A DNA stretch of 64,000 nt, taken from assembly GCF_000165835.1 (NCBI RefSeq), contig NC_014640.1, positions 5,394,001-5,458,000 on the forward strand, read 5' to 3'. Source of the stretch: Achromobacter xylosoxidans A8 (GTDB taxonomy: Bacteria; Pseudomonadota; Gammaproteobacteria; Burkholderiales; Burkholderiaceae_B). Both the position numbers and the translations under genes were made by a program. Under the pieces are notes generated by a model. That model did no database searches, had not been told where the DNA came from, and saw only the letters and a program-made list of their open reading frames with translations. Within the stretch, counting starts at the first letter, position 1; the number at the start of each line of letters is the position of its first letter. Shown piece by piece: positions 1-64,000 of the stretch.

Positions 1-889
1 GCAGCATCTGCACCACGCGCAGGTCGGCGCCGTGGTTCAGCAGGTGCGTGGCGAAGGCGTGCCGCAGCACGTGCGGCGACAGCGGCGCGCGCACGTCGGC
101 CAGCAGGGCGTACTTCTTCACCAACTGCCAGAACGCCTGGCGCGACATCGCTTCGGCCCGGCCGGTGATGAAGAGCGCATCGCTCACGCGTCCGGCCGCC
201 AGCTCCGGGCGTCCGGACTTCAGATAGAGGTCGATCCAATGCGCGGCCTCGGCGCCCAGCGGCACCAGCCGGTCCTTGCCGCCCTTGCCCAGCACCACCC
301 GCACCACGCCTTCGTTCAGGCTCACGTCGAGCGCGCGCACGCCCACCAGCTCGGACACGCGCAACCCCGTGGCGTACAGCGTTTCCAGCATGGCGCGGTC
401 GCGCAGGCCGCGGGCCTGCCCCAGGTCGGGCGCGCGCAGCAAGGCGTCCACCTGCTGCTCGGACAAGGTCTTGGGCATGCGCGGCGGCTGCTTGGCAGCG
501 ATCAGCGTCAGGCAGGGGTCGCGTTCGGCGCGGTGTTCGCGCAAAGCCCAGGCATAGAAGCGGCGCAGCGCGGCCAGCCTGCGGTTGGCCGTGGTGGCGC
601 GGGTTTCCTCGTGGCGGAAGGCGAACCAGGCTTCGATGTCAGCCTTGCCGGCATCGCGCAGGGGCTTGGCGGGGCCCGCAGGCAGCGCGTGGGCCTGCGC
701 GGCATCGCCATGGCGGTCGGCCATTTCGCGGGCATAGGCCTCGGGGTCTTCGAGCCAGCGGGCGAAGCCCGTCAGGTCGCGCCGGTAGGCGGCCAGAGTA
801 TTGGCGGACAGGCCGTCCTCGAGCCATACGGCGTCGATGAAAGCGTCGATATCGGCCTGGGATTCAAGCGGCGGACGGGATGCGGACAT
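1..889 (-). CDS. xerD: Site-specific tyrosine recombinase XerD (3' end outside window)
   Basis: XerD acts with XerC at dif to resolve chromosome dimers. The visible 296 codons contain an N-terminal SAM-like core-binding domain (about residues 8-125) and most of the catalytic domain: the first catalytic Arg in TGLRVSEL (R177), the conserved Lys in GKGGK (about 202) and the HVLRH box (H273, R276). The second catalytic His and the nucleophilic Tyr lie beyond the window edge. The ATG at 889 gives the usual XerD N-terminus. Nothing next to it looks like a phage or integron, so a housekeeping role is favoured over a mobile integrase. Confidence 0.9.
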   Translation of the reverse strand, partial: MSASRPPLESQADIDAFIDAVWLEDGLSANTLAAYRRDLTGFARWLEDPEAYAREMADRHGDAAQAHALPAGPAKPLRDAGKADIEAWFAFRHEETRATTANRRLAALRRFYAWALREHRAERDPCLTLIAAKQPPRMPKTLSEQQVDALLRAPDLGQARGLRDRAMLETLYATGLRVSELVGVRALDVSLNEGVVRVVLGKGGKDRLVPLGAEAAHWIDLYLKSGRPELAAGRVSDALFITGRAEAMSRQAFWQLVKKYALLADVRAPLSPHVLRHAFATHLLNHGADLRVVQML

Positions 890-905
890 GCCTGGATTCT
901 ACGGC

Positions 906-1811
906 TCAGCGTCCGCCCACGCCGGCGGCGGCTGTCTTCAGCCAGCTCTCGAAGAGTTGGAGCGCCTCGGAGCGCTCGCTGCGTTGCGGATAACCGAAGT
1001 AATAGCCCTGGCTGACCGCCAGCGATTGCGGCACCGGCATCGCAAGCGTGCCCTGGTCCAGCGCGGGCTGGGCCAGGAAACGCGGCATCAGCCCCACTCC
1101 CAGTCCGGCCTGCACCGCCGCCATCACCATGGTGAAGAGCTCGTAGCGCGGCCCGCCAGCGGCGTGGGGACCATAGAGATGGCTGTTGGCCGCATACCAT
1201 TGGCGCCAGGCGTCAGGGCGCGACGCCAGATGCAGATGGGTCATGCCGGACAGGGCGCTGGCGCCCGGTTCCGGCGCACGCGCCGCCAGTTCCGGCGCAC
1301 ACACCGGCACCAGTTCGCGTTCGGGGAACAGCAGTACGCCCTGGGTGCCCGGCCACAATCCGTCCCCGTGGTACAGCGCGCCGTCGAAGGGCTGATCCTT
1401 GAACTGGAACGGCAGCGTGCGCACGGACAGGCTGACCGTGATGTCGCCATGTTCGCGCTGGAAGTCGGCCAGGCGCGGTATCAGCCAGGTCGTCGCCAGG
1501 GTGGGTACCACGGCGATATGGATGCTGCGGCCCATGCCGGTGCGGCTGACCAGGCCGAAGGTGTCTTTTTCAATCTGGTCCAGGTGGTGCCGGATGCGGC
1601 CGGCATACTCCGCCCCGTGATCGGTCAGCACGATGCGCCGCCGCACCCGCGTGAACAGCTGCACGCCCAGGCGCGACTCCAGGCTGGCCACCTGCCGGTA
1701 GACCGCGCTGTGTGTCAGGGACAGTTCCTCGGCGGCGCGGGAAAAGCTGCCCAGGCGGGCCGAAGCTTCGAACGCCTGCAAGGCGCTCAGATTGGGAATG
1801 CCGTTTCTCAT
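906..1811 (-). CDS. LysR-family transcriptional regulator
   Basis: This 301-residue protein has the LysR layout. A winged HTH lies at about residues 6-65 (LSALQAFEASARLGSFSRAA, then HSAVYRQVASLE), followed by a linker and a periplasmic-binding-like effector domain from about 90. The family usually works as a tetramer and often controls the divergent neighbour. It is transcribed away from a thiamine-diphosphate enzyme across a 169-bp spacer carrying a CAATT/AATTG inverted repeat, so control of that gene is the natural inference. The effector is unknown. The GcvA-like N-terminus (NLSALQAFEASARLGSFSRAAEEL) is only a loose subgroup hint. Confidence 0.88.
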   Translation of the reverse strand: MRNGIPNLSALQAFEASARLGSFSRAAEELSLTHSAVYRQVASLESRLGVQLFTRVRRRIVLTDHGAEYAGRIRHHLDQIEKDTFGLVSRTGMGRSIHIAVVPTLATTWLIPRLADFQREHGDITVSLSVRTLPFQFKDQPFDGALYHGDGLWPGTQGVLLFPERELVPVCAPELAARAPEPGASALSGMTHLHLASRPDAWRQWYAANSHLYGPHAAGGPRYELFTMVMAAVQAGLGVGLMPRFLAQPALDQGTLAMPVPQSLAVSQGYYFGYPQRSERSEALQLFESWLKTAAAGVGGR

Positions 1812-1914
1812 GTCGCGGGAACCGCCTGGTGCCGGTGGACGCCGCCGCGCCGGGCCGCGCGCATCTTGTCGCGGCGCAGCATGGCCGGTCGTGCCGGTGG
1901 ATCAATAGATTGTG

Positions 1915-1929
1915 CAATTTTATCAATTG
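1915..1929. promoter_or_regulatory. Candidate LysR operator
   Basis: CAATT (1915-1919) and AATTG (1925-1929) form a perfect 5-bp inverted repeat with a 5-base gap and satisfy the T-N11-A rule of LysR sites. The hexamer TTGTGC occurs at 1910 and again at 1932. The site lies in the only spacer between the divergent LysR gene and the TPP enzyme gene, in a locally AT-rich patch. Confidence 0.45.
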
Positions 1930-1980
1930 CCTTGTGCGATCAAGGAACATTATGCTCGGATGTCCTAACCTCGGCTCATC

Positions 1981-3678
1981 ATGACTACCACCCCCATGTC
2001 CCAGCAAGAATCCCGCCTTGGCGGTCACATCCTGGTCGACCAGCTGGTTGCACAGGGCGTCAAACATGTTTTCTGTGTTCCCGGCGAAAGCTATCTGGCG
2101 GTGCTGGACGGCCTGCACGATGCGGACATCAAGGTCACGGTGTGCCGCCAGGAAGGCGGCGCGGCCATGATGGCCGATGCCCACGGCAAGCTGACCGGCG
2201 AACCCGGCATCTGCATGGTGACCCGCGGCCCGGGCGCGTCCAACGCGCTGGCCGGCGTGCACATCGCCAAGCAGGACTCCACCCCCCTGATCCTCTTCGT
2301 CGGCCAGATCGAGCGCGGCATGCGCGAACGCGAGGCCTTCCAGGAAATGGACTATCGCGCCGTGTTCGGCACGCAGGCCAAGTGGGTCACCGAAATCGAC
2401 CAGGTCGAGCGCATCCCCGAACTGGTGTCGCGCGCCTTCCATATCGCCACCTCGGGCCGTCCCGGCCCGGTCGTGATCGCGCTGCCGGAAGACATGCTGG
2501 TCGAAGCCGCCAAGGTCGCCGACGCGCCGCGCTACGAAGTCATCGACTCCGCGCCCACGGCCGGCCAACTGGCCGACCTGGAAAAGCTGCTGGCCGAAGC
2601 CAGGAATCCGGTCGCCATCCTGGGCGGCACGCGCTGGGACGCCCGCGCGGTGCAACAGTTCGCCGACTTCGCGCAGCGCCACGCCCTGCCCACGGCGGTG
2701 TCCTTCCGCCGCCAGATGCTGTTCCCGGCCGACCACCCCTGCTTCATCGGCGACGTGGGCCTGGGCATCAACCCGGCGCTGCTCAAGCGCGTCGCCGACG
2801 CGGACCTGATCCTGCTGGTGGGCGGCCGCATGTCGGAAAACCCCAGCCAGGCCTACACCCTGCTGGACATCCCCGTGCCCAAGCAGAAGCTGGTGCACGT
2901 GCATCCCGATACCGCCGAGCTGGGACGCGTCTACCGCGCCACCCTGGCCATCAATACCTCGCCCGCCGCCTTCGCGCAGGCGCTGGCCGGCCTGAAGGCC
3001 CCGGCCCAGCCCGCCTGGGCCGCCGGCACGCAAGCCATGCGCGAGTCGTACCTGAAATGGAGCGATCCCGGCGCCATCACCACACCCGGCGCGTTGCAGA
3101 TGGGCCAGGTCATGGCCTACCTGGAAAAGACGCTGCCGGCCGACGCCATCATGACCAACGGCGCAGGCAACTACGCCACCTGGCTGCACCGCTTCCACCG
3201 ATTCACGCGCTACGGCACGCAGCTGGCGCCCACCTCGGGCTCCATGGGCTACGGCCTGCCTGCGGCCGTCGGCGCCAAGCGGGTGTCGCCCGACAAGACC
3301 GTGGTCTGCTTCGCGGGCGACGGCTGCTTCCTGATGCACGGCCAGGAGTTCGCGACGGCGGTGCAGTACGACCTGCCCATCGTCGTGGTGCTGGTGGACA
3401 ACGGCATGTACGGCACGATCCGCATGCACCAGGAAAAGCACTACCCCGGCCGCATTTCCGCGACCGAGCTGAAGAATCCGGACTTCGCCGACTACGCGCG
3501 CGCCTTCGGCGGGCACGGCGAACGCGTCGAAACCACCGAGCAGTTCGGCCCGGCCTTCGAACGCGCCCTGGCCAGCGGCAAGCCGGCCATCCTGCACTGC
3601 TTCATCGATCCGGAAACCATCACCCCGGGCACGACCCTGGAAAAGATCCGCGACGCGGCGCTCAAGGCGCAGCACTAA
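1981..3678 (+). CDS. Thiamine-diphosphate-dependent enzyme (acetolactate synthase/decarboxylase family)
   Basis: The 565-residue protein has the three-domain fold of TPP enzymes. The N-terminal Pyr domain carries the catalytic Glu (E58 in CRQEGGAA), there is a central Rossmann-like domain (about 200-330), and the C-terminal PP domain has the GDG...N metal-diphosphate motif (AGDGCF at about 445-450, Asn in VDNGMYG near 475). Such enzymes decarboxylate 2-oxo acids or make acetolactate-type products. The substrate cannot be read from sequence, and no small regulatory subunit follows, so it is probably not the biosynthetic ilvB. The ATG at 1981 has no Shine-Dalgarno, and a second ATG at 1996 has none either. 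It is probably controlled by the divergent LysR gene. Confidence 0.85.
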   Translation: MTTTPMSQQESRLGGHILVDQLVAQGVKHVFCVPGESYLAVLDGLHDADIKVTVCRQEGGAAMMADAHGKLTGEPGICMVTRGPGASNALAGVHIAKQDSTPLILFVGQIERGMREREAFQEMDYRAVFGTQAKWVTEIDQVERIPELVSRAFHIATSGRPGPVVIALPEDMLVEAAKVADAPRYEVIDSAPTAGQLADLEKLLAEARNPVAILGGTRWDARAVQQFADFAQRHALPTAVSFRRQMLFPADHPCFIGDVGLGINPALLKRVADADLILLVGGRMSENPSQAYTLLDIPVPKQKLVHVHPDTAELGRVYRATLAINTSPAAFAQALAGLKAPAQPAWAAGTQAMRESYLKWSDPGAITTPGALQMGQVMAYLEKTLPADAIMTNGAGNYATWLHRFHRFTRYGTQLAPTSGSMGYGLPAAVGAKRVSPDKTVVCFAGDGCFLMHGQEFATAVQYDLPIVVVLVDNGMYGTIRMHQEKHYPGRISATELKNPDFADYARAFGGHGERVETTEQFGPAFERALASGKPAILHCFIDPETITPGTTLEKIRDAALKAQH

Positions 3679-3687
3679 AGGCGGGAC

Positions 3688-3718
3688 GGAACGGCGGCGC
3701 CGCGCGCCCGCCGTTCCA
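3688..3718 (+). terminator. GC-rich stem-loop without T-run
   Basis: GGAACGGCGG (3688-3697) pairs with CCGCCGTTCC (3709-3718), 10 bp, just after the TPP enzyme stop codon. No T-tract follows, so it may stabilise the mRNA 3' end rather than terminate by itself. Confidence 0.4.
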
Positions 3719-3791
3719 ATCGCTGCTTGCCGCCCGAATTATTTTAGGTTTAAACTTTCTAGCATTCCGAAATCCATAGCGGAGACCCAGC

Positions 3792-4985
3792 ATGTCCTCG
3801 AATCCTTCCTTTCACTGGCAAGACCCCCTGTTGCTGGACCAGCAACTGACCGACGAAGAACGCATGGTGCGCGACGCCGCCCTGGCCTATTCGCAGGACA
3901 AGCTCGCCCCGCGCGTGCTGAACGCATTCCGCAATGAACAGACCGACCCGGCCATCTTCTCCGAAATGGGCGAACTGGGCTTGCTGGGCGCCACCATCCC
4001 CGTCGAATACGGCGGCGCCGGCCTGAACTACGTCAGCTACGGCCTGATCGCCCGCGAAGTCGAACGCATCGACTCCGGCTACCGCTCCATGATGAGCGTG
4101 CAGTCGTCGCTGGTGATGGTGCCCATCAATGAATTCGGCAGCGAAGCGCAAAAGCAGAAGTACCTGCCCAAGCTGGCCCGCGGCGAATGGATCGGCTGCT
4201 TCGGCCTGACCGAACCCAACCACGGCTCCGACCCCGGCGGCATGGAAACCCGCGCCGTCAAGACGGCCGACGGCTACAAGGTTTCCGGCAACAAGATGTG
4301 GATCACCAACTCCCCCATCGCCGATGTCTTCGTGGTGTGGGCCAAGTGCGTCGGCGGCGACTTCGACGGCAAGATCCGCGGCTTCATTCTGGAAAAGGGC
4401 ATGAAGGGCCTGTCGGCTCCGGCCATCCACGGCAAGGTCGGCCTGCGCGCCTCGATCACCGGCGAAATCGTCATGGACGAAGTGGAGATTTCCGCTGACC
4501 AGATGATGCCCGGCGTGTCCGGCTTGAAGGGTCCGTTCACCTGCCTGAACTCCGCTCGCTACGGCATCGCCTGGGGCGCCATCGGCGCCGCCGAAGCCTG
4601 CTGGCACACCGCCCGCCAGTACACGCTGGACCGCAAGCAATTCGGCCGCCCGCTGGCCGCCAACCAGCTGATCCAGAAGAAGCTGGCCGACATGCAGACC
4701 GACATCACGCTGGCCCTGCAAGGCTGCCTGCGCCTGGGCCGCATGAAGGACGAAGGCACCGCCGCCGTCGAAATCACCTCCATCATGAAGCGCAACTCTT
4801 GCGGCAAGGCGCTGGACATCGCCCGCCTGGCGCGCGACATGCTCGGCGGCAACGGCATCTCCGATGAATTCGGCGTGGCCCGCCACTTGGTGAACCTGGA
4901 AGTGGTCAACACCTACGAAGGCACCCACGACGTGCACGCCCTGATCCTGGGCCGCGCGCAGACCGGCATCCAGGCGTTCTATTGA
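3792..4985 (+). CDS. gcdH: Glutaryl-CoA dehydrogenase
   Basis: GcdH is an FAD acyl-CoA dehydrogenase that oxidises and decarboxylates glutaryl-CoA to crotonyl-CoA in lysine, tryptophan and aromatic breakdown. The 397-residue length fits. The acyl-CoA dehydrogenase signatures are present ([16 protein letters not shown], then [18 protein letters not shown]), and the catalytic Glu is E376 in [10 protein letters not shown], the characteristic GcdH C-terminus. The [10 protein letters not shown] stretch is also typical. A GGAGA ribosome site precedes the ATG. The gene stands alone, closed by a strong terminator, with the weakly ended TPP enzyme gene 113 bp upstream. Confidence 0.93.
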
Positions 4986-5007
4986 TCGGTTGATTGGTTC
5001 TGACGAC

Positions 5008-5032
5008 ACCGCCCTTCGGGGCGGTTTTTTTT
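5008..5032 (+). terminator. Rho-independent terminator of gcdH
   Basis: ACCGCCC (5008-5014), a TTCG loop and GGGCGGT (5019-5025) form a perfect 7-bp GC stem with a stable tetraloop, followed by a run of eight Ts. It lies 23 bases after the gcdH stop. Confidence 0.95.
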
Positions 5033-5120
5033 GCCGCGACTCAAGGACAGCGCCTGCTGCCCGTGGACAGCGAGCGCTGTGCCCGCATCCCGGATACCGG
5101 TGCTGTTGGAAGGTTGCAGG

Positions 5121-5379
5121 TCAGGCGGGGTGATTCAGCAACTGCTCTGCAGCACGCGCAAAGACTGCATAGCAGGTTTCGAAATCCGGCTTTTGCACAG
5201 CGTAGAGCAGCGGCTTCAGACGATGTCTTCGGACATCCGCTCAACCAGCCCGTGCGCTTTCGAAAGGCAGGTCCCGCCGGCGAAGACCAGGCGTGTAGCC
5301 ACGGCGGCAAGGATCCCAGCAGGCCTGCTGTAGCGGCGTCTTCAATATCAGACTTCAGTTCGTCTGAGATCCTTTTCAT
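5121..5379 (-). pseudogene. Decayed AbiEii-type nucleotidyltransferase toxin remnant
   Basis: Reading the minus strand from the ATG at 5379, three frames must be joined to recover a protein. MKRISDELKSDIEDAATAGLL is followed after a one-base slip by ILAAVATRLVFAGGT and CLSKAHGLVERMSEDI. The reading then breaks at GACATCG-TCTGAAG. Restoring one A there gives EDIDLK, the conserved SEDIDLK motif of AbiEii nucleotidyltransferases, and the new frame runs through LLYAVQKPDFETCYAVFARA to a stop at 5121. About 85 codons remain of a family of roughly 250-300, so there is also an internal deletion. The start overlaps the end of the antitoxin-like gene, as in real abiE pairs. No toxin activity is expected. 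Confidence 0.75.
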
Positions 5380-5767
5380 ACATCAGCGTGCTGCTCCCTA
5401 CAATCACTTTTCGCGTGATGCGCCGGCGTCCCGTATTGACAGTCGCCCCCATGGGAATCTGAGTCGACTTGCCGTTGTTGTATTCGGCTACGAGCGCGCT
5501 CGGTTCCACGGAGATCTTGAGCTTGCGAAAAAGCTCCGCTGCAATCGCCTCCAGCGTTCCCGCGGGGCTTGGTCTGCCTGTGAACTTGTTGATGCGGGTC
5601 TTGGCGAAAGCCCCTTTGCTGACGCGCACAAGCATCCCGTCATCCACGAAGCGGGCCAAGACTCTTCCGATCTGGGAGTCGCTCGCCATGTCGGCAAAGT
5701 CTGAGCGCAAGACGACGACGCCTGCGCGCTGCTTGATCGAGCGACTCATGCGATCTTCCAGCTTCAT
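5348..5767 (-). CDS. AbiEi-like (DUF6088) type IV antitoxin, probably orphaned
   Basis: The 139-residue protein matches the DUF6088/AbiEi pattern. A short N-terminal winged-helix region (SIKQRAGVVVLRSDFADMAS, then VLARFVDDGMLVRVSKGAFAKTRI) precedes a PSPAG linker and a domain around EPSALVAEYNNG. Family members repress their own operon and counter an AbiEii nucleotidyltransferase. It is shorter than the roughly 200 residues usual for DUF6088, so the C-terminus may be trimmed. A strong GGAGG lies 6 bases before the ATG. It sits in an islet with AT-rich upstream DNA, and the partner toxin behind it is broken. Confidence 0.72.
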   Translation of the reverse strand: MKLEDRMSRSIKQRAGVVVLRSDFADMASDSQIGRVLARFVDDGMLVRVSKGAFAKTRINKFTGRPSPAGTLEAIAAELFRKLKISVEPSALVAEYNNGKSTQIPMGATVNTGRRRITRKVIVGSSTLMYEKDLRRTEV

Positions 5768-5784
5768 ACTTTACCTCCAAGAGA

Positions 5785-5890
5785 GCACATAATTCTACTA
5801 GGTAACCTTAATAATAAACTGGCATTTTTTCCAGTAATTACAGTACATTACATCACAAAATCCACGCATCTATGCGCAATTTTTGATATC
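5785..5890 (-). promoter_or_regulatory. AT-rich upstream region of the AbiEi-like gene with inverted repeat
   Basis: This stretch is far richer in A and T than the rest of the window. It contains GTAAT (5834-5838) and ATTAC (5847-5851) as a perfect inverted repeat with an 8-base gap, and a TATTAT that could serve as a -10 box on the minus strand. Antitoxins of this kind often bind inverted repeats in their own promoter, so the repeat is a reasonable operator candidate. The base composition supports transfer from elsewhere. Confidence 0.45.
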
Positions 5891-5964
5891 TTGTGACGGC
5901 TCTGGCTGAGCCGCCCAAAATTCGTTTACAACATAGGTCCGCCCCTCCCCAAAAGGAACCACAC

Positions 5965-6318
5965 ATGACTCCGCGGCAACTGATCGAAGAATGGGTCTTA
6001 CGGTTCAATGCCGCCGATGCCGCCGGGCTGGCCGAGCTCTACGATGAAGTAGCCGTGAACCACCAAGTCACCCAGGAACCCATCGTCGGACGCGAGGCCA
6101 TACGCGCCATGTTCGAAAGGGAGTTCTCCCAGGCCGACATGACCTGCATCGTGGAGACGATCCATGAGGCCGGGGAGGTCGCGGCCCTGGAGTGGCGCGA
6201 TCCTCTGGGCCTGCGCGGCTGCGGCTTCTTCACCGTGCGCGGCGGCAGGATCGTGTTCCAACGGGGTTACTGGGACAAGCTTTCCTTCTTGAAGATGCAC
6301 GGCCTGCCTATCGAGTAA
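5965..6318 (+). CDS. NTF2/SnoaL-like fold protein
   Basis: The 117-residue protein fits the small cone-shaped NTF2/SnoaL-2 family: an N-terminal helix (RQLIEEWVLRFNAADAAGLAELY), the NHQVTQEPIVGREAIRAMF segment, and closing strands ending in GGRIVFQRGYWDK. Members include isomerases, cyclases, hydrolases and non-catalytic binders, so no reaction can be assigned. The ATG at 5965 is preferred because AAAAGGAACC precedes it. The reading frame stays open upstream, but that part has no ribosome site and lies in the AT-rich islet edge. It may be co-transcribed with the TRAP-type binding protein that starts 167 bases later, although no link is evident. Confidence 0.75.
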   Translation: MTPRQLIEEWVLRFNAADAAGLAELYDEVAVNHQVTQEPIVGREAIRAMFEREFSQADMTCIVETIHEAGEVAALEWRDPLGLRGCGFFTVRGGRIVFQRGYWDKLSFLKMHGLPIE

Positions 6319-6485
6319 TCGGCGCTCGGCCGCTGCTCCGCAACAACCCTCGCCTTGCCGAAAGCCCGTATAGGCGAGCCCTTGCGCAAGCCGTACGCTT
6401 TGCGGCATCGGCCAGGCACGCGCGCCCCGGCGCTCCCGCGCCCCCCGTGTCCGGACCAGGTTTCCCACCCGACCAGGAGCCGCGC

Positions 6486-7472
6486 ATGCAAGGCTGTCCT
6501 ACTTTCCGCCTGATGACGGGCATCGCCATGGCGTTTCTCGCCCATGGCGCCTATGCCGCCACCACCCTCACCATGACCACCGAATACCCGGCCACCTCCA
6601 TGCCCGGGCAAGGCGTCTCCACCTTTGCCGAGTTGGTCCGCGCCAAGACGGCGGGCAATGTGGTCATCGACGCCAGCTTTGACGCGTCCAAGGGGATCAA
6701 GTCGGCCGACATGATCGATGCGGTGCAAGCGCGCAAGGTGGATGCGGGCGATGCCTTCGCCGGCGCGCTGGCCACCAAATACCCCTTGTTCGGCGTGTCG
6801 TCCCTGCCCTTTCTGGCGGACTCTCTGTCCAAGGCCCGCAATCTGAACAAGGCCGCCAGGCCCGCTTATGAAAAACTGCTGGCGGCGCACGGGCAGAAGT
6901 TGCTCTACACCACGCCGTGGCCGGCGTCGGGCATCTGGTCCAAGCAGAAGCTGGACAGCGTGGCGGCGCTGAAAAAGCTGAGCATCCGCACCTACGACGC
7001 CACCTCGCAGGACGTCATGCAGAAGGCCGGCGCCCAGGCGCGCAATGTCTCCTTTGCGGATGCGATGCCGCTGATCGCCTCGGGCGAAGTGAACGCGGTG
7101 CTGTCGTCGGGCGACGGCGGCGCGGGCCGCAAGCTGTGGGAACACCTGCCCAACTTCGCCGAGATCAACTACGCCATGCCGATCTCGGTGGCGACGATGA
7201 ACCTGCAAGCCTACCAGGCCCTGGACGCGCGCACGCGCCGCGCCATCGACCAGGCCGCGGCGCAGACCGAAACCGAGCAATGGAAGCGCATCGACGGGCG
7301 ACTGCAGCAGAACTACGCCAACATGCGCAAGAATGGCGTGGCGATCAATACGTCCGTGCCCTTGCCCGTGCGCAAGGCGCTGAAGGATGCGGCTGCGGAC
7401 TCGGTAACTGCATGGAAGGCCGCAGCCGGTCCGGACGCGGCCGCCATTCTCAAGCAGGCAGCCAAGCGCTAG
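6486..7472 (+). CDS. TRAP-type periplasmic substrate-binding protein (DctP family)
   Basis: The protein has a signal peptide (hydrophobic GIAMAFLAHGAYAA, cleavage after AYA) and a mature DctP fold of about 305 residues. DctP features include the LFGVSSLPFLADSLSKA stretch, the IRTYDATSQDVMQKAGA motif and ATMNLQAYQALDARTRRAI. DctP proteins deliver carboxylates to a DctQM membrane carrier, but no dctQ or dctM gene lies in the window, so it is an orphan here. The ATG at 6486 follows an AGGAG, and the longer upstream open frame is not needed. Substrate unknown. Confidence 0.85.
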   Translation: MQGCPTFRLMTGIAMAFLAHGAYAATTLTMTTEYPATSMPGQGVSTFAELVRAKTAGNVVIDASFDASKGIKSADMIDAVQARKVDAGDAFAGALATKYPLFGVSSLPFLADSLSKARNLNKAARPAYEKLLAAHGQKLLYTTPWPASGIWSKQKLDSVAALKKLSIRTYDATSQDVMQKAGAQARNVSFADAMPLIASGEVNAVLSSGDGGAGRKLWEHLPNFAEINYAMPISVATMNLQAYQALDARTRRAIDQAAAQTETEQWKRIDGRLQQNYANMRKNGVAINTSVPLPVRKALKDAAADSVTAWKAAAGPDAAAILKQAAKR

Positions 7473-7517
7473 CGCGGCGGGTTCGAGGACGCGACCGCGG
7501 GCATGAGTCCGGCCCCG

Positions 7518-7544
7518 GACCTCGGACCCTGAAGCCCCGAGGTC
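7518..7544. terminator. Stem-loop between convergent genes
   Basis: GACCTCGG (7518-7525) and CCGAGGTC (7537-7544) pair perfectly over 8 bp in the 86-bp gap between the convergent TRAP-binding-protein and maoC genes. There is no clear T-run on either strand. A shared bidirectional 3' end is plausible but not proven. Confidence 0.4.
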
Positions 7545-7558
7545 TCAGGGCGCAATGC

Positions 7559-8002
7559 TCAGTTCTCGCCGGAAAGGTCGAACAGGCTGGTCGCGTCCAG
7601 TTCCAGCACGCCTTCGTCGTGCTGGTTCAGGACCGTCCAGGCCCAGGTGATGATGCCCAGGTCCGGGCGCGACGACGAGGTCCGCACGCCCTGCACGCGC
7701 GCTTCCAGGCGCAGCGTGTCGCCGGGACGCACCGGCGTGCGCCAGCGCACCTCGCCCAGGCCGGGCGAGCCGAAGGATTCGGAATCGTGCAGCGCCGCGT
7801 CCACCGCCATGCGCATGGCCAGCGCGCAGGTGTGCCAGCCGCTGGCGATCAGCCCGCCCCAGCGGCCTTCCGAGGCGCGCTTGGGATCGGTGTGGAACCA
7901 CTGGGGATCGAACTTGCGTGCAAACTCCAGGATCTCGGGCTCCGTCACGTTGACCGGACCGCCCTTGATGATCATGCCGTCCTTGAACTCGGCGAACTTC
8001 AT
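7559..8002 (-). CDS. MaoC-like hotdog-fold hydratase
   Basis: The 147-residue protein has the single hotdog domain of MaoC-type (R)-enoyl-CoA hydratases. It carries DPQWFHTDPKRA, the segment with the catalytic Asp and His, followed by GLIASGWHTCALAMRM and the RPGDTLRLEARV strand. Such enzymes hydrate or dehydrate acyl-CoA double bonds. It lies last in the boxCBA strand, 69 bp after boxA, with a GGGGGG ribosome site. It probably handles an intermediate of the CoA-dependent aromatic route, although no classical box gene has this function. A large palindrome separates it from boxA, so expression may be uncoupled. Confidence 0.85.
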   Translation of the reverse strand: MKFAEFKDGMIIKGGPVNVTEPEILEFARKFDPQWFHTDPKRASEGRWGGLIASGWHTCALAMRMAVDAALHDSESFGSPGLGEVRWRTPVRPGDTLRLEARVQGVRTSSSRPDLGIITWAWTVLNQHDEGVLELDATSLFDLSGEN

Positions 8003-8026
8003 TTTGTGGTTTCCCCCCGCAAATGA

Positions 8027-8052
8027 AATCGGCGCGCCATGGCGCGCCGATT
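8027..8052. terminator. Perfect 26-base palindrome between boxA and maoC
   Basis: AATCGGCGCGCC (8027-8038), a central AT and GGCGCGCCGATT (8041-8052) make a perfect palindrome of 26 bases lying 19 bases after the boxA stop on the minus strand. The transcript would fold into a very stable hairpin. It is followed by TTCATTTG rather than a T-run, so it may be a weak terminator, an attenuator or an mRNA stabiliser for the boxCBA message. Confidence 0.6.
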
Positions 8053-8071
8053 GCCACGCATGTTTGTGGAT

Positions 8072-9310
8072 TCAGTACGTTTCGAAATGCAGGCGCCCTT
8101 CGCGGCGCAACGCATCATGCAGGATAGACCAATCCTGGCCCGCTTGCATCGTCACTTCGCGCAGGGCGTCCAGCACGCCCAGTTCCATGCCCTTCAGCCC
8201 GCACACGTAGATGCAGGTGTTGCGGTCCGCCAGCAGTTCGCGCACCGCGCCTGCGCGGTCGCGGATCAGGTCCTGCACGTAGCGCTTGGGCTGTCCGGCC
8301 TCGCGCGACAGCGCCAGATTGATATCGATGAAGTCGCGCGGCAACTTCATCAGCGGCCCGAAGTACGGCAGTTCGCGCTCGGTACGCGCGCCGAAAAACA
8401 GCAATAGCCTGCCGTTTTCGCCGGTCTCGATGCGGCGGCGGTAGCGCTCCGTCATGGCTCGCATGGGCGCCGAACCCGTGCCGGTGCAGATCATGATCAG
8501 ATTGGCGCGGGGATGGTTGGGCATCAGGAAGGTATTCCCGAACGGCCCGATCACCTGCACCTTGTCGTTCTTGGCCAGGTCGCACAGGTAGTTCGAGCAC
8601 ACGCCGTGGGCGGCCGCGCCCGCATGGTCCTCGGTGACGCGCTTCACCGTCAGCGAAAGATTGTTGTAGCCCGCCCGCTCGCCGTCGCGCGGGCTGGCCA
8701 GCGAATACTGGCGTGCGTGATGCGCCCGCCCCTGCGCGTCCACGCCCGGCGGCAGGATGCCGATGGACTGCCCTTCAAGCACCGGAAACGGCAGTTCGCC
8801 GAAGTCGAGCACGATATGGTGGATGTCGCTTTCCGTGTCGGCGCCGGTCACCCGGTAGTTGCCGACCACGGTCGCCGTCATCGGCGCCTTGTGCGTGTAC
8901 AGGTTGACGTAGGGATGGGCCGCGGACCAGGGCGGAACGGTGGCGCCGGGCGCGACGGACGGCGGCGACGCAATGGCTGCCTCGGCCGCATCCGGCTCGT
9001 CGCTTGCGGGGGCTGCGGCCATGGCTTCAGGCAGCGCCTTCTCGCCCGGCAGTTCTTCCCAGCCCAGTTGTTCCTGCAGGCCATAGGCTTCGGTGCGCAC
9101 CATCAGCCGCCAATTGTCGATGGCCCCCGTGGGGCAAGGCGGCACGCAGGCCATGCAGCCGTTGCAGATCTCGGGATCCACCACGTAGTTGTTCGAATCG
9201 TGGGTGATCGCCTTGATCGGACAGGTTTCTTCGCAGGTATTGCAGCGGATGCAGATCTCGGGATCGATCAGATGCTGCTTCAGGACTTCTGCTGGTAAGG
9301 GAGCGTTCAT
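8072..9310 (-). CDS. boxA: Benzoyl-CoA 2,3-epoxidase reductase component BoxA
   Basis: BoxA passes electrons from NADPH to the BoxB di-iron epoxidase in the aerobic benzoyl-CoA pathway. The N-terminus has two [4Fe-4S] ferredoxin motifs (C20, C23, C26, C30-Pro and C49, C52, C55, C59-Pro). An Ala/Pro-rich linker (about 90-130) leads to a ferredoxin-NADP reductase module with the FAD motif RQYSLASP and the nucleotide motif [12 protein letters not shown]. The C-terminal HFETY is typical. The ATG at 9310 is preferred over one at 9325 because GGGGAAG stands at a proper distance, whereas the upstream ATG has GGAG only 1 base away. Third gene of boxC-boxB-boxA. Confidence 0.95.
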
Positions 9311-9364
9311 CTCGGTCTTCCCCATGCTCCGGTAGGCGGCCGCGGGCGCGGCCGCCGCCCCGCT

Positions 9365-10792
9365 TTAGTTGAAACGGACGTAGTCGAAATTCACCGGCTG
9401 GCGGTTGATGCCCATGACGGGCGGCGCGATCCAGTTGGCGAACTTGCCCGGCTCGGTGACGCGGCCCATCAGCGATGCGACGAAGGCGCGGTCCTCGGGC
9501 GTGGGCAGCCACTTGTGGCTGTTGGCCTGCCATTGCGCTTCGGAAAGGATCTCGCCTTCGGGCGACATGCGTATGCCGGCCAGCGTGCCGATCTGGCGGT
9601 TGAAGGCCTTGTGCGGCACCTGCAGCCGGAACGGCACGCCGCTCTTTTCGATGACCTTGTTCCAGCGGCCGATGCCGGCGACCGAATCGCGGATGAAGTC
9701 GTCGCGCAGCACTTCATTCAAGGCGTTCAGCATCGGCACCTCGGTCTCGCGCAGCTGGCCGTTTTCCACGGTCAGCACGCGGTAGGTGTCGTTCTTCAAC
9801 TGGTGGTCGTCGGTGCGCTTGCTCTCTTCGTAGCGGCCCTTCAGGCCCGAGCCGTAGAAGATGGCGGCATTGGACGACTGGTCCGCGCCAAACAGGTCGA
9901 TGGTGACGCTGTAATGGAAGTTCAGATAGCGCTGGATGGTGGGCAGGTCGATCACGCCGGCCGCGCGCACGCTAGCCGAATCGTCGGTCTTGAGCTGGTT
10001 CATGACCTCGCAGGTGCGCTGGATGACGCGCGAGATGCCGGACTCGCCCACGAACATATGGTGCGCTTCCTCGGTCAGCATGAACTTGGTGGTGCGCGCC
10101 AGCGGATCGAAGCTGGACTCCGCCAACGCGCACAGCTGGAATTTGCCGTCGCGGTCGGTGAAGTAGGTGAACATATAGAAGGCCAGCCAGTCGGGCGTTT
10201 TCTCATTGAATGCGCCCAGGATGCGCGGGTTGTCGGAATCCCCCGAGCTGCGCTGCAACAGCGCATCGGCCTCTTCGCGGCCGTCGCGGCCGAAGTAGCG
10301 ATGCAGCAGGTAGACCATGGCCCACAGGTGGCGGCCTTCCTCGACGTTGATCTGGAACAGGTTGCGCAGGTCGTACTGCGATGGCGCAGTCAGGCCCAGG
10401 TGGCGCTGCTGCTCGATCGAAGCCGGCTCGGTGTCGCCCTGCGTGACGATGATGCGGCGCAGGTTGGCGCGGTGCTCGCCAGGTACGTCCTGCCAGACGT
10501 CGCGGCCCATGTTTTCGCCGAAATGGATCTTGCGCTGGCCGTCCTGCGGCGCCAGGAAAATGCCCCAGCGGTAATCCGGCATCTTGACGTGGTTGAAGTG
10601 CGCCCAGCCGTCCGGCTGCACGCTGACCGCCGTGCGCAGGTAGACGTCGAAGCCATGGGAGCCGTCGGGCCCCATGTCCTGCCACCACTGCAGGTAGTTG
10701 GGCTGCCAATGCTCCAGCGCGCGCTGCAAGGTGCGGTCGCCGGACAGATTGACGTTGTTGGGGATCTTATCGCTGTAGTTGATTCCAGACAT
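9365..10792 (-). CDS. boxB: Benzoyl-CoA 2,3-epoxidase oxygenase component BoxB
   Basis: BoxB is the soluble di-iron enzyme that forms 2,3-epoxybenzoyl-CoA with O2 and electrons from BoxA. The 475-residue length fits. Two ExxH iron-ligand motifs stand out: VEEGRHLW at residues 150-157 and TEEAHHMF at 240-247, both in long helices. The N-terminus (INYSDKIPNNVNL) and C-terminus (INRQPVNFDYVRFN) are characteristic. It lies between boxC and boxA on the same strand, with short purine-rich gaps of about 57 and 54 bp, so they are probably one transcript. Confidence 0.96.
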   Translation of the reverse strand: MSGINYSDKIPNNVNLSGDRTLQRALEHWQPNYLQWWQDMGPDGSHGFDVYLRTAVSVQPDGWAHFNHVKMPDYRWGIFLAPQDGQRKIHFGENMGRDVWQDVPGEHRANLRRIIVTQGDTEPASIEQQRHLGLTAPSQYDLRNLFQINVEEGRHLWAMVYLLHRYFGRDGREEADALLQRSSGDSDNPRILGAFNEKTPDWLAFYMFTYFTDRDGKFQLCALAESSFDPLARTTKFMLTEEAHHMFVGESGISRVIQRTCEVMNQLKTDDSASVRAAGVIDLPTIQRYLNFHYSVTIDLFGADQSSNAAIFYGSGLKGRYEESKRTDDHQLKNDTYRVLTVENGQLRETEVPMLNALNEVLRDDFIRDSVAGIGRWNKVIEKSGVPFRLQVPHKAFNRQIGTLAGIRMSPEGEILSEAQWQANSHKWLPTPEDRAFVASLMGRVTEPGKFANWIAPPVMGINRQPVNFDYVRFN

Positions 10793-10849
10793 GTCTCGCT
10801 CCTGTTCCTTGGGGTGGCCGCGGTCACGCGGCGCGGTGTCGCGGGGCCG

Positions 10850-12508
10850 TCAGACCCGGTTCCAGTCGAATGCGGCTTGTTCGCCCTTGCCGTACAGTTT
10901 GAGCGCGCCCTTGTCGCCGGCGGCGTTGGGGCGGTTGAAGATCCAGTTCTGCCAGGCGGTGAGCCGGCCGAAAATGCGGGTCTCCATCGTTTCCTGGCCG
11001 CCGAAGCGCAGATTGGCTTCCAGGCCCGTCAGGGCGTCGGGCGAGAGCGCGCGGCGCTCTTCCAGCATCATTCGCACCTCGTCGTCCCAATCGATGTTGT
11101 CGGGCGCGTAGGTGACCAGGCCCAGCTCCAGCGCTTGCGTGGCCGACAGCCGCTGGTCCGCGCGCGCGCGCACCGCTTCCAAGGGGCCTTCCTCTTCGTA
11201 AAAGCGGCGCTGCAGCCGGCTCTGCCCATTGACCATGGGATAGGCGCCGAAATTGCGCGCGCCCACCACGATCTGTGCGGGCGCGGATTCGTCCTCGTTG
11301 TCCAGCATGTAGCTGCGGTCGGCGGCCAGCGCCAGTTCGAGCAAGGTGCCGGCAAAGCAGGAGCCCGGCTCGATCAGCGCGAACAGGCTGCGCGAGGTGA
11401 CGTCCAGGCGCGCCAGCGTGCGGCGCAGCATGCCGGCCGTTTCGCGCACGAACCAGTGGTCGGCATGCTGTTGCAGGGCGGCATCGGCAGCCAGCACCAA
11501 CGCGGCGTCGCCCTCGGTCTTGAGGGTCCAGGTGCCGATGTCCAGCTCATTGGTGCGCATGGTCAGGATGGCGTCGTCCAGTTCGCGCGCCATTTGCAAG
11601 GGCCACCAGGCGGCGCCGGCAGCGACGATGTCCCGCAGTTCAGTTTCCACCGCGCCTTCGGGCGCGCGGACCGTCCAGGTGGCCTGGCGCTTCTCGCGGT
11701 CCAACTGGATATCCACATAGCGGTAGGAAAGGCCGTCGGCGCTTTCGGTACGTTGCACCGGCGTCAGCGCGATGCCTTGCTCACTGGCCGGGCGGTCGCT
11801 GCCCTGCGCCAGCGCCTGCGCGCGTTCGCGCACGGCCTCCTCGAAGCGGGCCGGCTTGACCACCTCGTCCACCAGGCGCCAGTCCTTGGCGCGCTGGCCG
11901 CGCACGCCTTCGACCAGGGTGCAGAAGATGTCGGCGTGGTCGTGGCGCACGCGGCGCTTGTCGGTCACGCGGGTCAGGCCGCCGGTGCCCGGCAGCACGC
12001 CCAGCAGCGGCACCTCGGGCAGCGCGACGGCGGACGAGCGGTCGTCAATCAGCATGATCTCGTCGCAGGCCAGCGCCAGCTCATAACCGCCCCCGGCGCA
12101 GGCGCCATTGAGCGCCGCGATGAATTTCAGCCCGCTGTGGCGGCTGGAATCTTCGATGCCGTTGCGGGTTTCGTTGGTGAACTTGCAGAAGTTCACCTTC
12201 CAGGCGTGCGAGGACAAACCCAGCATGAAGATATTGGCGCCGGAACAGAAAATGCGGTCCTTCATGCTGGTCACGACCACGGTGCGTACTTCCGGATGTT
12301 CGAAACGGATGCGCTGCAAGGCGTCGTGCAGTTCGATGTCCACGCCCAGGTCGTAGGAATTCAGTTTGAGCTTGTAGCCCGGACGCAGGCCGCCGTCCTC
12401 GGCGACATCCATGGCCAGCGTGGCAACCGGGCCGTCGAAGCTCAGGCGCCAGTGGCGGTACTGCTCGGGATCGGTCCGGAAATCAACCCGATTGAGGGTG
12501 CTGCTCAT
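10850..12508 (-). CDS. boxC: 2,3-epoxybenzoyl-CoA dihydrolase BoxC
   Basis: BoxC opens the epoxide ring of 2,3-epoxybenzoyl-CoA with two waters, giving 3,4-dehydroadipyl-CoA semialdehyde and formate. The 552-residue protein is a crotonase-superfamily enzyme. The first crotonase-like half has the oxyanion-hole segment ALNGACAGGGYELALACDEI, and the second half carries an ELALAADRSYML repeat of the same fold. The ATG at 12508 follows GAGGAG, while an open frame upstream runs into the promoter and terminator. First gene of the boxCBA run. The aldehyde dehydrogenase boxD is not in the window. Confidence 0.95.
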   Translation of the reverse strand: MSSTLNRVDFRTDPEQYRHWRLSFDGPVATLAMDVAEDGGLRPGYKLKLNSYDLGVDIELHDALQRIRFEHPEVRTVVVTSMKDRIFCSGANIFMLGLSSHAWKVNFCKFTNETRNGIEDSSRHSGLKFIAALNGACAGGGYELALACDEIMLIDDRSSAVALPEVPLLGVLPGTGGLTRVTDKRRVRHDHADIFCTLVEGVRGQRAKDWRLVDEVVKPARFEEAVRERAQALAQGSDRPASEQGIALTPVQRTESADGLSYRYVDIQLDREKRQATWTVRAPEGAVETELRDIVAAGAAWWPLQMARELDDAILTMRTNELDIGTWTLKTEGDAALVLAADAALQQHADHWFVRETAGMLRRTLARLDVTSRSLFALIEPGSCFAGTLLELALAADRSYMLDNEDESAPAQIVVGARNFGAYPMVNGQSRLQRRFYEEEGPLEAVRARADQRLSATQALELGLVTYAPDNIDWDDEVRMMLEERRALSPDALTGLEANLRFGGQETMETRIFGRLTAWQNWIFNRPNAAGDKGALKLYGKGEQAAFDWNRV

Positions 12509-12557
12509 AGTGTGTCTCCTCGTACGCCTGCCAAAACAGGAAAAATACTGCACCACA

Positions 12558-12571
12558 TGAATTATTGTGCA
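12558..12571 (-). promoter_or_regulatory. Candidate BoxR site in the boxC promoter
   Basis: On the minus strand this reads TGCACAATAATTCA, that is TGCA-N6-TTCA. It matches the other two sites near boxR (TGCACTATAGTGCT and TGCACAAAAATGCA) in spacing and core. It lies between the boxR terminator and boxC, about 50-65 bases before the boxC start, where an operator would be expected. The BzdR/BoxR family is known to bind TGCA-N6-TGCA. Confidence 0.5.
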
Positions 12572-12581
12572 GATTAGAGGA

Positions 12582-12606
12582 CAAAAAAAGCCCCGTCAAG
12601 CGGGGC
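12582..12606 (-). terminator. Rho-independent terminator of boxR
   Basis: On the minus strand GCCCCG and CGGGGC (12606-12601 with 12595-12590) pair over 6 bp around a short loop and are followed by seven consecutive Ts. It ends the boxR message before the boxC promoter, so boxR and boxCBA are separate units. Confidence 0.9.
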
Positions 12607-12607
12607 A

Positions 12608-12621
12608 TGCACAAAAATGCA
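12608..12621. promoter_or_regulatory. TGCA-N6-TGCA BoxR/BzdR-type site
   Basis: TGCACAAAAATGCA is an exact TGCA-N6-TGCA arrangement, the operator form described for the BzdR/BoxR family. It sits between the end of boxR and its terminator, upstream of the boxC promoter, and could act as an auxiliary site for looping. Confidence 0.5.
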
Positions 12622-12651
12622 TATTACCGGCCAGGCCGGCATCGAGCCAGC

Positions 12652-13560
12652 CTATAGCGGCAGGCCGCAGGCTTTGCGCACCTGGGTGCGCAGGCCGGCA
12701 AAGCTCTCCTGCACCTCCAGGTTGCTGGTGACCCAGGTGAGATCCGCCTTGGCGTAGAAGGCCTCGCGCCCGGCCAGGATGCGCTTCAGGTCGGCCATGG
12801 CCTCGTTGTTGCCCGACATGGGGCGGAAGTCGCCCTGCGCCATGACCCGGCCCATGTGCTCCTCGGGCGTGGCGCGCAGCCAGACCGTATAGCAATGCGC
12901 CAGCAGCAGGTTCAGCGTGGCCGGCTCGGACACCAGCCCGCCTGGCGTGGCCAGTACCATTTCCGGGTAGATCTGCACGGCTTCTTCCAGCGCCCGCCGT
13001 TCGTAGCGGCGATAGGCGTTGGGGCCGTACAGATTGTGGATCTCCAGGATGCTGCATCCCGCCACGCGCTCGATCTCGCGGTTCAGCTCCACGAAGGGAT
13101 AGCCGAGATCGTCGGCCAGCATCTGGCCCAAGGTGGACTTGCCCGCGCCGCGCAGGCCGATCAGCGCCACGCGCTGGGTGCGATTGGGGCGCTGCGCGCC
13201 CGCTCCCACCCCGAACAGCTGGGTCAGGGCCTCGCGCGCGCGCTGCAGATCGGATTCCGTGCGGCCGCTGAGCAGTTCGCGGATCAATAGCCAATCGGGC
13301 GATTCGGTGGTGACGTCGCCCACCAGTTCGGCCAGCGCGCAGTTGAAGGCTCGGGCGATCTGCAGCAGCACCAGGATGGAGGCGTTGCCCACCCCGTGCT
13401 CCAGGTTGGCCAGATGACGCTCCGATACGCCGGTCACCTGCGACAGCCCCTTGCGGGTCATGCCGCGTATGGCCCGCAGGCGCCGCACCCGCTCGCCCAA
13501 TGCCACCAGGAATGCTTCCCGCCTGGGTTCGGATGGCGCCGCGTCTAGCGCTTGATTCAT
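12652..13560 (-). CDS. boxR: Benzoyl-CoA-responsive regulator BoxR (HTH plus shikimate-kinase-like domain)
   Basis: BoxR/BzdR repressors sense benzoyl-CoA through a domain descended from shikimate kinase. The 302-residue protein has an Xre-type HTH at about residues 22-80 (RLRAIRGMTRKGLSQVTGVS, then RHLANLEHG) and a kinase-like domain from about 130. That domain has an intact P-loop, GLRGAGKST (135-143), and the FVELNREIER segment of shikimate kinases. An ATG at 13560 is chosen with GGAG about 11 bases upstream. A TTG at 13578 is the longer alternative. It is divergent from the DUF4863-bclA operon and upstream of boxC. Confidence 0.93.
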   Translation of the reverse strand: MNQALDAAPSEPRREAFLVALGERVRRLRAIRGMTRKGLSQVTGVSERHLANLEHGVGNASILVLLQIARAFNCALAELVGDVTTESPDWLLIRELLSGRTESDLQRAREALTQLFGVGAGAQRPNRTQRVALIGLRGAGKSTLGQMLADDLGYPFVELNREIERVAGCSILEIHNLYGPNAYRRYERRALEEAVQIYPEMVLATPGGLVSEPATLNLLLAHCYTVWLRATPEEHMGRVMAQGDFRPMSGNNEAMADLKRILAGREAFYAKADLTWVTSNLEVQESFAGLRTQVRKACGLPL

Positions 13561-13600
13561 GTTTACGTGACTCCGCAAAAACCCTGATTACCACGTTTTA

Positions 13601-13614
13601 TGCACTATAGTGCT
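13601..13614. promoter_or_regulatory. BoxR operator in the boxR/DUF4863 divergent promoter
   Basis: TGCACTATAGTGCT contains the perfect 12-bp palindrome GCACTATAGTGC (13602-13613). A second half-site AGCACTAT lies at 13632-13639. Both are in the 180-bp region between boxR and the rightward DUF4863-bclA operon, so one repressor could control both directions. Confidence 0.6.
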
Positions 13615-13740
13615 TGACCCTAATCAATGGAAGCACTATTTTTCCTTCATCGAGTCCAAAGCGGCTCGGCTCATGCGCAAAAAAACAGCAGTCGATTTCA
13701 TCTCGATTCTGAAGCGCCGACAGTGTAAAGGAGGAGCCCG

Positions 13741-14211
13741 GTGAGTACGCCTGACCAATTCCATGCCCTGATGCGCGAGGTCGCGCGCCTGACGCAAGGC
13801 CAGCCGCTGGACGCCGCGCTGCAGGAAAGCCTGAACCGCGAAGCTGGCCCCCAAAGCGCCCTGTTCCAGGAGATATACGCCACCTGTAGGCAGGGCGTGG
13901 CCGAGGGCTGGATGTGCAGCCGGGAAGGCGGCGGCATCCGCTATGGCCGCGTCATCAAGCCGGCGCCGGACCTGGCGGACTGCTCGGTGGACGTGGTCGA
14001 CATGAACGATCTGGCCGGCCCCCACCACGCCCATCCCAATGGCGAGATCGACATGATCATGCCGCTGACCGAGGGCGCCCGTTTCGACGGCCACGGCGCC
14101 GGCTGGCTGGTCTACGGCCCCGGCAGCGCGCACAGCCCGACCGTGAGCGGCGGCCGCGCCCTGGTGCTGTACCTGCTTCCGGGCGGCGCCATCGAATTCA
14201 CGCGGTCCTAG
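13741..14211 (+). CDS. DUF4863 family protein, first gene of the benzoate-CoA ligase operon
   Basis: The 156-residue protein begins with GTG 5 bases after a strong AAAGGAGGA. It fits DUF4863: an N-terminal helical part, then a cupin-like core with HHAHPNGEIDMIMPL, where His and Glu could bind a metal, and WLVYGPGSAHSPTV. The 4-hydroxylaminobenzoate lyase of nitrobenzoate degradation is a DUF4863 relative as far as I recall, but its role in box operons is not established. Its position before bclA suggests action on a benzoate-type substrate or its CoA ester. Confidence 0.75.
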   Translation: MSTPDQFHALMREVARLTQGQPLDAALQESLNREAGPQSALFQEIYATCRQGVAEGWMCSREGGGIRYGRVIKPAPDLADCSVDVVDMNDLAGPHHAHPNGEIDMIMPLTEGARFDGHGAGWLVYGPGSAHSPTVSGGRALVLYLLPGGAIEFTRS

Positions 14212-14276
14212 CGCCGCCTTGCCGCCAGAAAAAAACACACCGCGCGGCCCCACCCACAGGACATCAGGAGACAACC

Positions 14277-15836
14277 GTGAACGCCTGTCCCGCCGAACTC
14301 AACTTCGCCAGCCACCTGGCGGCGCTCAACGCGCCGCGCGCGGCCAAGCCGGCCTACATCGACGACACGCGCCAGATCAGCTACGGCGAACTGGCGGAGC
14401 GGGTGGCGCGCATGGCCGGCGCGTTGCGCCAGCTGGGCCTGCGGCGCGAGGAGCGCATCCTGCTGCTGATGCAGGACAGCGTCGACTGGCCGGTGGTATT
14501 CCTGGGCGCGCTGCATGCGGGCGTGGTGCCGGTGGCCGTGAACACCCTGCTCACCGCCGACGACTACGCCTACATCATCGGCCACAGCCGCGTGAGCGCC
14601 GTGTTCGCGTCGGGCACCTTGCTGCCCGTGGTGCAGGCGGCGCTGGCGCAGGCTTCGGCCGACGTCGAACATCTGGTGGTCTCGCAGCCGGCCGGCCCTC
14701 TGCCCGAGGCCGCGCGCGAATTCGAATCGCTGCTGGCGGCGGCGCCGCTTGCGCCCGCGGCGCGCACCCTGTCCGACGAGATCGCCTTCTGGCTGTATTC
14801 CTCCGGCTCCACCGGCAAGCCCAAGGGCGTGGTCCACACCCACGGCAACCTGTGGCATACCGCCGAACTCTATGCCAAGCCCGTGCTCGGCATCCGCGAG
14901 GACGACGTGGTGTTCTCGGCCGCCAAGCTGTTCTTCGCCTATGGCCTGGGCAACGGGCTGACCTTTCCCCTATCGGTCGGCGCGACCGTCATCCTGATGG
15001 GCGAACGCCCCACGCCGCAGGCGGTGTTCCAGCGCCTGACCCGGCACCGGCCCACGGTGTTCTACGGCGTGCCCACGCTGTACGCCAGCATGCTGGCCTC
15101 GCCCGACCTGCCCCCGCGCGAACAGGTGGCCATGCGCATCTGCACGTCGGCCGGCGAAGCCCTGCCGCGCGACATCGGCGAACGCTACACGCGCCACTTC
15201 GGCTGCGAGATCCTGGATGGCATCGGCTCCACCGAGATGCTGCACATCTTCATCTCCAACCAGACCGGGCAGCTGCGCTACGGCACCACGGGCAAGCCGG
15301 TGCCCGGCTATGAAGTGCAGCTGCGCGACGACAGCGGCGCCCTGGTGCCGCCCGGCGCCATCGGCGACCTCTACATCAAAGGCCCGAGCGCGGCCCTGAT
15401 GTACTGGAACAACCGCGACAAGACCCGCCAATGCTTCCTGGGCGACTGGCTCAAGAGCGGCGACAAGTACACCTGCGACGCGGACGGCTACTACACCTAT
15501 GCCGGACGCAGCGACGACATGATCAAGGTCAGCGGCCAGTACGTGTCGCCGGTCGAGGTCGAGAACATCCTGGTGCAGCACGAAGCCGTGCTGGAAGCCG
15601 CGGTGATCGGCGTGCCGGACCATGACGGCCTGGTCAAGACCAAGGCCTATGTGGTGCTGCGTCCCGGCTTCGAGCCCGACGCCCAGACCGGCGCCGCCTT
15701 GCAGAACTACGTGAAGCAGCACCTGGCGCCGTTCAAGTATCCGCGCCAGATCAATTTCACCGAGGAACTGCCCAAGACCGCCACCGGGAAGATACAGCGC
15801 TTCCGCCTGCGCCAGCTGGAAGAGGCCACGCTATGA
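14277..15836 (+). CDS. bclA: Benzoate-CoA ligase
   Basis: The enzyme activates benzoate with ATP and CoA to benzoyl-CoA, the entry substrate of BoxAB. The 519-residue protein carries ANL-superfamily motifs in order: the P-loop-like YSSGSTGKPKGVVH (about 183-196), the GIGSTEML core, the YAGRSDDMIKVSG hinge and the PKTATGKIQR motif with the adenylating Lys near the end. The AKLFFAYGLGNGLTFPL segment is typical of benzoate-CoA ligases. A GTG at 14277 follows ATCAGGAG. It overlaps the next gene by ATGA, showing tight coupling. Confidence 0.94.
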   Translation: MNACPAELNFASHLAALNAPRAAKPAYIDDTRQISYGELAERVARMAGALRQLGLRREERILLLMQDSVDWPVVFLGALHAGVVPVAVNTLLTADDYAYIIGHSRVSAVFASGTLLPVVQAALAQASADVEHLVVSQPAGPLPEAAREFESLLAAAPLAPAARTLSDEIAFWLYSSGSTGKPKGVVHTHGNLWHTAELYAKPVLGIREDDVVFSAAKLFFAYGLGNGLTFPLSVGATVILMGERPTPQAVFQRLTRHRPTVFYGVPTLYASMLASPDLPPREQVAMRICTSAGEALPRDIGERYTRHFGCEILDGIGSTEMLHIFISNQTGQLRYGTTGKPVPGYEVQLRDDSGALVPPGAIGDLYIKGPSAALMYWNNRDKTRQCFLGDWLKSGDKYTCDADGYYTYAGRSDDMIKVSGQYVSPVEVENILVQHEAVLEAAVIGVPDHDGLVKTKAYVVLRPGFEPDAQTGAALQNYVKQHLAPFKYPRQINFTEELPKTATGKIQRFRLRQLEEATL

Positions 15837-16657
15837 GCGCGTGCGACGTGGCCGAGACCGTCTTTGCCGAGTTCCATGCCGGCGGGCGCGACCTGCGCCT
15901 GGAATGCCAGTGGCTCGAGTCCGATCGCGCCGGCGCGCCGCTGCTGGTGTTCCTGCACGAAGGGCTGGGCTCGGTGTCCATGTGGAAGGACTGGCCCCGG
16001 CGCGTCTGCGAGGCGGCCGGCTGCCGCGGGCTGGTGTATTCGCGCTACGGCTACGGGCAATCGACGCCACGGCCACCCGAAGAAAAACGGCCGGTGGATT
16101 TCATGCACACCGAGGCGCGCGAGGTGCTGCCCGCCTTGCTGCGCGCCCTGGACGTGGACGCCGCGCGCGACAAGCCGGTACTGTTTGGCCACAGCGACGG
16201 CGGCTCCATCGCTCTGCTGTACGCCGCGATGCATCCGGACGCCGTCGCCGGCGTGGTGGCCGCGGCCCCGCACATCCTGGTCGAAGACGTCTCGGTCGCC
16301 AGCATCGCGCAGGCGCGCCAGGCCTATCTGGAAACCTACCTGCGCGCCCGGCTGGGCCGCTATCACGCGGACCCGGACTCGGCATTCTGGGGCTGGAACG
16401 ACATCTGGCTGGACCCCGCGTTCCGCCGCTGGAACCTGGACGAATACCTGTCCCGCATCGCCTGTCCAGTGCTTGCCATCCAGGGCCTGGACGACGAATA
16501 CGGCACCCTGGCGCAGATCCGCGGCATACGCCGGCTCGCGCCCCAGACCGAACTGCTGGAAATCCCCGACTGCGGCCATTCTGCGCACAAGGACCAGCCG
16601 GCCCGCGTTATCCAGGCCATCGCCGGCTTCGTCGGCGGCCTGGCACAACCCCGCTGA
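15833..16657 (+). CDS. Alpha/beta hydrolase of the benzoate operon
   Basis: The 274-residue protein is a classic alpha/beta hydrolase: an oxyanion HEGLGSVSMW segment, the nucleophile elbow GHSDGGS (Ser about 121), an acidic residue in IQGLDDEYGTL and the catalytic His in IPDCGHSAHKD near the C-terminus. It overlaps bclA by 4 bases and precedes the transporter genes, so it should act in the same pathway. It might open a lactone, release product from CoA or de-esterify an imported benzoate ester. The sequence does not decide between these. Confidence 0.85.
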   Translation: MSACDVAETVFAEFHAGGRDLRLECQWLESDRAGAPLLVFLHEGLGSVSMWKDWPRRVCEAAGCRGLVYSRYGYGQSTPRPPEEKRPVDFMHTEAREVLPALLRALDVDAARDKPVLFGHSDGGSIALLYAAMHPDAVAGVVAAAPHILVEDVSVASIAQARQAYLETYLRARLGRYHADPDSAFWGWNDIWLDPAFRRWNLDEYLSRIACPVLAIQGLDDEYGTLAQIRGIRRLAPQTELLEIPDCGHSAHKDQPARVIQAIAGFVGGLAQPR

Positions 16658-16693
16658 CCTCGCGTCGGCCCATAACAAGCACGGAGACTAACC

Positions 16694-17854
16694 ATGAACC
16701 ACGCCCTGACCCGGGCTGCGCTCGCCGCGGCTCTGACGCTCGCCGCCACCGGCGCCCAGGCCGCCGACAAGATCAAGGTCGGCTTCATGCTGCCCTACAG
16801 CGGCACCTACGCCGCGCTGGGCAACGCCATCGAGAACGGCTTCAAGCTGTACGTCGCCGAGCAAGGCGGCAAGCTGGGCGGACGCGAGATCGAATACTTC
16901 AAGGTGGACGACGAGTCCAATCCCGCCAAGGCCGCCGAAAACGCCAATCGGCTGATCAAGCGCGACCAGGTCGACGTGCTGATCGGCACCGTGCACTCGG
17001 GCGTGGCGATGGCGCTGGCCAAGGCCGCCAAGGATGCCGACACCACCTTGATCGTGACCAACGCGGGCGCCAATGCCATCACCGGCCCGCTGTGCAGCCC
17101 GGGTATCTTCCGCACCTCGTTCACCAACTGGCAGCCCGCCTACGCCATGGGCCCGGTGGCCTTTGCCAAGGGCCACAAGACGGCCGTTACCATCACCTGG
17201 AAGTACGCGGCCGGCGACGAGGCCATCGGCGGCTTCAAGGAAGGCTTCGAGAAGGCCGGCGGCAAGGTCGTGAAGGAACTGAGCCTGCCGTTTCCCAACG
17301 TGGAGTTCCAGCCGCTGCTGACCGAGATCGCGGCGCTCAAACCGGACATGGTGTTCACGTTCTTCGCAGGCGGCGGGGCCGTGAAGTTCGTGCAGGACTA
17401 CCATGCAGCCGGCCTGGGCAAGACCATCCCGCTGTACGGCTCCGGCTTCCTCACCGACGGCACACTCGAAGCCCAGGGCGCTTCCGCGCAAGGCCTGCTG
17501 ACCACCCTGCACTATGCCGACGGCCTGAACACGCCGCGCGACAACGCCTTCCGCGCCGACTACAGCAAGGCCTACAAGGCGCAGCCCGATGTGTACGCGG
17601 TGCAGGGCTATGACGCGGCGCAGCTAATGCAGTCGGGCCTCGCCGCGGTCAAGGGCGACTTCGCCAAGAAGGAGGACTTCCGCAAGGCCATGCGCGGCGC
17701 CACGGTGGACAGCCCGCGCGGCCCCTTCACGCTGTCCAGCGCCGGCAACCCGGTGCAGGACATCTATCTGCGCCGCGTCGACGGGCTGGAGAACAAGGTC
17801 GTCGATGTCGCGGTGAAGAAGCTGGCCGATCCGGCCCGCGGCTGCAAGCTCTGA
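16694..17854 (+). CDS. Periplasmic binding protein of a Liv-type ABC transporter (probable aromatic acid uptake)
   Basis: The 386-residue protein has a signal peptide (ALAAALTLAATGAQA, cleavage before ADK) and the two-lobe type I periplasmic binding fold of LivJ-like proteins: KIKVGFMLPYSGTYAALG, the GREIEYFKVDDES strand and VLIGTVHSGVAMALAKAA. The mature protein would capture the substrate for the four membrane and ATPase genes that follow. Since it lies in one operon with bclA, benzoate or a close aromatic acid is the likely ligand, not branched-chain amino acids. Confidence 0.88.
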   Translation: MNHALTRAALAAALTLAATGAQAADKIKVGFMLPYSGTYAALGNAIENGFKLYVAEQGGKLGGREIEYFKVDDESNPAKAAENANRLIKRDQVDVLIGTVHSGVAMALAKAAKDADTTLIVTNAGANAITGPLCSPGIFRTSFTNWQPAYAMGPVAFAKGHKTAVTITWKYAAGDEAIGGFKEGFEKAGGKVVKELSLPFPNVEFQPLLTEIAALKPDMVFTFFAGGGAVKFVQDYHAAGLGKTIPLYGSGFLTDGTLEAQGASAQGLLTTLHYADGLNTPRDNAFRADYSKAYKAQPDVYAVQGYDAAQLMQSGLAAVKGDFAKKEDFRKAMRGATVDSPRGPFTLSSAGNPVQDIYLRRVDGLENKVVDVAVKKLADPARGCKL

Positions 17855-17885
17855 CGCTGACCGCAATCCGCCACAGGGAGGCCCC

Positions 17886-18767
17886 ATGGACATCAGCATC
17901 CTGCTCATCCAAAGCCTGAACGCATTCCAGTACGGCTTGCTGCTGTTCCTGGTGGCCAGCGGACTCACGCTGATCTTCGGCATCATGGGCATCATCAATC
18001 TGGCCCACGGCAGTTTCTACATGATAGGCGCGTACATGGCGTTCGCGCTGGGACCGGCCGTCGACCGCTGGCTGGGCGGCGGCTTCCTGGCCACGCTGGC
18101 GATCTGCGTGCTGGCCGCCGGCGCACTGGGCTATCTGCTGGAAGCCGCCTTCTTCAGCTACCTGTACAAGCGCAACCACCTGCAGCAGGTACTGATGACC
18201 TACGGCCTGATCCTGGTCTTCGAAGAGCTGCGCAGCATCCTGGTGGGCAACGACGTGCACGGCGTGCCCCTGCCCGCCTGGCTGCAAGGCAGCATCGCGC
18301 TGGGCGATGTCATGACCTATCCGGTCTACCGGCTGTTCATTTCGGCCGTCGGCATCGCGGTGGCGCTGCTGCTGTACTGGGTCATCACGCGCACGCGGCT
18401 GGGCATGATGCTGCGGGCGGGCGCCAGCAACCGCGAAATGATCGGCTCGCTGGGCATAGACATCAACAAGCTCTACCGCCTGGTATTCGCGGCCGGCGTG
18501 GCGCTGGCGGCCCTGGCGGGCAGCATCGCCGCGCCGGTGTCCTCGGTCTACCCCGGCATGGGCAACGGCGTGCTGATCATCTGCTTCGTGGTGGTCGTGA
18601 TCGGCGGCATAGGCTCGATCCGTGGCGCCTTCCTGGCCGCGATGCTGGTGGGCGTGGTGGAAACCTTCGGCCAGGTGCTGTTTCCGTCCGCGGCAGGCGT
18701 GCTGGTGTATCTGCTGATGGCGTTCATACTTCTTTGCAAGCCCGAAGGGCTGTTCAAGCAGGGCTGA
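17886..18767 (+). CDS. ABC transporter permease, LivH type
   Basis: The 293-residue integral membrane protein has about eight hydrophobic helices and the LivH hallmark near the N-terminus (GLTLIFGIMGIINLAHGSFYMIGAY). The EAA-like coupling segment near ASNREMIGSLGIDINKLY follows. It forms one half of the membrane channel with the next gene. A GGGAG ribosome site stands before the ATG, 31 bases after the binding protein gene. Predicted substrate as for the operon, an aromatic acid. Confidence 0.9.
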   Translation: MDISILLIQSLNAFQYGLLLFLVASGLTLIFGIMGIINLAHGSFYMIGAYMAFALGPAVDRWLGGGFLATLAICVLAAGALGYLLEAAFFSYLYKRNHLQQVLMTYGLILVFEELRSILVGNDVHGVPLPAWLQGSIALGDVMTYPVYRLFISAVGIAVALLLYWVITRTRLGMMLRAGASNREMIGSLGIDINKLYRLVFAAGVALAALAGSIAAPVSSVYPGMGNGVLIICFVVVVIGGIGSIRGAFLAAMLVGVVETFGQVLFPSAAGVLVYLLMAFILLCKPEGLFKQG

Positions 18768-18769
18768 CC

Positions 18770-19855
18770 ATGTTGAACCGACTATTGCCCATTGCGGCGC
18801 TGCTGGCCCTGGCCGCCTTTGCCTGGAACGGCAGCGACTACTACACCGGCCTGGCGATCAAGATCATGATCTACGCGATCTTCGCGCTCAGCCTGCAACT
18901 GCTGGTAGGTGGCGCCGGACTGGTCAGCCTGGGCCATGCCGCCTTCTTCGGCATCGGCGCCTACGTCGCGGCACTGCTGTCGCCGGAATCCGAGGCCGCG
19001 GGCCTGTGGTGGCTGCTGCCGGCCGCGCTGCTCGCCGCCGCGGCCTATGCGCTCGTGACTGGCGCGCTGGCGCTGCGCACCCGCGGCGTGTATTTCATCA
19101 TGGTCACACTGGCTTTCTCGCAGATGGCGTATTACGTTTTCCACGACACCAAGATTGGCGGCGGCAGCGACGGCATCTATCTGTACTTCCGGCCCGAGCT
19201 GTCCGTGGGCGGCTGGATGCCGTTCGACCTGGGCGACGCGCGGACCTTCTATTTCTTCGTGCTGGCCTGCCTGGCGCTGGCCTGGGGCTTTCTGGCGCTG
19301 CTGCGGCGTTCGCCTTTCGGCGCTGCGCTGGCCGGCATCCGCATCAACGAACAGCGCATGCGCGCGGCCGGCTACTCGACCTATCCGTACAAACTCGCCG
19401 CCTATGTGGTGGGCGCCACGCTGGCCAGCCTGGCGGGCTTTCTATTCGCCCTGAAGGACGGCTTCGTCACGCCCGAGCTGCTGGCCTGGGAACAATCCGG
19501 CCTGGTGCTGCTGATGGTGATCCTGGGTGGCATGGGCAGCCTGGGCGGCGCGGTGCTGGGCACCGTGGCACTGGTGCTGCTGCAGGAACTGTTCCAGTCG
19601 CAGGAACTGTTCGGCGACTACGCGCGCCATTGGCACCTGCCCCTGGGCATCGCCATCATCGCACTGGTGGCCTTGCTGCCCAATGGCCTGGCCGGATTGC
19701 CGGCTCAGTTGCGCCAGCGGCGCGCGGCGCGCAACGCTGCGCCCAGCCCGGGCCACGACGCCGCCCGCAATGCCGCGCCCAAGCCGGACACGGCCCCTTC
19801 CGGCCGTCCGCCGGCCCCTGCCCGCCTGCCCATCCAGGGAGAGCCCCATGTCTGA
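18770..19855 (+). CDS. ABC transporter permease, LivM type, with Ala/Pro-rich tail
   Basis: The 361-residue membrane protein matches LivM: LLVGGAGLVSLGHAAFFGIGAYVAALL near the N-terminus and RINEQRMRAAGYSTYPYKL in the coupling region. The ATG at 18770, two bases after the livH-like stop, is preferred to an in-frame ATG at 18734 inside that gene. After the last helix there is an unusual 40-residue low-complexity tail with two RNAAP repeats and many Pro and Ala. The last codons overlap the start of the ATPase gene by 8 bases. Confidence 0.9.
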   Translation: MLNRLLPIAALLALAAFAWNGSDYYTGLAIKIMIYAIFALSLQLLVGGAGLVSLGHAAFFGIGAYVAALLSPESEAAGLWWLLPAALLAAAAYALVTGALALRTRGVYFIMVTLAFSQMAYYVFHDTKIGGGSDGIYLYFRPELSVGGWMPFDLGDARTFYFFVLACLALAWGFLALLRRSPFGAALAGIRINEQRMRAAGYSTYPYKLAAYVVGATLASLAGFLFALKDGFVTPELLAWEQSGLVLLMVILGGMGSLGGAVLGTVALVLLQELFQSQELFGDYARHWHLPLGIAIIALVALLPNGLAGLPAQLRQRRAARNAAPSPGHDAARNAAPKPDTAPSGRPPAPARLPIQGEPHV

Positions 19856-20612
19856 CGTCCTGCTTGCCGCCAGCGCGGTCACGCGCCGCTTCGGCGGCCT
19901 GACGGCGGTCAACGGCGTGTCGCTGCAATTGCGACGCGGCCAGGTCCATGCCGTCATCGGCACCAACGGCGCGGGCAAGTCCACGCTGATCAACATCCTG
20001 TCGGGCGAACTCGCGCCCAGCAGCGGCCAGGTGATGCTGGGCGGCCGCGACATCACCGCCTGGCGCCAGCCCGACCGCGCCCGCGCCGGCCTGGGCCGCA
20101 GCTACCAGCGGTCCACCATCTTTCCCGAACTGAGCGTGTTCGAAAATTGCAGGCTGGCCGCCCAGGCGCGCCGCCAGCGCTTCTGGCATTGGTGGCGCTC
20201 GGCCGCGGAATGCCGCCACAGCGCGGACCTTGCGCGCCACGCGCTGGAACGCACCGGACTGGCCGACGAGGCCGCGCGCGAGGCCGGGCTGCTGCCGCAC
20301 GGCCGCAAGCGCCAGCTTGAAATCGCCATGTGCCTGGCGGGCGAGCCGCAGGTGCTGCTGCTGGACGAACCCCTGGCCGGCATGGGACCGGAGGAAACCG
20401 ACCGCATCCTGGAACTGCTGGAAGCGCTCAAGCCCGGCCACGCCATCCTGCTGGTGGAACACGACATGGACGCGGTCTTCCGCGTCGCCGAAACCATCAC
20501 CGTCATGGTCAACGGCGCCGCCATCGCCAGCGGCAAGCCGGACGAGATCCGCGCCAACCCCGACGTGCGCACCGCGTACCTCGGCGAAGAGACGCATGGA
20601 GCCCCGCTATGA
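19848..20612 (+). CDS. ABC transporter ATPase, LivG type
   Basis: The 254-residue ATPase has Walker A GTNGAGKST, a signature region at HGRKRQLEIAMCL in place of the common LSGGQ, Walker B VLLLDEPLAGMGPEE and the switch His in LLVEHDMD. The short loop after Walker A and the HGRKRQLEIA signature are typical of LivG-type subunits. The ATG at 19848 sits after a GGGAG, overlapping the permease gene by 8 bases, and its end overlaps the next ATPase gene by ATGA. Confidence 0.92.
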   Translation: MSDVLLAASAVTRRFGGLTAVNGVSLQLRRGQVHAVIGTNGAGKSTLINILSGELAPSSGQVMLGGRDITAWRQPDRARAGLGRSYQRSTIFPELSVFENCRLAAQARRQRFWHWWRSAAECRHSADLARHALERTGLADEAAREAGLLPHGRKRQLEIAMCLAGEPQVLLLDEPLAGMGPEETDRILELLEALKPGHAILLVEHDMDAVFRVAETITVMVNGAAIASGKPDEIRANPDVRTAYLGEETHGAPL

Positions 20613-21319
20613 CCGCATTGATCGAAGCCGGCGGCCTGCACGTCTATTACGGCGCCAGCCACGTGCTGCGCGGCATAGACATGCATATCGCGCCGGGAGA
20701 ATCCGTCGGCCTGGTGGGCCGCAACGGCATGGGCAAGACCACGCTGATCCGCAGCCTGATGGGCCACGTCAAAAGCGCCCAGGGCAGTGTGCGGGTGGAC
20801 GGGCGCGACTGCACCCGCGCGCAGCCGCATGCCATCGCCCGCATGGGCGTGGCCTACGTGCCTGAAGGACGCGGCATCTTTCCCAACCTGAACGTGCGCG
20901 AGAACCTGCAGGTGGCGGCGCGCGCCGGCCGGGACGGCCGCCAGGAATGGACCTATGCACGCGTGCTGGAGGTGTTTCCACGCCTGCAGGAACGCCTGGG
21001 CCATGGCGGCCAGCAGTTGTCGGGCGGCGAACAGCAGATGCTGGCCATAGGCCGGGCGCTGATGACCAACCCCGAACTGCTGATCCTGGACGAGGCTACC
21101 GAGGGCCTCGCGCCGCTGATCGTGGCCGAGATATGGAAGATCATCCGGCAGATCCGCACCAGCGGCATGTCCACCCTGATCGTGGACCGCAACTACCGCG
21201 CGGTGCTGGAACACACCGACCGCTGCCTGGTGATGGAAAAAGGCCAGATCGTGCAGGATGGCGAGAGCGCGTCGCTGGCCCGGCAGCCGGAGCAGCTGAC
21301 GCGCTATCTGGGGGTATAG
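20609..21319 (+). CDS. ABC transporter ATPase, LivF type
   Basis: The 236-residue ATPase has Walker A GRNGMGKTT, the PEGRGIFPNLNVRENL segment typical of LivF, signature LSGGEQQML and Walker B LLILDEATEGLAPL. The H-loop position reads TLIVDRNYR, so Asp-Arg-Asn replaces the usual Glu-Gln-Asn, and the switch His seems absent. This is also known in some LivF-like subunits. It ends the rightward benzoate operon with its stop only one base from the stop of the convergent Pot-type ATPase gene, so no terminator fits between them. Confidence 0.9.
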   Translation: MTALIEAGGLHVYYGASHVLRGIDMHIAPGESVGLVGRNGMGKTTLIRSLMGHVKSAQGSVRVDGRDCTRAQPHAIARMGVAYVPEGRGIFPNLNVRENLQVAARAGRDGRQEWTYARVLEVFPRLQERLGHGGQQLSGGEQQMLAIGRALMTNPELLILDEATEGLAPLIVAEIWKIIRQIRTSGMSTLIVDRNYRAVLEHTDRCLVMEKGQIVQDGESASLARQPEQLTRYLGV

Positions 21320-21320
21320 G

Positions 21321-22420
<1,100 letters not shown>

Positions 22421-22424
<4 letters not shown>

Positions 22425-23224
22425 GAGGGTTCCCGCTTTCCTTTCCGGTGCGCAAGCAAGCGCTCGACGCACAGGCAGATGAAGGTGATCAAGATCATCA
22501 AAGTAGCCACGGCCGCGATGGTGGGATCGACGTTCTCGTTGATTCCATCCCACATCGCGCGCGGCAACAGATAGACGTTGCGCGTGGTGATAAAGAGCAG
22601 CACGACCAGTTCATCCCAGGACACGATGAACGCGAAGATCGCGCCCGAAACGATGCCGGGCCGGATGCCGGGCAAAGTCACGCGCCGCAGGACTTGCAGG
22701 GGCCGCGCACCCATGGAACGGGCCGCCTGCTCCAGGCGCGGATCGAAATTGGCCAGGGCCGATCCGACCGACACGAACACGAAGGGCGTGGCGGCCACGA
22801 CATGCGCCAGTACCACCCCGGTGTAGGTATCGAGCAAGCCCAGGTCGATGTACAGGCGGTAGTACGCCAGCGCGCCCACGATGGTGGGCACGATCAGCGG
22901 CAGCAAGGCAAGCATGCGAACCAGGCCGCCCATGCGCGCGCCCAGCTTCCACGCACCGATGGCGGCCGCGCAGCCCAGCGCGGTGGCGGCAAGCGTCGAA
23001 ACCGCCGAAACGGCAACGCTCTGCAGCAGGCTGTCGCGCCAGACCGGGCTTTCCACCAGTTGCCTATAGTGTTGCAAGGACCAGGATTCCGCCGGAAACG
23101 ACAGATAGCTGCGGTCGGTAAACGAAACGGGAATGACCACCAGCGCCGGCAGAAAAAGGTAGGCCAGCACCAGTGCCGCGACCAAGGCCGCCGCCGCGAA
23201 CCACCATGAAGGACGTATGCTCAT
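22421..23224 (-). CDS. ABC transporter permease, PotC type
   Basis: The 267-residue membrane protein has six predicted helices and the EAA loop SMGARPLQVLRRVTLPGIRPGI that contacts the ATPase. The start region (WWFAAAALVAALVLAYLFLPALVVI) is a typical first helix. It overlaps the upstream permease by 4 bases (ATGA) and the downstream ATPase by 4, so the three are translated as a coupled set. Substrate unknown, see the binding protein and amidohydrolase. Confidence 0.9.
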
Positions 23225-24048
23225 GGCGCACCGAACAGGGAAGGAACGCGCACACAGCGCGACATCAGGATCAAGCTCAGCACCACGGTGACCAGCAAGG
23301 CGCTGGCGAACGCGGTCGAGATTCCCCAGTTCATGGTTTCACTGATGCCGAACTCGATGTACTGCGCCACCATCACGGTCTTTCCTCCGCCCAGCAAGGC
23401 CGGCGTGATGAAGAACCCCAAGCAGAAGATGAAGACCAGCACCGCCGCTGCCAACACGCCCGGCAGGGACAGCGGCAGGTACACGCGCAGGAAGGTCTGC
23501 ACCGGTCCGGCTCCCAGCGCGCGCGAGGCCGCCATCAACGACCGGTCCATGCCCAGCATGTTGGTCAGCATCGGCAACACCGCGTAGGGAATCATGTAGT
23601 GCACCATGCCTATCAGCACGCCGGTCTCGTTGCGCAACAGCGCCAGCGGCCGGTCGATCAGCCCCAGCGCCATCAGCGTCGCATTGACCACGCCCTCCTT
23701 CGACAACAACAGAACCCAGGCAAACGCCCGCACCAGCACCGACAGCCAGAACGGCACCAACAGGCATATCGTCATCCAGCTGCGCACCTGCTCAGGCACG
23801 TTGGCCATGACATAGGCCACCACGTAGCCCAGCGTCAGGGCAATGACCGTGGTCCAGATGCATACCCTGGCCGTGGTGGCCATGATCTTCAGATAGAGCG
23901 GTTCTGTGAACAGCGCCACATAATTGCCGATGCCCGCGACGGGCTCGGTGAAGCTGATCGCCAGGATGCGCAGGACCGGCAGCAGGAACAAACCTCCGAC
24001 CAGCAACACCACGGGCAGAACCAGCACGGCGGGAAGCGAGCGCTGCAT
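23221..24048 (-). CDS. ABC transporter permease, PotB type
   Basis: The 275-residue membrane protein starts with a hydrophobic helix (LPAVLVLPVVLLVGGLFLLPVLRI) and contains the EAA loop SRALGAGPVQTFLRVYLPLSLPGVL. It pairs with the PotC-type permease. The ATG at 24048 is chosen because it begins right at the first helix and lies 4 bases after the amidohydrolase stop. A longer frame would run through the amidohydrolase gene. Confidence 0.88.
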   Translation of the reverse strand: MQRSLPAVLVLPVVLLVGGLFLLPVLRILAISFTEPVAGIGNYVALFTEPLYLKIMATTARVCIWTTVIALTLGYVVAYVMANVPEQVRSWMTICLLVPFWLSVLVRAFAWVLLLSKEGVVNATLMALGLIDRPLALLRNETGVLIGMVHYMIPYAVLPMLTNMLGMDRSLMAASRALGAGPVQTFLRVYLPLSLPGVLAAAVLVFIFCLGFFITPALLGGGKTVMVAQYIEFGISETMNWGISTAFASALLVTVVLSLILMSRCVRVPSLFGAP

Positions 24049-24052
24049 GGGT

Positions 24053-25690
24053 TCAGTCCTCCTCGGGAAGTTGATCCGCCCACGATGCAAGCGGCGAACG
24101 GAATACGGCGCGGCCGCCGACCAGCGTGGCGCGCACCGCGGCCTCCTTGATCTGGTCAGCGGGAATGCGATACAGGTCACGGTCCAGCACGATCAGGTCG
24201 GCCAGCTTGCCCGGCGCCAGCGTGCCCTTGCTTGCGTACTGGCGCTCGGCCCGCGCCGGATTGACGGTGTAGCAACGCATGGCCTCGTCCACCGAAATCG
24301 CCTGCGCAGCGCCGATCCCGGCCCCCGAGGCGGTCTTGCGATTGACCATCGACCACATGCCCAGGAAGGGATTGCGGTCGCATACCGGCGCGTCCGAATG
24401 CCCGCAGACCAGCACCCCCCGATCCAGCATGTCGCGGTGCGGCCACAGCCAAGGCCAGTCCGATTCGGGCCGGTTGCGCAGATAGGCGTCGCCCAGGTTG
24501 TAGGCAAAACCTGCCGCCGAGGAATCGATCACGCCCAGGCGCGCCATGCGCGCCTGGATCGCGGGCGGCGCGCAGCAGCAATGTTCGATGCGCGGCGGCA
24601 CCGCGCCGGGATGCATGGCAAGCGCATGCTCGAACGCATCGAGCGCGAAATCGATGCCGCGGTCGCCGTTGCCGGTGGCCGCCGCCTGCAGGCCCGCGGC
24701 CATGACCCGGCCCACCTTGAAGGCCAGCTCCTCGGCGGAGAAATTCACGTCGCCGAATTCCTGCGGGGCATCCGTCTTGCCTGCCAGGGCAGCATAGGGC
24801 CGGTAGTACGCAGCGGTGCGGCCGCTGGTGCTGCCGTCCGATCCATACTCCACGCCGAGCAGGTGCAGGTATTCATCGCCAAAGCCAAAGCGCAGGCCCG
24901 ACCGGATGACATCGTCGACCAAGGCTTCGTCGCGCCCGTTGAGCATCATGCCCACGCGCACGGGCAGCTTTCCCGCCGCATGCAGCTGGCGGTACGCCTG
25001 CATCGCCAGGGCGCTGGTCAGGGCGTTGTGCACGCTGGTGATACCCACCCTGGCCATCTCGCCGAAAATCGCCGGATAGCCTTCGAGGTAGTCGTCCACC
25101 CGGTCGCCCGCCGCGATATGCGTCGTGAAGGCGAAAACGCCACGGCCCCGCGCCATGCCCTCGGCCGGGTTCAGGCAATGCTCCGGAACCGTGCGCGCCA
25201 GGCCGCTGGCCGCGAGGCCGTCGAACGCGGCCTTGTTGGCCACGCCTACTTGCGCATCCCGTCGCAGCAGAAATACCGGCCGTCCCGGCGCCGCCGCGTC
25301 CAGCGCCGCCCGCGAGGGATAGCCGCCGATATCGTTCTCGTCCAGGCGAAATCCCAGGTACCAGGCGCCTGCTGGCGCGCTGCCGTGGAATGCCGCGATG
25401 CGCCACAGCAACGCCGCTGGCGAACCGATGCCGGAAAGATCGTCCCAGCGTCCGGCCTTGACCGCCTGTCCGTCCGGATGGCAATGGCTGTCATTGATCC
25501 CCGGCATGGCGAAGGCGCCGTCCAGGTCGATCTTCGCCGTGGCGGGCCCGGCCAGCGCCAGGCAGTCCGCGTCCGTGCCCGCGCCGACCACGCGGCCGTG
25601 TCGTATCGCCAGCGCCGACACGACGCCCAGGGTTTCATCGAGCGTGGCGATGCGGCCGCCATGCAACACCATATCCGCGTATGCGCTCAT
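24053..25690 (-). CDS. Amidohydrolase (Amidohydro_3/YtcJ family) embedded in an ABC importer operon
   Basis: The 545-residue protein is a metal-dependent amidohydrolase of the YtcJ/NfdA group. It has the entry HxH motif INDSHCHPDG, a later His in RIEHCCC and the catalytic Asp in GHSDAPV. A small beta sandwich is built from the N-terminus (VLHGGRIATLD) and the C-terminus (GKLADLIVLDRDLY). The family cleaves C-N bonds in N-substituted formamides, ureas and similar compounds. Its gene sits between the binding protein and the permeases, so it most likely hydrolyses the imported compound. No signal peptide is visible, so the reaction would be in the cytoplasm. Confidence 0.85.
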   Translation of the reverse strand: MSAYADMVLHGGRIATLDETLGVVSALAIRHGRVVGAGTDADCLALAGPATAKIDLDGAFAMPGINDSHCHPDGQAVKAGRWDDLSGIGSPAALLWRIAAFHGSAPAGAWYLGFRLDENDIGGYPSRAALDAAAPGRPVFLLRRDAQVGVANKAAFDGLAASGLARTVPEHCLNPAEGMARGRGVFAFTTHIAAGDRVDDYLEGYPAIFGEMARVGITSVHNALTSALAMQAYRQLHAAGKLPVRVGMMLNGRDEALVDDVIRSGLRFGFGDEYLHLLGVEYGSDGSTSGRTAAYYRPYAALAGKTDAPQEFGDVNFSAEELAFKVGRVMAAGLQAAATGNGDRGIDFALDAFEHALAMHPGAVPPRIEHCCCAPPAIQARMARLGVIDSSAAGFAYNLGDAYLRNRPESDWPWLWPHRDMLDRGVLVCGHSDAPVCDRNPFLGMWSMVNRKTASGAGIGAAQAISVDEAMRCYTVNPARAERQYASKGTLAPGKLADLIVLDRDLYRIPADQIKEAAVRATLVGGRAVFRSPLASWADQLPEED

Positions 25691-25699
25691 GTTGGCGGC

Positions 25700-26821
25700 T
25701 CAACCCGTGATGACTTTGACGTATTCGTTGTAGATGCGGTCCTGGTTCTCGCCATGCCAGGTCGCATCCGCCACGATCTGCTGACGGAAATTGTCATCGT
25801 CGGTGGGGTTGTCCTTGCGCAGTTCCGGCGGAACTAGCGCATTCGCCGCGGGGTTGGCCGGCCCGTTGCCCATCAGCCGCAACAACTCGATCTGGCTTTC
25901 CGGCGATTGCGTCGAGGCGATGAAGTCGAACACCTTGCGCCCGGCCGGGTTGCCCTTGGGCACCAGCCAGCCTGCGGGAATCAGGATGCCCTGGTTCCAG
26001 GTGAAATCGATGGTCGAGCCGGGTTCCCGCCGCATCACGGTCGCGCGGGTATGCCACACCAGTCCCATGCTGGCCTCGCCTTGCCGCAGCAATTGCTGGC
26101 TCTCGGCCCCCGTCTTCCAGAAGATCGCGTGCTCCTTGATCGCCGCGATCTTGTCCAGCGCGCGCTTCTCGTCGATGGGATAGATCTTAGCCGCCTCCGC
26201 GGGCACGCCATCGGCCATCAGCGCGGCCTCCAGCGAGGCCAGCACGCGGTCCGGCAAGATGCGCGTTCCAGGAAAGTCTTTCGTGTTCCAGAAATCGGCC
26301 CAGGTCCGGGGCACGCGATCGCCGAAGGCCTTCTTGTCATACGCCAGCACAAAGCTGTAGATGAAATGCGAGATCCCGTACTCGCTGCTGAAACCGGGCC
26401 GCACCTTATTGCGGTCGACGATCGTGTAGTCGATCGGTTCCAGATAGCCGCGCTTGCCCAGCGAATGCGCCGCGGCAAGATTGGCGTCGCACACGTCCCA
26501 GACTACGTTCTTCGATTCCACCATGGTGCGGATCTTGCCGAACGAAGGGCCGGTGCCATCGAACTCGACCTTGGTGCCGCTCGCCTTTTCAAAGGGCTTG
26601 CCCCATACGGTAGGCTGGTGCTTGATGGCGTCCCCGCCCCAGTTGCAGACGACGATCTTGCCCGCATCGGCGCGCGCGCGGCCCAGCGGCAACATGGCTG
26701 AAACGCCAGCCGCACCCAGCAAGGCCAGCAACTGGCGGCGGTGCGCGGAACTCAACGAGGGATCGCTCAGCGCAAGGCGCGCCGCATCGGTCAGGCAAGG
26801 GTCTTGCGTAGGCGTCTTCAT
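25700..26821 (-). CDS. Periplasmic binding protein, PotD/PotF type, Tat-like leader
   Basis: The 373-residue protein starts with an unusually long leader holding HRRQLLALLGAAGVSAM and ending in ARADAGK, which resembles a twin-arginine signal. The mature part begins KIVVCNWGGDAIKHQ and has SBP features such as YGISHFIYSFVLAYDKKAF and TWADFWNTKDFPG, typical of spermidine/putrescine-type or related binding proteins. It is the first gene of the operon with the amidohydrolase, two permeases and the ATPase. Ligand unknown, a nitrogenous amide-like compound is inferred from context. Confidence 0.87.
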   Translation of the reverse strand: MKTPTQDPCLTDAARLALSDPSLSSAHRRQLLALLGAAGVSAMLPLGRARADAGKIVVCNWGGDAIKHQPTVWGKPFEKASGTKVEFDGTGPSFGKIRTMVESKNVVWDVCDANLAAAHSLGKRGYLEPIDYTIVDRNKVRPGFSSEYGISHFIYSFVLAYDKKAFGDRVPRTWADFWNTKDFPGTRILPDRVLASLEAALMADGVPAEAAKIYPIDEKRALDKIAAIKEHAIFWKTGAESQQLLRQGEASMGLVWHTRATVMRREPGSTIDFTWNQGILIPAGWLVPKGNPAGRKVFDFIASTQSPESQIELLRLMGNGPANPAANALVPPELRKDNPTDDDNFRQQIVADATWHGENQDRIYNEYVKVITG

Positions 26822-26878
26822 CGGCTTGCTCCTGTTGGGGATAAGGGAGCGGGCATGATGACGGCGCCATTTCTTTCA

Positions 26879-26898
26879 TGCAATATATGAGCTTTGCA
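26879..26898. promoter_or_regulatory. Candidate LysR operator between divergent genes
   Basis: TGCAA (26879-26883) and TTGCA (26894-26898) form a perfect 5-bp inverted repeat with 10 bases between, in the 110-bp gap between the Pot-type operon and its divergent LysR gene. This is the usual place for a LysR recognition site. Confidence 0.45.
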
Positions 26899-26931
26899 CC
26901 TATCCGTACTTCCCCCTAGGCCCTCTTGCTC

Positions 26932-27888
26932 ATGAGCCCTCGCTCGCATCTCGGACTGGCCAGATCCCACGAACCGCGCGAACCCAGCTTCGCGCAATTG
27001 GGGGTATTCAACGCCATCATGATTTCAGGCTCGGTGTCGCGCGCGGCAAAGCTGTTGGGCATGACGCAATCCGCAGCCAGCAAGATGCTGCGCCAGCTCG
27101 AGGACGACACGGGCCTGCTGCTGTTCGAACGCGCGCACCAGCGCCTGGTGCCGACGCCGCAAGCGCTGCGGTTGCAGGAAAGCGTGGAGCATCTCTACGG
27201 ATCCTATGGCGTGGTGCAGCGCCTGATCGGCAGCCTTGCCAATCCGGACCACGGCAACGTCACCGTGGCCGCCATACCCACGCAGGCAGCGACCTTCATT
27301 CCGCAAGCGGTCAAACACTTGCGCGAACGCCACCCCGGCATCACCGTTACGCTGGAAATCCTGGCCAACCAGCCGGTCGTCGACCGCGTGCTGAATGGAC
27401 AGGCGGATTTCGGCCTGGTGCATGACATCACCGCCTCGCCCGACACGCACAACGAAGATCTCGGCCCACAGCACCTGGTCTGCGTCGCCGCTCGCGGCCA
27501 CCGCTATGCCGGCCTGGATCACGTCACGGCGCAGGACCTGAAATCCGAGACCTTCCTCTCGTACGGCCCGCAGACGAATTTCGGGAGTTTCCTGGAGATC
27601 GCGTTCTCCGAGGCCGGCCTGCACATGCCGGTGTCAGTCGAGGTGACCTCCTCGGCGGCGCTGCTGGCGCTGATACGCGCGGGCGTGGGCGTGGGCCTGG
27701 TGGAGCCCGCCGCCATCGTGCCTTTTCCCGAAGACCAGTTCGTGGTCAGGCCTTTCCGTCCCAGCCTGCTGATCCATTCGCGCATTGTGCGCTCGCGCAT
27801 ACGGCCTCTGACGCGGCACGCCGAACTGCTGCTCGACGAATACCGCGCCGTCATCGCCGCGCCCCAGCCCGGCTATTTCCTGAACTGA
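26932..27888 (+). CDS. LysR-family transcriptional regulator
   Basis: The 318-residue protein has a LysR HTH at about residues 20-80 (FAQLGVFNAIMISGSVSRAA, MTQSAASKMLRQLE) and a substrate-binding domain beginning GNVTVAAIPTQAATFIPQAV. It is divergent from the Pot-type/amidohydrolase operon and is its likely regulator. An ATG at 26932 is used. A TTG two codons earlier is possible. It converges on the next gene with 14 bases between stops. The protein is somewhat NocR/OccR-like in overall pattern, which would fit a nitrogenous substrate, but this is weak. Confidence 0.88.
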   Translation: MSPRSHLGLARSHEPREPSFAQLGVFNAIMISGSVSRAAKLLGMTQSAASKMLRQLEDDTGLLLFERAHQRLVPTPQALRLQESVEHLYGSYGVVQRLIGSLANPDHGNVTVAAIPTQAATFIPQAVKHLRERHPGITVTLEILANQPVVDRVLNGQADFGLVHDITASPDTHNEDLGPQHLVCVAARGHRYAGLDHVTAQDLKSETFLSYGPQTNFGSFLEIAFSEAGLHMPVSVEVTSSAALLALIRAGVGVGLVEPAAIVPFPEDQFVVRPFRPSLLIHSRIVRSRIRPLTRHAELLLDEYRAVIAAPQPGYFLN

Positions 27889-27902
27889 GGCGCGCGGACC
27901 GT

Positions 27903-29459
27903 TCAGATCACCGCTTCGATCAGGAACGGGCCACGGCGCTTCAGGCCTTCCTGCAGCGCGCGCGCGAATCCTTCCACCGTGTCCACGCTGACCGCTTCCA
28001 CGCCCATGCCGCGCGCCAGATGCGTCCAGTCCAGATACGGTTCCTCAAGGTCCAGCATGCGGCGGGCGTTGCGGCCCGGCTCCAGCACGCCCACGTTCTT
28101 CATCTCGCCGTGCAGCGTGGCGTAGGAACGGTTGGCCAGGATCACCGTCAGGCAGTCCAGGTTCTCGCGCGCCTGCGTCCACAGCGCCTGCAAGGTGTAC
28201 ATGCCGCTGCCGTCGGCCTGCAGGGTGACGACCTTGCGGTCGGGGCAGGCGACCGCGGCGCCGGTCGCCAGGGGCAGGCCGATGCCGATGGCGCCGCCCG
28301 TCAGCATCAGCCAGTCGTGCGGCGCGCTGCTGGCGCTGTAGATGGGAAACTCGCGGCCCTGGGTGATGGACTCGTCGCAGACAATGGCTTGCTCGGGCAG
28401 ATGATGCGCGACCAGCACGTTGACGGCGGCGCCGGTCAGCTTGCCGGACTGCGGCACCTCGTAGTTGGCCGGAGCCGCCGCCAAGCGCGGCGCGTCCTGA
28501 GCAATGCCGAGTTCGTCGGCCAGCCACTCCAGCGCATGCGCCAGGTCCTGCTCGGGCGTGCCCAGCACCACCTGCTTGCAATCGGGCGGCGCCAACAGGC
28601 TGGGCTTGCCGGGATACGCGAAAAAGCCGACCGGCGCCTTCGCGCCCACCAGTACCAGATGGCGCACATCCTTCAGTTTGGCCACCGCCAGGTCGATGGG
28701 ATACGGCAGGCGATCCACCGGCGTGCGCGCGCCGCCGCGCTCGATGCGGCGGTTCGAGGTTTCCGATACCAGCCGCACGCCGGTGGCGCGCGCGATGCGG
28801 CCGGCGGCGTTCAGCGCGCGCTCGCGCAGTGCGGTGCCGCCCAGCATCAGGGTCGTGACTTCGCCCGATCGGATCGCGGCGGCCGCCGCGCGCACCGCCT
28901 CGGCCGAGGTCTGGGCCAAGGCCTCGCCCTTGGCCAACACCGGCGCGGTGTTTTCCGGCAGATCCGTCCAGGCCGCGTCGGCCGGCAGGATCAGCGTGGC
29001 GATATTGCCGGGCGAACGGCGCGCCACGCTCACGGCCTCGGCGGCATCGGCGGACAGGTCGGCGGCCTGCATGGTGCGCTTGACCCAGTGCGACATCGGA
29101 CGCGCGACGCCCTCGACGTCGCTGGTCAGCGGCGCGTCGTACTGGACGTGATAGGTGGCGTGGTCACCCACGATGTTGACCATGGGCGTGCGGGCGCGCT
29201 TGGCGTTGTGCAGGTTGGCCAGGCCGTTGCCCAGCCCGGGGCCCAGATGCAGCAGGGTGGCGGCAGGCTTGTCGGCCATGCGCGCGTAGCCGTCGGCCGC
29301 GCCCGTCACCACGCCTTCGAACAGGCCCAGCACGCAACGCATCTTCGGTTTGCGATCCAATGCCGCGACAAAGTGCATTTCAGATGTGCCCGGGTTCGCG
29401 AAGCAAACATCCACATCGTTGGCCAGCAAGGTATCGCAAAGACTATCAGCGCCGTTCAT
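27903..29459 (-). CDS. Acetolactate-synthase-like thiamine-diphosphate enzyme
   Basis: The 518-residue protein has the TPP-enzyme fold. The catalytic Glu is in LGLFEGVVTGAADGY, and the C-terminal domain has ADGSGMYTLQALWTQ with a following Asn (LANRSYATLHGEM). It is shorter than biosynthetic acetolactate synthases (about 560-600) and belongs to the group often labelled acetolactate synthase large subunit without a small-subunit partner. Benzoylformate-decarboxylase-like activity is possible. The ATG at 29459 follows AGGGAAA. Upstream in-frame ATGs at 29483 and 29519 lack a ribosome site. Confidence 0.82.
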   Translation of the reverse strand: MNGADSLCDTLLANDVDVCFANPGTSEMHFVAALDRKPKMRCVLGLFEGVVTGAADGYARMADKPAATLLHLGPGLGNGLANLHNAKRARTPMVNIVGDHATYHVQYDAPLTSDVEGVARPMSHWVKRTMQAADLSADAAEAVSVARRSPGNIATLILPADAAWTDLPENTAPVLAKGEALAQTSAEAVRAAAAAIRSGEVTTLMLGGTALRERALNAAGRIARATGVRLVSETSNRRIERGGARTPVDRLPYPIDLAVAKLKDVRHLVLVGAKAPVGFFAYPGKPSLLAPPDCKQVVLGTPEQDLAHALEWLADELGIAQDAPRLAAAPANYEVPQSGKLTGAAVNVLVAHHLPEQAIVCDESITQGREFPIYSASSAPHDWLMLTGGAIGIGLPLATGAAVACPDRKVVTLQADGSGMYTLQALWTQARENLDCLTVILANRSYATLHGEMKNVGVLEPGRNARRMLDLEEPYLDWTHLARGMGVEAVSVDTVEGFARALQEGLKRRGPFLIEAVI

Positions 29460-29619
29460 CGTTTTTCCCTGATCATTTTCCATGGGCGGTGCATGGGCGC
29501 ATGTGCGCCCGCATGACATGCATGATAGGTAGCGTAGCCGAAACCGGCTAGAGCCATTTCAGGCCGTCGTCATGGAACCATTCCGCAGGTTCCGCCAAGC
29601 GGAATTTGCAGGGGCATCC

Positions 29620-30372
29620 TCAGCCCAGTATCTGCCCAAGGAAGGCCTGCGCGCGCTCGGTGCGCGGCGCGCGGAAGAAATTGTCCGGCGTGTCCGCTTC
29701 GACGATCGCCCCCTGGTCCATGAAAACCACCCGGTCGCCGACCTCGCGCGCAAAGCCCATCTCGTGCGTGACGCACACCATGGTCATGCCGTCGCTGGCC
29801 AGCGCCACCATGGTGTCCAGCACCTCTTTGACCATCTCCGGATCCAGCGCGGAAGTGGGCTCATCGAACAGCATGATCTTGGGCCGCATGCACAGGGCCC
29901 GCGCGATCGCCACGCGCTGCTTCTGGCCGCCGGACAGCTGACCCGGATACTTGGACGCGTGCTGCGGGATCTTCACCCGCTCCAGGTATTCCATGGCGCG
30001 CGCTTCGGCCTCCTCGCGCGGCACGCCTTTCACCAGCATCGGCGCCAGCGTGCAGTTATCCAATACGGTCAGATGCGGGAACAGGTTGAAGTGCTGGAAC
30101 ACCATGCCAACCTCTGCACGGATGCGTTCGATGTTCTTCAGGTCGTCGTTCAGTTCGATGCCGTCGACCACGATGCGGCCCTTCTGGTGTTCCTCCAGGC
30201 GGTTCATCAGCCTGATGGTGGTGGACTTGCCGGAACCGGACGGCCCGCACAGGATCAGTTTTTCTCCGGGCAGCACCTCCAGCGCCAGGTCGTCCAGTAC
30301 CTTGAAGTCGCCATACCATTTGCATACGCCCTGCATGGTGATGATAGGGGCGGCGTAGTTCAATCCATCCAT
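29620..30372 (-). CDS. Polar amino-acid ABC transporter ATPase (GlnQ type)
   Basis: The 250-residue ATPase has Walker [11 protein letters not shown], signature [15 protein letters not shown], Walker [16 protein letters not shown] and switch His CVTHEMGFA. The sequence [19 protein letters not shown] is typical of the GlnQ/HisP group. It is the last gene of the ureohydrolase-binding protein-permease-ATPase run, with 4 bases to the permease stop. Confidence 0.93.
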
Positions 30373-30376
30373 CGCA

Positions 30377-31069
30377 TCAGGCCTTGGAAATGTCGTGGTT
30401 TTCGCCCGCGCCGCTCCAGTACCCCGGCACGGTCAAGCGCTTTTCGGAACGGCGGAACAGGTACGCCAGCACGCTGCACATGGCGAAGTAGATGACGCCC
30501 ACCATGGTGTAGACGGTCAACGCCTGAAAGGTGGCGCCCGCCAGCATTTCGCCCGCGCGCATCAGTTCATAGACGCTGATGACGGCTACCAGCGAGGTTT
30601 CCTTGATCAGCACCAGCGCGTAATTGCCCAGCGCCGGGAACACGGTGCGCAACGCCTGCGGCAGTACGATGCGGCGCAGCCGCTGCACCTTGCCCAGGCC
30701 CAGCGCGCGCGCCGCCTCGTACTGGCCGCTATCTACCGACTGGATGCCGCTGCGGAACAGCTCCGCCAGATAGGCGCCGAAGTTCAGCGTCAGCCCCAGC
30801 ACGCCGGCGACGAAACCGTTGATGACCACGCCCATCTCGGGCAGGCCGTAGTAGATGTAGAACAGCTGCAGCAGCAGCGGCGTGCCGCGTATCACGTCGA
30901 TGTAGAAACGCGCGCCGCGGCTGAGCAGCCGCGATGGCGACAGGCGGCACAGACAGACGAGCAGGCCCAGGGCCACCGCCAGGAATGCCGAACAGAAAAA
31001 CAGCGCCAGGGTCCAGACCGTCCCTTCGGCAAGGGGGGCCAGGTACATGCGCAGGGTCGCGAGATCCAA
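30377..31069 (-). CDS. Polar amino-acid ABC transporter permease (His/Glu/Gln/Arg type)
   Basis: The 230-residue membrane protein has four to five helices and the family signature [29 protein letters not shown] with the EAA loop. The [15 protein letters not shown] motif is characteristic. Only one permease gene is present, so the channel would be a homodimer, as in several single-permease systems. It is located between the binding protein (30-base gap) and the ATPase. Confidence 0.93.
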
Positions 31070-31099
31070 GTCGTGCTCCTTATCCGTGCCGGTGCGGCG

Positions 31100-31888
31100 T
31101 TACTTGCTCATCAGGTCGGCCACGCCCCACTTCTGCCCGATGGCGGCGAGCTCGCCGTTCTGCTTCATCTGCGCCAGTGCGCTGTTGACGGCCTCCAGCA
31201 GCGCGGCATTGCCCTTCTGCACCGCCATGCCCACCTGCCACTTGCGCTGCGGCTGGTAGCCCGTATCCAGCTTCACGCCCGGGATGTTCTTGGTCTTGAT
31301 CTGGTAGATGATGCTGGGCGGATCCACGATGCCCAGGTCGATGCGGCCGGCGCGCACATCGGCCAGCAGCGTGGAGTAGTCCTGGTAAGTGGATACCTTG
31401 GTGCCGGGCATGTCCTTGATCATGTTGAACTGCACCGAGTCCACCAGCACGCCGACGCGCTGGCCTTTCATGTCCTCGAACTTGGCGTACTTTTTGTCGG
31501 CCTTGTCGCTGACCACGATGCCCTCGCCCCATTCATAGACCGGCGCCGAGAAATCGATGGCGCGGGCGCGTTCCTCGGTGATGAAGAGCGGCGCGGACAT
31601 GACGTCGGCGCGGCCCGAGGTCAGCGTGGGAATCAAGCCGGAGAACGGCACATCGGATAGCTTGTCCGACACCTTGAGGTGCTTGGCCACGCCTGCGGCT
31701 ACGTCCACCATGATGCCCTCCAGCTGGTTCGACTTCGGATTCTTGAAGCCGTGCGGCGGTGCGGATGCCGTGGTGACCACGTTCAGGCTCTGGTCCGCGC
31801 GGACCTCGTCCAGCGTGCGCGCCTGCGCGCCGGCATGGACCAGCAGGCTGGCAGCGGCCAGGCTCAACAGGATGGATTTGAGTTTCAT
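31100..31888 (-). CDS. Periplasmic binding protein of the polar amino-acid ABC system
   Basis: The 262-residue protein has a Sec signal (ILLSLAAASLLVHAGAQA, cleavage before RTL) and a small type II periplasmic fold: LNVVTTASAPPHGFKNPKSN, MVDVAAGVAKHLKVSDKL, LTSGRADVMSAPLFITEERA, then DLGIVDPPSIIYQIK. The usual arginine/ornithine-type ligand-contact pattern is partly kept. Its partner ureohydrolase-fold gene upstream suggests a guanidino- or amidino-bearing ligand. Confidence 0.9.
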   Translation of the reverse strand: MKLKSILLSLAAASLLVHAGAQARTLDEVRADQSLNVVTTASAPPHGFKNPKSNQLEGIMVDVAAGVAKHLKVSDKLSDVPFSGLIPTLTSGRADVMSAPLFITEERARAIDFSAPVYEWGEGIVVSDKADKKYAKFEDMKGQRVGVLVDSVQFNMIKDMPGTKVSTYQDYSTLLADVRAGRIDLGIVDPPSIIYQIKTKNIPGVKLDTGYQPQRKWQVGMAVQKGNAALLEAVNSALAQMKQNGELAAIGQKWGVADLMSK

Positions 31889-31930
31889 CGTTTTCCCCTT
31901 GAATGAAGTTATCGGCGTGGCGGACCCGGC

Positions 31931-32884
31931 TCAGGCCGGACGCCCTTGCGGATACTGCTGCACCGCTACCGCCGCCAGCGCGCAGAATTCCTGCATGACG
32001 GTGGCGGCCAGGAAGGCCGTGGCTCCCTGCACGTCTTGCGGCGGCGACACGGTGTTGACGTCGAACGCCACGAAGTTCAGGCCCGCGAGCTGGCGCAGCA
32101 ACGCCAACCCTTCCTTGGCCGTCAGTCCGCCCCACTCCGGCGTGCACACGCCCGGCGCGCAGGAGGGATCGAAGATGTCCATGTCGAAGCACAGGTACAC
32201 CGGACGCTGGCCGATGCGCTGCTTGATCTGTTCCAGCGCGCCCTTCTGGTCCTGATCGAAATCGTCGTAAGGCAGGATCGTGTACCCGACCTCGCGCCCG
32301 AACTCCAATACGCCCGGCATGAAGGAACTGCCGCGCGTGCCGACGTGGAAGCTGGACGCCACGTCCAGCAGCCCCTCTTCGGCGGCGCGCGTGAACGTGG
32401 TGGCCGTGTTGTAGCCAGGAATGGGGTAGGTGTCGGTGTGCGAATCGAAATGCAGCACCACGAAATCCGGATGGCGGCGCGCCACGGCGCGCAGCTGCGG
32501 CAAGGTGACCGCGCCGTCGCCCCCCATGGAAATGGGAATGGCGCCCGAATCCAGGATGGCGCCGATGCCGGCCTCGATCAGCGGATAGGATGCGTCCGGA
32601 TCGCCCGGATGGCAGGCCACGTTGCCCACATCGATGGCGCGCAGGAACTCCGGCGGGTTATCGATGCCGTGGCGCCGGAAGATGTCGATGGGCCGCAACA
32701 GCCTGGATTGCTCGCGGATCGCGTCCGGCCCCTGGCGCGAGCCGACCCGGAACGGATGCGTGCCGCAATCAAAGGGAATGCCCACCACGCAGGCCCGCGC
32801 CGCGCCCGAGCCGGCGGCGCGAACGGAAGGCAGGCCCATGAACCCGGCGACGGGATGAAAACAGACTTCGGCTGGCTGCTGCAC
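31931..32884 (-). CDS. Ureohydrolase-superfamily protein with altered active site
   Basis: The protein aligns with arginases/agmatinases over its whole length: VVGIPFDCGTHPFRVGSRQGPDAIRE, SMGGDGAVTLPQLR, LHFDSHTDTY and LCFDMDIFDPSCAPG. Canonical enzymes use GGDHxxT, DAHxD and SxDxD. Here the first Mn-ligand His is replaced by Gly (G124 in GGDGAV), while D147, H149, D151, D234 and D236 remain. The guanidinium-binding Glu of DVVExxP also becomes Thr (T278 in DVNTVSPP). A GTG at 32884 is chosen because AGGAG lies 7 bases before it. The longer frame from an ATG at 32932 has no ribosome site and would cover the promoter. First gene of the transporter operon. Confidence 0.82.
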   Translation of the reverse strand: MQQPAEVCFHPVAGFMGLPSVRAAGSGAARACVVGIPFDCGTHPFRVGSRQGPDAIREQSRLLRPIDIFRRHGIDNPPEFLRAIDVGNVACHPGDPDASYPLIEAGIGAILDSGAIPISMGGDGAVTLPQLRAVARRHPDFVVLHFDSHTDTYPIPGYNTATTFTRAAEEGLLDVASSFHVGTRGSSFMPGVLEFGREVGYTILPYDDFDQDQKGALEQIKQRIGQRPVYLCFDMDIFDPSCAPGVCTPEWGGLTAKEGLALLRQLAGLNFVAFDVNTVSPPQDVQGATAFLAATVMQEFCALAAVAVQQYPQGRPA

Positions 32885-32942
32885 AACTCGGCTCCTGTGT
32901 GACGACGCGTACCCAAGATCACTCGGGATCATTATTTAGATT

Positions 32943-32969
32943 CGATCAAATCGCTGTGCGATATGATCG
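32943..32969. promoter_or_regulatory. Long near-perfect palindrome upstream of the ureohydrolase operon
   Basis: CGATCAAATCGC (32943-32954) and GCGATATGATCG (32958-32969) pair at 11 of 12 positions around a TGT centre, 59-85 bases before the ureohydrolase start. TTCGA and TCGAA repeats extend it outward (32941 and 32972). It is a strong operator candidate for the IclR-type regulator encoded just upstream or for another repressor. Confidence 0.55.
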
Positions 32970-33114
32970 TGTCGAAATAAGATTAGCGCGCATACAAGCA
33001 CCCGGCCAATTAGGGATTTTCCCCTAATCGGCATTTTTATATCCGACTAATTTAGTATGAATAAAACGCTCAGCGCATCCGCGCGCAGGCGCTGGCGCGG
33101 GGCTTGGGCAGGAC

Positions 33115-33981
33115 TTAGGCGTCGTCGCTGGCGAACGGCATGGCGTCGCGCAAGGCGCCGCCCGGCGGCTCCATTTCGTAGTAGGGACGCGACCGTCCCA
33201 GCGTGCGCGACGCGCTGATGGCGTGCGCCGTTTCCACCACTTGCGGGCCGAACACCGCCTGCGCCTGCTCGAACGACCAGCGGCTGGACGGAACCGACAC
33301 GTTGACCGCCCCTATCGGCGTGCCGCCCGCATCCAGCACCGCGGCGCTGACCGTGATGTCCCCCGGATAGAACTCGCCGTTGGAGCGTGCATAGCCGTGG
33401 CGCCGCGCGAACTCCAGCTCGGACAGGAGCGCGTCCATATCCGTGATGGTGGCCGCCGTATAGGACTTACGGTCGCAGCGCTCCAGGAGGCCGCGCGCGA
33501 CCACGGGATCCAGCCTGGCCAGCACCGCCCTGCCCGCCGCCGTGCAATACAGCGGCAGCCGCATGCCGACCGGCATGTTCACGAACATTTCCTTGTGGGT
33601 GGCAAAGCGCGCCACGTAGACCATGTCCAGGCCATCGGGCTCGGCCAGGCTGCAGGTTTCCTGGCTGTTGCGGTTGAGCGTATGCAGGAAAGGATTGCCG
33701 CCCAGCACCAGCGGGCTGGTCTGCACATACTTCATGCCCAGTTCCAACGACCAGGGCCCCAGCGAGAACTTCTTGCTCAGGGGATCCTTGCGCAGGTAGC
33801 CCAAGGTCCACAGGGTATGGGTGAAGCGCTGCACCGAACTCTTGCTCAGGCCCGTCGCTTCCGCCAATTCCGGCAGGGTCATGGCCGGCTGCCCCTCGCT
33901 GAAGGCCCGCAGGACGGAGACGCCGCGTGCCAGCGCGGCGATGAACAATGGGGAATCCTCGGCGTTTCGGGTCTGCGTCAT
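33115..33981 (-). CDS. IclR-family transcriptional regulator
   Basis: The protein has the N-terminal HTH of IclR regulators (LARGVSVLRAFSEGQPAMTLPELAEATGLSKSSVQRFTHTL) and a GAF-like effector domain with ETCSLAEPDGLDMVYVAR, RLPLYCTAAGRAVLA and GAVNVSVPSSR. The ATG at 33981 (288 residues) gives the usual N-terminal length. Two upstream in-frame ATGs (34011, 34023) also lack a ribosome site, so the start is uncertain. It is encoded before the ureohydrolase/ABC operon on the same strand and is its plausible regulator, though the orphan binding protein upstream is another possible target. Confidence 0.85.
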   Translation of the reverse strand: MTQTRNAEDSPLFIAALARGVSVLRAFSEGQPAMTLPELAEATGLSKSSVQRFTHTLWTLGYLRKDPLSKKFSLGPWSLELGMKYVQTSPLVLGGNPFLHTLNRNSQETCSLAEPDGLDMVYVARFATHKEMFVNMPVGMRLPLYCTAAGRAVLARLDPVVARGLLERCDRKSYTAATITDMDALLSELEFARRHGYARSNGEFYPGDITVSAAVLDAGGTPIGAVNVSVPSSRWSFEQAQAVFGPQVVETAHAISASRTLGRSRPYYEMEPPGGALRDAMPFASDDA

Positions 33982-34053
33982 GGCGCGTGGGGCGTCCAGT
34001 GGAAAGCGCATAGCGTACCGCATTACGGTGCGAACGTATCGCGTGGCGATGCC

Positions 34054-34083
34054 ATAAAAAAACGGCCCGGAATACCGGGCCGT
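34054..34083 (-). terminator. Rho-independent terminator of the orphan amino-acid binding protein gene
   Basis: On the minus strand ACGGCCCGG (34083-34075) and CCGGGCCGT (34070-34062) pair over 9 bp with a TATT loop and are followed by seven Ts. It is 19 bases after the stop of the upstream minus-strand gene and separates it from the IclR gene. Confidence 0.95.
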
Positions 34084-34101
34084 CTTGACGGGGCGCGAAC
34101 C

Positions 34102-35124
34102 TTAACGGATCGGCCACGGATACATGGCGCCGCCCTTGTTCCACAGCGCGTTGGTGCCGCGTTGCAGGCCAAGCTTGCTGTCCTTGCCCACGTTGCGCTC
34201 GAACACTTCGCTGTAGTTGCCCACCGCCTTGATGGCGTTGTAGGCCCACTTTTCATCCAGCCCCATGTTCTTGCCCGCGCCCGGCGTCACGCCCAGGATG
34301 CGCGCAATATTGGGGTTGTTGCTCTTGAGCATTTCATCCACGTTCTTCTGCGTGATGCCGTATTCCTCGGCTTCCATCAGCGCGAACAGCGTCCAGCGCA
34401 CGATGCCCAGCCAGTTCTCGTCGCCTTGGCGCACCATGGGGCCCAGCGGCTCCTTGGAGAAGCGCTCCGGCAGGATCTCGTAGTCGTCCGGCTTGGCGAC
34501 CTGCGTGGCCCGCACCGCGGCCAGTTGCGAGGAATCGTCGGTGAAAGCGTCGCAGCGGCCCGACTCGAAGGCGCGCACGACCTCGGTCACCTTGTCGATC
34601 ACCACCGGCTTGAACTCGATGTTGTTGGTGCGGAACCAGTCGGCCAGGTTGAGTTCGGTAGTGGTGCCCGGCTGCACGCAGACCGTGGCGCCGTTGAGCT
34701 CCTTGGCGCTTTTGACGCCCAGCTTCTTGTTCACCAGGATGCCCTGGCCGTCGTAGAAGCTGGCGGCCACCGCCGCCAGGCCCAGCGAGGTGTCGCGGGT
34801 CTGCGTCAAGGTGACGGTGCGCAGCAGCACGTCCACTTCGCCCGATTGCAGCGCCGTGAAGCGTTGCTGCGTGGACAGCGGCGTGCCCTTGAATTTGGTC
34901 GGATCACCGAACACGGCCGCCGCAACCGCGCGGCAGATGTCCACGTCCATGCCTTCCCATTCGCCCTTGCTGTTGGTGGCCGAAAAGCCGGATACGCCGT
35001 CGGTCAGGCCGCATTGCACGAATCCTTTTTTCTTCACGGCATCGAGGGTGGGCCCTGCCACCGCTGCCTGGGATGCGCAGGCCAGGGCAAGAGCGCTGGC
35101 TGCAAACAAGATGGAACGCTTCAT
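34102..35124 (-). CDS. General L-amino-acid-type ABC binding protein (AapJ/BztA family), orphan
   Basis: The 340-residue protein has a Sec signal (ILFAASALALACASQAAVA) and the AapJ/BztA pattern: VKKKGFVQCGLTDGVSGFSA, MDVDICRAVAAAVFGDP, the TALQSGEVDVLLRTVTLTQTRD segment, and near the end NPNIARILGVTPGAGKNMGLDEKWAYNAIK. A CAGGAG lies 9 bases before the ATG at 35124. The usual aapQMP genes do not follow, so it stands alone with its own terminator. Confidence 0.9.
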   Translation of the reverse strand: MKRSILFAASALALACASQAAVAGPTLDAVKKKGFVQCGLTDGVSGFSATNSKGEWEGMDVDICRAVAAAVFGDPTKFKGTPLSTQQRFTALQSGEVDVLLRTVTLTQTRDTSLGLAAVAASFYDGQGILVNKKLGVKSAKELNGATVCVQPGTTTELNLADWFRTNNIEFKPVVIDKVTEVVRAFESGRCDAFTDDSSQLAAVRATQVAKPDDYEILPERFSKEPLGPMVRQGDENWLGIVRWTLFALMEAEEYGITQKNVDEMLKSNNPNIARILGVTPGAGKNMGLDEKWAYNAIKAVGNYSEVFERNVGKDSKLGLQRGTNALWNKGGAMYPWPIR

Positions 35125-35458
35125 GGTCGCTACTCCTGAGAGGGATGCCGCGCCGGCTTGTAAGCCGGCTGCGTTTGAAACCGAGCCCTGCCTTACTGGG
35201 CCGGCCGCCAGATTAAGCCATGTCCACGGCGTGAACAACGCAACGGCGCCTAGTGGAAACCCGGAGAACAGGCCGCTGTTCCAGAAGGTTGCCGAGCTGT
35301 CCGGTGAACGAACTTTATCCGTCCGCCGGGCCGCGATCGGCGCTTGCCTTGGTGCCATACTTTTTTCGCGTCCCGGGCCCGCCGCTGCCGGCGCCGCGAT
35401 CTCTCAAAAATAACGGCCGCGCTTCCGATAGCGGCCGATTCATGGAGGAGACCAACCC
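35125..35458. other. 334-bp divergent intergenic region
   Basis: No gene is seen between the leftward AapJ-type gene and the rightward Bug gene. It contains an 8-bp hairpin GCCGGCTT/AAGCCGGC (35152-35169, 2-base loop) close to the AapJ-type start, and a strong GGAGGAG just before the Bug start. Promoters for both genes must lie here, but I could not place -35/-10 boxes with confidence. Confidence 0.6.
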
Positions 35459-36457
35459 ATGCCCCATGCAAGCACCTTGCAGTCCCGCCGCAGCACCCTC
35501 AAGACCCTGCTGGGCACGGCCCTGGCGGCCGCAGGCCTGGCCGCCGGCGCCGTCCATGCGGCCGATGATTGGCCCAGCAAGCCCATCAAGGTCATCGTGC
35601 CGTACACGCCCGGCGGCTCGACCGACATCGTTACCCGCATCGTGATGGACAAGCTCGGCCCGCGCTTGAAGCAGACCATCATCATCGAAAACCGCCCCGG
35701 CGCCAACAGCAGCGTGGGCTCGGCCATCGCCGCCAAGGCGGAGGCGGATGGCTACACCTTTCTTTCCATCCTTCCGGCCTACATCATCAATTTCCATCTG
35801 TACAAGCTGGGCTACAAGCCGGCCGACCTGACGCCGGTGGTGCAGATGGCCGACCTGCCCCTGTTCCTGTTCGTGGCGGAAGAAATTCCGGTGAAGACGG
35901 TGGCCGAGCTGGTCGACTATGCGCGCAAGAATCCGGACAAGCTCACCTATGCCTCCAGCGGCAACGGTTCCAGCGCGCACCTGACCGGCGCCGACTTCGC
36001 GCTGCAAAGCAAGATCACGATGACGCACGTGGCCTACAAGGGCAGCGCGCCCATCCTGGCCGACCTGCTGGGCGGCAGGGTCTCGATGGTGTTCGACCCC
36101 ATTCTCGTGCCCATGCAATACGTCAAGCAGAACCGGCTGAAGGCGCTGGCGTTCACCGGCAAGCAACGCTGGCCCACCGAACCCTCGATCCCGACCATGG
36201 AGGAAGCCGGCCTACCCGGTTTCGTCACCGGGTCCTGGGCCGGACTGATGGCGCCGGCCGGCACGCCCGCGCCCATCATCGAACGCATGGCGCGCGAGAT
36301 CAGCGAAATCGTCAAGGAACCCGACGTCAAGCAGAAGTTCCTGGACGCGGGCTTCCTGCCGGCCAGCGGCACCACCGCGCAATTCGCGGAACTGATGAAG
36401 ACGGACTCGACGCGCTACGCCGGGATCATCAAGCAGGCGCGCATCACCGTGGACTGA
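35459..36457 (+). CDS. Bug/TctC-family tripartite tricarboxylate binding protein
   Basis: The 332-residue protein has a leader with RRSTLKTLLGTALAAAGLAAGAVHA (Tat-like twin Arg) and the Bug fold: WPSKPIKVIVPYTPGGSTDIVTR, then IIIENRPGANSSVGSAIAAKAEADGYT, YASSGNGSSAHLTGADF and GYKP/AGTPAPIIERM. Bug proteins bind carboxylates and are greatly expanded in Bordetella and relatives, mostly without a linked membrane transporter. It is 15 bases before a CoA-transferase gene pair, so the ligand may be the acid that is then activated to a CoA ester. Confidence 0.92.
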   Translation: MPHASTLQSRRSTLKTLLGTALAAAGLAAGAVHAADDWPSKPIKVIVPYTPGGSTDIVTRIVMDKLGPRLKQTIIIENRPGANSSVGSAIAAKAEADGYTFLSILPAYIINFHLYKLGYKPADLTPVVQMADLPLFLFVAEEIPVKTVAELVDYARKNPDKLTYASSGNGSSAHLTGADFALQSKITMTHVAYKGSAPILADLLGGRVSMVFDPILVPMQYVKQNRLKALAFTGKQRWPTEPSIPTMEEAGLPGFVTGSWAGLMAPAGTPAPIIERMAREISEIVKEPDVKQKFLDAGFLPASGTTAQFAELMKTDSTRYAGIIKQARITVD

Positions 36458-36472
36458 ACGCGGAGCCCCACC

Positions 36473-37153
36473 ATGATCGACAAGTTCTACGACACGCCCG
36501 AGTCCGCCGTCGCGGACATCCACGACGGCGCCACCGTGCTGATCAGCGGCTTCGGCGGCGCCGGCATGCCCACGGAACTGATCCACGCCCTGATCGCGCA
36601 GGGCGCGCGCGATCTCACCGTGGTCAGCAACAACGCTGGCAACCACGAGACCGGCCTGGCCGCGCTGATCAAGGCCGGGCGCGTGCGCAAGGTGGTCTGC
36701 TCGTTTCCCAAGGCCTCGCACTCCTGGGTCTTCGACGAGCTCTACCGCCAGGGCCGCATCGAACTGGAATGCGTGCCGCAAGGCACCATCGCCGAACGCC
36801 TGCGGGCGGCCGGCGCCGGCCTGGGCGGGTTCTATACGCCCACGGCCTACGGCACCGAACTGGCGCGCGGCAAGGAGACGCGCATGATCGACGGCCGCGG
36901 CCATGTCTTCGAGCTTCCCCTGCATGGCGACTTCGCGCTGGTGAAGGCCGATCTGGGCGACCGCTGGGGCAACCTCACCTACAACAAGAGCGCGCGCAAC
37001 TTCGGCCCCGTCATGTGCATGGCGGCCAAGACCGCCATCGTGCAGGTACGCGCCAAGGTTGCGCTGGGCGAGCTCTCGCCCGAGGCGGTGGTGACGCCGG
37101 GCATCTTCGTCCAGCGCGTCACCCAGGTGGCCAACGCCGCCTTCTCCAGCTAG
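36473..37153 (+). CDS. 3-oxoacid CoA-transferase subunit A (PcaI/ScoA type)
   Basis: The 226-residue alpha subunit has the glycine-rich oxyanion-hole motif SGFGGAGMPTELI and the family blocks VVSNNAGNHETGLAALI, ELECVPQGTIAERLRAAGAG and GFYTPTAYGTELARGKET. Together with subunit B it moves CoA from succinyl-CoA to a 3-oxo acid, such as 3-oxoadipate or acetoacetate. No thiolase or other beta-ketoadipate gene is nearby, so pcaI cannot be asserted. The Bug gene upstream and the IclR gene downstream are in the same operon. Confidence 0.9.
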   Translation: MIDKFYDTPESAVADIHDGATVLISGFGGAGMPTELIHALIAQGARDLTVVSNNAGNHETGLAALIKAGRVRKVVCSFPKASHSWVFDELYRQGRIELECVPQGTIAERLRAAGAGLGGFYTPTAYGTELARGKETRMIDGRGHVFELPLHGDFALVKADLGDRWGNLTYNKSARNFGPVMCMAAKTAIVQVRAKVALGELSPEAVVTPGIFVQRVTQVANAAFSS

Positions 37154-37180
37154 GACCCGTTCACACCAGAAGGAATCCGC

Positions 37181-37822
37181 ATGTTCCAACCCCTGACCCG
37201 CGAGGCCATGGCGCGCCGCCTGGCCCAGGACATCCCCGACGGCAGCTACGTGAATCTGGGCATCGGCATGCCCGTGCTGGTGGCCGCGCACCTGCCCGCC
37301 GGCCGCGAGATCGTGCTGCACAGCGAAAACGGCATCCTGGGCATGGGACCGCCGCCCGCCGACGCCGATATCAACCTGGACTTGATCAACGCCGGCAAGC
37401 AGCCCGTGACCCTGCTCGCCGGCGGCGCCTACTTCCATCACGCGGATTCGTTCGCGATGATGCGCGGCGGCCACCTGGACATCTGCGTCATGGGCGGCAT
37501 GCAGGTCGCCGCCAACGGCGACCTGGCCAACTGGTCGCTGGCCAAGCCGGGCGAGGCGCCGGCCGTGGGCGGCGCGATGGACCTGGCAGTGGGCGCGCGC
37601 AGCGTCTACATCATGATGGAACACAACAGCAAGAGCGGCGAACCCAAGATCGTCGAGCGCTGCACCTATCCGCTGACGGGCGCCGGCGTGGTGGACCGCA
37701 TCTATACCGACCTGGCCGTGATCGAGGTCACGCCGGACGGGCTGCTGGTTCGGGATATGATCGACGGCATGACCCTCTCAGCCCTCCAGGCGCGCACCGG
37801 CGCGCCATTGCGCGCAGCCTGA
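37181..37822 (+). CDS. 3-oxoacid CoA-transferase subunit B (PcaJ/ScoB type)
   Basis: The 213-residue beta subunit carries the catalytic Glu in HSENGILGMGP and the NLGIGMPVLVAAHLPAGREI entry, with VMGGMQVAANGDLANW and GAMDLAVGARSVYIMMEH further on. It follows subunit A after 27 bases with an AGAAGGA ribosome site. Its stop shares a base with the start of the IclR gene (TGATG), so translation of the regulator is coupled to this subunit. Confidence 0.9.
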   Translation: MFQPLTREAMARRLAQDIPDGSYVNLGIGMPVLVAAHLPAGREIVLHSENGILGMGPPPADADINLDLINAGKQPVTLLAGGAYFHHADSFAMMRGGHLDICVMGGMQVAANGDLANWSLAKPGEAPAVGGAMDLAVGARSVYIMMEHNSKSGEPKIVERCTYPLTGAGVVDRIYTDLAVIEVTPDGLLVRDMIDGMTLSALQARTGAPLRAA

Positions 37823-38649
37823 TGCGGCCCAATCTTCCCCCGCCCGGCTATGCCGCGCCGCTCGCGGCGGAAGATCATCCCGACCAGTTGCGCGGCGATC
37901 CGGACTACATGTTGACGCTGGCGCGCGGCCTGCATGTGATACGCGCCTTCGGCACCCGCCGCCATCCGCAGACCGCGGCCGAACTGAGCCGCCGCGCCGG
38001 CCTGCCGCGCGCCGTGGTGCAGCGCTGCCTGCACACCCTGATCCTGCTGGGCATCGCCGAGCAGCACGGCAGGCTCTATGTGCTGACCCCGCGCATCCTG
38101 GGCCTGGGCTACGCCTACTTCTCGTCCACGCCCTTCGTCTCGCTGGCGCAGCCGGTGCTGGAAGAGCTCAGCGCCACCATCAACGAGACCTGCGCCCTGG
38201 CCATCATGGAAGGCCACGAAATGCTGTATCTGGCGCGGTCAGAAGTCACGCGCCTGCTGGCCACCTCGATGGGGCTGGGCAGCAGGCTGCCGGCTTATTG
38301 CACGTCCATCGGGCGGGTGCTGCTGGCGCAGCTGCCGGAACCGGCGCTGGCGCGCTATTTCGCCGCGACCGAGCTGCAGCCATACACGGAATTCACCATC
38401 ATCTCCGAAGACGGGCTGCGCGCGGAACTTGCCCGCATCCGCGAGCAGGACTATGCGGTCGTCGACCAGGAACTGGAACTGAATGTGCGCGCCATTTCCG
38501 TGGCCGTGCGCTCGGCCAGCGGCAAGGCCTGCGGCGCGGTCAACGTCAGCGTCAAGGCGGCGCGGGTGCCGCTGAACCGGCTGACGGAGGAGTTCCTGCC
38601 GCCGTTGCGGCAGGCGGTGGAGCGGATCGGGGAGTTTCTGGCGGCGTGA
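37822..38649 (+). CDS. IclR-family regulator of the CoA-transferase operon (PcaR/PcaU-like)
   Basis: The 275-residue protein has an IclR HTH (MLTLARGLHVIRAFGTRRHPQTAAELSRRAGLPRAVVQRCLHTL) and an effector domain with LSATINETCALAIMEGHEMLYLARSEV, SRLPAYCTSIGRVLLAQ and SVAVRSASGKACGAVNVSV. Its overall shape is closest to the PcaR/PcaU/PobR subgroup that answers to aromatic breakdown products. It is encoded in the operon it probably controls and ends 10 bases from the convergent tsaC gene. Confidence 0.88.
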   Translation: MRPNLPPPGYAAPLAAEDHPDQLRGDPDYMLTLARGLHVIRAFGTRRHPQTAAELSRRAGLPRAVVQRCLHTLILLGIAEQHGRLYVLTPRILGLGYAYFSSTPFVSLAQPVLEELSATINETCALAIMEGHEMLYLARSEVTRLLATSMGLGSRLPAYCTSIGRVLLAQLPEPALARYFAATELQPYTEFTIISEDGLRAELARIREQDYAVVDQELELNVRAISVAVRSASGKACGAVNVSVKAARVPLNRLTEEFLPPLRQAVERIGEFLAA

Positions 38650-38659
38650 GGCGCAAGCC

Positions 38660-39712
38660 TCACAGATCCGTCGTATCCAGCGTGAAGGCAGCGGCGGCGC
38701 GACCGATTCGGTCGTTGACGGCGTGCCAGTCGTCGGTGGCGGGCGGCGCCTGCACGATGATGCGGGCATAGCCCTGCTGGTCCAGGTCGCGCAGCAGGCC
38801 GTAGAGCGCCTGCGCATAGCGCGCCGGATCGGCGGGCACGGCTTGCCATTGCACCCGGGCATCGAGCGCAGCGGGACGATCGCCGTAGGCGACCACCACC
38901 ACCTTGCCCTCTGGCAGGCCCTGCCCCTGCACCACGTCGCGCAGACGGGCGTCGGTGGCCAGCTCGAGCGCCGTGCGTGGCGCGTAGTGCGCCTTCAGCG
39001 TGCCCGAGGCGCGCGGCGCGGCCGCGTCGGGCGCGAACACCTGCACGCCCAGCACGGCTTCGATCTGCGCGGCGCTGATGTGGCCGGGACGCAGCAGCAC
39101 GGGGCCGGCGCCGCGGTCCAGGCGCGACAGATCCAGGATGGTGGATTCAATGCCGACTTCCGAAGCGCCGCCCTCCAGCACCGGCATGCCGGCCGCGACT
39201 TCCTCGGGGAACTCGCTGCGCACGTGCTCGGCGCGCGTCGGCGACACCTGGCCGAACTTATTGGCCGAAGGCGCCGCGACCCCGCCCTGCCCGTTGGGCT
39301 TGCCGGCGGCAAAGGCCGCCAACAACGCCTGGGCCACGGGATGCGAGGGGCAGCGGATGCCGATGCTGTCCTGGCCGCCGCTGACCGTGTCGACGATGTG
39401 CGGCGCGCGCTTGAGGATCAGCGTGAGCGGACCGGGCCAGAAGGCGTCGATCAGCAGGCGCGCCTCTTGCGGCACTTCCGCCGCCCAGTACGACAGGTCG
39501 CCTTGCGGCGCGATGTGCACGATGACGGGATGGTTGGACGGCCGGCCCTTGGCGGCGTAGATCTTGGCGACTGCCTGCGGGTTCTCCGCGTCCGCACCCA
39601 GGCCGTAGACGGTCTCGGTGGGGAAGGCGGCCAGTTCGCCGTCCAGCATGCGCTGCGCGGCTTGGGCGATCTCTGCGGCGCTGGCGGAAGCGGTCGGGGG
39701 CAAGGAAGTCAT
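38660..39712 (-). CDS. tsaC: L-threonylcarbamoyladenylate synthase (Sua5 type)
   Basis: The enzyme makes threonylcarbamoyl-AMP from threonine, bicarbonate and ATP for t6A37 modification of tRNAs. At 350 residues it is the long Sua5 form. The YrdC domain (about 10-210) has the FPTETVYGLGADAENPQAVAKIYAAKGRPSNHP motif, KRAP, APSANKFGQVSPT and STILDLS, and a C-terminal Sua5 domain follows a Pro/Ala linker. It lies 14 bases after purK and probably shares its transcript. Confidence 0.93.
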   Translation of the reverse strand: MTSLPPTASASAAEIAQAAQRMLDGELAAFPTETVYGLGADAENPQAVAKIYAAKGRPSNHPVIVHIAPQGDLSYWAAEVPQEARLLIDAFWPGPLTLILKRAPHIVDTVSGGQDSIGIRCPSHPVAQALLAAFAAGKPNGQGGVAAPSANKFGQVSPTRAEHVRSEFPEEVAAGMPVLEGGASEVGIESTILDLSRLDRGAGPVLLRPGHISAAQIEAVLGVQVFAPDAAAPRASGTLKAHYAPRTALELATDARLRDVVQGQGLPEGKVVVVAYGDRPAALDARVQWQAVPADPARYAQALYGLLRDLDQQGYARIIVQAPPATDDWHAVNDRIGRAAAAFTLDTTDL

Positions 39713-39726
39713 GGAGTCGCCACGCT

Positions 39727-40917
39727 TTACTCGGGAGCCTGCATGCCCAGCGCCGCCGCCACGCGGGCGGCGTCGTCGCGGGCCTGCTGCAGGGTGGGCG
39801 CCACGATCGTGATGTGGCCCATCTTGCGGCCGCGGCGCGCTTCGCGCTTGCCGTACAGGTGCAGTTTGGCCGTAGGCACGGCCAGCGCGGCAGCCCAGTC
39901 GGGCTCGCGTTGCGCGGTGGCGGTGGCCGACGGATACCAGATGTCGCCCAGGATGTTCAGCATGACGGCAGGCGCCAGCAGGTCGGAACCGCCCAGAGGC
40001 AGGCCGGCCATGGCGCGCGCCTGCTGTTCGAACTGGCTCGTCAGGCAGGCATCCATGGTGTAGTGGCCGCTGTTGTGCGGACGCGGCGCGATCTCGTTGA
40101 CGATCAGGCTACCGTCCTTGAGCACGAAGAATTCCACGCACAGCACGCCGTGATAGCCCAGACCCTGGGCGATGGCTTGCGCGGCCTGCGTGGCGCGGGC
40201 CTGCCGTTCGGCGTGGGCCGCGTCCTGCTGCACGGGTGCGGCGGTCGACACCGCCAGGATGCCGTCGCGGTGCACGTTGCGCGCCACGGGAAACACCACG
40301 CTCGCGCCGTCGAAGCCGCGCGCCAGCACCACCGAGATTTCGTAGTCCAGCGGCATCAGCGCTTCCAGCACGCAAGCCACGCCGCCGAATTCGGCGAAGG
40401 CGGCCAGCGCTTCCTCGCGCGTGCCGATGCGGGCCTGGCCCTTGCCGTCATAGCCCAGGCGGGCGACTTTCAGGATGCCGGGAAACAGGTCTTGCGGCGC
40501 GGCACGCAGGTCGGCTTCGCTGCGGATGGCGGCGTGCGGCGCAACAGTGATGCCCTGCGAGGCGATGAAGGTCTTTTCGGCGATGCGGTCCTGCACGATG
40601 GCCACGGCATCTCCGGCCGGGCTGACGCGGCAGCGCGTGGCCAGCGTGCGCAGGCTGTCCGCGGGCACGTTCTCGAATTCGGTGGTCACGGCCTGACAGG
40701 TCTGCGCCAGGCGCTCGAGCCCGGCCTCGTCGTCGTAGGCCGCCTGGATATGCAGGTCGGCCACCATGCCCGCCGGGCATTCCGCGGCCGGATCCAGCAC
40801 CGCGACCCTGTAGCCCAGGCTCTGGGCCGCGTGGCAGAACATGCGGCCCAGTTGGCCGCCGCCCAGCAATCCCAGCCAGCCGCCGGGAGCAATCATGAAA
40901 GCAGTCGATTGAGTCAT
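39727..40917 (-). CDS. purK: N5-carboxyaminoimidazole ribonucleotide synthase PurK
   Basis: PurK uses ATP and bicarbonate to carboxylate AIR in purine synthesis. The 396-residue ATP-grasp protein has [23 protein letters not shown] at the start, the ATP-grasp lid ([16 protein letters not shown]), [17 protein letters not shown] and [24 protein letters not shown] near the C-terminus. The ATG at 40917 is 5 bases after the purE stop. A longer open frame lies inside purE. Confidence 0.94.
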
Positions 40918-40922
40918 TCTGA

Positions 40923-41444
40923 TCAGGCCTCGGGCGGAACCTTCATGTCGCGCGCGGCTTGCGTCTGGCGGGCGCGGAACGCCACCAGCTTCTTGTGCAA
41001 GCCGGCATCCGTGCCCGCCAGGGTGGCGATCAGGTGCAACGCCGCATTGGCGGCGCCGGCTTCGCCGATCGCGAACGTGGCCACGGGCACGCCCTTGGGC
41101 ATTTGCACGATGGACAGCAGCGAATCCTCGCCACGCAGGTACTTGGACGGGACCGGCACGCCGAACACCGGCACTTCGGTCAGCGCCGCCATCATGCCCG
41201 GCAGGTGCGCCGCGCCGCCGGCGCCGGCGATGATGCCGCGCAGGCCGCGCGCATGCGCCTCGGCGCCATACTCGGCCATGTCCTGCGGCATGCGGTGCGC
41301 GGAGATCACGCGGGCCTCGTGGGGCACGCCGAAGTCCTCCAGCATGGTGACCGCGTGCTTCATGACCTCCCAATCGCTGGAAGAACCCATAATCACGCCC
41401 ACCACGGGGGTGGCCTCTGCCGCTGCGGAAGTCTTGGCTGTCAT
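40923..41444 (-). CDS. purE: N5-carboxyaminoimidazole ribonucleotide mutase PurE
   Basis: PurE moves the carboxyl group of N5-CAIR to C4, making CAIR. The 173-residue protein is the class I type: [17 protein letters not shown] (phosphate loop with the SSSD motif), [13 protein letters not shown] with the catalytic His, [16 protein letters not shown] and [16 protein letters not shown]. The ATG at 41444 is preferred to an in-frame ATG at 41489 because the product then has the usual short N-terminus. First gene of purE-purK-tsaC. Confidence 0.94.
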
Positions 41445-41520
41445 AACCGGTGTCGTAGAAGACCGCGGCGCAGGGCCGCGGAGAGTCAAAGGACCGCGGA
41501 CGGATGCCGCGAAACCCGGT

Positions 41521-41544
41521 ATTTTACCCGGCGCTGGCGCCGGG
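41521..41544 (-). terminator. Terminator after dsbB
   Basis: CCCGGCGC (41527-41534) and GCGCCGGG (41537-41544) pair perfectly over 8 bp and lie directly after the dsbB stop on the minus strand, followed by TAAAAT. The T content is low, so it is a moderately supported terminator, and it lies about 75 bases before purE. Confidence 0.55.
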
Positions 41545-42117
41545 CTATGTGGCGGAGGGGGAATTCAGCCACTGGTAGCTGGTGGGGTTGTCCGGGCAAG
41601 GCCCGAAACCGCATTCCAGCGTGGTGCTGCCGACGTTGGCCAGCGCCATCAGGAAAAACAGGGCCATGACCAGCACGCCCAGCACCGATACCGGCTTGCG
41701 CAGCATGTTGTCGCCCCACTTGCGGTCGACCGCCAGCATCACCGTGCAAAACACGATGATGGCGATGAAGGCAATGAACGCCCAGGTGTAGAAGTGCAGG
41801 CCGAGCAGCGGCGAACCGTAGCCCGGATCGCCAGGAGCAATGTGCAGCAGCACCTGCCGGCCCGAGGCCAGCAGGCCGCCCAGCGCGCCCGCAATGCTCA
41901 TTGCGTAGTGCAGCGGCGACGGACCCAGGCGCATATTCAACAGAAAGCCCATGCCGGCCAGCATCAGCGCCACGCGCTGCAACAGGCATAGCGGGCAAGG
42001 CAACTCGTCGTAGGCGATCTGCCAGAAGAAGGCCATGCCCAGGGCGCCGGTAATGCCCAGCAGCGCCAGGCCGTTGAGGATGCGCGAGCCGCGCGCGGGA
42101 TTGCGGGAGAAGATCAT
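41545..42117 (-). CDS. dsbB: Disulfide bond formation protein B
   Basis: DsbB reoxidises DsbA using quinone. The 190-residue membrane protein has four predicted helices and the first redox pair C41-P-L-C44 after the first helix. The periplasmic loop between helices 3 and 4 seems to lack the usual second Cys pair. Instead a C169-GFGP-C174 pair stands in the C-terminal tail ([12 protein letters not shown]), the pattern of the DsbB branch seen in Burkholderiales. It follows the DUF5993 gene by 10 bases and is probably co-transcribed with it. Confidence 0.88.
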
Positions 42118-42127
42118 CGCCCCGCCC

Positions 42128-42286
42128 TCAGAACGACAAGGCCAGCGGGCTGGTCATGTGGTACTGGCACCAGGCGGCGAACAGCGCCAGCGTCAGCAGC
42201 CAGAAGGTCACGCAGGGGCGGCGCCTGCCCAGCATGCCGAACCACACCGCGATCAGGCCAGTCAGGAAAGGCAACATCATTACCAT
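42128..42286 (-). CDS. Small membrane protein, DUF5993 family
   Basis: The 52-residue protein has two hydrophobic segments (MMLPFLTGLIAVWFGML and VTFWLLTLALFAAWCQYHM) and fits DUF5993. Members of this family are typically found beside DsbB-like genes, as here. AAAGGAG stands about 10 bases before the ATG at 42286. A longer open frame exists upstream but has no ribosome site. Function unknown. A role in helping the adjacent DsbB is only a guess from linkage. Confidence 0.75.
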   Translation of the reverse strand: MVMMLPFLTGLIAVWFGMLGRRRPCVTFWLLTLALFAAWCQYHMTSPLALSF

Positions 42287-42433
42287 GCTGGGAGCTCCTT
42301 TCTGGGGAACGTCCCCATGCAAGCAGCCTGGAATTATAACGTCACAATTCGCAATAAATCTTATCGAAAGCCCTGATAACACTTGCAGGGCAGGTGCTTT
42401 CGGGGCGAAAAAACCCGCTCCATCTGAACCGCC

Positions 42434-42467
42434 CCCTGGAAGTTGGACGTCAATCCAACTTCCAGGG
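42434..42467. repeat. Perfect 14-bp inverted repeat, left edge of the repeat element
   Basis: CCCTGGAAGTTGGA (42434-42447) and TCCAACTTCCAGGG (42454-42467) are perfect complements around a 6-base loop (CGTCAA). This hairpin marks the left boundary of the 42.4-43.1 kb repeat element. Confidence 0.85.
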
Positions 42468-42474
42468 AGCGGAG

Positions 42475-42756
42475 CGGCAGGGCTTCGAGCTTGCGGATGT
42501 CGGGGTTCTTAAGCCGCCGAGGCTGCCCTGCGCCATTCCGATGCTCGCCCCGGTGGGGCTGCGCTTCGGATGGCTCCGGGGTCCTCGGCTGACAGTCGCC
42601 CAATATGTTGGTTTTGGACCTCGTTCATGGGCAGATGCCGTGAGCCGGTGGCCGGGCGGAGGGATCCGAAGCGCAGCCCCACTGGGGCGAGCATCGGAAT
42701 CCCGCAGTCCGGACGGCGGCGACTCAAGAACCCCGCCTCACAAAGCCGAAGTGCGG
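42475..42756. repeat. Repeat unit A: large imperfect palindrome
   Basis: The unit is a nested palindrome. An outer stem pairs 42501-42519 with 42717-42735 (17 of 19). The main stem pairs 42535-42571 with 42664-42700 (36 of 37), leaving a 92-base loop. It recurs as unit B 284 bases downstream with few changes. No open frame with protein-like composition is found. Confidence 0.85.
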
Positions 42757-42758
42757 AA

Positions 42759-43034
42759 CGGCAGGGCTTCGAGCTTGCGGATGTCGGGGTTCTTCAGCCG
42801 CCGAGGCTGCCCTGCGCCATTCCGATGCTCGCCCGGCGGGGCTGCGCTTCGGATGGCTCCGGGGTCCTCGGCTGGAAATTGCCAATGCGTTGGTTCGGAC
42901 CCGTTCATGGGCAGATGCCGTGAGCCGGTGGCCGGGCGGAGGGATCCGAAGCGCAGCCCACCGGGCGAGCATCGGAATCCCGCAGTCCGGACGCCGGCGA
43001 CTCAAGAACCCCGCCCCACAAAACCGAAGTGCGA
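42759..43034. repeat. Repeat unit B: second tandem copy of the palindromic unit
   Basis: This copy is nearly identical to unit A and aligned to it in direct orientation. Its main arms are 42819-42854 and 42944-42978. Both arms have lost C or G bases in the same GC run compared with unit A, so pairing is largely kept. The loop region is a few bases shorter and more diverged. Confidence 0.85.
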
Positions 43035-43061
43035 TCCGGATTTTCCAAATCCGGATCGCAC
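43029..43061. repeat. Perfect 15-bp hairpin at the right edge, beside purC
   Basis: GTGCGATCCGGATTT (43029-43043) and AAATCCGGATCGCAC (43047-43061) are perfect complements around a 3-base loop. It lies 30 bases after the purC stop on the minus strand and is followed there by TTCGGTTTTG, so it may double as the purC terminator. Confidence 0.85.
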
Positions 43062-43091
43062 TAGGAGCGGGCTTTCCTTGGCCGGCAGCGT

Positions 43092-43973
43092 TCAGGCGAC
43101 CAGGCGGTCCAGGGCTTCGCGGTACTTGGCGGCGGTCTTTTCCAGCACGTCCTGCGGCAGGCGCGGCGCGGGCGGGGTCTTGTCCCAGGTCTGGGTTTCC
43201 AGCCAGTCGCGCACGAACTGCTTGTCGAACGAGGGCGGGCTGATGCCCACGCGGTAGCCGTCGGCCGGCCAGAAACGCGAAGAATCGGGCGTCAGCACTT
43301 CGTCCATCAGGTACAGCGTGCCATCGTCGTCCAGGCCGAATTCGAACTTGGTGTCGGCGATGATGATGCCCTTGGTAGCCGCGAACTTGGCGGCTTCGGC
43401 GTACAGCTTGAGAGTCACGTCGCGGATGCGCTCGGCCATTTCCTGACCGACTTCCTTGACCACGTGGGCGAAGTCCACGTTCTCGTCGTGCATGCCGAAT
43501 TCGGCCTTGGCGGCGGGCGTGAAAATGGGTTCGGGCAACTGGCTGGCCTGCTGCAGGCCGGCGGGCAGCTTGATGCCGCAGACGGCGCCGGTGGCCTGAT
43601 AGTCCTTCCAGCCGGAGCCGATCAGGTAGCCGCGGGCCACCGCTTCCACCAGGATGGGCTTCAAGCGCTTGACCACCACGGCGCGGCCGCGCACCTGGTC
43701 GACTTCATCCGGCGCCACCACGTCTTCGGCCTTGATGCCGGTGGAGTGGTTCGGCAGGATGTGGGCCAGCTTCTGCAGCCAGAACTCGGTCAGTTCGGTC
43801 AGCACCTGCCCCTTGCCGGGGATCGGGTCGTCAAGAATCACGTCGAAAGCGGAGATACGATCCGACGCGACGATCAGCAACTTGTCGTCGCCCACCGCGT
43901 ACATGTCGCGCACCTTACCGCGGCCCAGCAGCGGCAAGGACTTGATGCTGGATTGATGCAAAGCAGAAGTCAC
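43092..43973 (-). CDS. purC: Phosphoribosylaminoimidazole-succinocarboxamide synthase (SAICAR synthase)
   Basis: PurC joins aspartate to CAIR with ATP. The 293-residue protein is the longer, yeast-type form with [31 protein letters not shown] at the N-terminus, [17 protein letters not shown], the [16 protein letters not shown] block and [15 protein letters not shown]. It is transcribed alone, 264 bp from a divergent GFA gene. It is separated from dsbB and the purEK genes by the repeat element. Confidence 0.95.
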
Positions 43974-44237
43974 GGGAATGGCCTATGGCAATAATGAAGA
44001 TTCCCGCCACGGGCAGGCGCCAGGGCGGGAAGTAGAACGGAATCCGGGAACCGCGGGCAAGGCCGGCGCAGCGCGCGCGGGTCTTGCGAAGGGCATAGGT
44101 TACTGCAAATGGACAGGTTTTGCCGGGCCTCCCCTCGACGCCGCCCGGTGGCCGGGTTAGGCTCTGGCCTCCTATATGATGCGCGCCGGCCGCCTCTGGC
44201 GTCACGGCGCTGACCCCAAGCCCGGAGACAGAGTCGT

Positions 44238-44693
44238 ATGCAGGATGCTTCCCCCAAACGCAGCGCCCACGCCGACGCGCAAGTGCACCTGACAGGCGGT
44301 TGCCAGTGCGGCGCCGTCCGCTACGCCATCACCGATGAACCCATCACGGCGGCGACCTGTCATTGCCGGGACTGCCAGTATTCCAGCGGCGGCGCCCCGG
44401 CCCATGCATTGATCTTCCCGACTGGCTCCATCACGCTGTTGCGCGGCAGTCCCAAGGAGCACCGCTACCGCGGCGAATCCGGCCATACCGTCATGCGCAG
44501 CTTCTGTACGGACTGCGGCACCCCGCTGTTCGGCAATTCGGCGGGCATGGGCTATGACATCGTGCGGGCCGGCTCGCTGGACGATCCGGAGGCGTTCCAC
44601 GCCCGCGCCAGCCTCTGGACCGACTCGGCCCCATCCTGGCATCACGTGGACCGCAGCGTGCCGCACTTCCCCCGAAATTCGCCTGCGCCATAG
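44238..44693 (+). CDS. GFA/CENP-V family zinc protein
   Basis: The 151-residue protein has the GFA domain (glutathione-dependent formaldehyde-activating enzyme-like) with its zinc-site cysteines: GGCQCGAVRY (C22, C24), then CHCRDCQYSSGG, and FCTDCGTPLF with the distal CxxC. The N-terminus is a short polar lead. Despite the family name, reactions are mostly unknown. It is monocistronic between the divergent purC and a shared terminator. Confidence 0.88.
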   Translation: MQDASPKRSAHADAQVHLTGGCQCGAVRYAITDEPITAATCHCRDCQYSSGGAPAHALIFPTGSITLLRGSPKEHRYRGESGHTVMRSFCTDCGTPLFGNSAGMGYDIVRAGSLDDPEAFHARASLWTDSAPSWHHVDRSVPHFPRNSPAP

Positions 44694-44710
44694 TCCGTGG
44701 CGCAGAAAAA

Positions 44711-44740
44711 AAGAGCGGTCCGCCTGGGCGGACCGCTCTT
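44711..44740. terminator. Bidirectional terminator between the GFA gene and fbaA
   Basis: AAGAGCGGTCCGCC (44711-44724) and GGCGGACCGCTCTT (44727-44740) pair perfectly over 14 bp, with an A-run on the left and a T-run on the right, so it can stop transcription in both directions. It lies between convergent genes. Confidence 0.95.
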
Positions 44741-44793
44741 TTATTGCACTTGGGCGCCGGACGCCCTTGGCGTCACGCGCCTGCTGCGGATGC

Positions 44794-45858
44794 TTATTGC
44801 ACCACTTGAGCCAGCTTGCCCGACGCGTATTGCGCGGCGATCTCGGTCAGCGGCAGCGCCTTGATCTTGCTGGCGTTGCCGGCGGTGCCGAACTCGGTGT
44901 AGCGAGCCACACAGATCGCCTTGGCGGCGGCGCGGGCCGGCTTCAGATATTCGCGCGGATCGAACTTTTCCGGATTTTCGGCGAAGAAGCGGCGGATCGC
45001 GCCGGTCATGGCCAGACGGATATCGGTGTCGATATTGATCTTGCGCACGCCGTACTTGATGGCTTCCTGGATTTCCTCGACGGGCACGCCGTAGGTTTCC
45101 TTCATGTTGCCGCCGAATTCGCGGATCTCGGCCAGCAGTTCCTGCGGCACGCTGGAGCTGCCATGCATCACCAGGTGGGTGTTGGGCAGGCGGGCGTGGA
45201 TTTCCTTGATGCGGGAGATCGACAGGATGTCGCCGGTGGGCTTGCGCGTGAACTTGTAGGCGCCGTGGCTGGTGCCGATGGCGATGGCCAGGGCGTCCAG
45301 CTGGGTGCGGCGCACGAAGTCGGCGGCTTGTTCCGGGTCGGTCAGCAGCTGGTCCATGGTCAGCTTGCCGTCGGCGCCGTGGCCGTCTTCCTTGTCGCCT
45401 TCCATGGTTTCCAGGGAACCCAGGCAGCCCAGTTCGCCTTCGACCGTCACGCCCAGCTTGTGGGCGGTGTCCACGACCTTCTTGGTCACTTCCACGTTGT
45501 AGTCGTAGTCGGCGATGGTCTTGCCGTCTTCCTTGAGCGAACCGTCCATCATGACGCTGGAGAAGCCCAGGTCGATGGCGCCTTGGCAGATCTTGGGCGA
45601 CTGGCCGTGGTCCTGGTGCATGACCACGGGGATGTGCGGATAGGTTTCCACGGCGGCCTGGATCAGGTACTTCAGGAAGCCTTCGCCCGCGTACTTGCGC
45701 GCGCCGGCCGAGGCTTGCATGATCACCGGGCTGTCGGTCTCCGCAGCGGCTTCCATGATGGCCTGGACCTGTTCCAGGTTGTTGACGTTGAAAGCGGGAA
45801 TGCCGTAACCGTGCTCGGCGGCGTGGTCGAGCAACTGGCGCATGGAGACTAGGGCCAT
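44794..45858 (-). CDS. fbaA: Class II fructose-1,6-bisphosphate aldolase
   Basis: The zinc enzyme cleaves fructose-1,6-bisphosphate in glycolysis/gluconeogenesis or the Calvin cycle. The 354-residue length and motifs match the class IIB (Cbb-type) form: [48 protein letters not shown] with the first Zn His and catalytic Asp, [26 protein letters not shown] with a Zn His, and [30 protein letters not shown] precedes the ATG at 45858. It is unrelated to its neighbours. Confidence 0.95.
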
Positions 45859-46068
45859 GAGTGGTCCTCCTAAGTACTGTCTATTGAAAGATGGTTGAAG
45901 CCTTGCTGAATGGCGTGATTTTACGGGGGATTCGACGAAAGGTCTTGCAACCGCCCGTATCCGGTCCATTCAGATGAGCACGAAAGGCTCAGGCCGGCCT
46001 GCAACTCCCCCGAAGGACCGAGGGCGCGGCGGAGCCGCCAGGGCTCCGCGGCAAGGCGCTGGCCTATT

Positions 46069-46968
46069 TCAAGGCCGCCCGGCGTGGGGGACATCCACCC
46101 GCGTCATCAGGATCCGGCCTTCGTGCCTGGCGCGCCGGTTGGCTTCGATGAAATCGGGCGCGGCGGCCATGAACAGGGTCCGGCCGTCCGCTCCACCCAG
46201 GGCGGCGGCGAAAATGCCGAATTCTCCGGTGTCGATCTGCTCCAGGATCTTGCCGCCGCGTGCCACGCGCACGATGCGCTTGCCGATGGCGTCGGCCACC
46301 CACAAGGCCCCCTCCGCGTCCAGCGCGCCACCGTCGGGCCCGATGGCGGAAGCCGCAATCAGCACGCCCAGGTCGCCGCTGGCCGGCAAGGGGCCGAAAT
46401 CGGCCCAGTCGCGGCGCGGACCCAGGCCGCCGTCGGCCAGGATGTCGAACTCGGAAATGCGGTTGCCGAAGGTTTCGTTGACGATCATGGTCTTGCCGTC
46501 CGGCGTGATGAACGAGCCATTGGGAAAGCACAGGCCATCGGCCACCTTCCGCACGGAACCGTCGGGATCGACGCGCACGATGCCGGTATTGCGGACCGGC
46601 TCGCCGGCCATCAGGTCAAAACCGAAATTGCCCACGTAGGCCCTGCCCTGCGCGTCCACGACCATGTCGTTGACCGGCCCGCCCGTCAGCGCCGACAGGT
46701 CGGCGTGCACGGCCAGCGCGCCGTCGGCCTCGCGGCGCAGGAGCTTGCGGTCCTTCATGGACGCGATCAGCAGGCGGCCGTCCGGCAGCCAGCCCAACCC
46801 GGACGGCTGTTGCGGCACCTGGCAGATCTGCTCGACCTTGCCGCCCAGGTCCACGGCGATGACCTGCTCGGTGTAGAAGTCCGACGCCCACAAGCGGTTC
46901 TCGTGCCAGCGCAGCCCCTCCAGATAGGTGTATCCGGACGCCAGCACGGACAATTCGCGTTTCGGCAT
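46069..46968 (-). CDS. SMP-30/gluconolactonase-like beta-propeller protein
   Basis: The 299-residue protein has the six-bladed propeller of the SMP-30/gluconolactonase/LRE family: SGYTYLEGLRWHENRLWASDF with the metal Glu, PSGLGWLPDGRLLIASMKDRKLLR, VNDMVVDAQGRAYVGNFGFD with the catalytic-site Asn and Asp, and PNGSFITPDGKTMIVNETF. The family hydrolyses sugar lactones and similar esters using a divalent metal. The ATG at 46968 is chosen because the longer frame has no domain support. The divergent symporter gene is 359 bp away. Confidence 0.86.
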   Translation of the reverse strand: MPKRELSVLASGYTYLEGLRWHENRLWASDFYTEQVIAVDLGGKVEQICQVPQQPSGLGWLPDGRLLIASMKDRKLLRREADGALAVHADLSALTGGPVNDMVVDAQGRAYVGNFGFDLMAGEPVRNTGIVRVDPDGSVRKVADGLCFPNGSFITPDGKTMIVNETFGNRISEFDILADGGLGPRRDWADFGPLPASGDLGVLIAASAIGPDGGALDAEGALWVADAIGKRIVRVARGGKILEQIDTGEFGIFAAALGGADGRTLFMAAAPDFIEANRRARHEGRILMTRVDVPHAGRP

Positions 46969-47327
46969 TGCCTGGTCTCCTTGTGCGGCCCCAACGCGGG
47001 GGCCTGTTGTTCGCGTCGCCCGGCCACGCTCTTGCGGGTGCCGGGACTGGACCATTCTGGCATGGCGGCGGGCGATAGTGCAGCGGTGCCAAATTGATAC
47101 AACTTCGGTATCGCCCGCCTTGCGCCGCCGCCCCAAGAAAACCGCCTCATCCGTCCCCGACCTGACAACTGCGCGTCAGGTGCGTGGCGTTAAGATCGCG
47201 CCCCAAGGGTAAACCCGAGCCTCGCGGCCAGCCCTGGCATTCCGTCTCCGGATCCTCTTGCCCGCCTCCATGCCGGCGCGCCCGCCTTCCCGGGCCAGGC
47301 AAACGATCCCCGTTTTCCGTTTTGATC
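46969..47327. other. 359-bp divergent intergenic region
   Basis: No gene is supported between the lactonase-like gene and the symporter. It holds GATAC/GTATC (47096-47112), ACCTGAC/GTCAGGT (47160-47181, 7-bp arms, 8-base gap) and a TTAAGAT that could be a -10 box near 47190. The inverted repeats are possible regulator sites. Confidence in the promoter is low. Confidence 0.5.
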
Positions 47328-48626
47328 ATGAACACTAAGAAGCTGACGCGTTATATCGGCATCGCCATGGTGCTGGGCATCGTGGTGGGCTATTTCTGCC
47401 ACAGGTACGCGCAGAACGAGAAGGAGGCGGCGCAAATTGCCTCGTACTTCAGTCTCATCACCGACATCTTCCTGCGCATGATCAAGATGATCATCGCGCC
47501 GCTGGTCTTCGCCACCCTGGTGACCGGCCTGGCCAGCATGAGCGACGCCAGCGCCGTGGGCCGCATCGGCATGCGCGCCATGGTCTGGTTCATCGCCGCC
47601 TCGGCGCTGTCGCTGCTGCTGGGCCTGGCGCTGGTCAACATCTTCCAGCCCGGCGCGCACATGAACCTGGCGCTGCCGGACGCGGGCCTGACTTCGGGCC
47701 TGAAGACCGGCGATTTCACGCTCAAGGCCTTCATCACGCACGTGTTCCCGCGCAGCATTGCCGAAGCCATGGCCAACAACGAGATCCTGCAGATCCTGGT
47801 GTTCTCGCTGTTCTTCGGCGCCGCCCTGTCCTTCATCCGCGGCAAGGGCCACAACACCATCTACAACCTGATCGACGAGCTGGCCAAGATCATGTTCCGG
47901 GTGACGGACTACGTGATGCGCTTCGCGCCCATCGGCGTGTTCGCCGCCATGGCCGCCGCCATCACCACCGAGGGCCTGGGCGTGCTGGTCAGCTACGGCA
48001 AGCTGATAGGCGAGTTCTACCTGGGACTGGCGCTGCTGTGGGCCATCCTGTTCGGCGTGGGCTACCTGTTCCTGGGCAAGTCCACCTTCCGCCTGGGCGG
48101 CCTGATCAAGGAACCCACGCTGCTGGCGTTCTCCACGGCCAGCAGCGAATCGGCCTACCCCAAGACCATCGAAGCGCTGACCCGCTTTGGCGTGCCCAAG
48201 CGCATCTCGGGCTTCGTCCTGCCGCTGGGCTACTCCTTCAACCTTGACGGCTCGATGATGTACCAGTCCTTCGCGGTGCTGTTCATCGCCCAGGCCTACA
48301 ACATCCAGATGAGCTTTACGCAGCAGCTGACCCTGCTGCTGGTGCTGATGGTGACCAGCAAAGGCATGGCCGGCGTGGCGCGCGCCTCGCTCGTGGTGGT
48401 CGCGGCGACGCTGCCTATGTTCCATCTGCCCGAAGCCGGCCTGCTGCTGATCATGGGCATCGACCAGTTCTTCGACATGGGCCGCACGGCCACCAACGTG
48501 GTCGGCAACAGCCTGGCCACCGCCGTCATTTCCAAGCTGGAAGGCAATCGCGAGGACGCGGCTGAAAGCGAGCCCGCCGTTGCGGATAAAGCCCGCCCGG
48601 ACCAGACCGCGAGCCAGAACGCCTGA
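47328..48626 (+). CDS. Dicarboxylate/amino acid:cation symporter (DAACS family)
   Basis: The 432-residue membrane protein is a glutamate/aspartate/C4-dicarboxylate symporter of the GltP/DctA family. It has about eight helices with re-entrant loops. The first loop tip is the serine-rich AFSTASSESAYPKTIEAL, and GYSFNLDGSMMYQSFAVLFIAQA and DQFFDMGRTATNVVGNSLA follow in order. An acidic, Ala-rich tail closes it. No clear ribosome site precedes the ATG at 47328, but the protein starts as relatives do. Its own terminator follows. Confidence 0.92.
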   Translation: MNTKKLTRYIGIAMVLGIVVGYFCHRYAQNEKEAAQIASYFSLITDIFLRMIKMIIAPLVFATLVTGLASMSDASAVGRIGMRAMVWFIAASALSLLLGLALVNIFQPGAHMNLALPDAGLTSGLKTGDFTLKAFITHVFPRSIAEAMANNEILQILVFSLFFGAALSFIRGKGHNTIYNLIDELAKIMFRVTDYVMRFAPIGVFAAMAAAITTEGLGVLVSYGKLIGEFYLGLALLWAILFGVGYLFLGKSTFRLGGLIKEPTLLAFSTASSESAYPKTIEALTRFGVPKRISGFVLPLGYSFNLDGSMMYQSFAVLFIAQAYNIQMSFTQQLTLLLVLMVTSKGMAGVARASLVVVAATLPMFHLPEAGLLLIMGIDQFFDMGRTATNVVGNSLATAVISKLEGNREDAAESEPAVADKARPDQTASQNA

Positions 48627-48641
48627 GGCAACAGGCAATGA

Positions 48642-48669
48642 AAAACGGGCCGCATGGCCCGTTTTTTTT
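48642..48669 (+). terminator. Rho-independent terminator of the symporter gene
   Basis: ACGGGCC (48645-48651), a GCAT loop and GGCCCGT (48656-48662) form a 7-bp stem followed by seven more Ts. It lies 18 bases after the stop codon. Confidence 0.95.
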
Positions 48670-48775
48670 ATGGCTTGCGCCAGCTTGACCGGCGCCATGG
48701 CCGGGAGCAACATAGAAACCCTTCGCTCCCGATCCCGGCGCGGCGCGCATGGGCGCCACGCTCAGTTCTCATGCC

Positions 48776-49165
48776 ATGAAACGCTTAAGCCTGCGCTGCG
48801 CCCTGGCGGCCGCGGCCCTGATGTCCGCCGCTCCCGCCTCATACGCCTGGACCCGCATTTCCTGCGAGTTAGGCGGTACCGTGGCCAACCTGCCGGTTCT
48901 GATGCGTCAGTTCCGCACCGATGGCACGGAACTGACGCAGCTGATGTTCAGGCTGAAGGTCAGGAACGCGGACATACCCGAAGGCGCCCGCGCCGATACC
49001 GATTGCACCGAATTCGTCGGCCGCGAGATCGACGTAGTGCTTGAGAACATCGCCGCCGACACCGTGCGCAAGGGCAAGTCCCTGAAGATGCTCTACCGCT
49101 ACGACGATTCGCTGGGGCAAAGCCAGGCGACCAAGTTCGAACTGGAGCGCCAGCAACGGCCCTAG
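48776..49165 (+). CDS. Small secreted protein of unknown function
   Basis: I do not recognise this 129-residue protein. It has a clear Sec signal peptide (RLSLRCALAAAALMSAAPASYA, cleavage before WTR). The mature part of about 105 residues has two Cys (one in ISCELGG and one in TDCTEFVG), which may form a disulfide in the periplasm, and mostly beta-prone sequence. An in-frame ATG at 48749 is possible, but the ATG at 48776 gives the best signal peptide. It converges on the next gene with 13 bases between stops. Confidence 0.68.
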   Translation: MKRLSLRCALAAAALMSAAPASYAWTRISCELGGTVANLPVLMRQFRTDGTELTQLMFRLKVRNADIPEGARADTDCTEFVGREIDVVLENIAADTVRKGKSLKMLYRYDDSLGQSQATKFELERQQRP

Positions 49166-49178
49166 GGCCTGTACCCCT

Positions 49179-49613
49179 TTAGTCGTTGACCGAGCACGAG
49201 ACGGGCGCGCCGTCCTCGAATTCCACGTCGTAGGTATGCACCGGGTCCCAGGGCAGCGTGAACCACAGCTCGTAGCCGTCGCCGTCTTCGTCGAACAGCC
49301 ACAGCGCGCGCAGCACGGCGTGTTGGGCCATGGCTTCGGCGGTTTCTTCCTGGGGCAGCTGGTTGTCGTCCAGGCCGAGCTTCTTGTAGTGCTCGTAGGA
49401 ATAGTTTTCCAGCAGCAACTCGGCTGCGGCCAGGATCTGGTCGTCGAGGTCGTCGATGATGGCCTTGACCACCTTGGACGCGCTGCTGTCGGGTTCTTCG
49501 CCGTCAGTCTGGACCATCACGTGAATGGGCGGACGGCCCTTGCCGGCGGCGACGTTCTCCGCGGCCCACAGATCGGGCTCCTCGGGATCCTGGGTGAAAT
49601 TGAATCGTGCCAT
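49179..49613 (-). CDS. Conserved-looking acidic cytosolic protein, unknown function
   Basis: I do not recognise this 144-residue protein. It is strongly acidic, has no signal or membrane segment, and starts MARFNFTQDPEEPDLWAAEN. It has a helical middle (KVVKAIIDDLDDQILAAAELLLENY) and a strand-rich end (LWFTLPWDPVHTYDVEFEDG). The ATG at 49613 is preferred to an in-frame ATG at 49673. Codon use resembles neighbouring housekeeping genes. It is not linked to the phn genes by operon structure. Confidence 0.68.
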   Translation of the reverse strand: MARFNFTQDPEEPDLWAAENVAAGKGRPPIHVMVQTDGEEPDSSASKVVKAIIDDLDDQILAAAELLLENYSYEHYKKLGLDDNQLPQEETAEAMAQHAVLRALWLFDEDGDGYELWFTLPWDPVHTYDVEFEDGAPVSCSVND

Positions 49614-49749
49614 CGCGAACTCCGGAAAAAGGGCCAGCGCGCCGCGGAAATCGCGGCCGCGCCTTCCCGCCATTTAACCAGATGCGCGGCCTCCCGGCTG
49701 CGCCTGCCGGCGATGTTTTTGCGACAGACTGCCCTTGCCTCTGCGGATA

Positions 49750-50295
49750 TCAGACGCGCTCCAGCGGCAGATGCGGCAAGTCCGGCAGCGCCACGCGGAT
49801 CGGATCGCCCGCGCTCACCGCCCCGCCTTCGATCACGACCCCCATGATGCCGGCGCGGCGCATCAGGCTGCCGTCCGGATGGCGGCCCAAAACGGCGGCG
49901 GTCAGGCCCTGCTGGTAGTTGTCGAGCTGCGAGCAAGGATTGCGCAGGCCGGTGATCTCGACCACCGCGTCCACGCCGATATGCAGGCGCGCCCCGCGCG
50001 GCAGGCCCAGCAGATCGATGCCGCGGGTGGTGATGTTCTCGCCCATGGTGCCTTCGGCCACGTTGAAGCCGGCCAATTGCAGTTCATCATGCAGCTCGCC
50101 GTGGATCAGATGGACCTGCCGCAGATTGGGCTGGGTGGGGTCTGCCTTGACGCGCGAACGGTGCTTGACCGTCACGCCCAGGTGGGCGTCGCCTTCCACC
50201 CCCAACCCCTTCAACAGCATGATCGCCGGCACGACCGGCTTGCTGAACCCGTGCACGGGGCTGCAAGCCACGGCGATCACGATGGGTTGCATCAT
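49750..50295 (-). CDS. MOSC-domain protein at the end of the phn operon
   Basis: The 181-residue protein has a single MOSC domain (beta-strand-rich sulfur-carrier fold of molybdenum-cofactor sulfurases), with the conserved Cys in GLRNPCSQLDNYQQG and GTMGENITTRGIDLL. It lies 18 bases after phnM on the same strand, so it is probably carried on the phn message. Some MOSC proteins (YiiM-like) reduce N-hydroxylated compounds. A role in phosphonate breakdown is not established. Confidence 0.85.
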   Translation of the reverse strand: MMQPIVIAVACSPVHGFSKPVVPAIMLLKGLGVEGDAHLGVTVKHRSRVKADPTQPNLRQVHLIHGELHDELQLAGFNVAEGTMGENITTRGIDLLGLPRGARLHIGVDAVVEITGLRNPCSQLDNYQQGLTAAVLGRHPDGSLMRRAGIMGVVIEGGAVSAGDPIRVALPDLPHLPLERV

Positions 50296-50313
50296 CTCTC
50301 TCCAGTATCCGGA

Positions 50314-51516
50314 TCAGGCCGTCACGGCCTGCGCCTCGGGTGTACGCTGCTCGCCCGCGCGCACGGGCGGATAGTGCGCCGAGAATACCAGCCGTCCCGC
50401 CGACCAGGTATGGCTGATCAGCGGTTGCGCGCCCACTTGCGCCACCGCCACCAGGTCCGCGCGCTGGCCCGGCGCGATGCGCCCGCGGTCGGACAGGCCG
50501 CAAGCCTGCGCCGGGTTCAGCGTGACCAGCGCAATCGCCTGCGGCAGCGTCAGGTCGGTTTGCGCGGCCACCGTGAACGCGGCGGCGATCAGCGCGGACG
50601 GCTGGTAGTCCGAACACAGGCAGCTGGCCACGCCCGCGCGGATGGCGTCGATGGCGCGCATCGAGCCGCTCTGGCTCTGGCCGCGCAGCACATTGGGCGC
50701 GCCCAGGATGGTGGGCAGGCCGCAGGACACCGCGGCACGCGCGGTATCCAGGGTGATCGGGAACTCGCTCATGGCCACGCCCAGGTTGCGCATGGTGGCG
50801 ATGCGCTGGATCGAATCATCGTCATGGCTGGCGGTGGGGATGCCCAGTCCTTGCGCATGCGACAGCAGCGCCTCCACCCGCGTCACCGCCCCGTCCTTGG
50901 CGCGCGTCTTGGCCTGCGCGGCTTCTTCGGCCTGCTCGCGGCTCATGGCGTGGTTGCCCATCATGTATTGCAGATAGGACTCCAGCGTCTTGAACTGCCC
51001 CTGGCCGGGCGAATGGTCCATGACCGACAGCAGGTCCACCGCGCCCTCGTCCATCAGCGCGCGCAACACCTCCACCGAGGTGGCGTCGGTGACTTCATAG
51101 CGGCAATGGACGCGGTTGTCGACCAGGCTGTGCTGGCGGAAGGCGCGCACGGTGCGCACCACTTCCGCCGCGGTCTGGTTGTTGCGCACGCCCCATTCGC
51201 TGTTGGCGAAGGACAGCGCGTGATACGGCGTGGTGATGCCGGCCGCGGCATTGCGGCGGTCGACCTGGGCCACCGCGAAATCCAGCGGAAACAGCACCCG
51301 CGAACGCGGCTCGGCTTCCTTTTCGATGGCGTCGCAATGCAGATCGATCAGCCCCGGCAGCAAGGTCTGGCCGCAGAGATCGATCTCGCGGTCCGCGCGC
51401 GCGCCGGCAGGTTCGATGGCGACGATGCGACCATCGTCGATCAGCACGGCGCTGTCCTCCAGGACGCGGTCCTGCAGCACCACGCGGGCATGGGTGAGAT
51501 AGGTGCTTTGCATCAT
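50314..51516 (-). CDS. phnM: Alpha-D-ribose 1-methylphosphonate 5-triphosphate diphosphatase PhnM
   Basis: PhnM cuts diphosphate from the ribosyl alkylphosphonate triphosphate made by PhnGHIL, giving the substrate of PhnJ. The 400-residue amidohydrolase has the opening metal site GLIDLHCDAIEKEAEPR, ITTPYHALSF, a later HCRYE, the IPTASHDDD site and SDYQPS near the end. The start overlaps phnL by ATGA (51516). A second PhnM is encoded at 57.1 kb with only moderate resemblance, so the two are not a recent duplication. Confidence 0.93.
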   Translation of the reverse strand: MMQSTYLTHARVVLQDRVLEDSAVLIDDGRIVAIEPAGARADREIDLCGQTLLPGLIDLHCDAIEKEAEPRSRVLFPLDFAVAQVDRRNAAAGITTPYHALSFANSEWGVRNNQTAAEVVRTVRAFRQHSLVDNRVHCRYEVTDATSVEVLRALMDEGAVDLLSVMDHSPGQGQFKTLESYLQYMMGNHAMSREQAEEAAQAKTRAKDGAVTRVEALLSHAQGLGIPTASHDDDSIQRIATMRNLGVAMSEFPITLDTARAAVSCGLPTILGAPNVLRGQSQSGSMRAIDAIRAGVASCLCSDYQPSALIAAAFTVAAQTDLTLPQAIALVTLNPAQACGLSDRGRIAPGQRADLVAVAQVGAQPLISHTWSAGRLVFSAHYPPVRAGEQRTPEAQAVTA

Positions 51517-52235
51517 TGCTCCAGGTCGGCCAGGGCGGGTTGGGCGGGACGCAAGGCCAGCGTCTGCGTGGCGACAGCGTCGCGCACTTCGGCATCGTGG
51601 AAGATGCCCAGCAGGCAACGGCCCTCGGCCATGGCCTCGCGGATCAGCGCGATCACGACCTGGCGGTTGTCGGCGTCCAGCGACGCGGTGGGCTCGTCCA
51701 GCAACAGGATGGGATGGCGGGCAATGAAGCCGCGCGCAATGTTCACGCGCTGCTGCTCGCCGCCCGAAAAGGTGGCGGGCGCCAGCCCCCACAGGCGCGG
51801 CGGCACGTTCAGGCGCTGCAGCAGGGTCGCGGCGCGGGAGCAGGCCTCGTCGGCGTCCACCCCCGCCGCACGCAGGGGTTCGGCCACCACGTCCAGCGCC
51901 GACACGCGTGGAATCACGCGCAGGAACTGGCTGACGTAGCCGATGACCTCGCGGCGCAGAGCCAGGATGCGCTGCTCGGGCGCGCCGGCCAGCTCCACCC
52001 ATGCATCATTCCAGCGCACCCGGATGCTGCCCTCGGTGGCCAGATAGTTGCCGTAGAGGCAGCGCAGCAAGGTGCTCTTGCCGGTGCCGGACGGCCCCGC
52101 CAGCACCAGGCAATCGCCGGCGGCCGCATCGAAGTCGACCGACTCCAGCACGGGCAGGCGCATGCCGCCCTGGTTATGCAGGGTGAACATCTTTCCGAGG
52201 CCCCGCACCTCGATCATGGGAGTCTTTTCAGGCAT
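51513..52235 (-). CDS. phnL: C-P lyase complex ATP-binding protein PhnL
   Basis: PhnL is an ABC-type ATPase needed, with PhnGHI, for phosphonate ribosylation. The 240-residue protein has Walker A GPSGTGKST, signature FSGGEQQRVNIARGF, Walker B LLLDEPTASLDADN and switch His LGIFHDAEV. A RMPVLESVDFD N-terminal strand is typical. It sits 2 bases after phnK and overlaps phnM by 4. Confidence 0.94.
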   Translation of the reverse strand: MPEKTPMIEVRGLGKMFTLHNQGGMRLPVLESVDFDAAAGDCLVLAGPSGTGKSTLLRCLYGNYLATEGSIRVRWNDAWVELAGAPEQRILALRREVIGYVSQFLRVIPRVSALDVVAEPLRAAGVDADEACSRAATLLQRLNVPPRLWGLAPATFSGGEQQRVNIARGFIARHPILLLDEPTASLDADNRQVVIALIREAMAEGRCLLGIFHDAEVRDAVATQTLALRPAQPALADLEQ

Positions 52236-52237
52236 GC

Positions 52238-53014
52238 TCAGCTCTGCAAAATGGAAGACACCAGCAACTGGGTGTAGGGATGCTGCGGATCGTCGAGGAT
52301 CTGGTCGGTCAGGCCGCTTTCGACCACCTCGCCGCCGCGCATGACCAAGGTCCGGTGCGCCAGCAGGCGCGCCACGGCCAGATCATGGGTCACGACGATG
52401 GCGGCCAGGCCCAGGTCGGCCACCAGCTGGCGCAACAGGTCCAGCAGGCGCGCCTGCACCGACACGTCGAGCGAGGCGGTGGGCTCGTCCATGAACACCA
52501 GGCGCGGATGGGTCACCAGGTTGCGGGCGATCTGCAGGCGTTGCTGCATGCCGCCCGAGAACGAGGTGGGCCTGTCGTCCAGCCGGCCCGCGTCGATCTC
52601 CATCTTCTGCAGCCAGTTGCCCGCGGCCTGGCGCAGATCGCCATAGTGGCGATCGCCCACGGCCATCAGCCGCTCCGCGATGTTGGCGCCGGCGCTGACC
52701 TGCATGCGCAGGCCGTCCCTGGCGTTCTGCCGCACGAAGCCCCAATCGGTGCGCGACAGCAGGCGCAGGCGCGCTCCCGGCAACGCGGCCAGGTCGGTAA
52801 AGCCCTGGTCGCGAGTGTCGTACCAGACACTGCCCGCGTCCGGCCGGGTCTGGTACGACACGGCCGACAGCAGCGTGCTCTTGCCCGAGCCGGACTCGCC
52901 GACCACGCACAGTACTTCGCCGGGATACAGATCGAAGTTGACGTTGCGGCAGCCATGCACGCCGTCCCAGGTGCGCGTCATGTTGCGCACCGAAAGCAAA
53001 GGTTGGGCGTTCAT
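52238..53014 (-). CDS. phnK: C-P lyase complex ATP-binding protein PhnK
   Basis: PhnK is the ABC ATPase that docks on the PhnGHIJ core. The 258-residue protein has Walker A GESGSGKST, signature FSGGMQQRLQIARNL, Walker B LVFMDEPTASLDVSV and switch His VVTHDLAVA. The SVWYDTRDQGFTDL block is usual in PhnK. The ATG at 53014 overlaps the phnJ stop by ATGA. A long 12-bp inverted repeat lies within the coding sequence (listed separately). Confidence 0.94.
   Translation of the reverse strand: MNAQPLLSVRNMTRTWDGVHGCRNVNFDLYPGEVLCVVGESGSGKSTLLSAVSYQTRPDAGSVWYDTRDQGFTDLAALPGARLRLLSRTDWGFVRQNARDGLRMQVSAGANIAERLMAVGDRHYGDLRQAAGNWLQKMEIDAGRLDDRPTSFSGGMQQRLQIARNLVTHPRLVFMDEPTASLDVSVQARLLDLLRQLVADLGLAAIVVTHDLAVARLLAHRTLVMRGGEVVESGLTDQILDDPQHPYTQLLVSSILQS
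52817..52859. repeat. 12-bp perfect inverted repeat inside phnK
   Basis: GTCGTACCAGAC (52817-52828) and GTCTGGTACGAC (52848-52859) are perfect complements with 19 bases between. They encode SYQTR and VWYDT within PhnK. The transcript could form a strong hairpin early in the gene. Coincidence of codon use is possible. Confidence 0.6.
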
Positions 53015-53904
53015 GCCGCGGCCTCCTGGTTGGATTGTTGCGCGCCCTGCCGCGCCTGGCGGTCGTTGCAGTACTCGGTGTCGGAGCAGACGAAGCGGCG
53101 CGTGCCGGCGTCGTCCAGGATGATTTCGTCCAGATAGCTCTCGCGCGATCCGCACAGGTCGCAGCATTCGCTCCAGGTCTCCACGCGGAACGGATGGTCC
53201 TCGAAGTCCAGGCTTTTCACCGAGGTATAGGGCGGCACCGCGTAGACCCGCTTTTCGCGGCCCGCGCCGAACAGCATCAGCGCCGGGCTGCCATCCAGCT
53301 TGGGGTTGTCGAACTTGGGGATGGGCGAAGGCCGCATCATGTAGCGGCCGTTCACGATGACCGGATAGTCGTAGGTGGTGGCGATGTGGCCATGCTGGGC
53401 GATGTCTTCGTACAGCTTGACGTGCATGCCGCCGTATTCCGCCAGCGCGTGCATGGTGCGCGTCTCGGTTTCGCTGGGTTCCAGCCAGCGCAGCGGCTCG
53501 GGGATGGGCACCTGGAACACCATGATCTGCCCTTCCGCCAGCTGCGTCTCGGGGATGCGGTGGCGGGTCTGCACGATGGTGGCCGCGGGCGTGGACTCCG
53601 TCGTCGCCACGCCCGTGACGCGGCCGAAGAAGCGGCGGATGTTGATGGCGTTGGTGGTGTCGTCCGAGCCCTGGTCGATCACCTTGAGCACGTCGCGGGC
53701 GCCAATGATGGACGCCGTGACCTGGATGCCGCCGGTGCCCCAGCCATAGGGCAGCGGCATTTCGCGGCTGCCGAAGGGCACCTGGTAGCCGGGGATGGCG
53801 ACGGCCTTGAGCAAGGCCCGGCGCAGCATGCGCTTGGTGGATTCGTCCAGGTAGGCGAAGTTGTAGTGGTCGTCGCGTTCGACCGTTGCGTGTTGCGTAG
53901 TCAT
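53011..53904 (-). CDS. phnJ: Radical SAM C-P lyase PhnJ
   Basis: PhnJ breaks the carbon-phosphorus bond by radical chemistry, releasing methane or another alkane and ribose cyclic phosphate. The 297-residue protein has the characteristic C-terminal Cys set, C248-x2-C251-x21-C273-x5-C279, which holds the [4Fe-4S] cluster and the catalytic Cys. The N-terminus (YNFAYLDESTKRMLRRALLKAVAIPGYQVPF) is strongly typical. It overlaps phnI and phnK by 4 bases each, so translation is coupled within the core complex. Confidence 0.96.
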   Translation of the reverse strand: MTTQHATVERDDHYNFAYLDESTKRMLRRALLKAVAIPGYQVPFGSREMPLPYGWGTGGIQVTASIIGARDVLKVIDQGSDDTTNAINIRRFFGRVTGVATTESTPAATIVQTRHRIPETQLAEGQIMVFQVPIPEPLRWLEPSETETRTMHALAEYGGMHVKLYEDIAQHGHIATTYDYPVIVNGRYMMRPSPIPKFDNPKLDGSPALMLFGAGREKRVYAVPPYTSVKSLDFEDHPFRVETWSECCDLCGSRESYLDEIILDDAGTRRFVCSDTEYCNDRQARQGAQQSNQEAAA

Positions 53905-55016
53905 GGGGAAACCGCCTCGTCCATCAGATCGGTGCGCGCGGCCTCGGGCGCGGCGCGTTCGGCGCGCATGCGCCGCAACAGTTCCAGATTGGCCTGGAAG
54001 TCCACGTAATGCGGCAGCTTCAAGTGCTGCACGAAGCCCGAGGCTTCGACGTTGTCGCTGTGGTAGAGCACGAACTCGTGGTCGTTGGCCGGGGAGTCGG
54101 CACGCTCGCCCAGGTCGCGCGCCTTGAGCGCGCGGTCCACCAGCGCCATCGACATGACCTTGCGTTCGCCGTAACCGAAGGTCAGCCCGTAGCCCCGGGT
54201 GAACTTCGGGCCTTCCTCAGCGCTGCCGGCGAACTGGCTCACCATCTGGCATTCGGTGATCTCGATCTCGCCCACGGTGACGGCGAATCCCAGTTCCTCG
54301 ATATGCATTTCCACCTCCAGCGCGCCGTAGCGGATCTCGGCCGCGAAGGGGTGGGTGTTGCCGTAGCCGCGCTGGGTCGAATAGCCCATGGACAGCAGAA
54401 AGCCTTCATCGGCGCGCGCCAGGTTCTGCAGGCGGGCCGCGCGCGAGGCCGGAAAATCCAGCGGCTGGCGGGTCAGGTCGAAGGGTTCGGGATCGCCTTC
54501 CGGCACGGCTTCCGCGTCGATCAGGTCGTCGTGCGCCAGCAGGTCGGTGACGCGCGGCATGGCGCTGTCCAGGGCCTCGCCGCCCGGCGGCAAGGCGTCG
54601 GCCTCACGCTGCGCTTCCAGCGAAAAGTCCAGCAGGCGCTGGGTGTAGTCGTAGGTCGGCCCCAAGATCTGGCCGCCCGGGACATCCTTGAAGGTGGACG
54701 AGATGCGGCGCTGCAGGCGCATGCGGCCGGTGTCGATGGGCTGGGTGTAGCCGAAGCGCGACAAGGTGGTGCGATAGGCGCGCAGCAGGAACACGGCCTC
54801 GATCACGTCGCCCGCGGCCTGCTTGATGGCCAGCGCCGCCAGTTGCGGATCGTAGAGCGAGCCCTCGGCCATGACCCGCGACACCGCCAGCGGCATCTGT
54901 TCGCGGATCTGCTCCAGGCTCAGCTCGGGCACTTCGCGGTCGCCGCGCCGGTAGTCGTCCAGCATGCGGTAGGAATTGAGGATGGCGCGTTCGCCCCCTT
55001 TTACGGCTACGTACAT
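53901..55016 (-). CDS. phnI: C-P lyase core subunit PhnI
   Basis: PhnI is the nucleosidase subunit that, with PhnG, PhnH and PhnL, attaches phosphonate to ribose of ATP. The 371-residue protein has the known start MYVAVKGGERAILNSYRMLDDYRRG, the central GRMRLQRRISSTFKDVPGGQILGPTYDYTQRLLDF, and GEIEITECQMVSQF. It starts one base after the phnH stop and overlaps phnJ by ATGA. Confidence 0.95.
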   Translation of the reverse strand: MYVAVKGGERAILNSYRMLDDYRRGDREVPELSLEQIREQMPLAVSRVMAEGSLYDPQLAALAIKQAAGDVIEAVFLLRAYRTTLSRFGYTQPIDTGRMRLQRRISSTFKDVPGGQILGPTYDYTQRLLDFSLEAQREADALPPGGEALDSAMPRVTDLLAHDDLIDAEAVPEGDPEPFDLTRQPLDFPASRAARLQNLARADEGFLLSMGYSTQRGYGNTHPFAAEIRYGALEVEMHIEELGFAVTVGEIEITECQMVSQFAGSAEEGPKFTRGYGLTFGYGERKVMSMALVDRALKARDLGERADSPANDHEFVLYHSDNVEASGFVQHLKLPHYVDFQANLELLRRMRAERAAPEAARTDLMDEAVSP

Positions 55017-55017
55017 G

Positions 55018-55635
55018 TCAGTTCTCCTTGCGCGTGCTGCGCGGCAGCGCGCAAATCCGCCGTTGCTGCGTCAGGAACACGTCGACGCCGAGCGGAAAGC
55101 GTTGATGATTGATGCGCCATTCGCGCCAGAAGCCTTCGGGCAGCCCGGCCACGCGCAGGACCTTTTGGCTCTGGATGCCCGGGCCGCTGAGGATGACGGG
55201 TTCTCCTTCCGACAGAGACTCGACTTCGATCAGCAAGGTGGTGGACAGATCGGGATAGGCCGGGTCGCCCTGGTGGCAGGACGACAGCGCCGGCGCCTTG
55301 CCGCCAGCGGGCACCGCGGCAAAGCGCGCCAACGACGGCGACGGCACGATGGGGCAGCCGCAATGAAAGCGCAGGAAGGCGATCGCGTCCGCGCTGACGC
55401 TCTCCGGCAGCCACAGCGGCGTGTCCACGTCCACCAGGGTCAGCAGCAGCGCGGTCATGGCGGGCGACAGACCGGCGGGCACGCCGGTTTCGGCCAGGAT
55501 CTGGTTGATGCGCCCCGGATGGGCCAGCGCGTCGAGCGCGGCGCGGAACGTGGCCTGCGCGTCGCCGACCGGGTCCGCGAACCCCGGGAGCAGCGCCCGG
55601 CCCGAGGCCGCGGCGGCTTGTATCTGTTGTTGCAT
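55018..55635 (-). CDS. phnH: C-P lyase core subunit PhnH
   Basis: PhnH is a core structural subunit of the ribosylation complex. The 205-residue protein has the family start LLPGFADPVGDAQATFRAALDALAHPGR, TLVDVDTPLWLPES and the LSGPGIQ segment. The ATG at 55635 lies 1 base after the phnG stop. A longer frame would run into phnG. A poorly conserved C-terminal tail ends in RRICALPRSTRKEN. Confidence 0.94.
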   Translation of the reverse strand: MQQQIQAAAASGRALLPGFADPVGDAQATFRAALDALAHPGRINQILAETGVPAGLSPAMTALLLTLVDVDTPLWLPESVSADAIAFLRFHCGCPIVPSPSLARFAAVPAGGKAPALSSCHQGDPAYPDLSTTLLIEVESLSEGEPVILSGPGIQSQKVLRVAGLPEGFWREWRINHQRFPLGVDVFLTQQRRICALPRSTRKEN

Positions 55636-55636
55636 G

Positions 55637-56107
55637 TCAGTCCTCGCCTCGCACCATCGTGAAGAATTCCACCTTGGTCTGCGCCGCCACGCGGGCCTGG
55701 CGCTCGATCCGTTCCGCATGCAGGCGGGCCAGCGGCTGAATCAGCTGGGCCTGCACCGTGTCATGCCATTCCGGCAGTTGCAGCAATGCGTCGGCCACGG
55801 CGGCCTGTTCTGCGTGGCGCTGCGAGCGGCCTTGCACATAGGCGACGCCCACCACGCCCTCGTCCATCGTCACCGCGCAACGTGTCACGCTCATTTCGCC
55901 CAGATTGAAGCGGGCGCCGGTGCCGCCGCTGCGGGCGCGCACCATGGCCATGCCGGTCTGCGCCGGACGCAGCGTCCGGTGCTCGGGCTTGCCGGCCAGC
56001 GCGCAAAAGGCGCCGTCCAGCGCGGCCGGGTCGGCCAGCGCCAGCACGCGCATCCAGGCGGCGCGTTGCGCGCCCGCCGCATCCTGTCCTGTCTTGGGGT
56101 GATCCAT
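55637..56107 (-). CDS. phnG: C-P lyase core subunit PhnG
   Basis: PhnG is the smallest core subunit of the PhnGHIJ complex. The 156-residue protein has the family blocks LRPAQTGMAMVRARSGGTGARFNLGEMSVTRCAV and GVAYVQGRSQRHAEQAAVADALLQ. It opens the leftward phnGHIJKLM operon, 16 bases downstream of an operator-like TCTAGACG site, and its stop is one base from phnH. Confidence 0.93.
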   Translation of the reverse strand: MDHPKTGQDAAGAQRAAWMRVLALADPAALDGAFCALAGKPEHRTLRPAQTGMAMVRARSGGTGARFNLGEMSVTRCAVTMDEGVVGVAYVQGRSQRHAEQAAVADALLQLPEWHDTVQAQLIQPLARLHAERIERQARVAAQTKVEFFTMVRGED

Positions 56108-56122
56108 TTTTTCCTCTAAACG

Positions 56123-56135
56123 TCTAGACGACTGG
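56123..56135. promoter_or_regulatory. Candidate PhnF operator before phnG
   Basis: TCTAGACGACTGG shares TCTAGAC-NN-CTGG with the site in front of the second phnM (57076-57088). It includes the perfect palindrome CGTCTAGACG (56121-56130). It sits 16-28 bases upstream of the phnG start and between phnG and phnF, where a repressor would block the leftward operon. Confidence 0.6.
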
Positions 56136-56291
56136 ATGGAGTATGATCGCTTCGAAAACGAAGTTCAACAGCCTGGCGTGAATTTTTGATGACAGTTGCA
56201 GCCTGCCCGCAGCGCCTTTGCGGCGGCCGCCTCATGGTGCACAATCACTGCCATTCTTCATGAAGCTGATGTGACAGCACGAGCACACCCT

Positions 56292-57014
56292 ATGGTCGAA
56301 AGAGGTTCCGGCATCGCCGTCTGGCGGCAAATCGGCGAAGCGCTTGCGGACGATATCCGCAACAAGCTCTATGCGGCAGGCGAACAGCTGCCGTCCGAGC
56401 CCGAGCTGGCCGCCAAGTTTTCCGTCAACCGCCACACCATCCGCCGCGCGATGGGCGAACTGGAACAAGGCGGCCTGGTCCGCATCGAGCAGGGCCGCGG
56501 CACCTTCGTCCAGGAACACGCGATCGACTACGCCATCGGCAAGCGCACGCGTTTTTCCGAGAACCTGCGCAGCCAGGGCATGCTGGGCCACCAGGAAGTC
56601 CTGGGCAGCCAGAGCCTGCGCGCGGGCGATATCGCCAAGCACCTGGGCCTGACCCGTACCGCGCCGCTGTTGCGCGTGCAGATCGTGGGCAAGGCCGAAA
56701 ACCGCCCCATCAGCGTGTCGGAGCACTTCTTCGACGAAAAGCGTTTCCCTGATTTCGCGGAACGCCTGGCTTCCCTGCGCTCGATCTCCAAGGTCTACAC
56801 CCACTACGGCATCGGCGACTACACGCGCAAGTGGTCGCGCATCACCGCCGCGCTGCCCACGCCCGAGATCGCCCGCCTGCTGGGCCAGCCCAAGACCCGC
56901 CCCATTCTTCAAGTAGAAGCCCTGAACGTAGACCAGCAAGGCGCGCCGCTGCAATACAGCGTCGCCCGCTTCGTCGGCGACATGGTGCAACTGATGGTGA
57001 CGGACGACACCTGA
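56292..57014 (+). CDS. phnF: PhnF-like GntR/UTRA repressor of phosphonate genes
   Basis: The 240-residue protein has a GntR winged HTH (VWRQIGEALADDIRNKLYAAGEQLPSEPELAAKFSVNRHTIRRAMGELEQGGLV) and a UTRA effector domain (about 90-240) with RTRFSENLRSQGMLG and ILQVEALNVDQQGAPLQYS. PhnF repressors typically respond to phosphonates or phosphate state. It is divergent from phnG and upstream of the second phn unit. The ATG at 56292 has no good ribosome site, but the product begins as in relatives. Confidence 0.9.
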   Translation: MVERGSGIAVWRQIGEALADDIRNKLYAAGEQLPSEPELAAKFSVNRHTIRRAMGELEQGGLVRIEQGRGTFVQEHAIDYAIGKRTRFSENLRSQGMLGHQEVLGSQSLRAGDIAKHLGLTRTAPLLRVQIVGKAENRPISVSEHFFDEKRFPDFAERLASLRSISKVYTHYGIGDYTRKWSRITAALPTPEIARLLGQPKTRPILQVEALNVDQQGAPLQYSVARFVGDMVQLMVTDDT

Positions 57015-57075
57015 CATACAGGCGCCGCCTGCGCGCGCAGGCGGCGCGGAGCACTCATCCATACGGCTTAACTCA

Positions 57076-57088
57076 TCTAGACATCTGG
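57076..57088. promoter_or_regulatory. Candidate PhnF operator before the second phnM
   Basis: TCTAGACATCTGG repeats the TCTAGAC-NN-CTGG motif of the phnG promoter and lies 30 bases before the second phnM. A TTAACT and a TAATGC with an 18-base spacer bracket it, so the site would cover a possible promoter. Confidence 0.6.
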
Positions 57089-57117
57089 TTGTAATGCAAT
57101 CCCGCTAACGTCACGCC

Positions 57118-58317
57118 ATGAACACACACACGCACGCCCCCTCGCCCCTGGCCGGTGTCACAGGCCAACGCATCCTGACGCCGCGCGGCGTCGAGCAGGC
57201 CAGCCTGCGCTTCCATGGCGGACTGATCGAAGGCTCCGCCGCCGCGGCGCCGCGCGGCGCGCCCTGGTTCGATGCAGGCAATCTGCTGGTGCTGCCCGGC
57301 ATCGTGGACCTGCACGGCGACGCCTTCGAACGCGCCGTCATGCCGCGGCCCAGTGTGACGTTTCCCTATGACAGCGCCTTGTTCGACGTGGACCGCCAAC
57401 TGCTGGCCAACGGCATCACCACCGAATTCCACGGCGTCACGCTGTCCTGGGAAGGCGGCTTGCGCGGCGAGGCCTACGCCGAACGCATGTTCGACGCGCT
57501 GGAAAGAATGCGCCACCTGATGGGCGCGCGGCACTATGTGCACCTGCGCTTCGAAACGCACCACGTCGGCGGCCTGGAAACGGCCCAGCAATGGATACGC
57601 GACGGCCGCGTGCGCTTCCTGGCGCTGAACGACCACCTGCCCAGCATGGCGCGCCGCCTGGGCGACGAGCGCAAGCTGATGCAGTACGCCAACCGCGCCG
57701 AATGCGATCTCGACGTCTTCCAGGACCGCATCCGCGCCGCCATGTCGGCGGCCGATTCGGTGGCCGACGCTATGCGCGAACTGACCGCCTGCGCCCAGGA
57801 GTCCGGCCTGAAGGTAGCCTCGCACGACGATCCGGATGCCGCCACGCGCCGCTACTACCACCAGCTGGGCTGCGGCGTGGCGGAGTTTCCGCTGACCCGC
57901 GAAGCTGCCGGCGTGGCCCGCGACCTGGGCGATTCCGTGGTCTTCGGCGCGCCCAACGTCGTGCGCGGCGGCAGCCACACCGGCGCGCCCAGCGCCACTG
58001 ACATGATCCGCGCCGGCCTCTGCGACATCCTGACGTCCGACTATTACTACCCTGCCCCGCTGGCCGCCGTGATGAAACTGGCCAACGACGGCGTGTTGCC
58101 GCTGGCGCAGGCCTGGGACCTGGTGTCGCTGAATCCGGCACGCGCCGCCGGCCTGAAGGACCGCGGCGCCCTGGCGCCCGGACTGATCGCCGATGCCATC
58201 GTGGTGGACGATCAGGTGCCGGGCCTGCCCCGCGTCTGCGCCGCGATCGTGGGCGGCGAACTGCGCTACGCCACGCGCGCATTCGGCGACGGCCACAGCC
58301 AGCGCATGGCGGCCTGA
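57118..58317 (+). CDS. phnM: Second PhnM-type phosphohydrolase
   Basis: The 399-residue amidohydrolase has the canonical PhnM opening GIVDLHGDAFERAVMPR, ITTEFHGVTLSWEGG, HYVHLRFETHHVGG, VASHDDPDA and CDILTSDYYYPA with the final metal Asp. It differs from the phnM product at 50.3 kb (for example HGDAFERAVMPR against HCDAIEKEAEPR), so they look like old paralogues or one was acquired. It begins the rightward unit with the DUF1045 and phnN genes, with ribosome-site support weak, and its stop is 2 bases before the next start. Confidence 0.92.
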   Translation: MNTHTHAPSPLAGVTGQRILTPRGVEQASLRFHGGLIEGSAAAAPRGAPWFDAGNLLVLPGIVDLHGDAFERAVMPRPSVTFPYDSALFDVDRQLLANGITTEFHGVTLSWEGGLRGEAYAERMFDALERMRHLMGARHYVHLRFETHHVGGLETAQQWIRDGRVRFLALNDHLPSMARRLGDERKLMQYANRAECDLDVFQDRIRAAMSAADSVADAMRELTACAQESGLKVASHDDPDAATRRYYHQLGCGVAEFPLTREAAGVARDLGDSVVFGAPNVVRGGSHTGAPSATDMIRAGLCDILTSDYYYPAPLAAVMKLANDGVLPLAQAWDLVSLNPARAAGLKDRGALAPGLIADAIVVDDQVPGLPRVCAAIVGGELRYATRAFGDGHSQRMAA

Positions 58318-58319
58318 CC

Positions 58320-59063
58320 ATGCCGCTCGCACATCGCTACGCCCTCTACCTGGCGCCCACCGGCCCCTGGCGCGAACACGGCAGCCGCTGGCTGGGCCGT
58401 TGCGCCGACACCGGCGAAGCGCTGCCGCCGCTACCGGGGCAGGACGCGGACTCGCATGCCTGGACCACGGCGCCGCGCCACTATGGCTTGCACGCCACGC
58501 TCAAACCACCCTTCCGCCTGAACCCCGGCGTCAGTCCGCAGCAGCTCGACGCGGCCGCGCGCCAGCTGGCCGCTAACGGCAGCCCGTTCTCTCTGGAACT
58601 GGAGTGCGAGCCGCTGCGCGGCTTCCTGGCCTGGCGCATCGCCTCGTCCGACACGCAAGGCCAGGCGCGGATCCAGGCCTTGGCCGAGGCCGCCGTGCGC
58701 GACCTGGACCCTTTGCGCGCGCCGCCCACGGCCGACGAAACCGCCCGCCGCCAGCCGCAATCGCTGACTCCGGAGCAGCAATCCATGCTGGCGCGCTGGG
58801 GCTACCCCTATGTGTTCGAAACCTATGTTTTCCACATCACCCTGACCGGCAAGCTGGAAGGCAAGGCGCTGGCCCAGGCGCAGGCCGAAATCGCCGCCTT
58901 TGCAGACCCCTTGCGCGGGCAGGCCATGGCCGTGCCCGGCGTCAGCGTCTACGTGCAGCCTGCGCCGGGCGCGGACTTCGTCGCGGCGCGGCACTACGGC
59001 TTTGACGGCTCCAGCACCGACGCCGCGGGCGCCAGCTATCTGCAAGGACCGGCAGCGGCATGA
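58320..59063 (+). CDS. DUF1045 protein, 2H-phosphoesterase-like
   Basis: The 247-residue protein belongs to DUF1045, found in phosphonate operons. Two HxTL motifs are visible: H58-A-T60-L (YGLHATLKPPF) and H172-I-T174-L (FHITLTGKL), the paired signature of 2H phosphoesterases. No phnP gene is in the window, so this enzyme could open the ribose 1,2-cyclic phosphate made by PhnJ. That is inference from fold and context. It lies 2 bases after phnM and overlaps phnN by ATGA. Confidence 0.88.
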   Translation: MPLAHRYALYLAPTGPWREHGSRWLGRCADTGEALPPLPGQDADSHAWTTAPRHYGLHATLKPPFRLNPGVSPQQLDAAARQLAANGSPFSLELECEPLRGFLAWRIASSDTQGQARIQALAEAAVRDLDPLRAPPTADETARRQPQSLTPEQQSMLARWGYPYVFETYVFHITLTGKLEGKALAQAQAEIAAFADPLRGQAMAVPGVSVYVQPAPGADFVAARHYGFDGSSTDAAGASYLQGPAAA

Positions 59064-59638
59064 CCCCCTCCGTTCCCGCCGACGGCGCCCGGCTGATCTA
59101 CCTGATGGGCGCGTCGGGCAGCGGCAAGGACACCTTGCTGCGCCTGCTGCGCGCGGAGTTGCGCGGCGACGAGCCCGTGCTGGTCGCGCATCGCTACATC
59201 ACCCGCGACAGCGGCGATACCGAGGACGCGCTGCGCCTGACCGAAGACGAGTTCGGACGCCGCGCCGCCCTGGGCTGCTTCGCGTTGCGTTGGGCCAGCC
59301 ATGGCTTGCAGTACGGGATCGGTATCGAGATAGACGCCTGGCTGTCCTGCGGCGCCGCGGTCATCATCAACGGTTCGCGCGCCCACCTGGAACAGGCGCA
59401 CTCGCGCTACCCGGCCTTGACGGCGGTGGAAGTCACGGTCGACCCCGGCCAGCTCGCGCGCCGCCTGGCGGGACGCGGCCGCGAAAGCGCGGAACAGATC
59501 GCCCAGCGCCTGGCGCGCGCCACACAGCCTTTCCCCGTGCCTCTGCAGTGCCAACTGCTGCGTGTCAGCAACGACGCGGCGCCAGAGACGGCCGCCGCCA
59601 CGCTGCTGGACATCGCGCGCGGCAAGCTGGCAGCGTAA
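59060..59638 (+). CDS. phnN: Ribose 1,5-bisphosphate phosphokinase PhnN
   Basis: PhnN phosphorylates ribose 1,5-bisphosphate to PRPP, recycling the sugar left from C-P lyase. The 192-residue P-loop kinase has Walker A GASGSGKDT, VAHRYITRDSGDTEDALRLTEDEF and a LID-like RLAGRGRESAEQIAQRLARA. It ends the rightward phn unit 8 bases from the stop of the convergent LysR gene. Confidence 0.93.
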   Translation: MTPSVPADGARLIYLMGASGSGKDTLLRLLRAELRGDEPVLVAHRYITRDSGDTEDALRLTEDEFGRRAALGCFALRWASHGLQYGIGIEIDAWLSCGAAVIINGSRAHLEQAHSRYPALTAVEVTVDPGQLARRLAGRGRESAEQIAQRLARATQPFPVPLQCQLLRVSNDAAPETAAATLLDIARGKLAA

Positions 59639-59647
59639 GGGCGCGGT

Positions 59648-60619
59648 TCAGCGCCACTCGCCCGCGCCCTGAGCCCAGGGCGCGGCGGCATCGCCGCACA
59701 GATCCAGCAAGATGTCCGAAAAGCGCTCCTCGGCCGCCAGCGGCTGTTCGCGCTTGCGGCGGATCAGGTTGATCGGCGGCAACTCCCAGCCGAAATCCCA
59801 GGGCACCATGCCCAGCTTGCCGCGTTGGCAGAGTTCGCGCGCGATGTCTTCCGGCACCACCGAGATAAACGCCTCGTTCATGGTCAGCATGCCTTCGATC
59901 ACATCGGTGGAGTACGCCTCCAGCACCGGCGACGGCGGCAGCAACTCGGCGCGGATGAAGTGCTCCACGATCAGTTGCCGCGTCGGCGTGTTGGCGGCCG
60001 GCAGCACCCAGTCCATCGCTGCCAACGCGGCCCAATCCGGTTCGCGCCGCGCCAGCCGCTGCGCGAGCCGGCCGTGCGCGATCAGGCGCGGCCGCTGGCG
60101 GTACAGCACGCGATGGATCAGGTCGTCCGGCGCAACGGTCGAGGTGGCGCGGCTGATGATGCAATCCAGTTCATGCCGGCGCAGCATCGGCACCAGATGG
60201 TCGGTGGTGGCGCGGTGCAGGCTGAGCGTGACGCCGTGGCGCTGGTGCAAACGGCTGATCGCCGCAGTGAGCAAGGCGCTGGACACGTAGGGCACCACGC
60301 CCACCTGCAGATGCGCGGAACGGCCGGCGTGCAAGGCCTCGACCTCGCGCGCCCACAGGTCCAGGTCGCTGAGCATGTGCCGCGCGCGCACCAGGGCCAG
60401 GTTGCCCAGCGGCGTGGCTTGCAGGCCGCGCCCGGTGCGCGTGAAAAGCGGCGCGCCGAAGATGTCCTCGATCTCCGTGAGCGCCTTGGTGACGGCGGGC
60501 TGGCTGATGCCCGCCGCGGCCGCCACGCGCGTCAGCGAGCCGTGCCGGGCGATCTCGATCAGCAACGTCAGGTGGCGATGCTTGAGACGGTTGGCGAGAC
60601 GGGCGGCATCCCAGGTCAC
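59648..60619 (-). CDS. LysR-family regulator of the gamma-glutamyltransferase-like operon
   Basis: The 323-residue protein has a PcaQ/CbbR-like LysR HTH (KHRHLTLLIEIARHGSLTRVAAAAGISQPAVTKALTEIEDIFG) and a binding domain from about 100. A GTG at 60619 is chosen since AGGAAAG stands 3 bases upstream. A longer TTG start at 60649 would put the ATAACC/GGTTAT palindrome inside the coding region and has no ribosome site. It is divergent from the gamma-glutamyltransferase-like gene. Confidence 0.87.
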   Translation of the reverse strand: MTWDAARLANRLKHRHLTLLIEIARHGSLTRVAAAAGISQPAVTKALTEIEDIFGAPLFTRTGRGLQATPLGNLALVRARHMLSDLDLWAREVEALHAGRSAHLQVGVVPYVSSALLTAAISRLHQRHGVTLSLHRATTDHLVPMLRRHELDCIISRATSTVAPDDLIHRVLYRQRPRLIAHGRLAQRLARREPDWAALAAMDWVLPAANTPTRQLIVEHFIRAELLPPSPVLEAYSTDVIEGMLTMNEAFISVVPEDIARELCQRGKLGMVPWDFGWELPPINLIRRKREQPLAAEERFSDILLDLCGDAAAPWAQGAGEWR

Positions 60620-60629
60620 GATCTTTCCT

Positions 60630-60645
60630 ATAACCAATTGGTTAT
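60630..60645. promoter_or_regulatory. 16-bp perfect palindrome, candidate LysR operator
   Basis: ATAACCAATTGGTTAT is a perfect palindrome 11-26 bases before the LysR GTG and about 80 bases before the gamma-glutamyltransferase-like ATG. It matches the T-N11-A rule and lies in an AT-rich patch between the divergent genes. Confidence 0.65.
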
Positions 60646-60725
60646 TCAATTATGCCAACAAAGACAAAACCAGTTATTTCATGTCCCTATACTGCAAACA
60701 CTCCCCTGCTGCCCGGACCGATCCC

Positions 60726-62561
60726 ATGAGCGCTTCCTTCACCACCCGCCCCGAAATACGCGGCACCTTCGGCGTGGTCTCTTCCACCCACTGGCTGGCC
60801 TCCCAGGTGGCAATGGGCGTGCTGGAACGCGGCGGCAATGCCTATGACGCGGCGGTCGCCGGCGGCTTCACGCTGCAGATCGTGGAGCCGCACCTGAACG
60901 GCCCCGGCGGCGAAGTGCCCATTCTGTTCTGGAGCGAACAGGAGCAACGCATGCGCGCGCTATGCGGGCAGGGTCCTGCGCCCGCGCTGGCGACGCCGGC
61001 GTACTTCCGCAGCCTGGGCGTGGACCTGGTGCCGGGCATCGGCCTCTTGCCCGCCACCGTGCCCGGCGCCTTCGGGGCCTGGCTGACCTTGCTGCGCGAT
61101 TACGGCACTTGGGAGTTGGCTGACGTGCTGCGCCCGGCCATCGACTACGCACGCAACGGCTTTCCGCTGGTGCCGCGCATCTCGCAGGCCATCCTGGCGG
61201 TGCAGGCGCTGTTCCGCGACGAATGGACCAGTTCGCGCGAGGTCTGGCTGCCCGATGGCCGCGTGCCCGCGCCCGACGCGCTGTTCCGTACGCCCGCCAT
61301 CGCCGCCACCTACACCCGTATCCTGGACCAGGCGCACGCCAGCAGCAGCGACCGGCGCGGGCGCATCGACGCGGCGCTGGAGGCCTGGTACCGCGGCTTC
61401 GTGGCCGATGCCATCGACGACTACTACACCCATGCGGCGGTGCGCGACACCACCGGCCAGCGCAACCGCGGCTTGCTGCGCAAGTCCGACCTCGCCGATT
61501 GGCGCGCCAGCTACGACGAGCCCCTCACCGTCCAATACGGCCGCTACACCGTGGCCAAGTGCGGGGTCTGGTCGCAGGGCCCGGTCCACCTGCAGCAGTT
61601 GGCAATGCTGCGGCATTTGGGCCTGGACGGACTGGAGCCGACCTCGCCGCAATTCGTGCACTACGTGGCCGAGGCAGCCAAGCTGGCCTTCGCCGACCGC
61701 ACCGCCTGGTACGGCGACCCCGACTTCGCGCAGGTGCCTTTGGACGCCCTGCTCAGCGATGACTACGCCCGCGCACGCGCGGCCGGCATCGGCGCCCGCG
61801 CTTCATCCGAGTTCCGGCCCGGCAGCCCGAACGGATTGGCGCCGCGCCTGCCCGACCTGGACGCAGCCGTGCGCACCCTGGCCGCGTCCGACACCCGCTT
61901 CGGCGTGGGCGAGCCGACCTTCGCGGCGCTGCCACCGGTAGCCGAATGGGCCGCGCGCGAGATCTTCGTGGGCGACACCTGCCAGATCGATGTCATCGAC
62001 CGCGACGGCAACATGGTGGCCGCCACCCCGTCAGGCGGCTGGCTGTCGTCCAGCCCCGTGGTGCCCGGCCTGGGCTTCCCGCTGACCACCCGCCTGCAAA
62101 TGACCTGGCTCGACGACGGCGTGCCGGGCCAGTTGCAACCGGGCAAGCGCCCTTGCACCACCTTGTCGCCCGGCCTGGCCCTGCGCGACGGCCAGCCCTA
62201 CATGGCTTTCGGCACGCCGGGCGGCGATCAGCAGGACCAATGGACGGTGGCGTTCTTCCTGCGCCATGTCATGGGCATGAATCTGCAGGAGGCAATCGAA
62301 GCGCCCTCCTGGCACGTCGATCATTTCCCGGGCTCGTTCTGGCCTCGCAGCCTGACCTTGAACCGGCTGACCGTGGAATCGCGCATGCCGGCCGCCACGC
62401 TGGAGGCGTTGCGCGCGGCGGGCCACGAGGTCAAGGTAGGGCCGGACTGGTCGGAAGGCCGCATCAGCGCCTGTACTCGCGAACCTGCCGCCGGCGGCGG
62501 CCTGCTGCTGCGCGCCGGCGCCAACCCGCGCGGCATGCAGGGCTATGCCGCTGGCCGCTGA
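60726..62561 (+). CDS. Gamma-glutamyltransferase-family (Ntn-hydrolase) enzyme
   Basis: The 611-residue protein aligns with the GGT family: MGVLERGGNAYDAAVAGGF at the N-terminus, PAIDYARNGFPLVPRIS, the pre-cleavage linker and the autoprocessing Thr in GDTCQIDVIDRDGNMVAATPSGGWLSSSPVVPGLG, then GTPGGDQQDQW. Autocleavage at this Thr would give the small subunit. Such Ntn enzymes hydrolyse gamma-glutamyl or cephalosporin-like amides. No signal peptide is seen, so it is probably cytoplasmic. Start at 60726; an ATG at 60681 also lacks a ribosome site. Next to a Bug protein gene. Confidence 0.87.
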   Translation: MSASFTTRPEIRGTFGVVSSTHWLASQVAMGVLERGGNAYDAAVAGGFTLQIVEPHLNGPGGEVPILFWSEQEQRMRALCGQGPAPALATPAYFRSLGVDLVPGIGLLPATVPGAFGAWLTLLRDYGTWELADVLRPAIDYARNGFPLVPRISQAILAVQALFRDEWTSSREVWLPDGRVPAPDALFRTPAIAATYTRILDQAHASSSDRRGRIDAALEAWYRGFVADAIDDYYTHAAVRDTTGQRNRGLLRKSDLADWRASYDEPLTVQYGRYTVAKCGVWSQGPVHLQQLAMLRHLGLDGLEPTSPQFVHYVAEAAKLAFADRTAWYGDPDFAQVPLDALLSDDYARARAAGIGARASSEFRPGSPNGLAPRLPDLDAAVRTLAASDTRFGVGEPTFAALPPVAEWAAREIFVGDTCQIDVIDRDGNMVAATPSGGWLSSSPVVPGLGFPLTTRLQMTWLDDGVPGQLQPGKRPCTTLSPGLALRDGQPYMAFGTPGGDQQDQWTVAFFLRHVMGMNLQEAIEAPSWHVDHFPGSFWPRSLTLNRLTVESRMPAATLEALRAAGHEVKVGPDWSEGRISACTREPAAGGGLLLRAGANPRGMQGYAAGR

Positions 62562-62616
62562 ACCTGTTTCATCCAACCGGCAGACAGACCGGACACTACG
62601 CAAAGGGGTAAACACC

Positions 62617-63591
62617 ATGACACTGCAATTCAAACGACTGCTGCGCACCTGCGCGCTGGGATTGGCGCTGGTCGCACCGGCGCTCACGCACGCCGCCTGG
62701 CCCGAAAAACCCATCACCCTGATCGTGCCCTGGGCCGCGGGCGGTTCCACCGACATCCTGGCGCGCGTGCTGTCCGAAGGCCTGACCCAGTCGCTGGGCC
62801 AACCCGTCATCGTGGAAAACCGCTCGGGCGCGTCCGGCAACATCGGCACCACCTTCGTGGCCCGCGCCAAGCCCGACGGCTACACCTTGCTGGTGGGCTC
62901 GATGAGCACCCACACGATGAACCAGGCGCTCTACTCCAGCATGCCGTTCGACGGCGTGAAGGACTTCACGCCCATCGCCGAACTCGCGCTGGTCACCAAC
63001 ACCCTGGTGGTGAACCCGTCGGTGCCGGCGTCCAACGTCAAGGAATTCATCGCCTACCTGAAGGCCAATCCCGGCACCGTGGCCTACGCTTCCGCCGGCC
63101 AGGGTTCCACCAACCATCTGAGCGCCGCGCTGTTCGAGAAGGCCGCCGGCGTGAAGATGATGCACATCCCCTATCGCGGCGGTGCGCCCGCGGTGCTGGA
63201 CACCGTGGCCGGCCGCACCCAGGTGCTGTTCAGCGCCGGCACGCAGACCCTGCCGCACGTGCAGAACGACAAGCTGAAGCTCCTGGCCGTCACCGAGGAA
63301 GCGCGTTCGCCCCTGCTGCCCAAAGTACCCACGGTGGCCGAGACCCTGCCGGGCTATGAACTGTCGGTCTGGTACGGCGCCTTCGGCCCGGCAGGCATGC
63401 CACCCGAGCTGACCGCGCGCCTGAACCGCGAGATCAACCTGATCCTCAAGCGGCCCGAAGTCATCAAGAAAATGGGCGACATGGGCGTGCTGCTGACCGA
63501 GACCACGCCGGAACAGTTCGGCCAGATCCTGGCGCGCGACGCGGACAAGTACGGCAAGCTGATCAAAGAACTGGGCATCACCGCCGAATGA
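62617..63591 (+). CDS. Bug/TctC-family binding protein
   Basis: The 324-residue protein has a Sec signal (LLRTCALGLALVAPALTHA, cleavage before AWP) and the Bug fold: WPEKPITLIVPWAAGGSTDILAR, VIVENRSGASGNIGTTFVARAKPDGYT, YASAGQGSTNHLSAALFEKAAG and VPTVAETLPGYE. AAAGGGG stands before the ATG at 62617. It lies in one run with the gamma-glutamyltransferase-like gene and the GAF gene, which it overlaps by ATGA. Ligand unknown, perhaps the product or substrate of the transferase. Confidence 0.92.
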   Translation: MTLQFKRLLRTCALGLALVAPALTHAAWPEKPITLIVPWAAGGSTDILARVLSEGLTQSLGQPVIVENRSGASGNIGTTFVARAKPDGYTLLVGSMSTHTMNQALYSSMPFDGVKDFTPIAELALVTNTLVVNPSVPASNVKEFIAYLKANPGTVAYASAGQGSTNHLSAALFEKAAGVKMMHIPYRGGAPAVLDTVAGRTQVLFSAGTQTLPHVQNDKLKLLAVTEEARSPLLPKVPTVAETLPGYELSVWYGAFGPAGMPPELTARLNREINLILKRPEVIKKMGDMGVLLTETTPEQFGQILARDADKYGKLIKELGITAE

Positions 63592-64000
63592 CCGTCAGCA
63601 TCCATCCCGCCCCGCCAGCGCAGGCCGGCGTTGCCGCCATCGCCCAGGCTTACGCCGCCGCCGATCCCGCCGCGGCCTTCCGCGCCATCGATGCCCATGC
63701 GCACGCCGCGCTGGCGCACACGCTGTGCACGGTCAACCGCTATGACGCGCAGGCCATGCGGGTGGTGCGGCTGTACAGCTCCAACCCCGAGGCCTATCCG
63801 CCCGGCGGCAGCAAGGACAAGAGCGGCACCGCCTGGGGCCGCCACGTCCTGCTGGAGCAGAAGTTGTTCGTGGGCGAAGGCGAGGAAGCGATCCGCGAGT
63901 TCTTCAATGACCACGACGCGATCCAGCGCCTGGGCCTGCGCTCCGTCATCAACGTGCCGGTGGTGTATGGCGAAGTCTGCCTGGGCACCGTCAACTTCCT
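63588..64000 (+). CDS. GAF-domain protein (3' end outside window)
   Basis: The 137 visible codons start at ATG 63588, overlapping the Bug stop by ATGA. They fit a small stand-alone GAF domain: a helix-rich lead with AFRAIDAHAHAALAHTLCTVNRYD, then VRLYSSNPEAYPPGGSKDKSG, and the SVINVPVVYGEVCLGTVNFL core. Free GAF proteins bind small ligands or methionine sulfoxide. Coupling to the Bug gene suggests sensing of the same compound, by inference. No stop codon is seen. Confidence 0.82.
   Translation, partial: MTVSIHPAPPAQAGVAAIAQAYAAADPAAAFRAIDAHAHAALAHTLCTVNRYDAQAMRVVRLYSSNPEAYPPGGSKDKSGTAWGRHVLLEQKLFVGEGEEAIREFFNDHDAIQRLGLRSVINVPVVYGEVCLGTVNF

Follow-up and report, generated by a model that had tools for sequence, protein, structure and literature searches.

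The element examined here lies downstream of purC in the genome of Achromobacter xylosoxidans A8, within a 64-kb stretch of DNA (hereafter the window, i.e., the whole stretch that was analysed). On its far side, and on the same strand as purC, are a gene for a small DUF5993 protein and a DsbB-like gene (DsbB match below the cut-off). The array is built of two units, A and B, of about 275 bp each with a period of about 284 bp, and 63 bp separate the end of purC from unit B. The features of the locus, in window coordinates, are as follows.

42128-42295, gene for the small DUF5993 protein, directly upstream of the DsbB-like gene
42408..42421, minus strand, A-run and left arm (CCCGCTCC) of the split, putative purC terminator (position and comparison with relatives)
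42425..42472, no strand assigned, hairpin similar to the left end of an IS3-like element (34/44 bases identical)
42476..42750, plus strand, unit A, a hairpin pair (repeat search)
42505..42590, plus strand, hairpin module 1 (covariance model, 106.8 bits; copy included in the model)
42643..42731, minus strand, hairpin module 2 (covariance model, 78.8 bits; copy included in the model)
42760..43028, plus strand, unit B, a hairpin pair (repeat search)
42789..42873, plus strand, hairpin module 3 (covariance model, 96.7 bits)
42923..43009, minus strand, hairpin module 4 (covariance model, 75.7 bits)
43028..43062, no strand assigned, right end hairpin, its 16-bp arms fully complementary (those of the 11 other type I ends compared are not)
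43064..43071, minus strand, right arm (GGAGCGGG) of the split, putative purC terminator (comparison with relatives)
43092..43973, minus strand, purC, 3′ end towards the array (PRK13961/purC above the cut-off)

A preliminary description of the locus had reported two near-identical units forming huge inverted repeats and bracketed by two strong hairpins, all of which are present in the sequence. Within the element, four blocks of direct copies are 90-100% identical, with a start-to-start spacing of 278-284; the arms of unit A (42528-42578 and 42657-42707) are 90% complementary over 51 nt, and in the RNA fold the longest helix without interruption has 37 pairs and joins 42535 to 42700. Folding, which had been suggested as a check, yielded z of about −17 on both strands, with 0 of 20 shuffles equally good. 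The left bracketing hairpin (42429-42447/42454-42472) is 95% complementary over 19 nt, 14 of them perfect by eye, and the right one (43028-43043/43047-43062) is 100% complementary over 16 nt. The statement that no protein is encoded agrees with the lack of any Pfam match (E<=1) for three long ORFs across the element. A known RNA family was rejected as well: Rfam returned 8 matches up to E 5, none at its gathering score, the best being a miRNA model on both strands (E 7e-6 and 5e-5), with 43 and 39 bits where its gathering score is 268. Such arrays occur at 8 loci of the 3-contig A8 genome and occupy the purC position in 6 further genomes (in G031, the array is cut by a contig end), which makes an assembly artefact unlikely.

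A search of the genome and its relatives, likewise recommended at the outset, thus recovered a repeated element, present at those 8 loci in A8 and at more in relatives. The 8 loci, located by the unit search, hold 27 hairpins; at least two units or unit parts are found at 5 of them and one at the other 3, and a search tolerating up to 3 mismatches places the core palindrome 19 times in this genome, always inside these loci. In the window, the covariance model detects four strong copies in the orientation + - + -, with a hairpin-to-hairpin spacing of about 142 on average, and two weak hits, E 0.018 and 0.036, where hairpins 2 and 4 are read from the other strand. Across Achromobacter, the half-unit model recognises 199 hairpins in 59 loci, and all 140 neighbouring pairs are opposite in orientation, one of these pairs, in locus L136, spanning about 1 kb between two arrays; in other genera, the same holds for 10/10 neighbours within arrays. 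Since neighbouring hairpins are always opposite, a “unit” is one plus and one minus hairpin, and the giant palindrome results from two inverted hairpin copies standing side by side. In the alignment, many hairpin columns are invariant and the spacers drift. The conserved module is, on this comparison of sequences, a predicted hairpin of 86-89 nt and not the giant palindrome. When the covariance model was run on 67 sources (array-less sites, IS and Y1_Tnp loci), it produced one hit, a shortened copy in L236.

The first survey found matches in 13 of 37 Achromobacter genomes, A8 included, and in 0 of 24 genomes from other genera; beyond it, three more Achromobacter genomes (G061, G062 and G066) carry the repeat. 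The exact core pattern was found in 44 stretches of named species genomes, all of them Achromobacter, in a search that may omit records very near the A8 genome. Carriage by plasmids, phages or viruses was rejected, with no match to the repeat in plasmid and phage records and none to the exact core pattern in viral contigs. A family survey of 200 genomes from 43 genera gave 7 matches besides A8, three of which, with E from 4e-4 to 1e-3, are weak and could reflect chance. In the remaining four genomes, from three other genera, only unit halves match, at 77-91% identity over longer stretches: G095 and G127 contain alternating series of 2 to 4 hairpins, G080 a single + - pair and G253 single hairpins. 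By eye, these genera retain the hairpin and differ in the spacers.

Grouped by eye, the arrays occupy a few intergenic sites common to several species, including the following.

s1, at purC
s2, between a 3-hydroxyacyl-CoA dehydrogenase gene and a TctC gene
s3, between an ABC transporter ATPase gene and a CoA-transferase gene
s4, between a Beta-lactamase-family (PF00144) gene and an aldo/keto reductase gene
s5, after a 2-hydroxyacid dehydrogenase gene
s6, near an IclR-type gene

Further sites exist. The number of hairpins varies among six genomes, being 4, 8, 4, 5, 8 and 4 at s1 and 2, 6, 2, 5, 6 and 2 at s2, the final value coming from an array cut by a contig end. When three flank segments were used for a midpoint-rooted tree, s1, s3 and s4 were present in all seven genomes of one clade; two further groups hold s3 in part, and some of their members s4 or s5, alongside members without. 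The contig of G012 ends at s3. What Achromobacter has in common with the other genera is, as judged from the aligned copies, the hairpin, and the same intergenic sites recur across species with differing copy number. By eye, units cluster by genome more than by site, with mixing, and the s1 and s2 arrays of G001 have 877 bp in common at 99.2% identity; these two distant sites have evidently exchanged sequence. Separately, in locus L136 of A. aegrifaciens, two single units are about 1.07 kb apart and have between them an ORF of 248 aa, which by eye is unlike a transposase, so that the units were rejected as transposase flanks. At several sites (L027, L125, L130, L022, L129, L026, L131 and others), the array ends bear CTAG or TTAG, whose TAG seems to double as the stop codon of the neighbouring gene.

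Compensatory change was measured in the single hairpin at two evolutionary depths. Within Achromobacter, 6 pairs show two-sided change against 6.7 in shuffles, and the score is 0.062 against 0.060 (16/500); two-sided cells number 18 against 8.7 (0/500), 9 of the 18 coming from one pair. The cross-genus set comprised 31 hairpins (30 distinct), 12 from Achromobacter and 19 from three other genera, with L146 and one L344 hairpin omitted; the structure was taken from the Achromobacter fold and the MAFFT alignment was made without structure. Here, 79 two-sided cells were observed against 31.1 in shuffles (0/500), the score was 0.243 against 0.110 (0/500), with slid controls at no more than 0.101, 91.3% of cells were paired against 82.3% (0/500), and 11 of 29 pairs changed on both sides against 8.0 (9/500), all of these being statistics that ignore relatedness in a set in which 14 of the 31 rows represent one genus. 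A contrary measure is the number of further pair types, 20, which is below every shuffle (mean 25.9). The single hairpin is, on these alignments, a covarying structure across genera, though not by every measure, and the apparent compensatory changes are located in this 86-89-nt hairpin, mainly between genera. Shared ancestry and copying between arms, which can mimic compensatory change, could add to the signal.

These data bear on whether the arrays are neutral remains, that is, an old insertion persisting in intergenic space that tolerates it, evened out by recombination and without function. The patchy distribution in the genus (13 of the 37 genomes of the first search) and the existence of decayed and partial copies would fit such an origin, which we regard as a tenable minority reading; against it stand the many invariant hairpin columns next to drifting spacers, the covariation between genera and the retention of three sites in 7/7 genomes of one clade.

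The purC flank was found in 43/43 genomes, from which 30 loci were taken up and 29 inspected in sequence; 7 of the 30, among them the one beyond the 29, contain an array, one (G014) an IS end and the remaining 22 a short hairpin. In each of these 22 relatives, by eye, the site holds one short uninterrupted hairpin with an A-run beside it, and in the window the two arms of this terminator flank the array on either side. The comparison shows the purC array to lie in the loop of what appears to be the ancestral terminator of purC. Loops of this kind also emerged as insertion sites of an IS3-like element of 1433 bp in the A8 genome (about 1430-1450 bp across copies), which starts on the left with a hairpin and then T5 and whose OrfA matches HTH_Tnp_1 above the cut-off, the NCBIfam IS3 match of OrfA alone being below the cut-off. 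The ends of this element were sought for 27 of the longer matches, in seven genomes, and resolved for 18 in six (L295-L300 in A8, L313, L320-L328, L332 and L334). Fifteen of the 18 resolved copies are flanked on both sides by stretches of 10 nt or more that pair perfectly with each other, a situation found at 0.16% of 5000 random window positions, and 14 of the 18 have a 3-bp duplication. The element seems mostly to target the loops of putative intrinsic terminators. Among 12 short matches, 6 (L302, L303, L304, L306, L309 and L312) are, by eye, solo mini copies with little beyond the IS ends, located in terminator loops, some with 3-bp duplications. In G003, where no array was detected, a further short IS-end match (L305, G003:C7:186560-186890) is situated about 1.7 kb away from the 3′ end of purC.

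Both bracketing hairpins of the preliminary description exist and are things different from the units. The left one resembles the end of the IS3-like element, to which it aligns with a score of 58 against at most 31 in 500 shuffles; in the IS-end search, it fell below the significance threshold that its three counterparts (G061 s1, G000 s2 and G001 s2) passed at E 2.6e-6 to 5.4e-12. The right one is perfect in this lineage only: among twelve type I ends, the 3′ arm is imperfect in the eleven others and, by eye, all changes in the window copy are towards the complement of the 5′ arm. We infer that the right hairpin was probably perfected by copying of one arm onto the other.

With regard to a MITE-type mobile element with defined ends, the right end approximates ACGTCAACAATCCAACCAAAAATGCTCTAG at s3, s4, s5 and some other sites, the left end of s4 resembles the inverse of ACGTCAACAATCCAACCAAAAATGCTCTAG and CTAG stands at the edges (all by eye), and the unit number varies between ACGTCAACAATCCAACCAAAAATGCTCTAG-type ends. 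However, the ends are different at the two purC-type sites, inverted terminal repeats being visible by eye at some sites but not at the purC type; in A8, the right-end motif (up to 3 mismatches) is found only at two array loci, so that no autonomous partner is seen; no clean empty site with a target duplication was obtained, array-less relatives being too diverged at the sites; and the hairpin is common to other genera. Mobility of this type is, in our judgement, rather unlikely.

The preliminary description further held that units A and B had lost bases in both stem arms in a matched manner. A C lost from the left arm is indeed paired with a G lost from the right arm, but a C lost from the right arm has no partner change on the left, and the differences in the GC runs look like run slippage. 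Compensatory change and exchange between copies, the two causes offered for matched changes, both occur; the giant stem as the selected structure did not survive the covariation check, in which the rod, on 74 of 83 units (9 were removed by hand as divergent or near duplicate), had two-sided change at 5 pairs, where shuffles gave 12.3, and a score of 0.054 against 0.057. At a mean of −172 kcal/mol, the rod exceeds a fold into two separate hairpins (−140 kcal/mol) in stability. Selection on this giant stem, as a DNA cruciform or an RNA rod, is accordingly very improbable as proposed for the main structure, despite the highly stable fold (z of about −17) in which the rod is the minimum-energy form, given that the rod has no excess of compensatory change, that exact matches of the half-unit centres number 20 among the 64 units scored (of 83) against 20.1 in shuffles, and that, among the other genera, single hairpins are present in one and different spacers in others.

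Among known systems, the closest in working are REPs and BIMEs, in the excerpt of PMC2817692 intergenic palindromes, with BIMEs regularly spaced and alternating in orientation; REP dimers, according to part of PMC3733652, fold singly or into one large stem. The array shares the alternating orientation and regular spacing (140/140 opposite, about 142 on average) and the intergenic location (ORF heuristic). By contrast, its hairpin measures 86-89 nt against 20-40 bp for a REP unit, A8 has 27 hairpins at 8 loci against more than 100 copies of REP, and the consensus of 31 hairpins, by eye, bears neither a GTAG nor a CGTC tetranucleotide at its end. An origin as RAYT-driven REPs was rejected: Y1_Tnp has no match in A8 and none in 14 of 18 further genomes, and the six matches in the other 4 lie at loci without the hairpin. 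The array is BIME-like in its working, yet it departs from the REP family in unit length, copy number, end tag and RAYT, and we therefore do not file it there.

Other resemblances are more remote. The BrickBuilt MITE of Porphyromonas gingivalis is outlined in PMC4596501 (in excerpt) as a tandem repeat between a constant leader and tail, always intergenic; its repeat is of 23 nt and not an inverted hairpin pair, and its host belongs to a phylum other than that of Achromobacter. Pneumococcal BOX elements, in the portion of PMC3049150 consulted, have constant end modules and a variable number of inner modules and are structured if transcribed; the inner modules are direct repeats of a sequence other than the array hairpins. 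The bordetellae stem-loop families, structured repeat families in related genera in the excerpted PMC2267715, resemble the array hairpin in general description. With respect to the left end hairpin alone, the excerpt of PMC1525189 presents IS1397, ISKpn1 and ISPsy8 as IS3-family elements that insert in REP palindromes, whereas the targets of the IS3-like element described here look like intrinsic terminators. In the literature as represented by titles and the opening parts of abstracts, no description of this repeat or of a terminator-loop-aimed IS was recognised, which is not proof of absence.

We favour, with moderate confidence, a BIME-like array that serves as a structured 3′ end, a function suggested by position and structure. 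In 56 of 62 rows, and in 10/10 rows of other genera, a gene points its 3′ end at the array, as counted with an ORF heuristic within some hundred bases on rows that include orthologues and a duplicate; by our estimate, random gene orientation would give about three quarters. Under this proposal, arrays would have been placed at new sites long ago by some mobility function, none having been found for the hairpin, and the hairpin pairs would multiply and shrink by recombination between tandem copies. The hairpin, when transcribed at the end of an mRNA, would fold stably, shield the 3′ end and replace or insulate the terminator, and it would be retained for this role. The “matched changes” would then have three sources: compensatory evolution in the single hairpin, copies made alike by homogenisation, and arm copying in the right hairpin. 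A broader and distinctly more tentative proposition is that the hairpin, in at least 4 genera of one betaproteobacterial family, is a selected, structured RNA module that spreads without help from a RAYT, settling at 3′ ends and in a terminator loop, and that the alternating arrays take over the formation of transcript ends and are kept uniform by exchange between sites.

With few copies, sites shared among species, visible changes in copy number and structural covariation, and without the transposase linked to REPs elsewhere, these arrays may offer a compact case for what keeps BIME-like hairpins and how such hairpins move. They also illustrate that apparent matched changes in a giant palindrome can stem from the smaller units of which it is composed.
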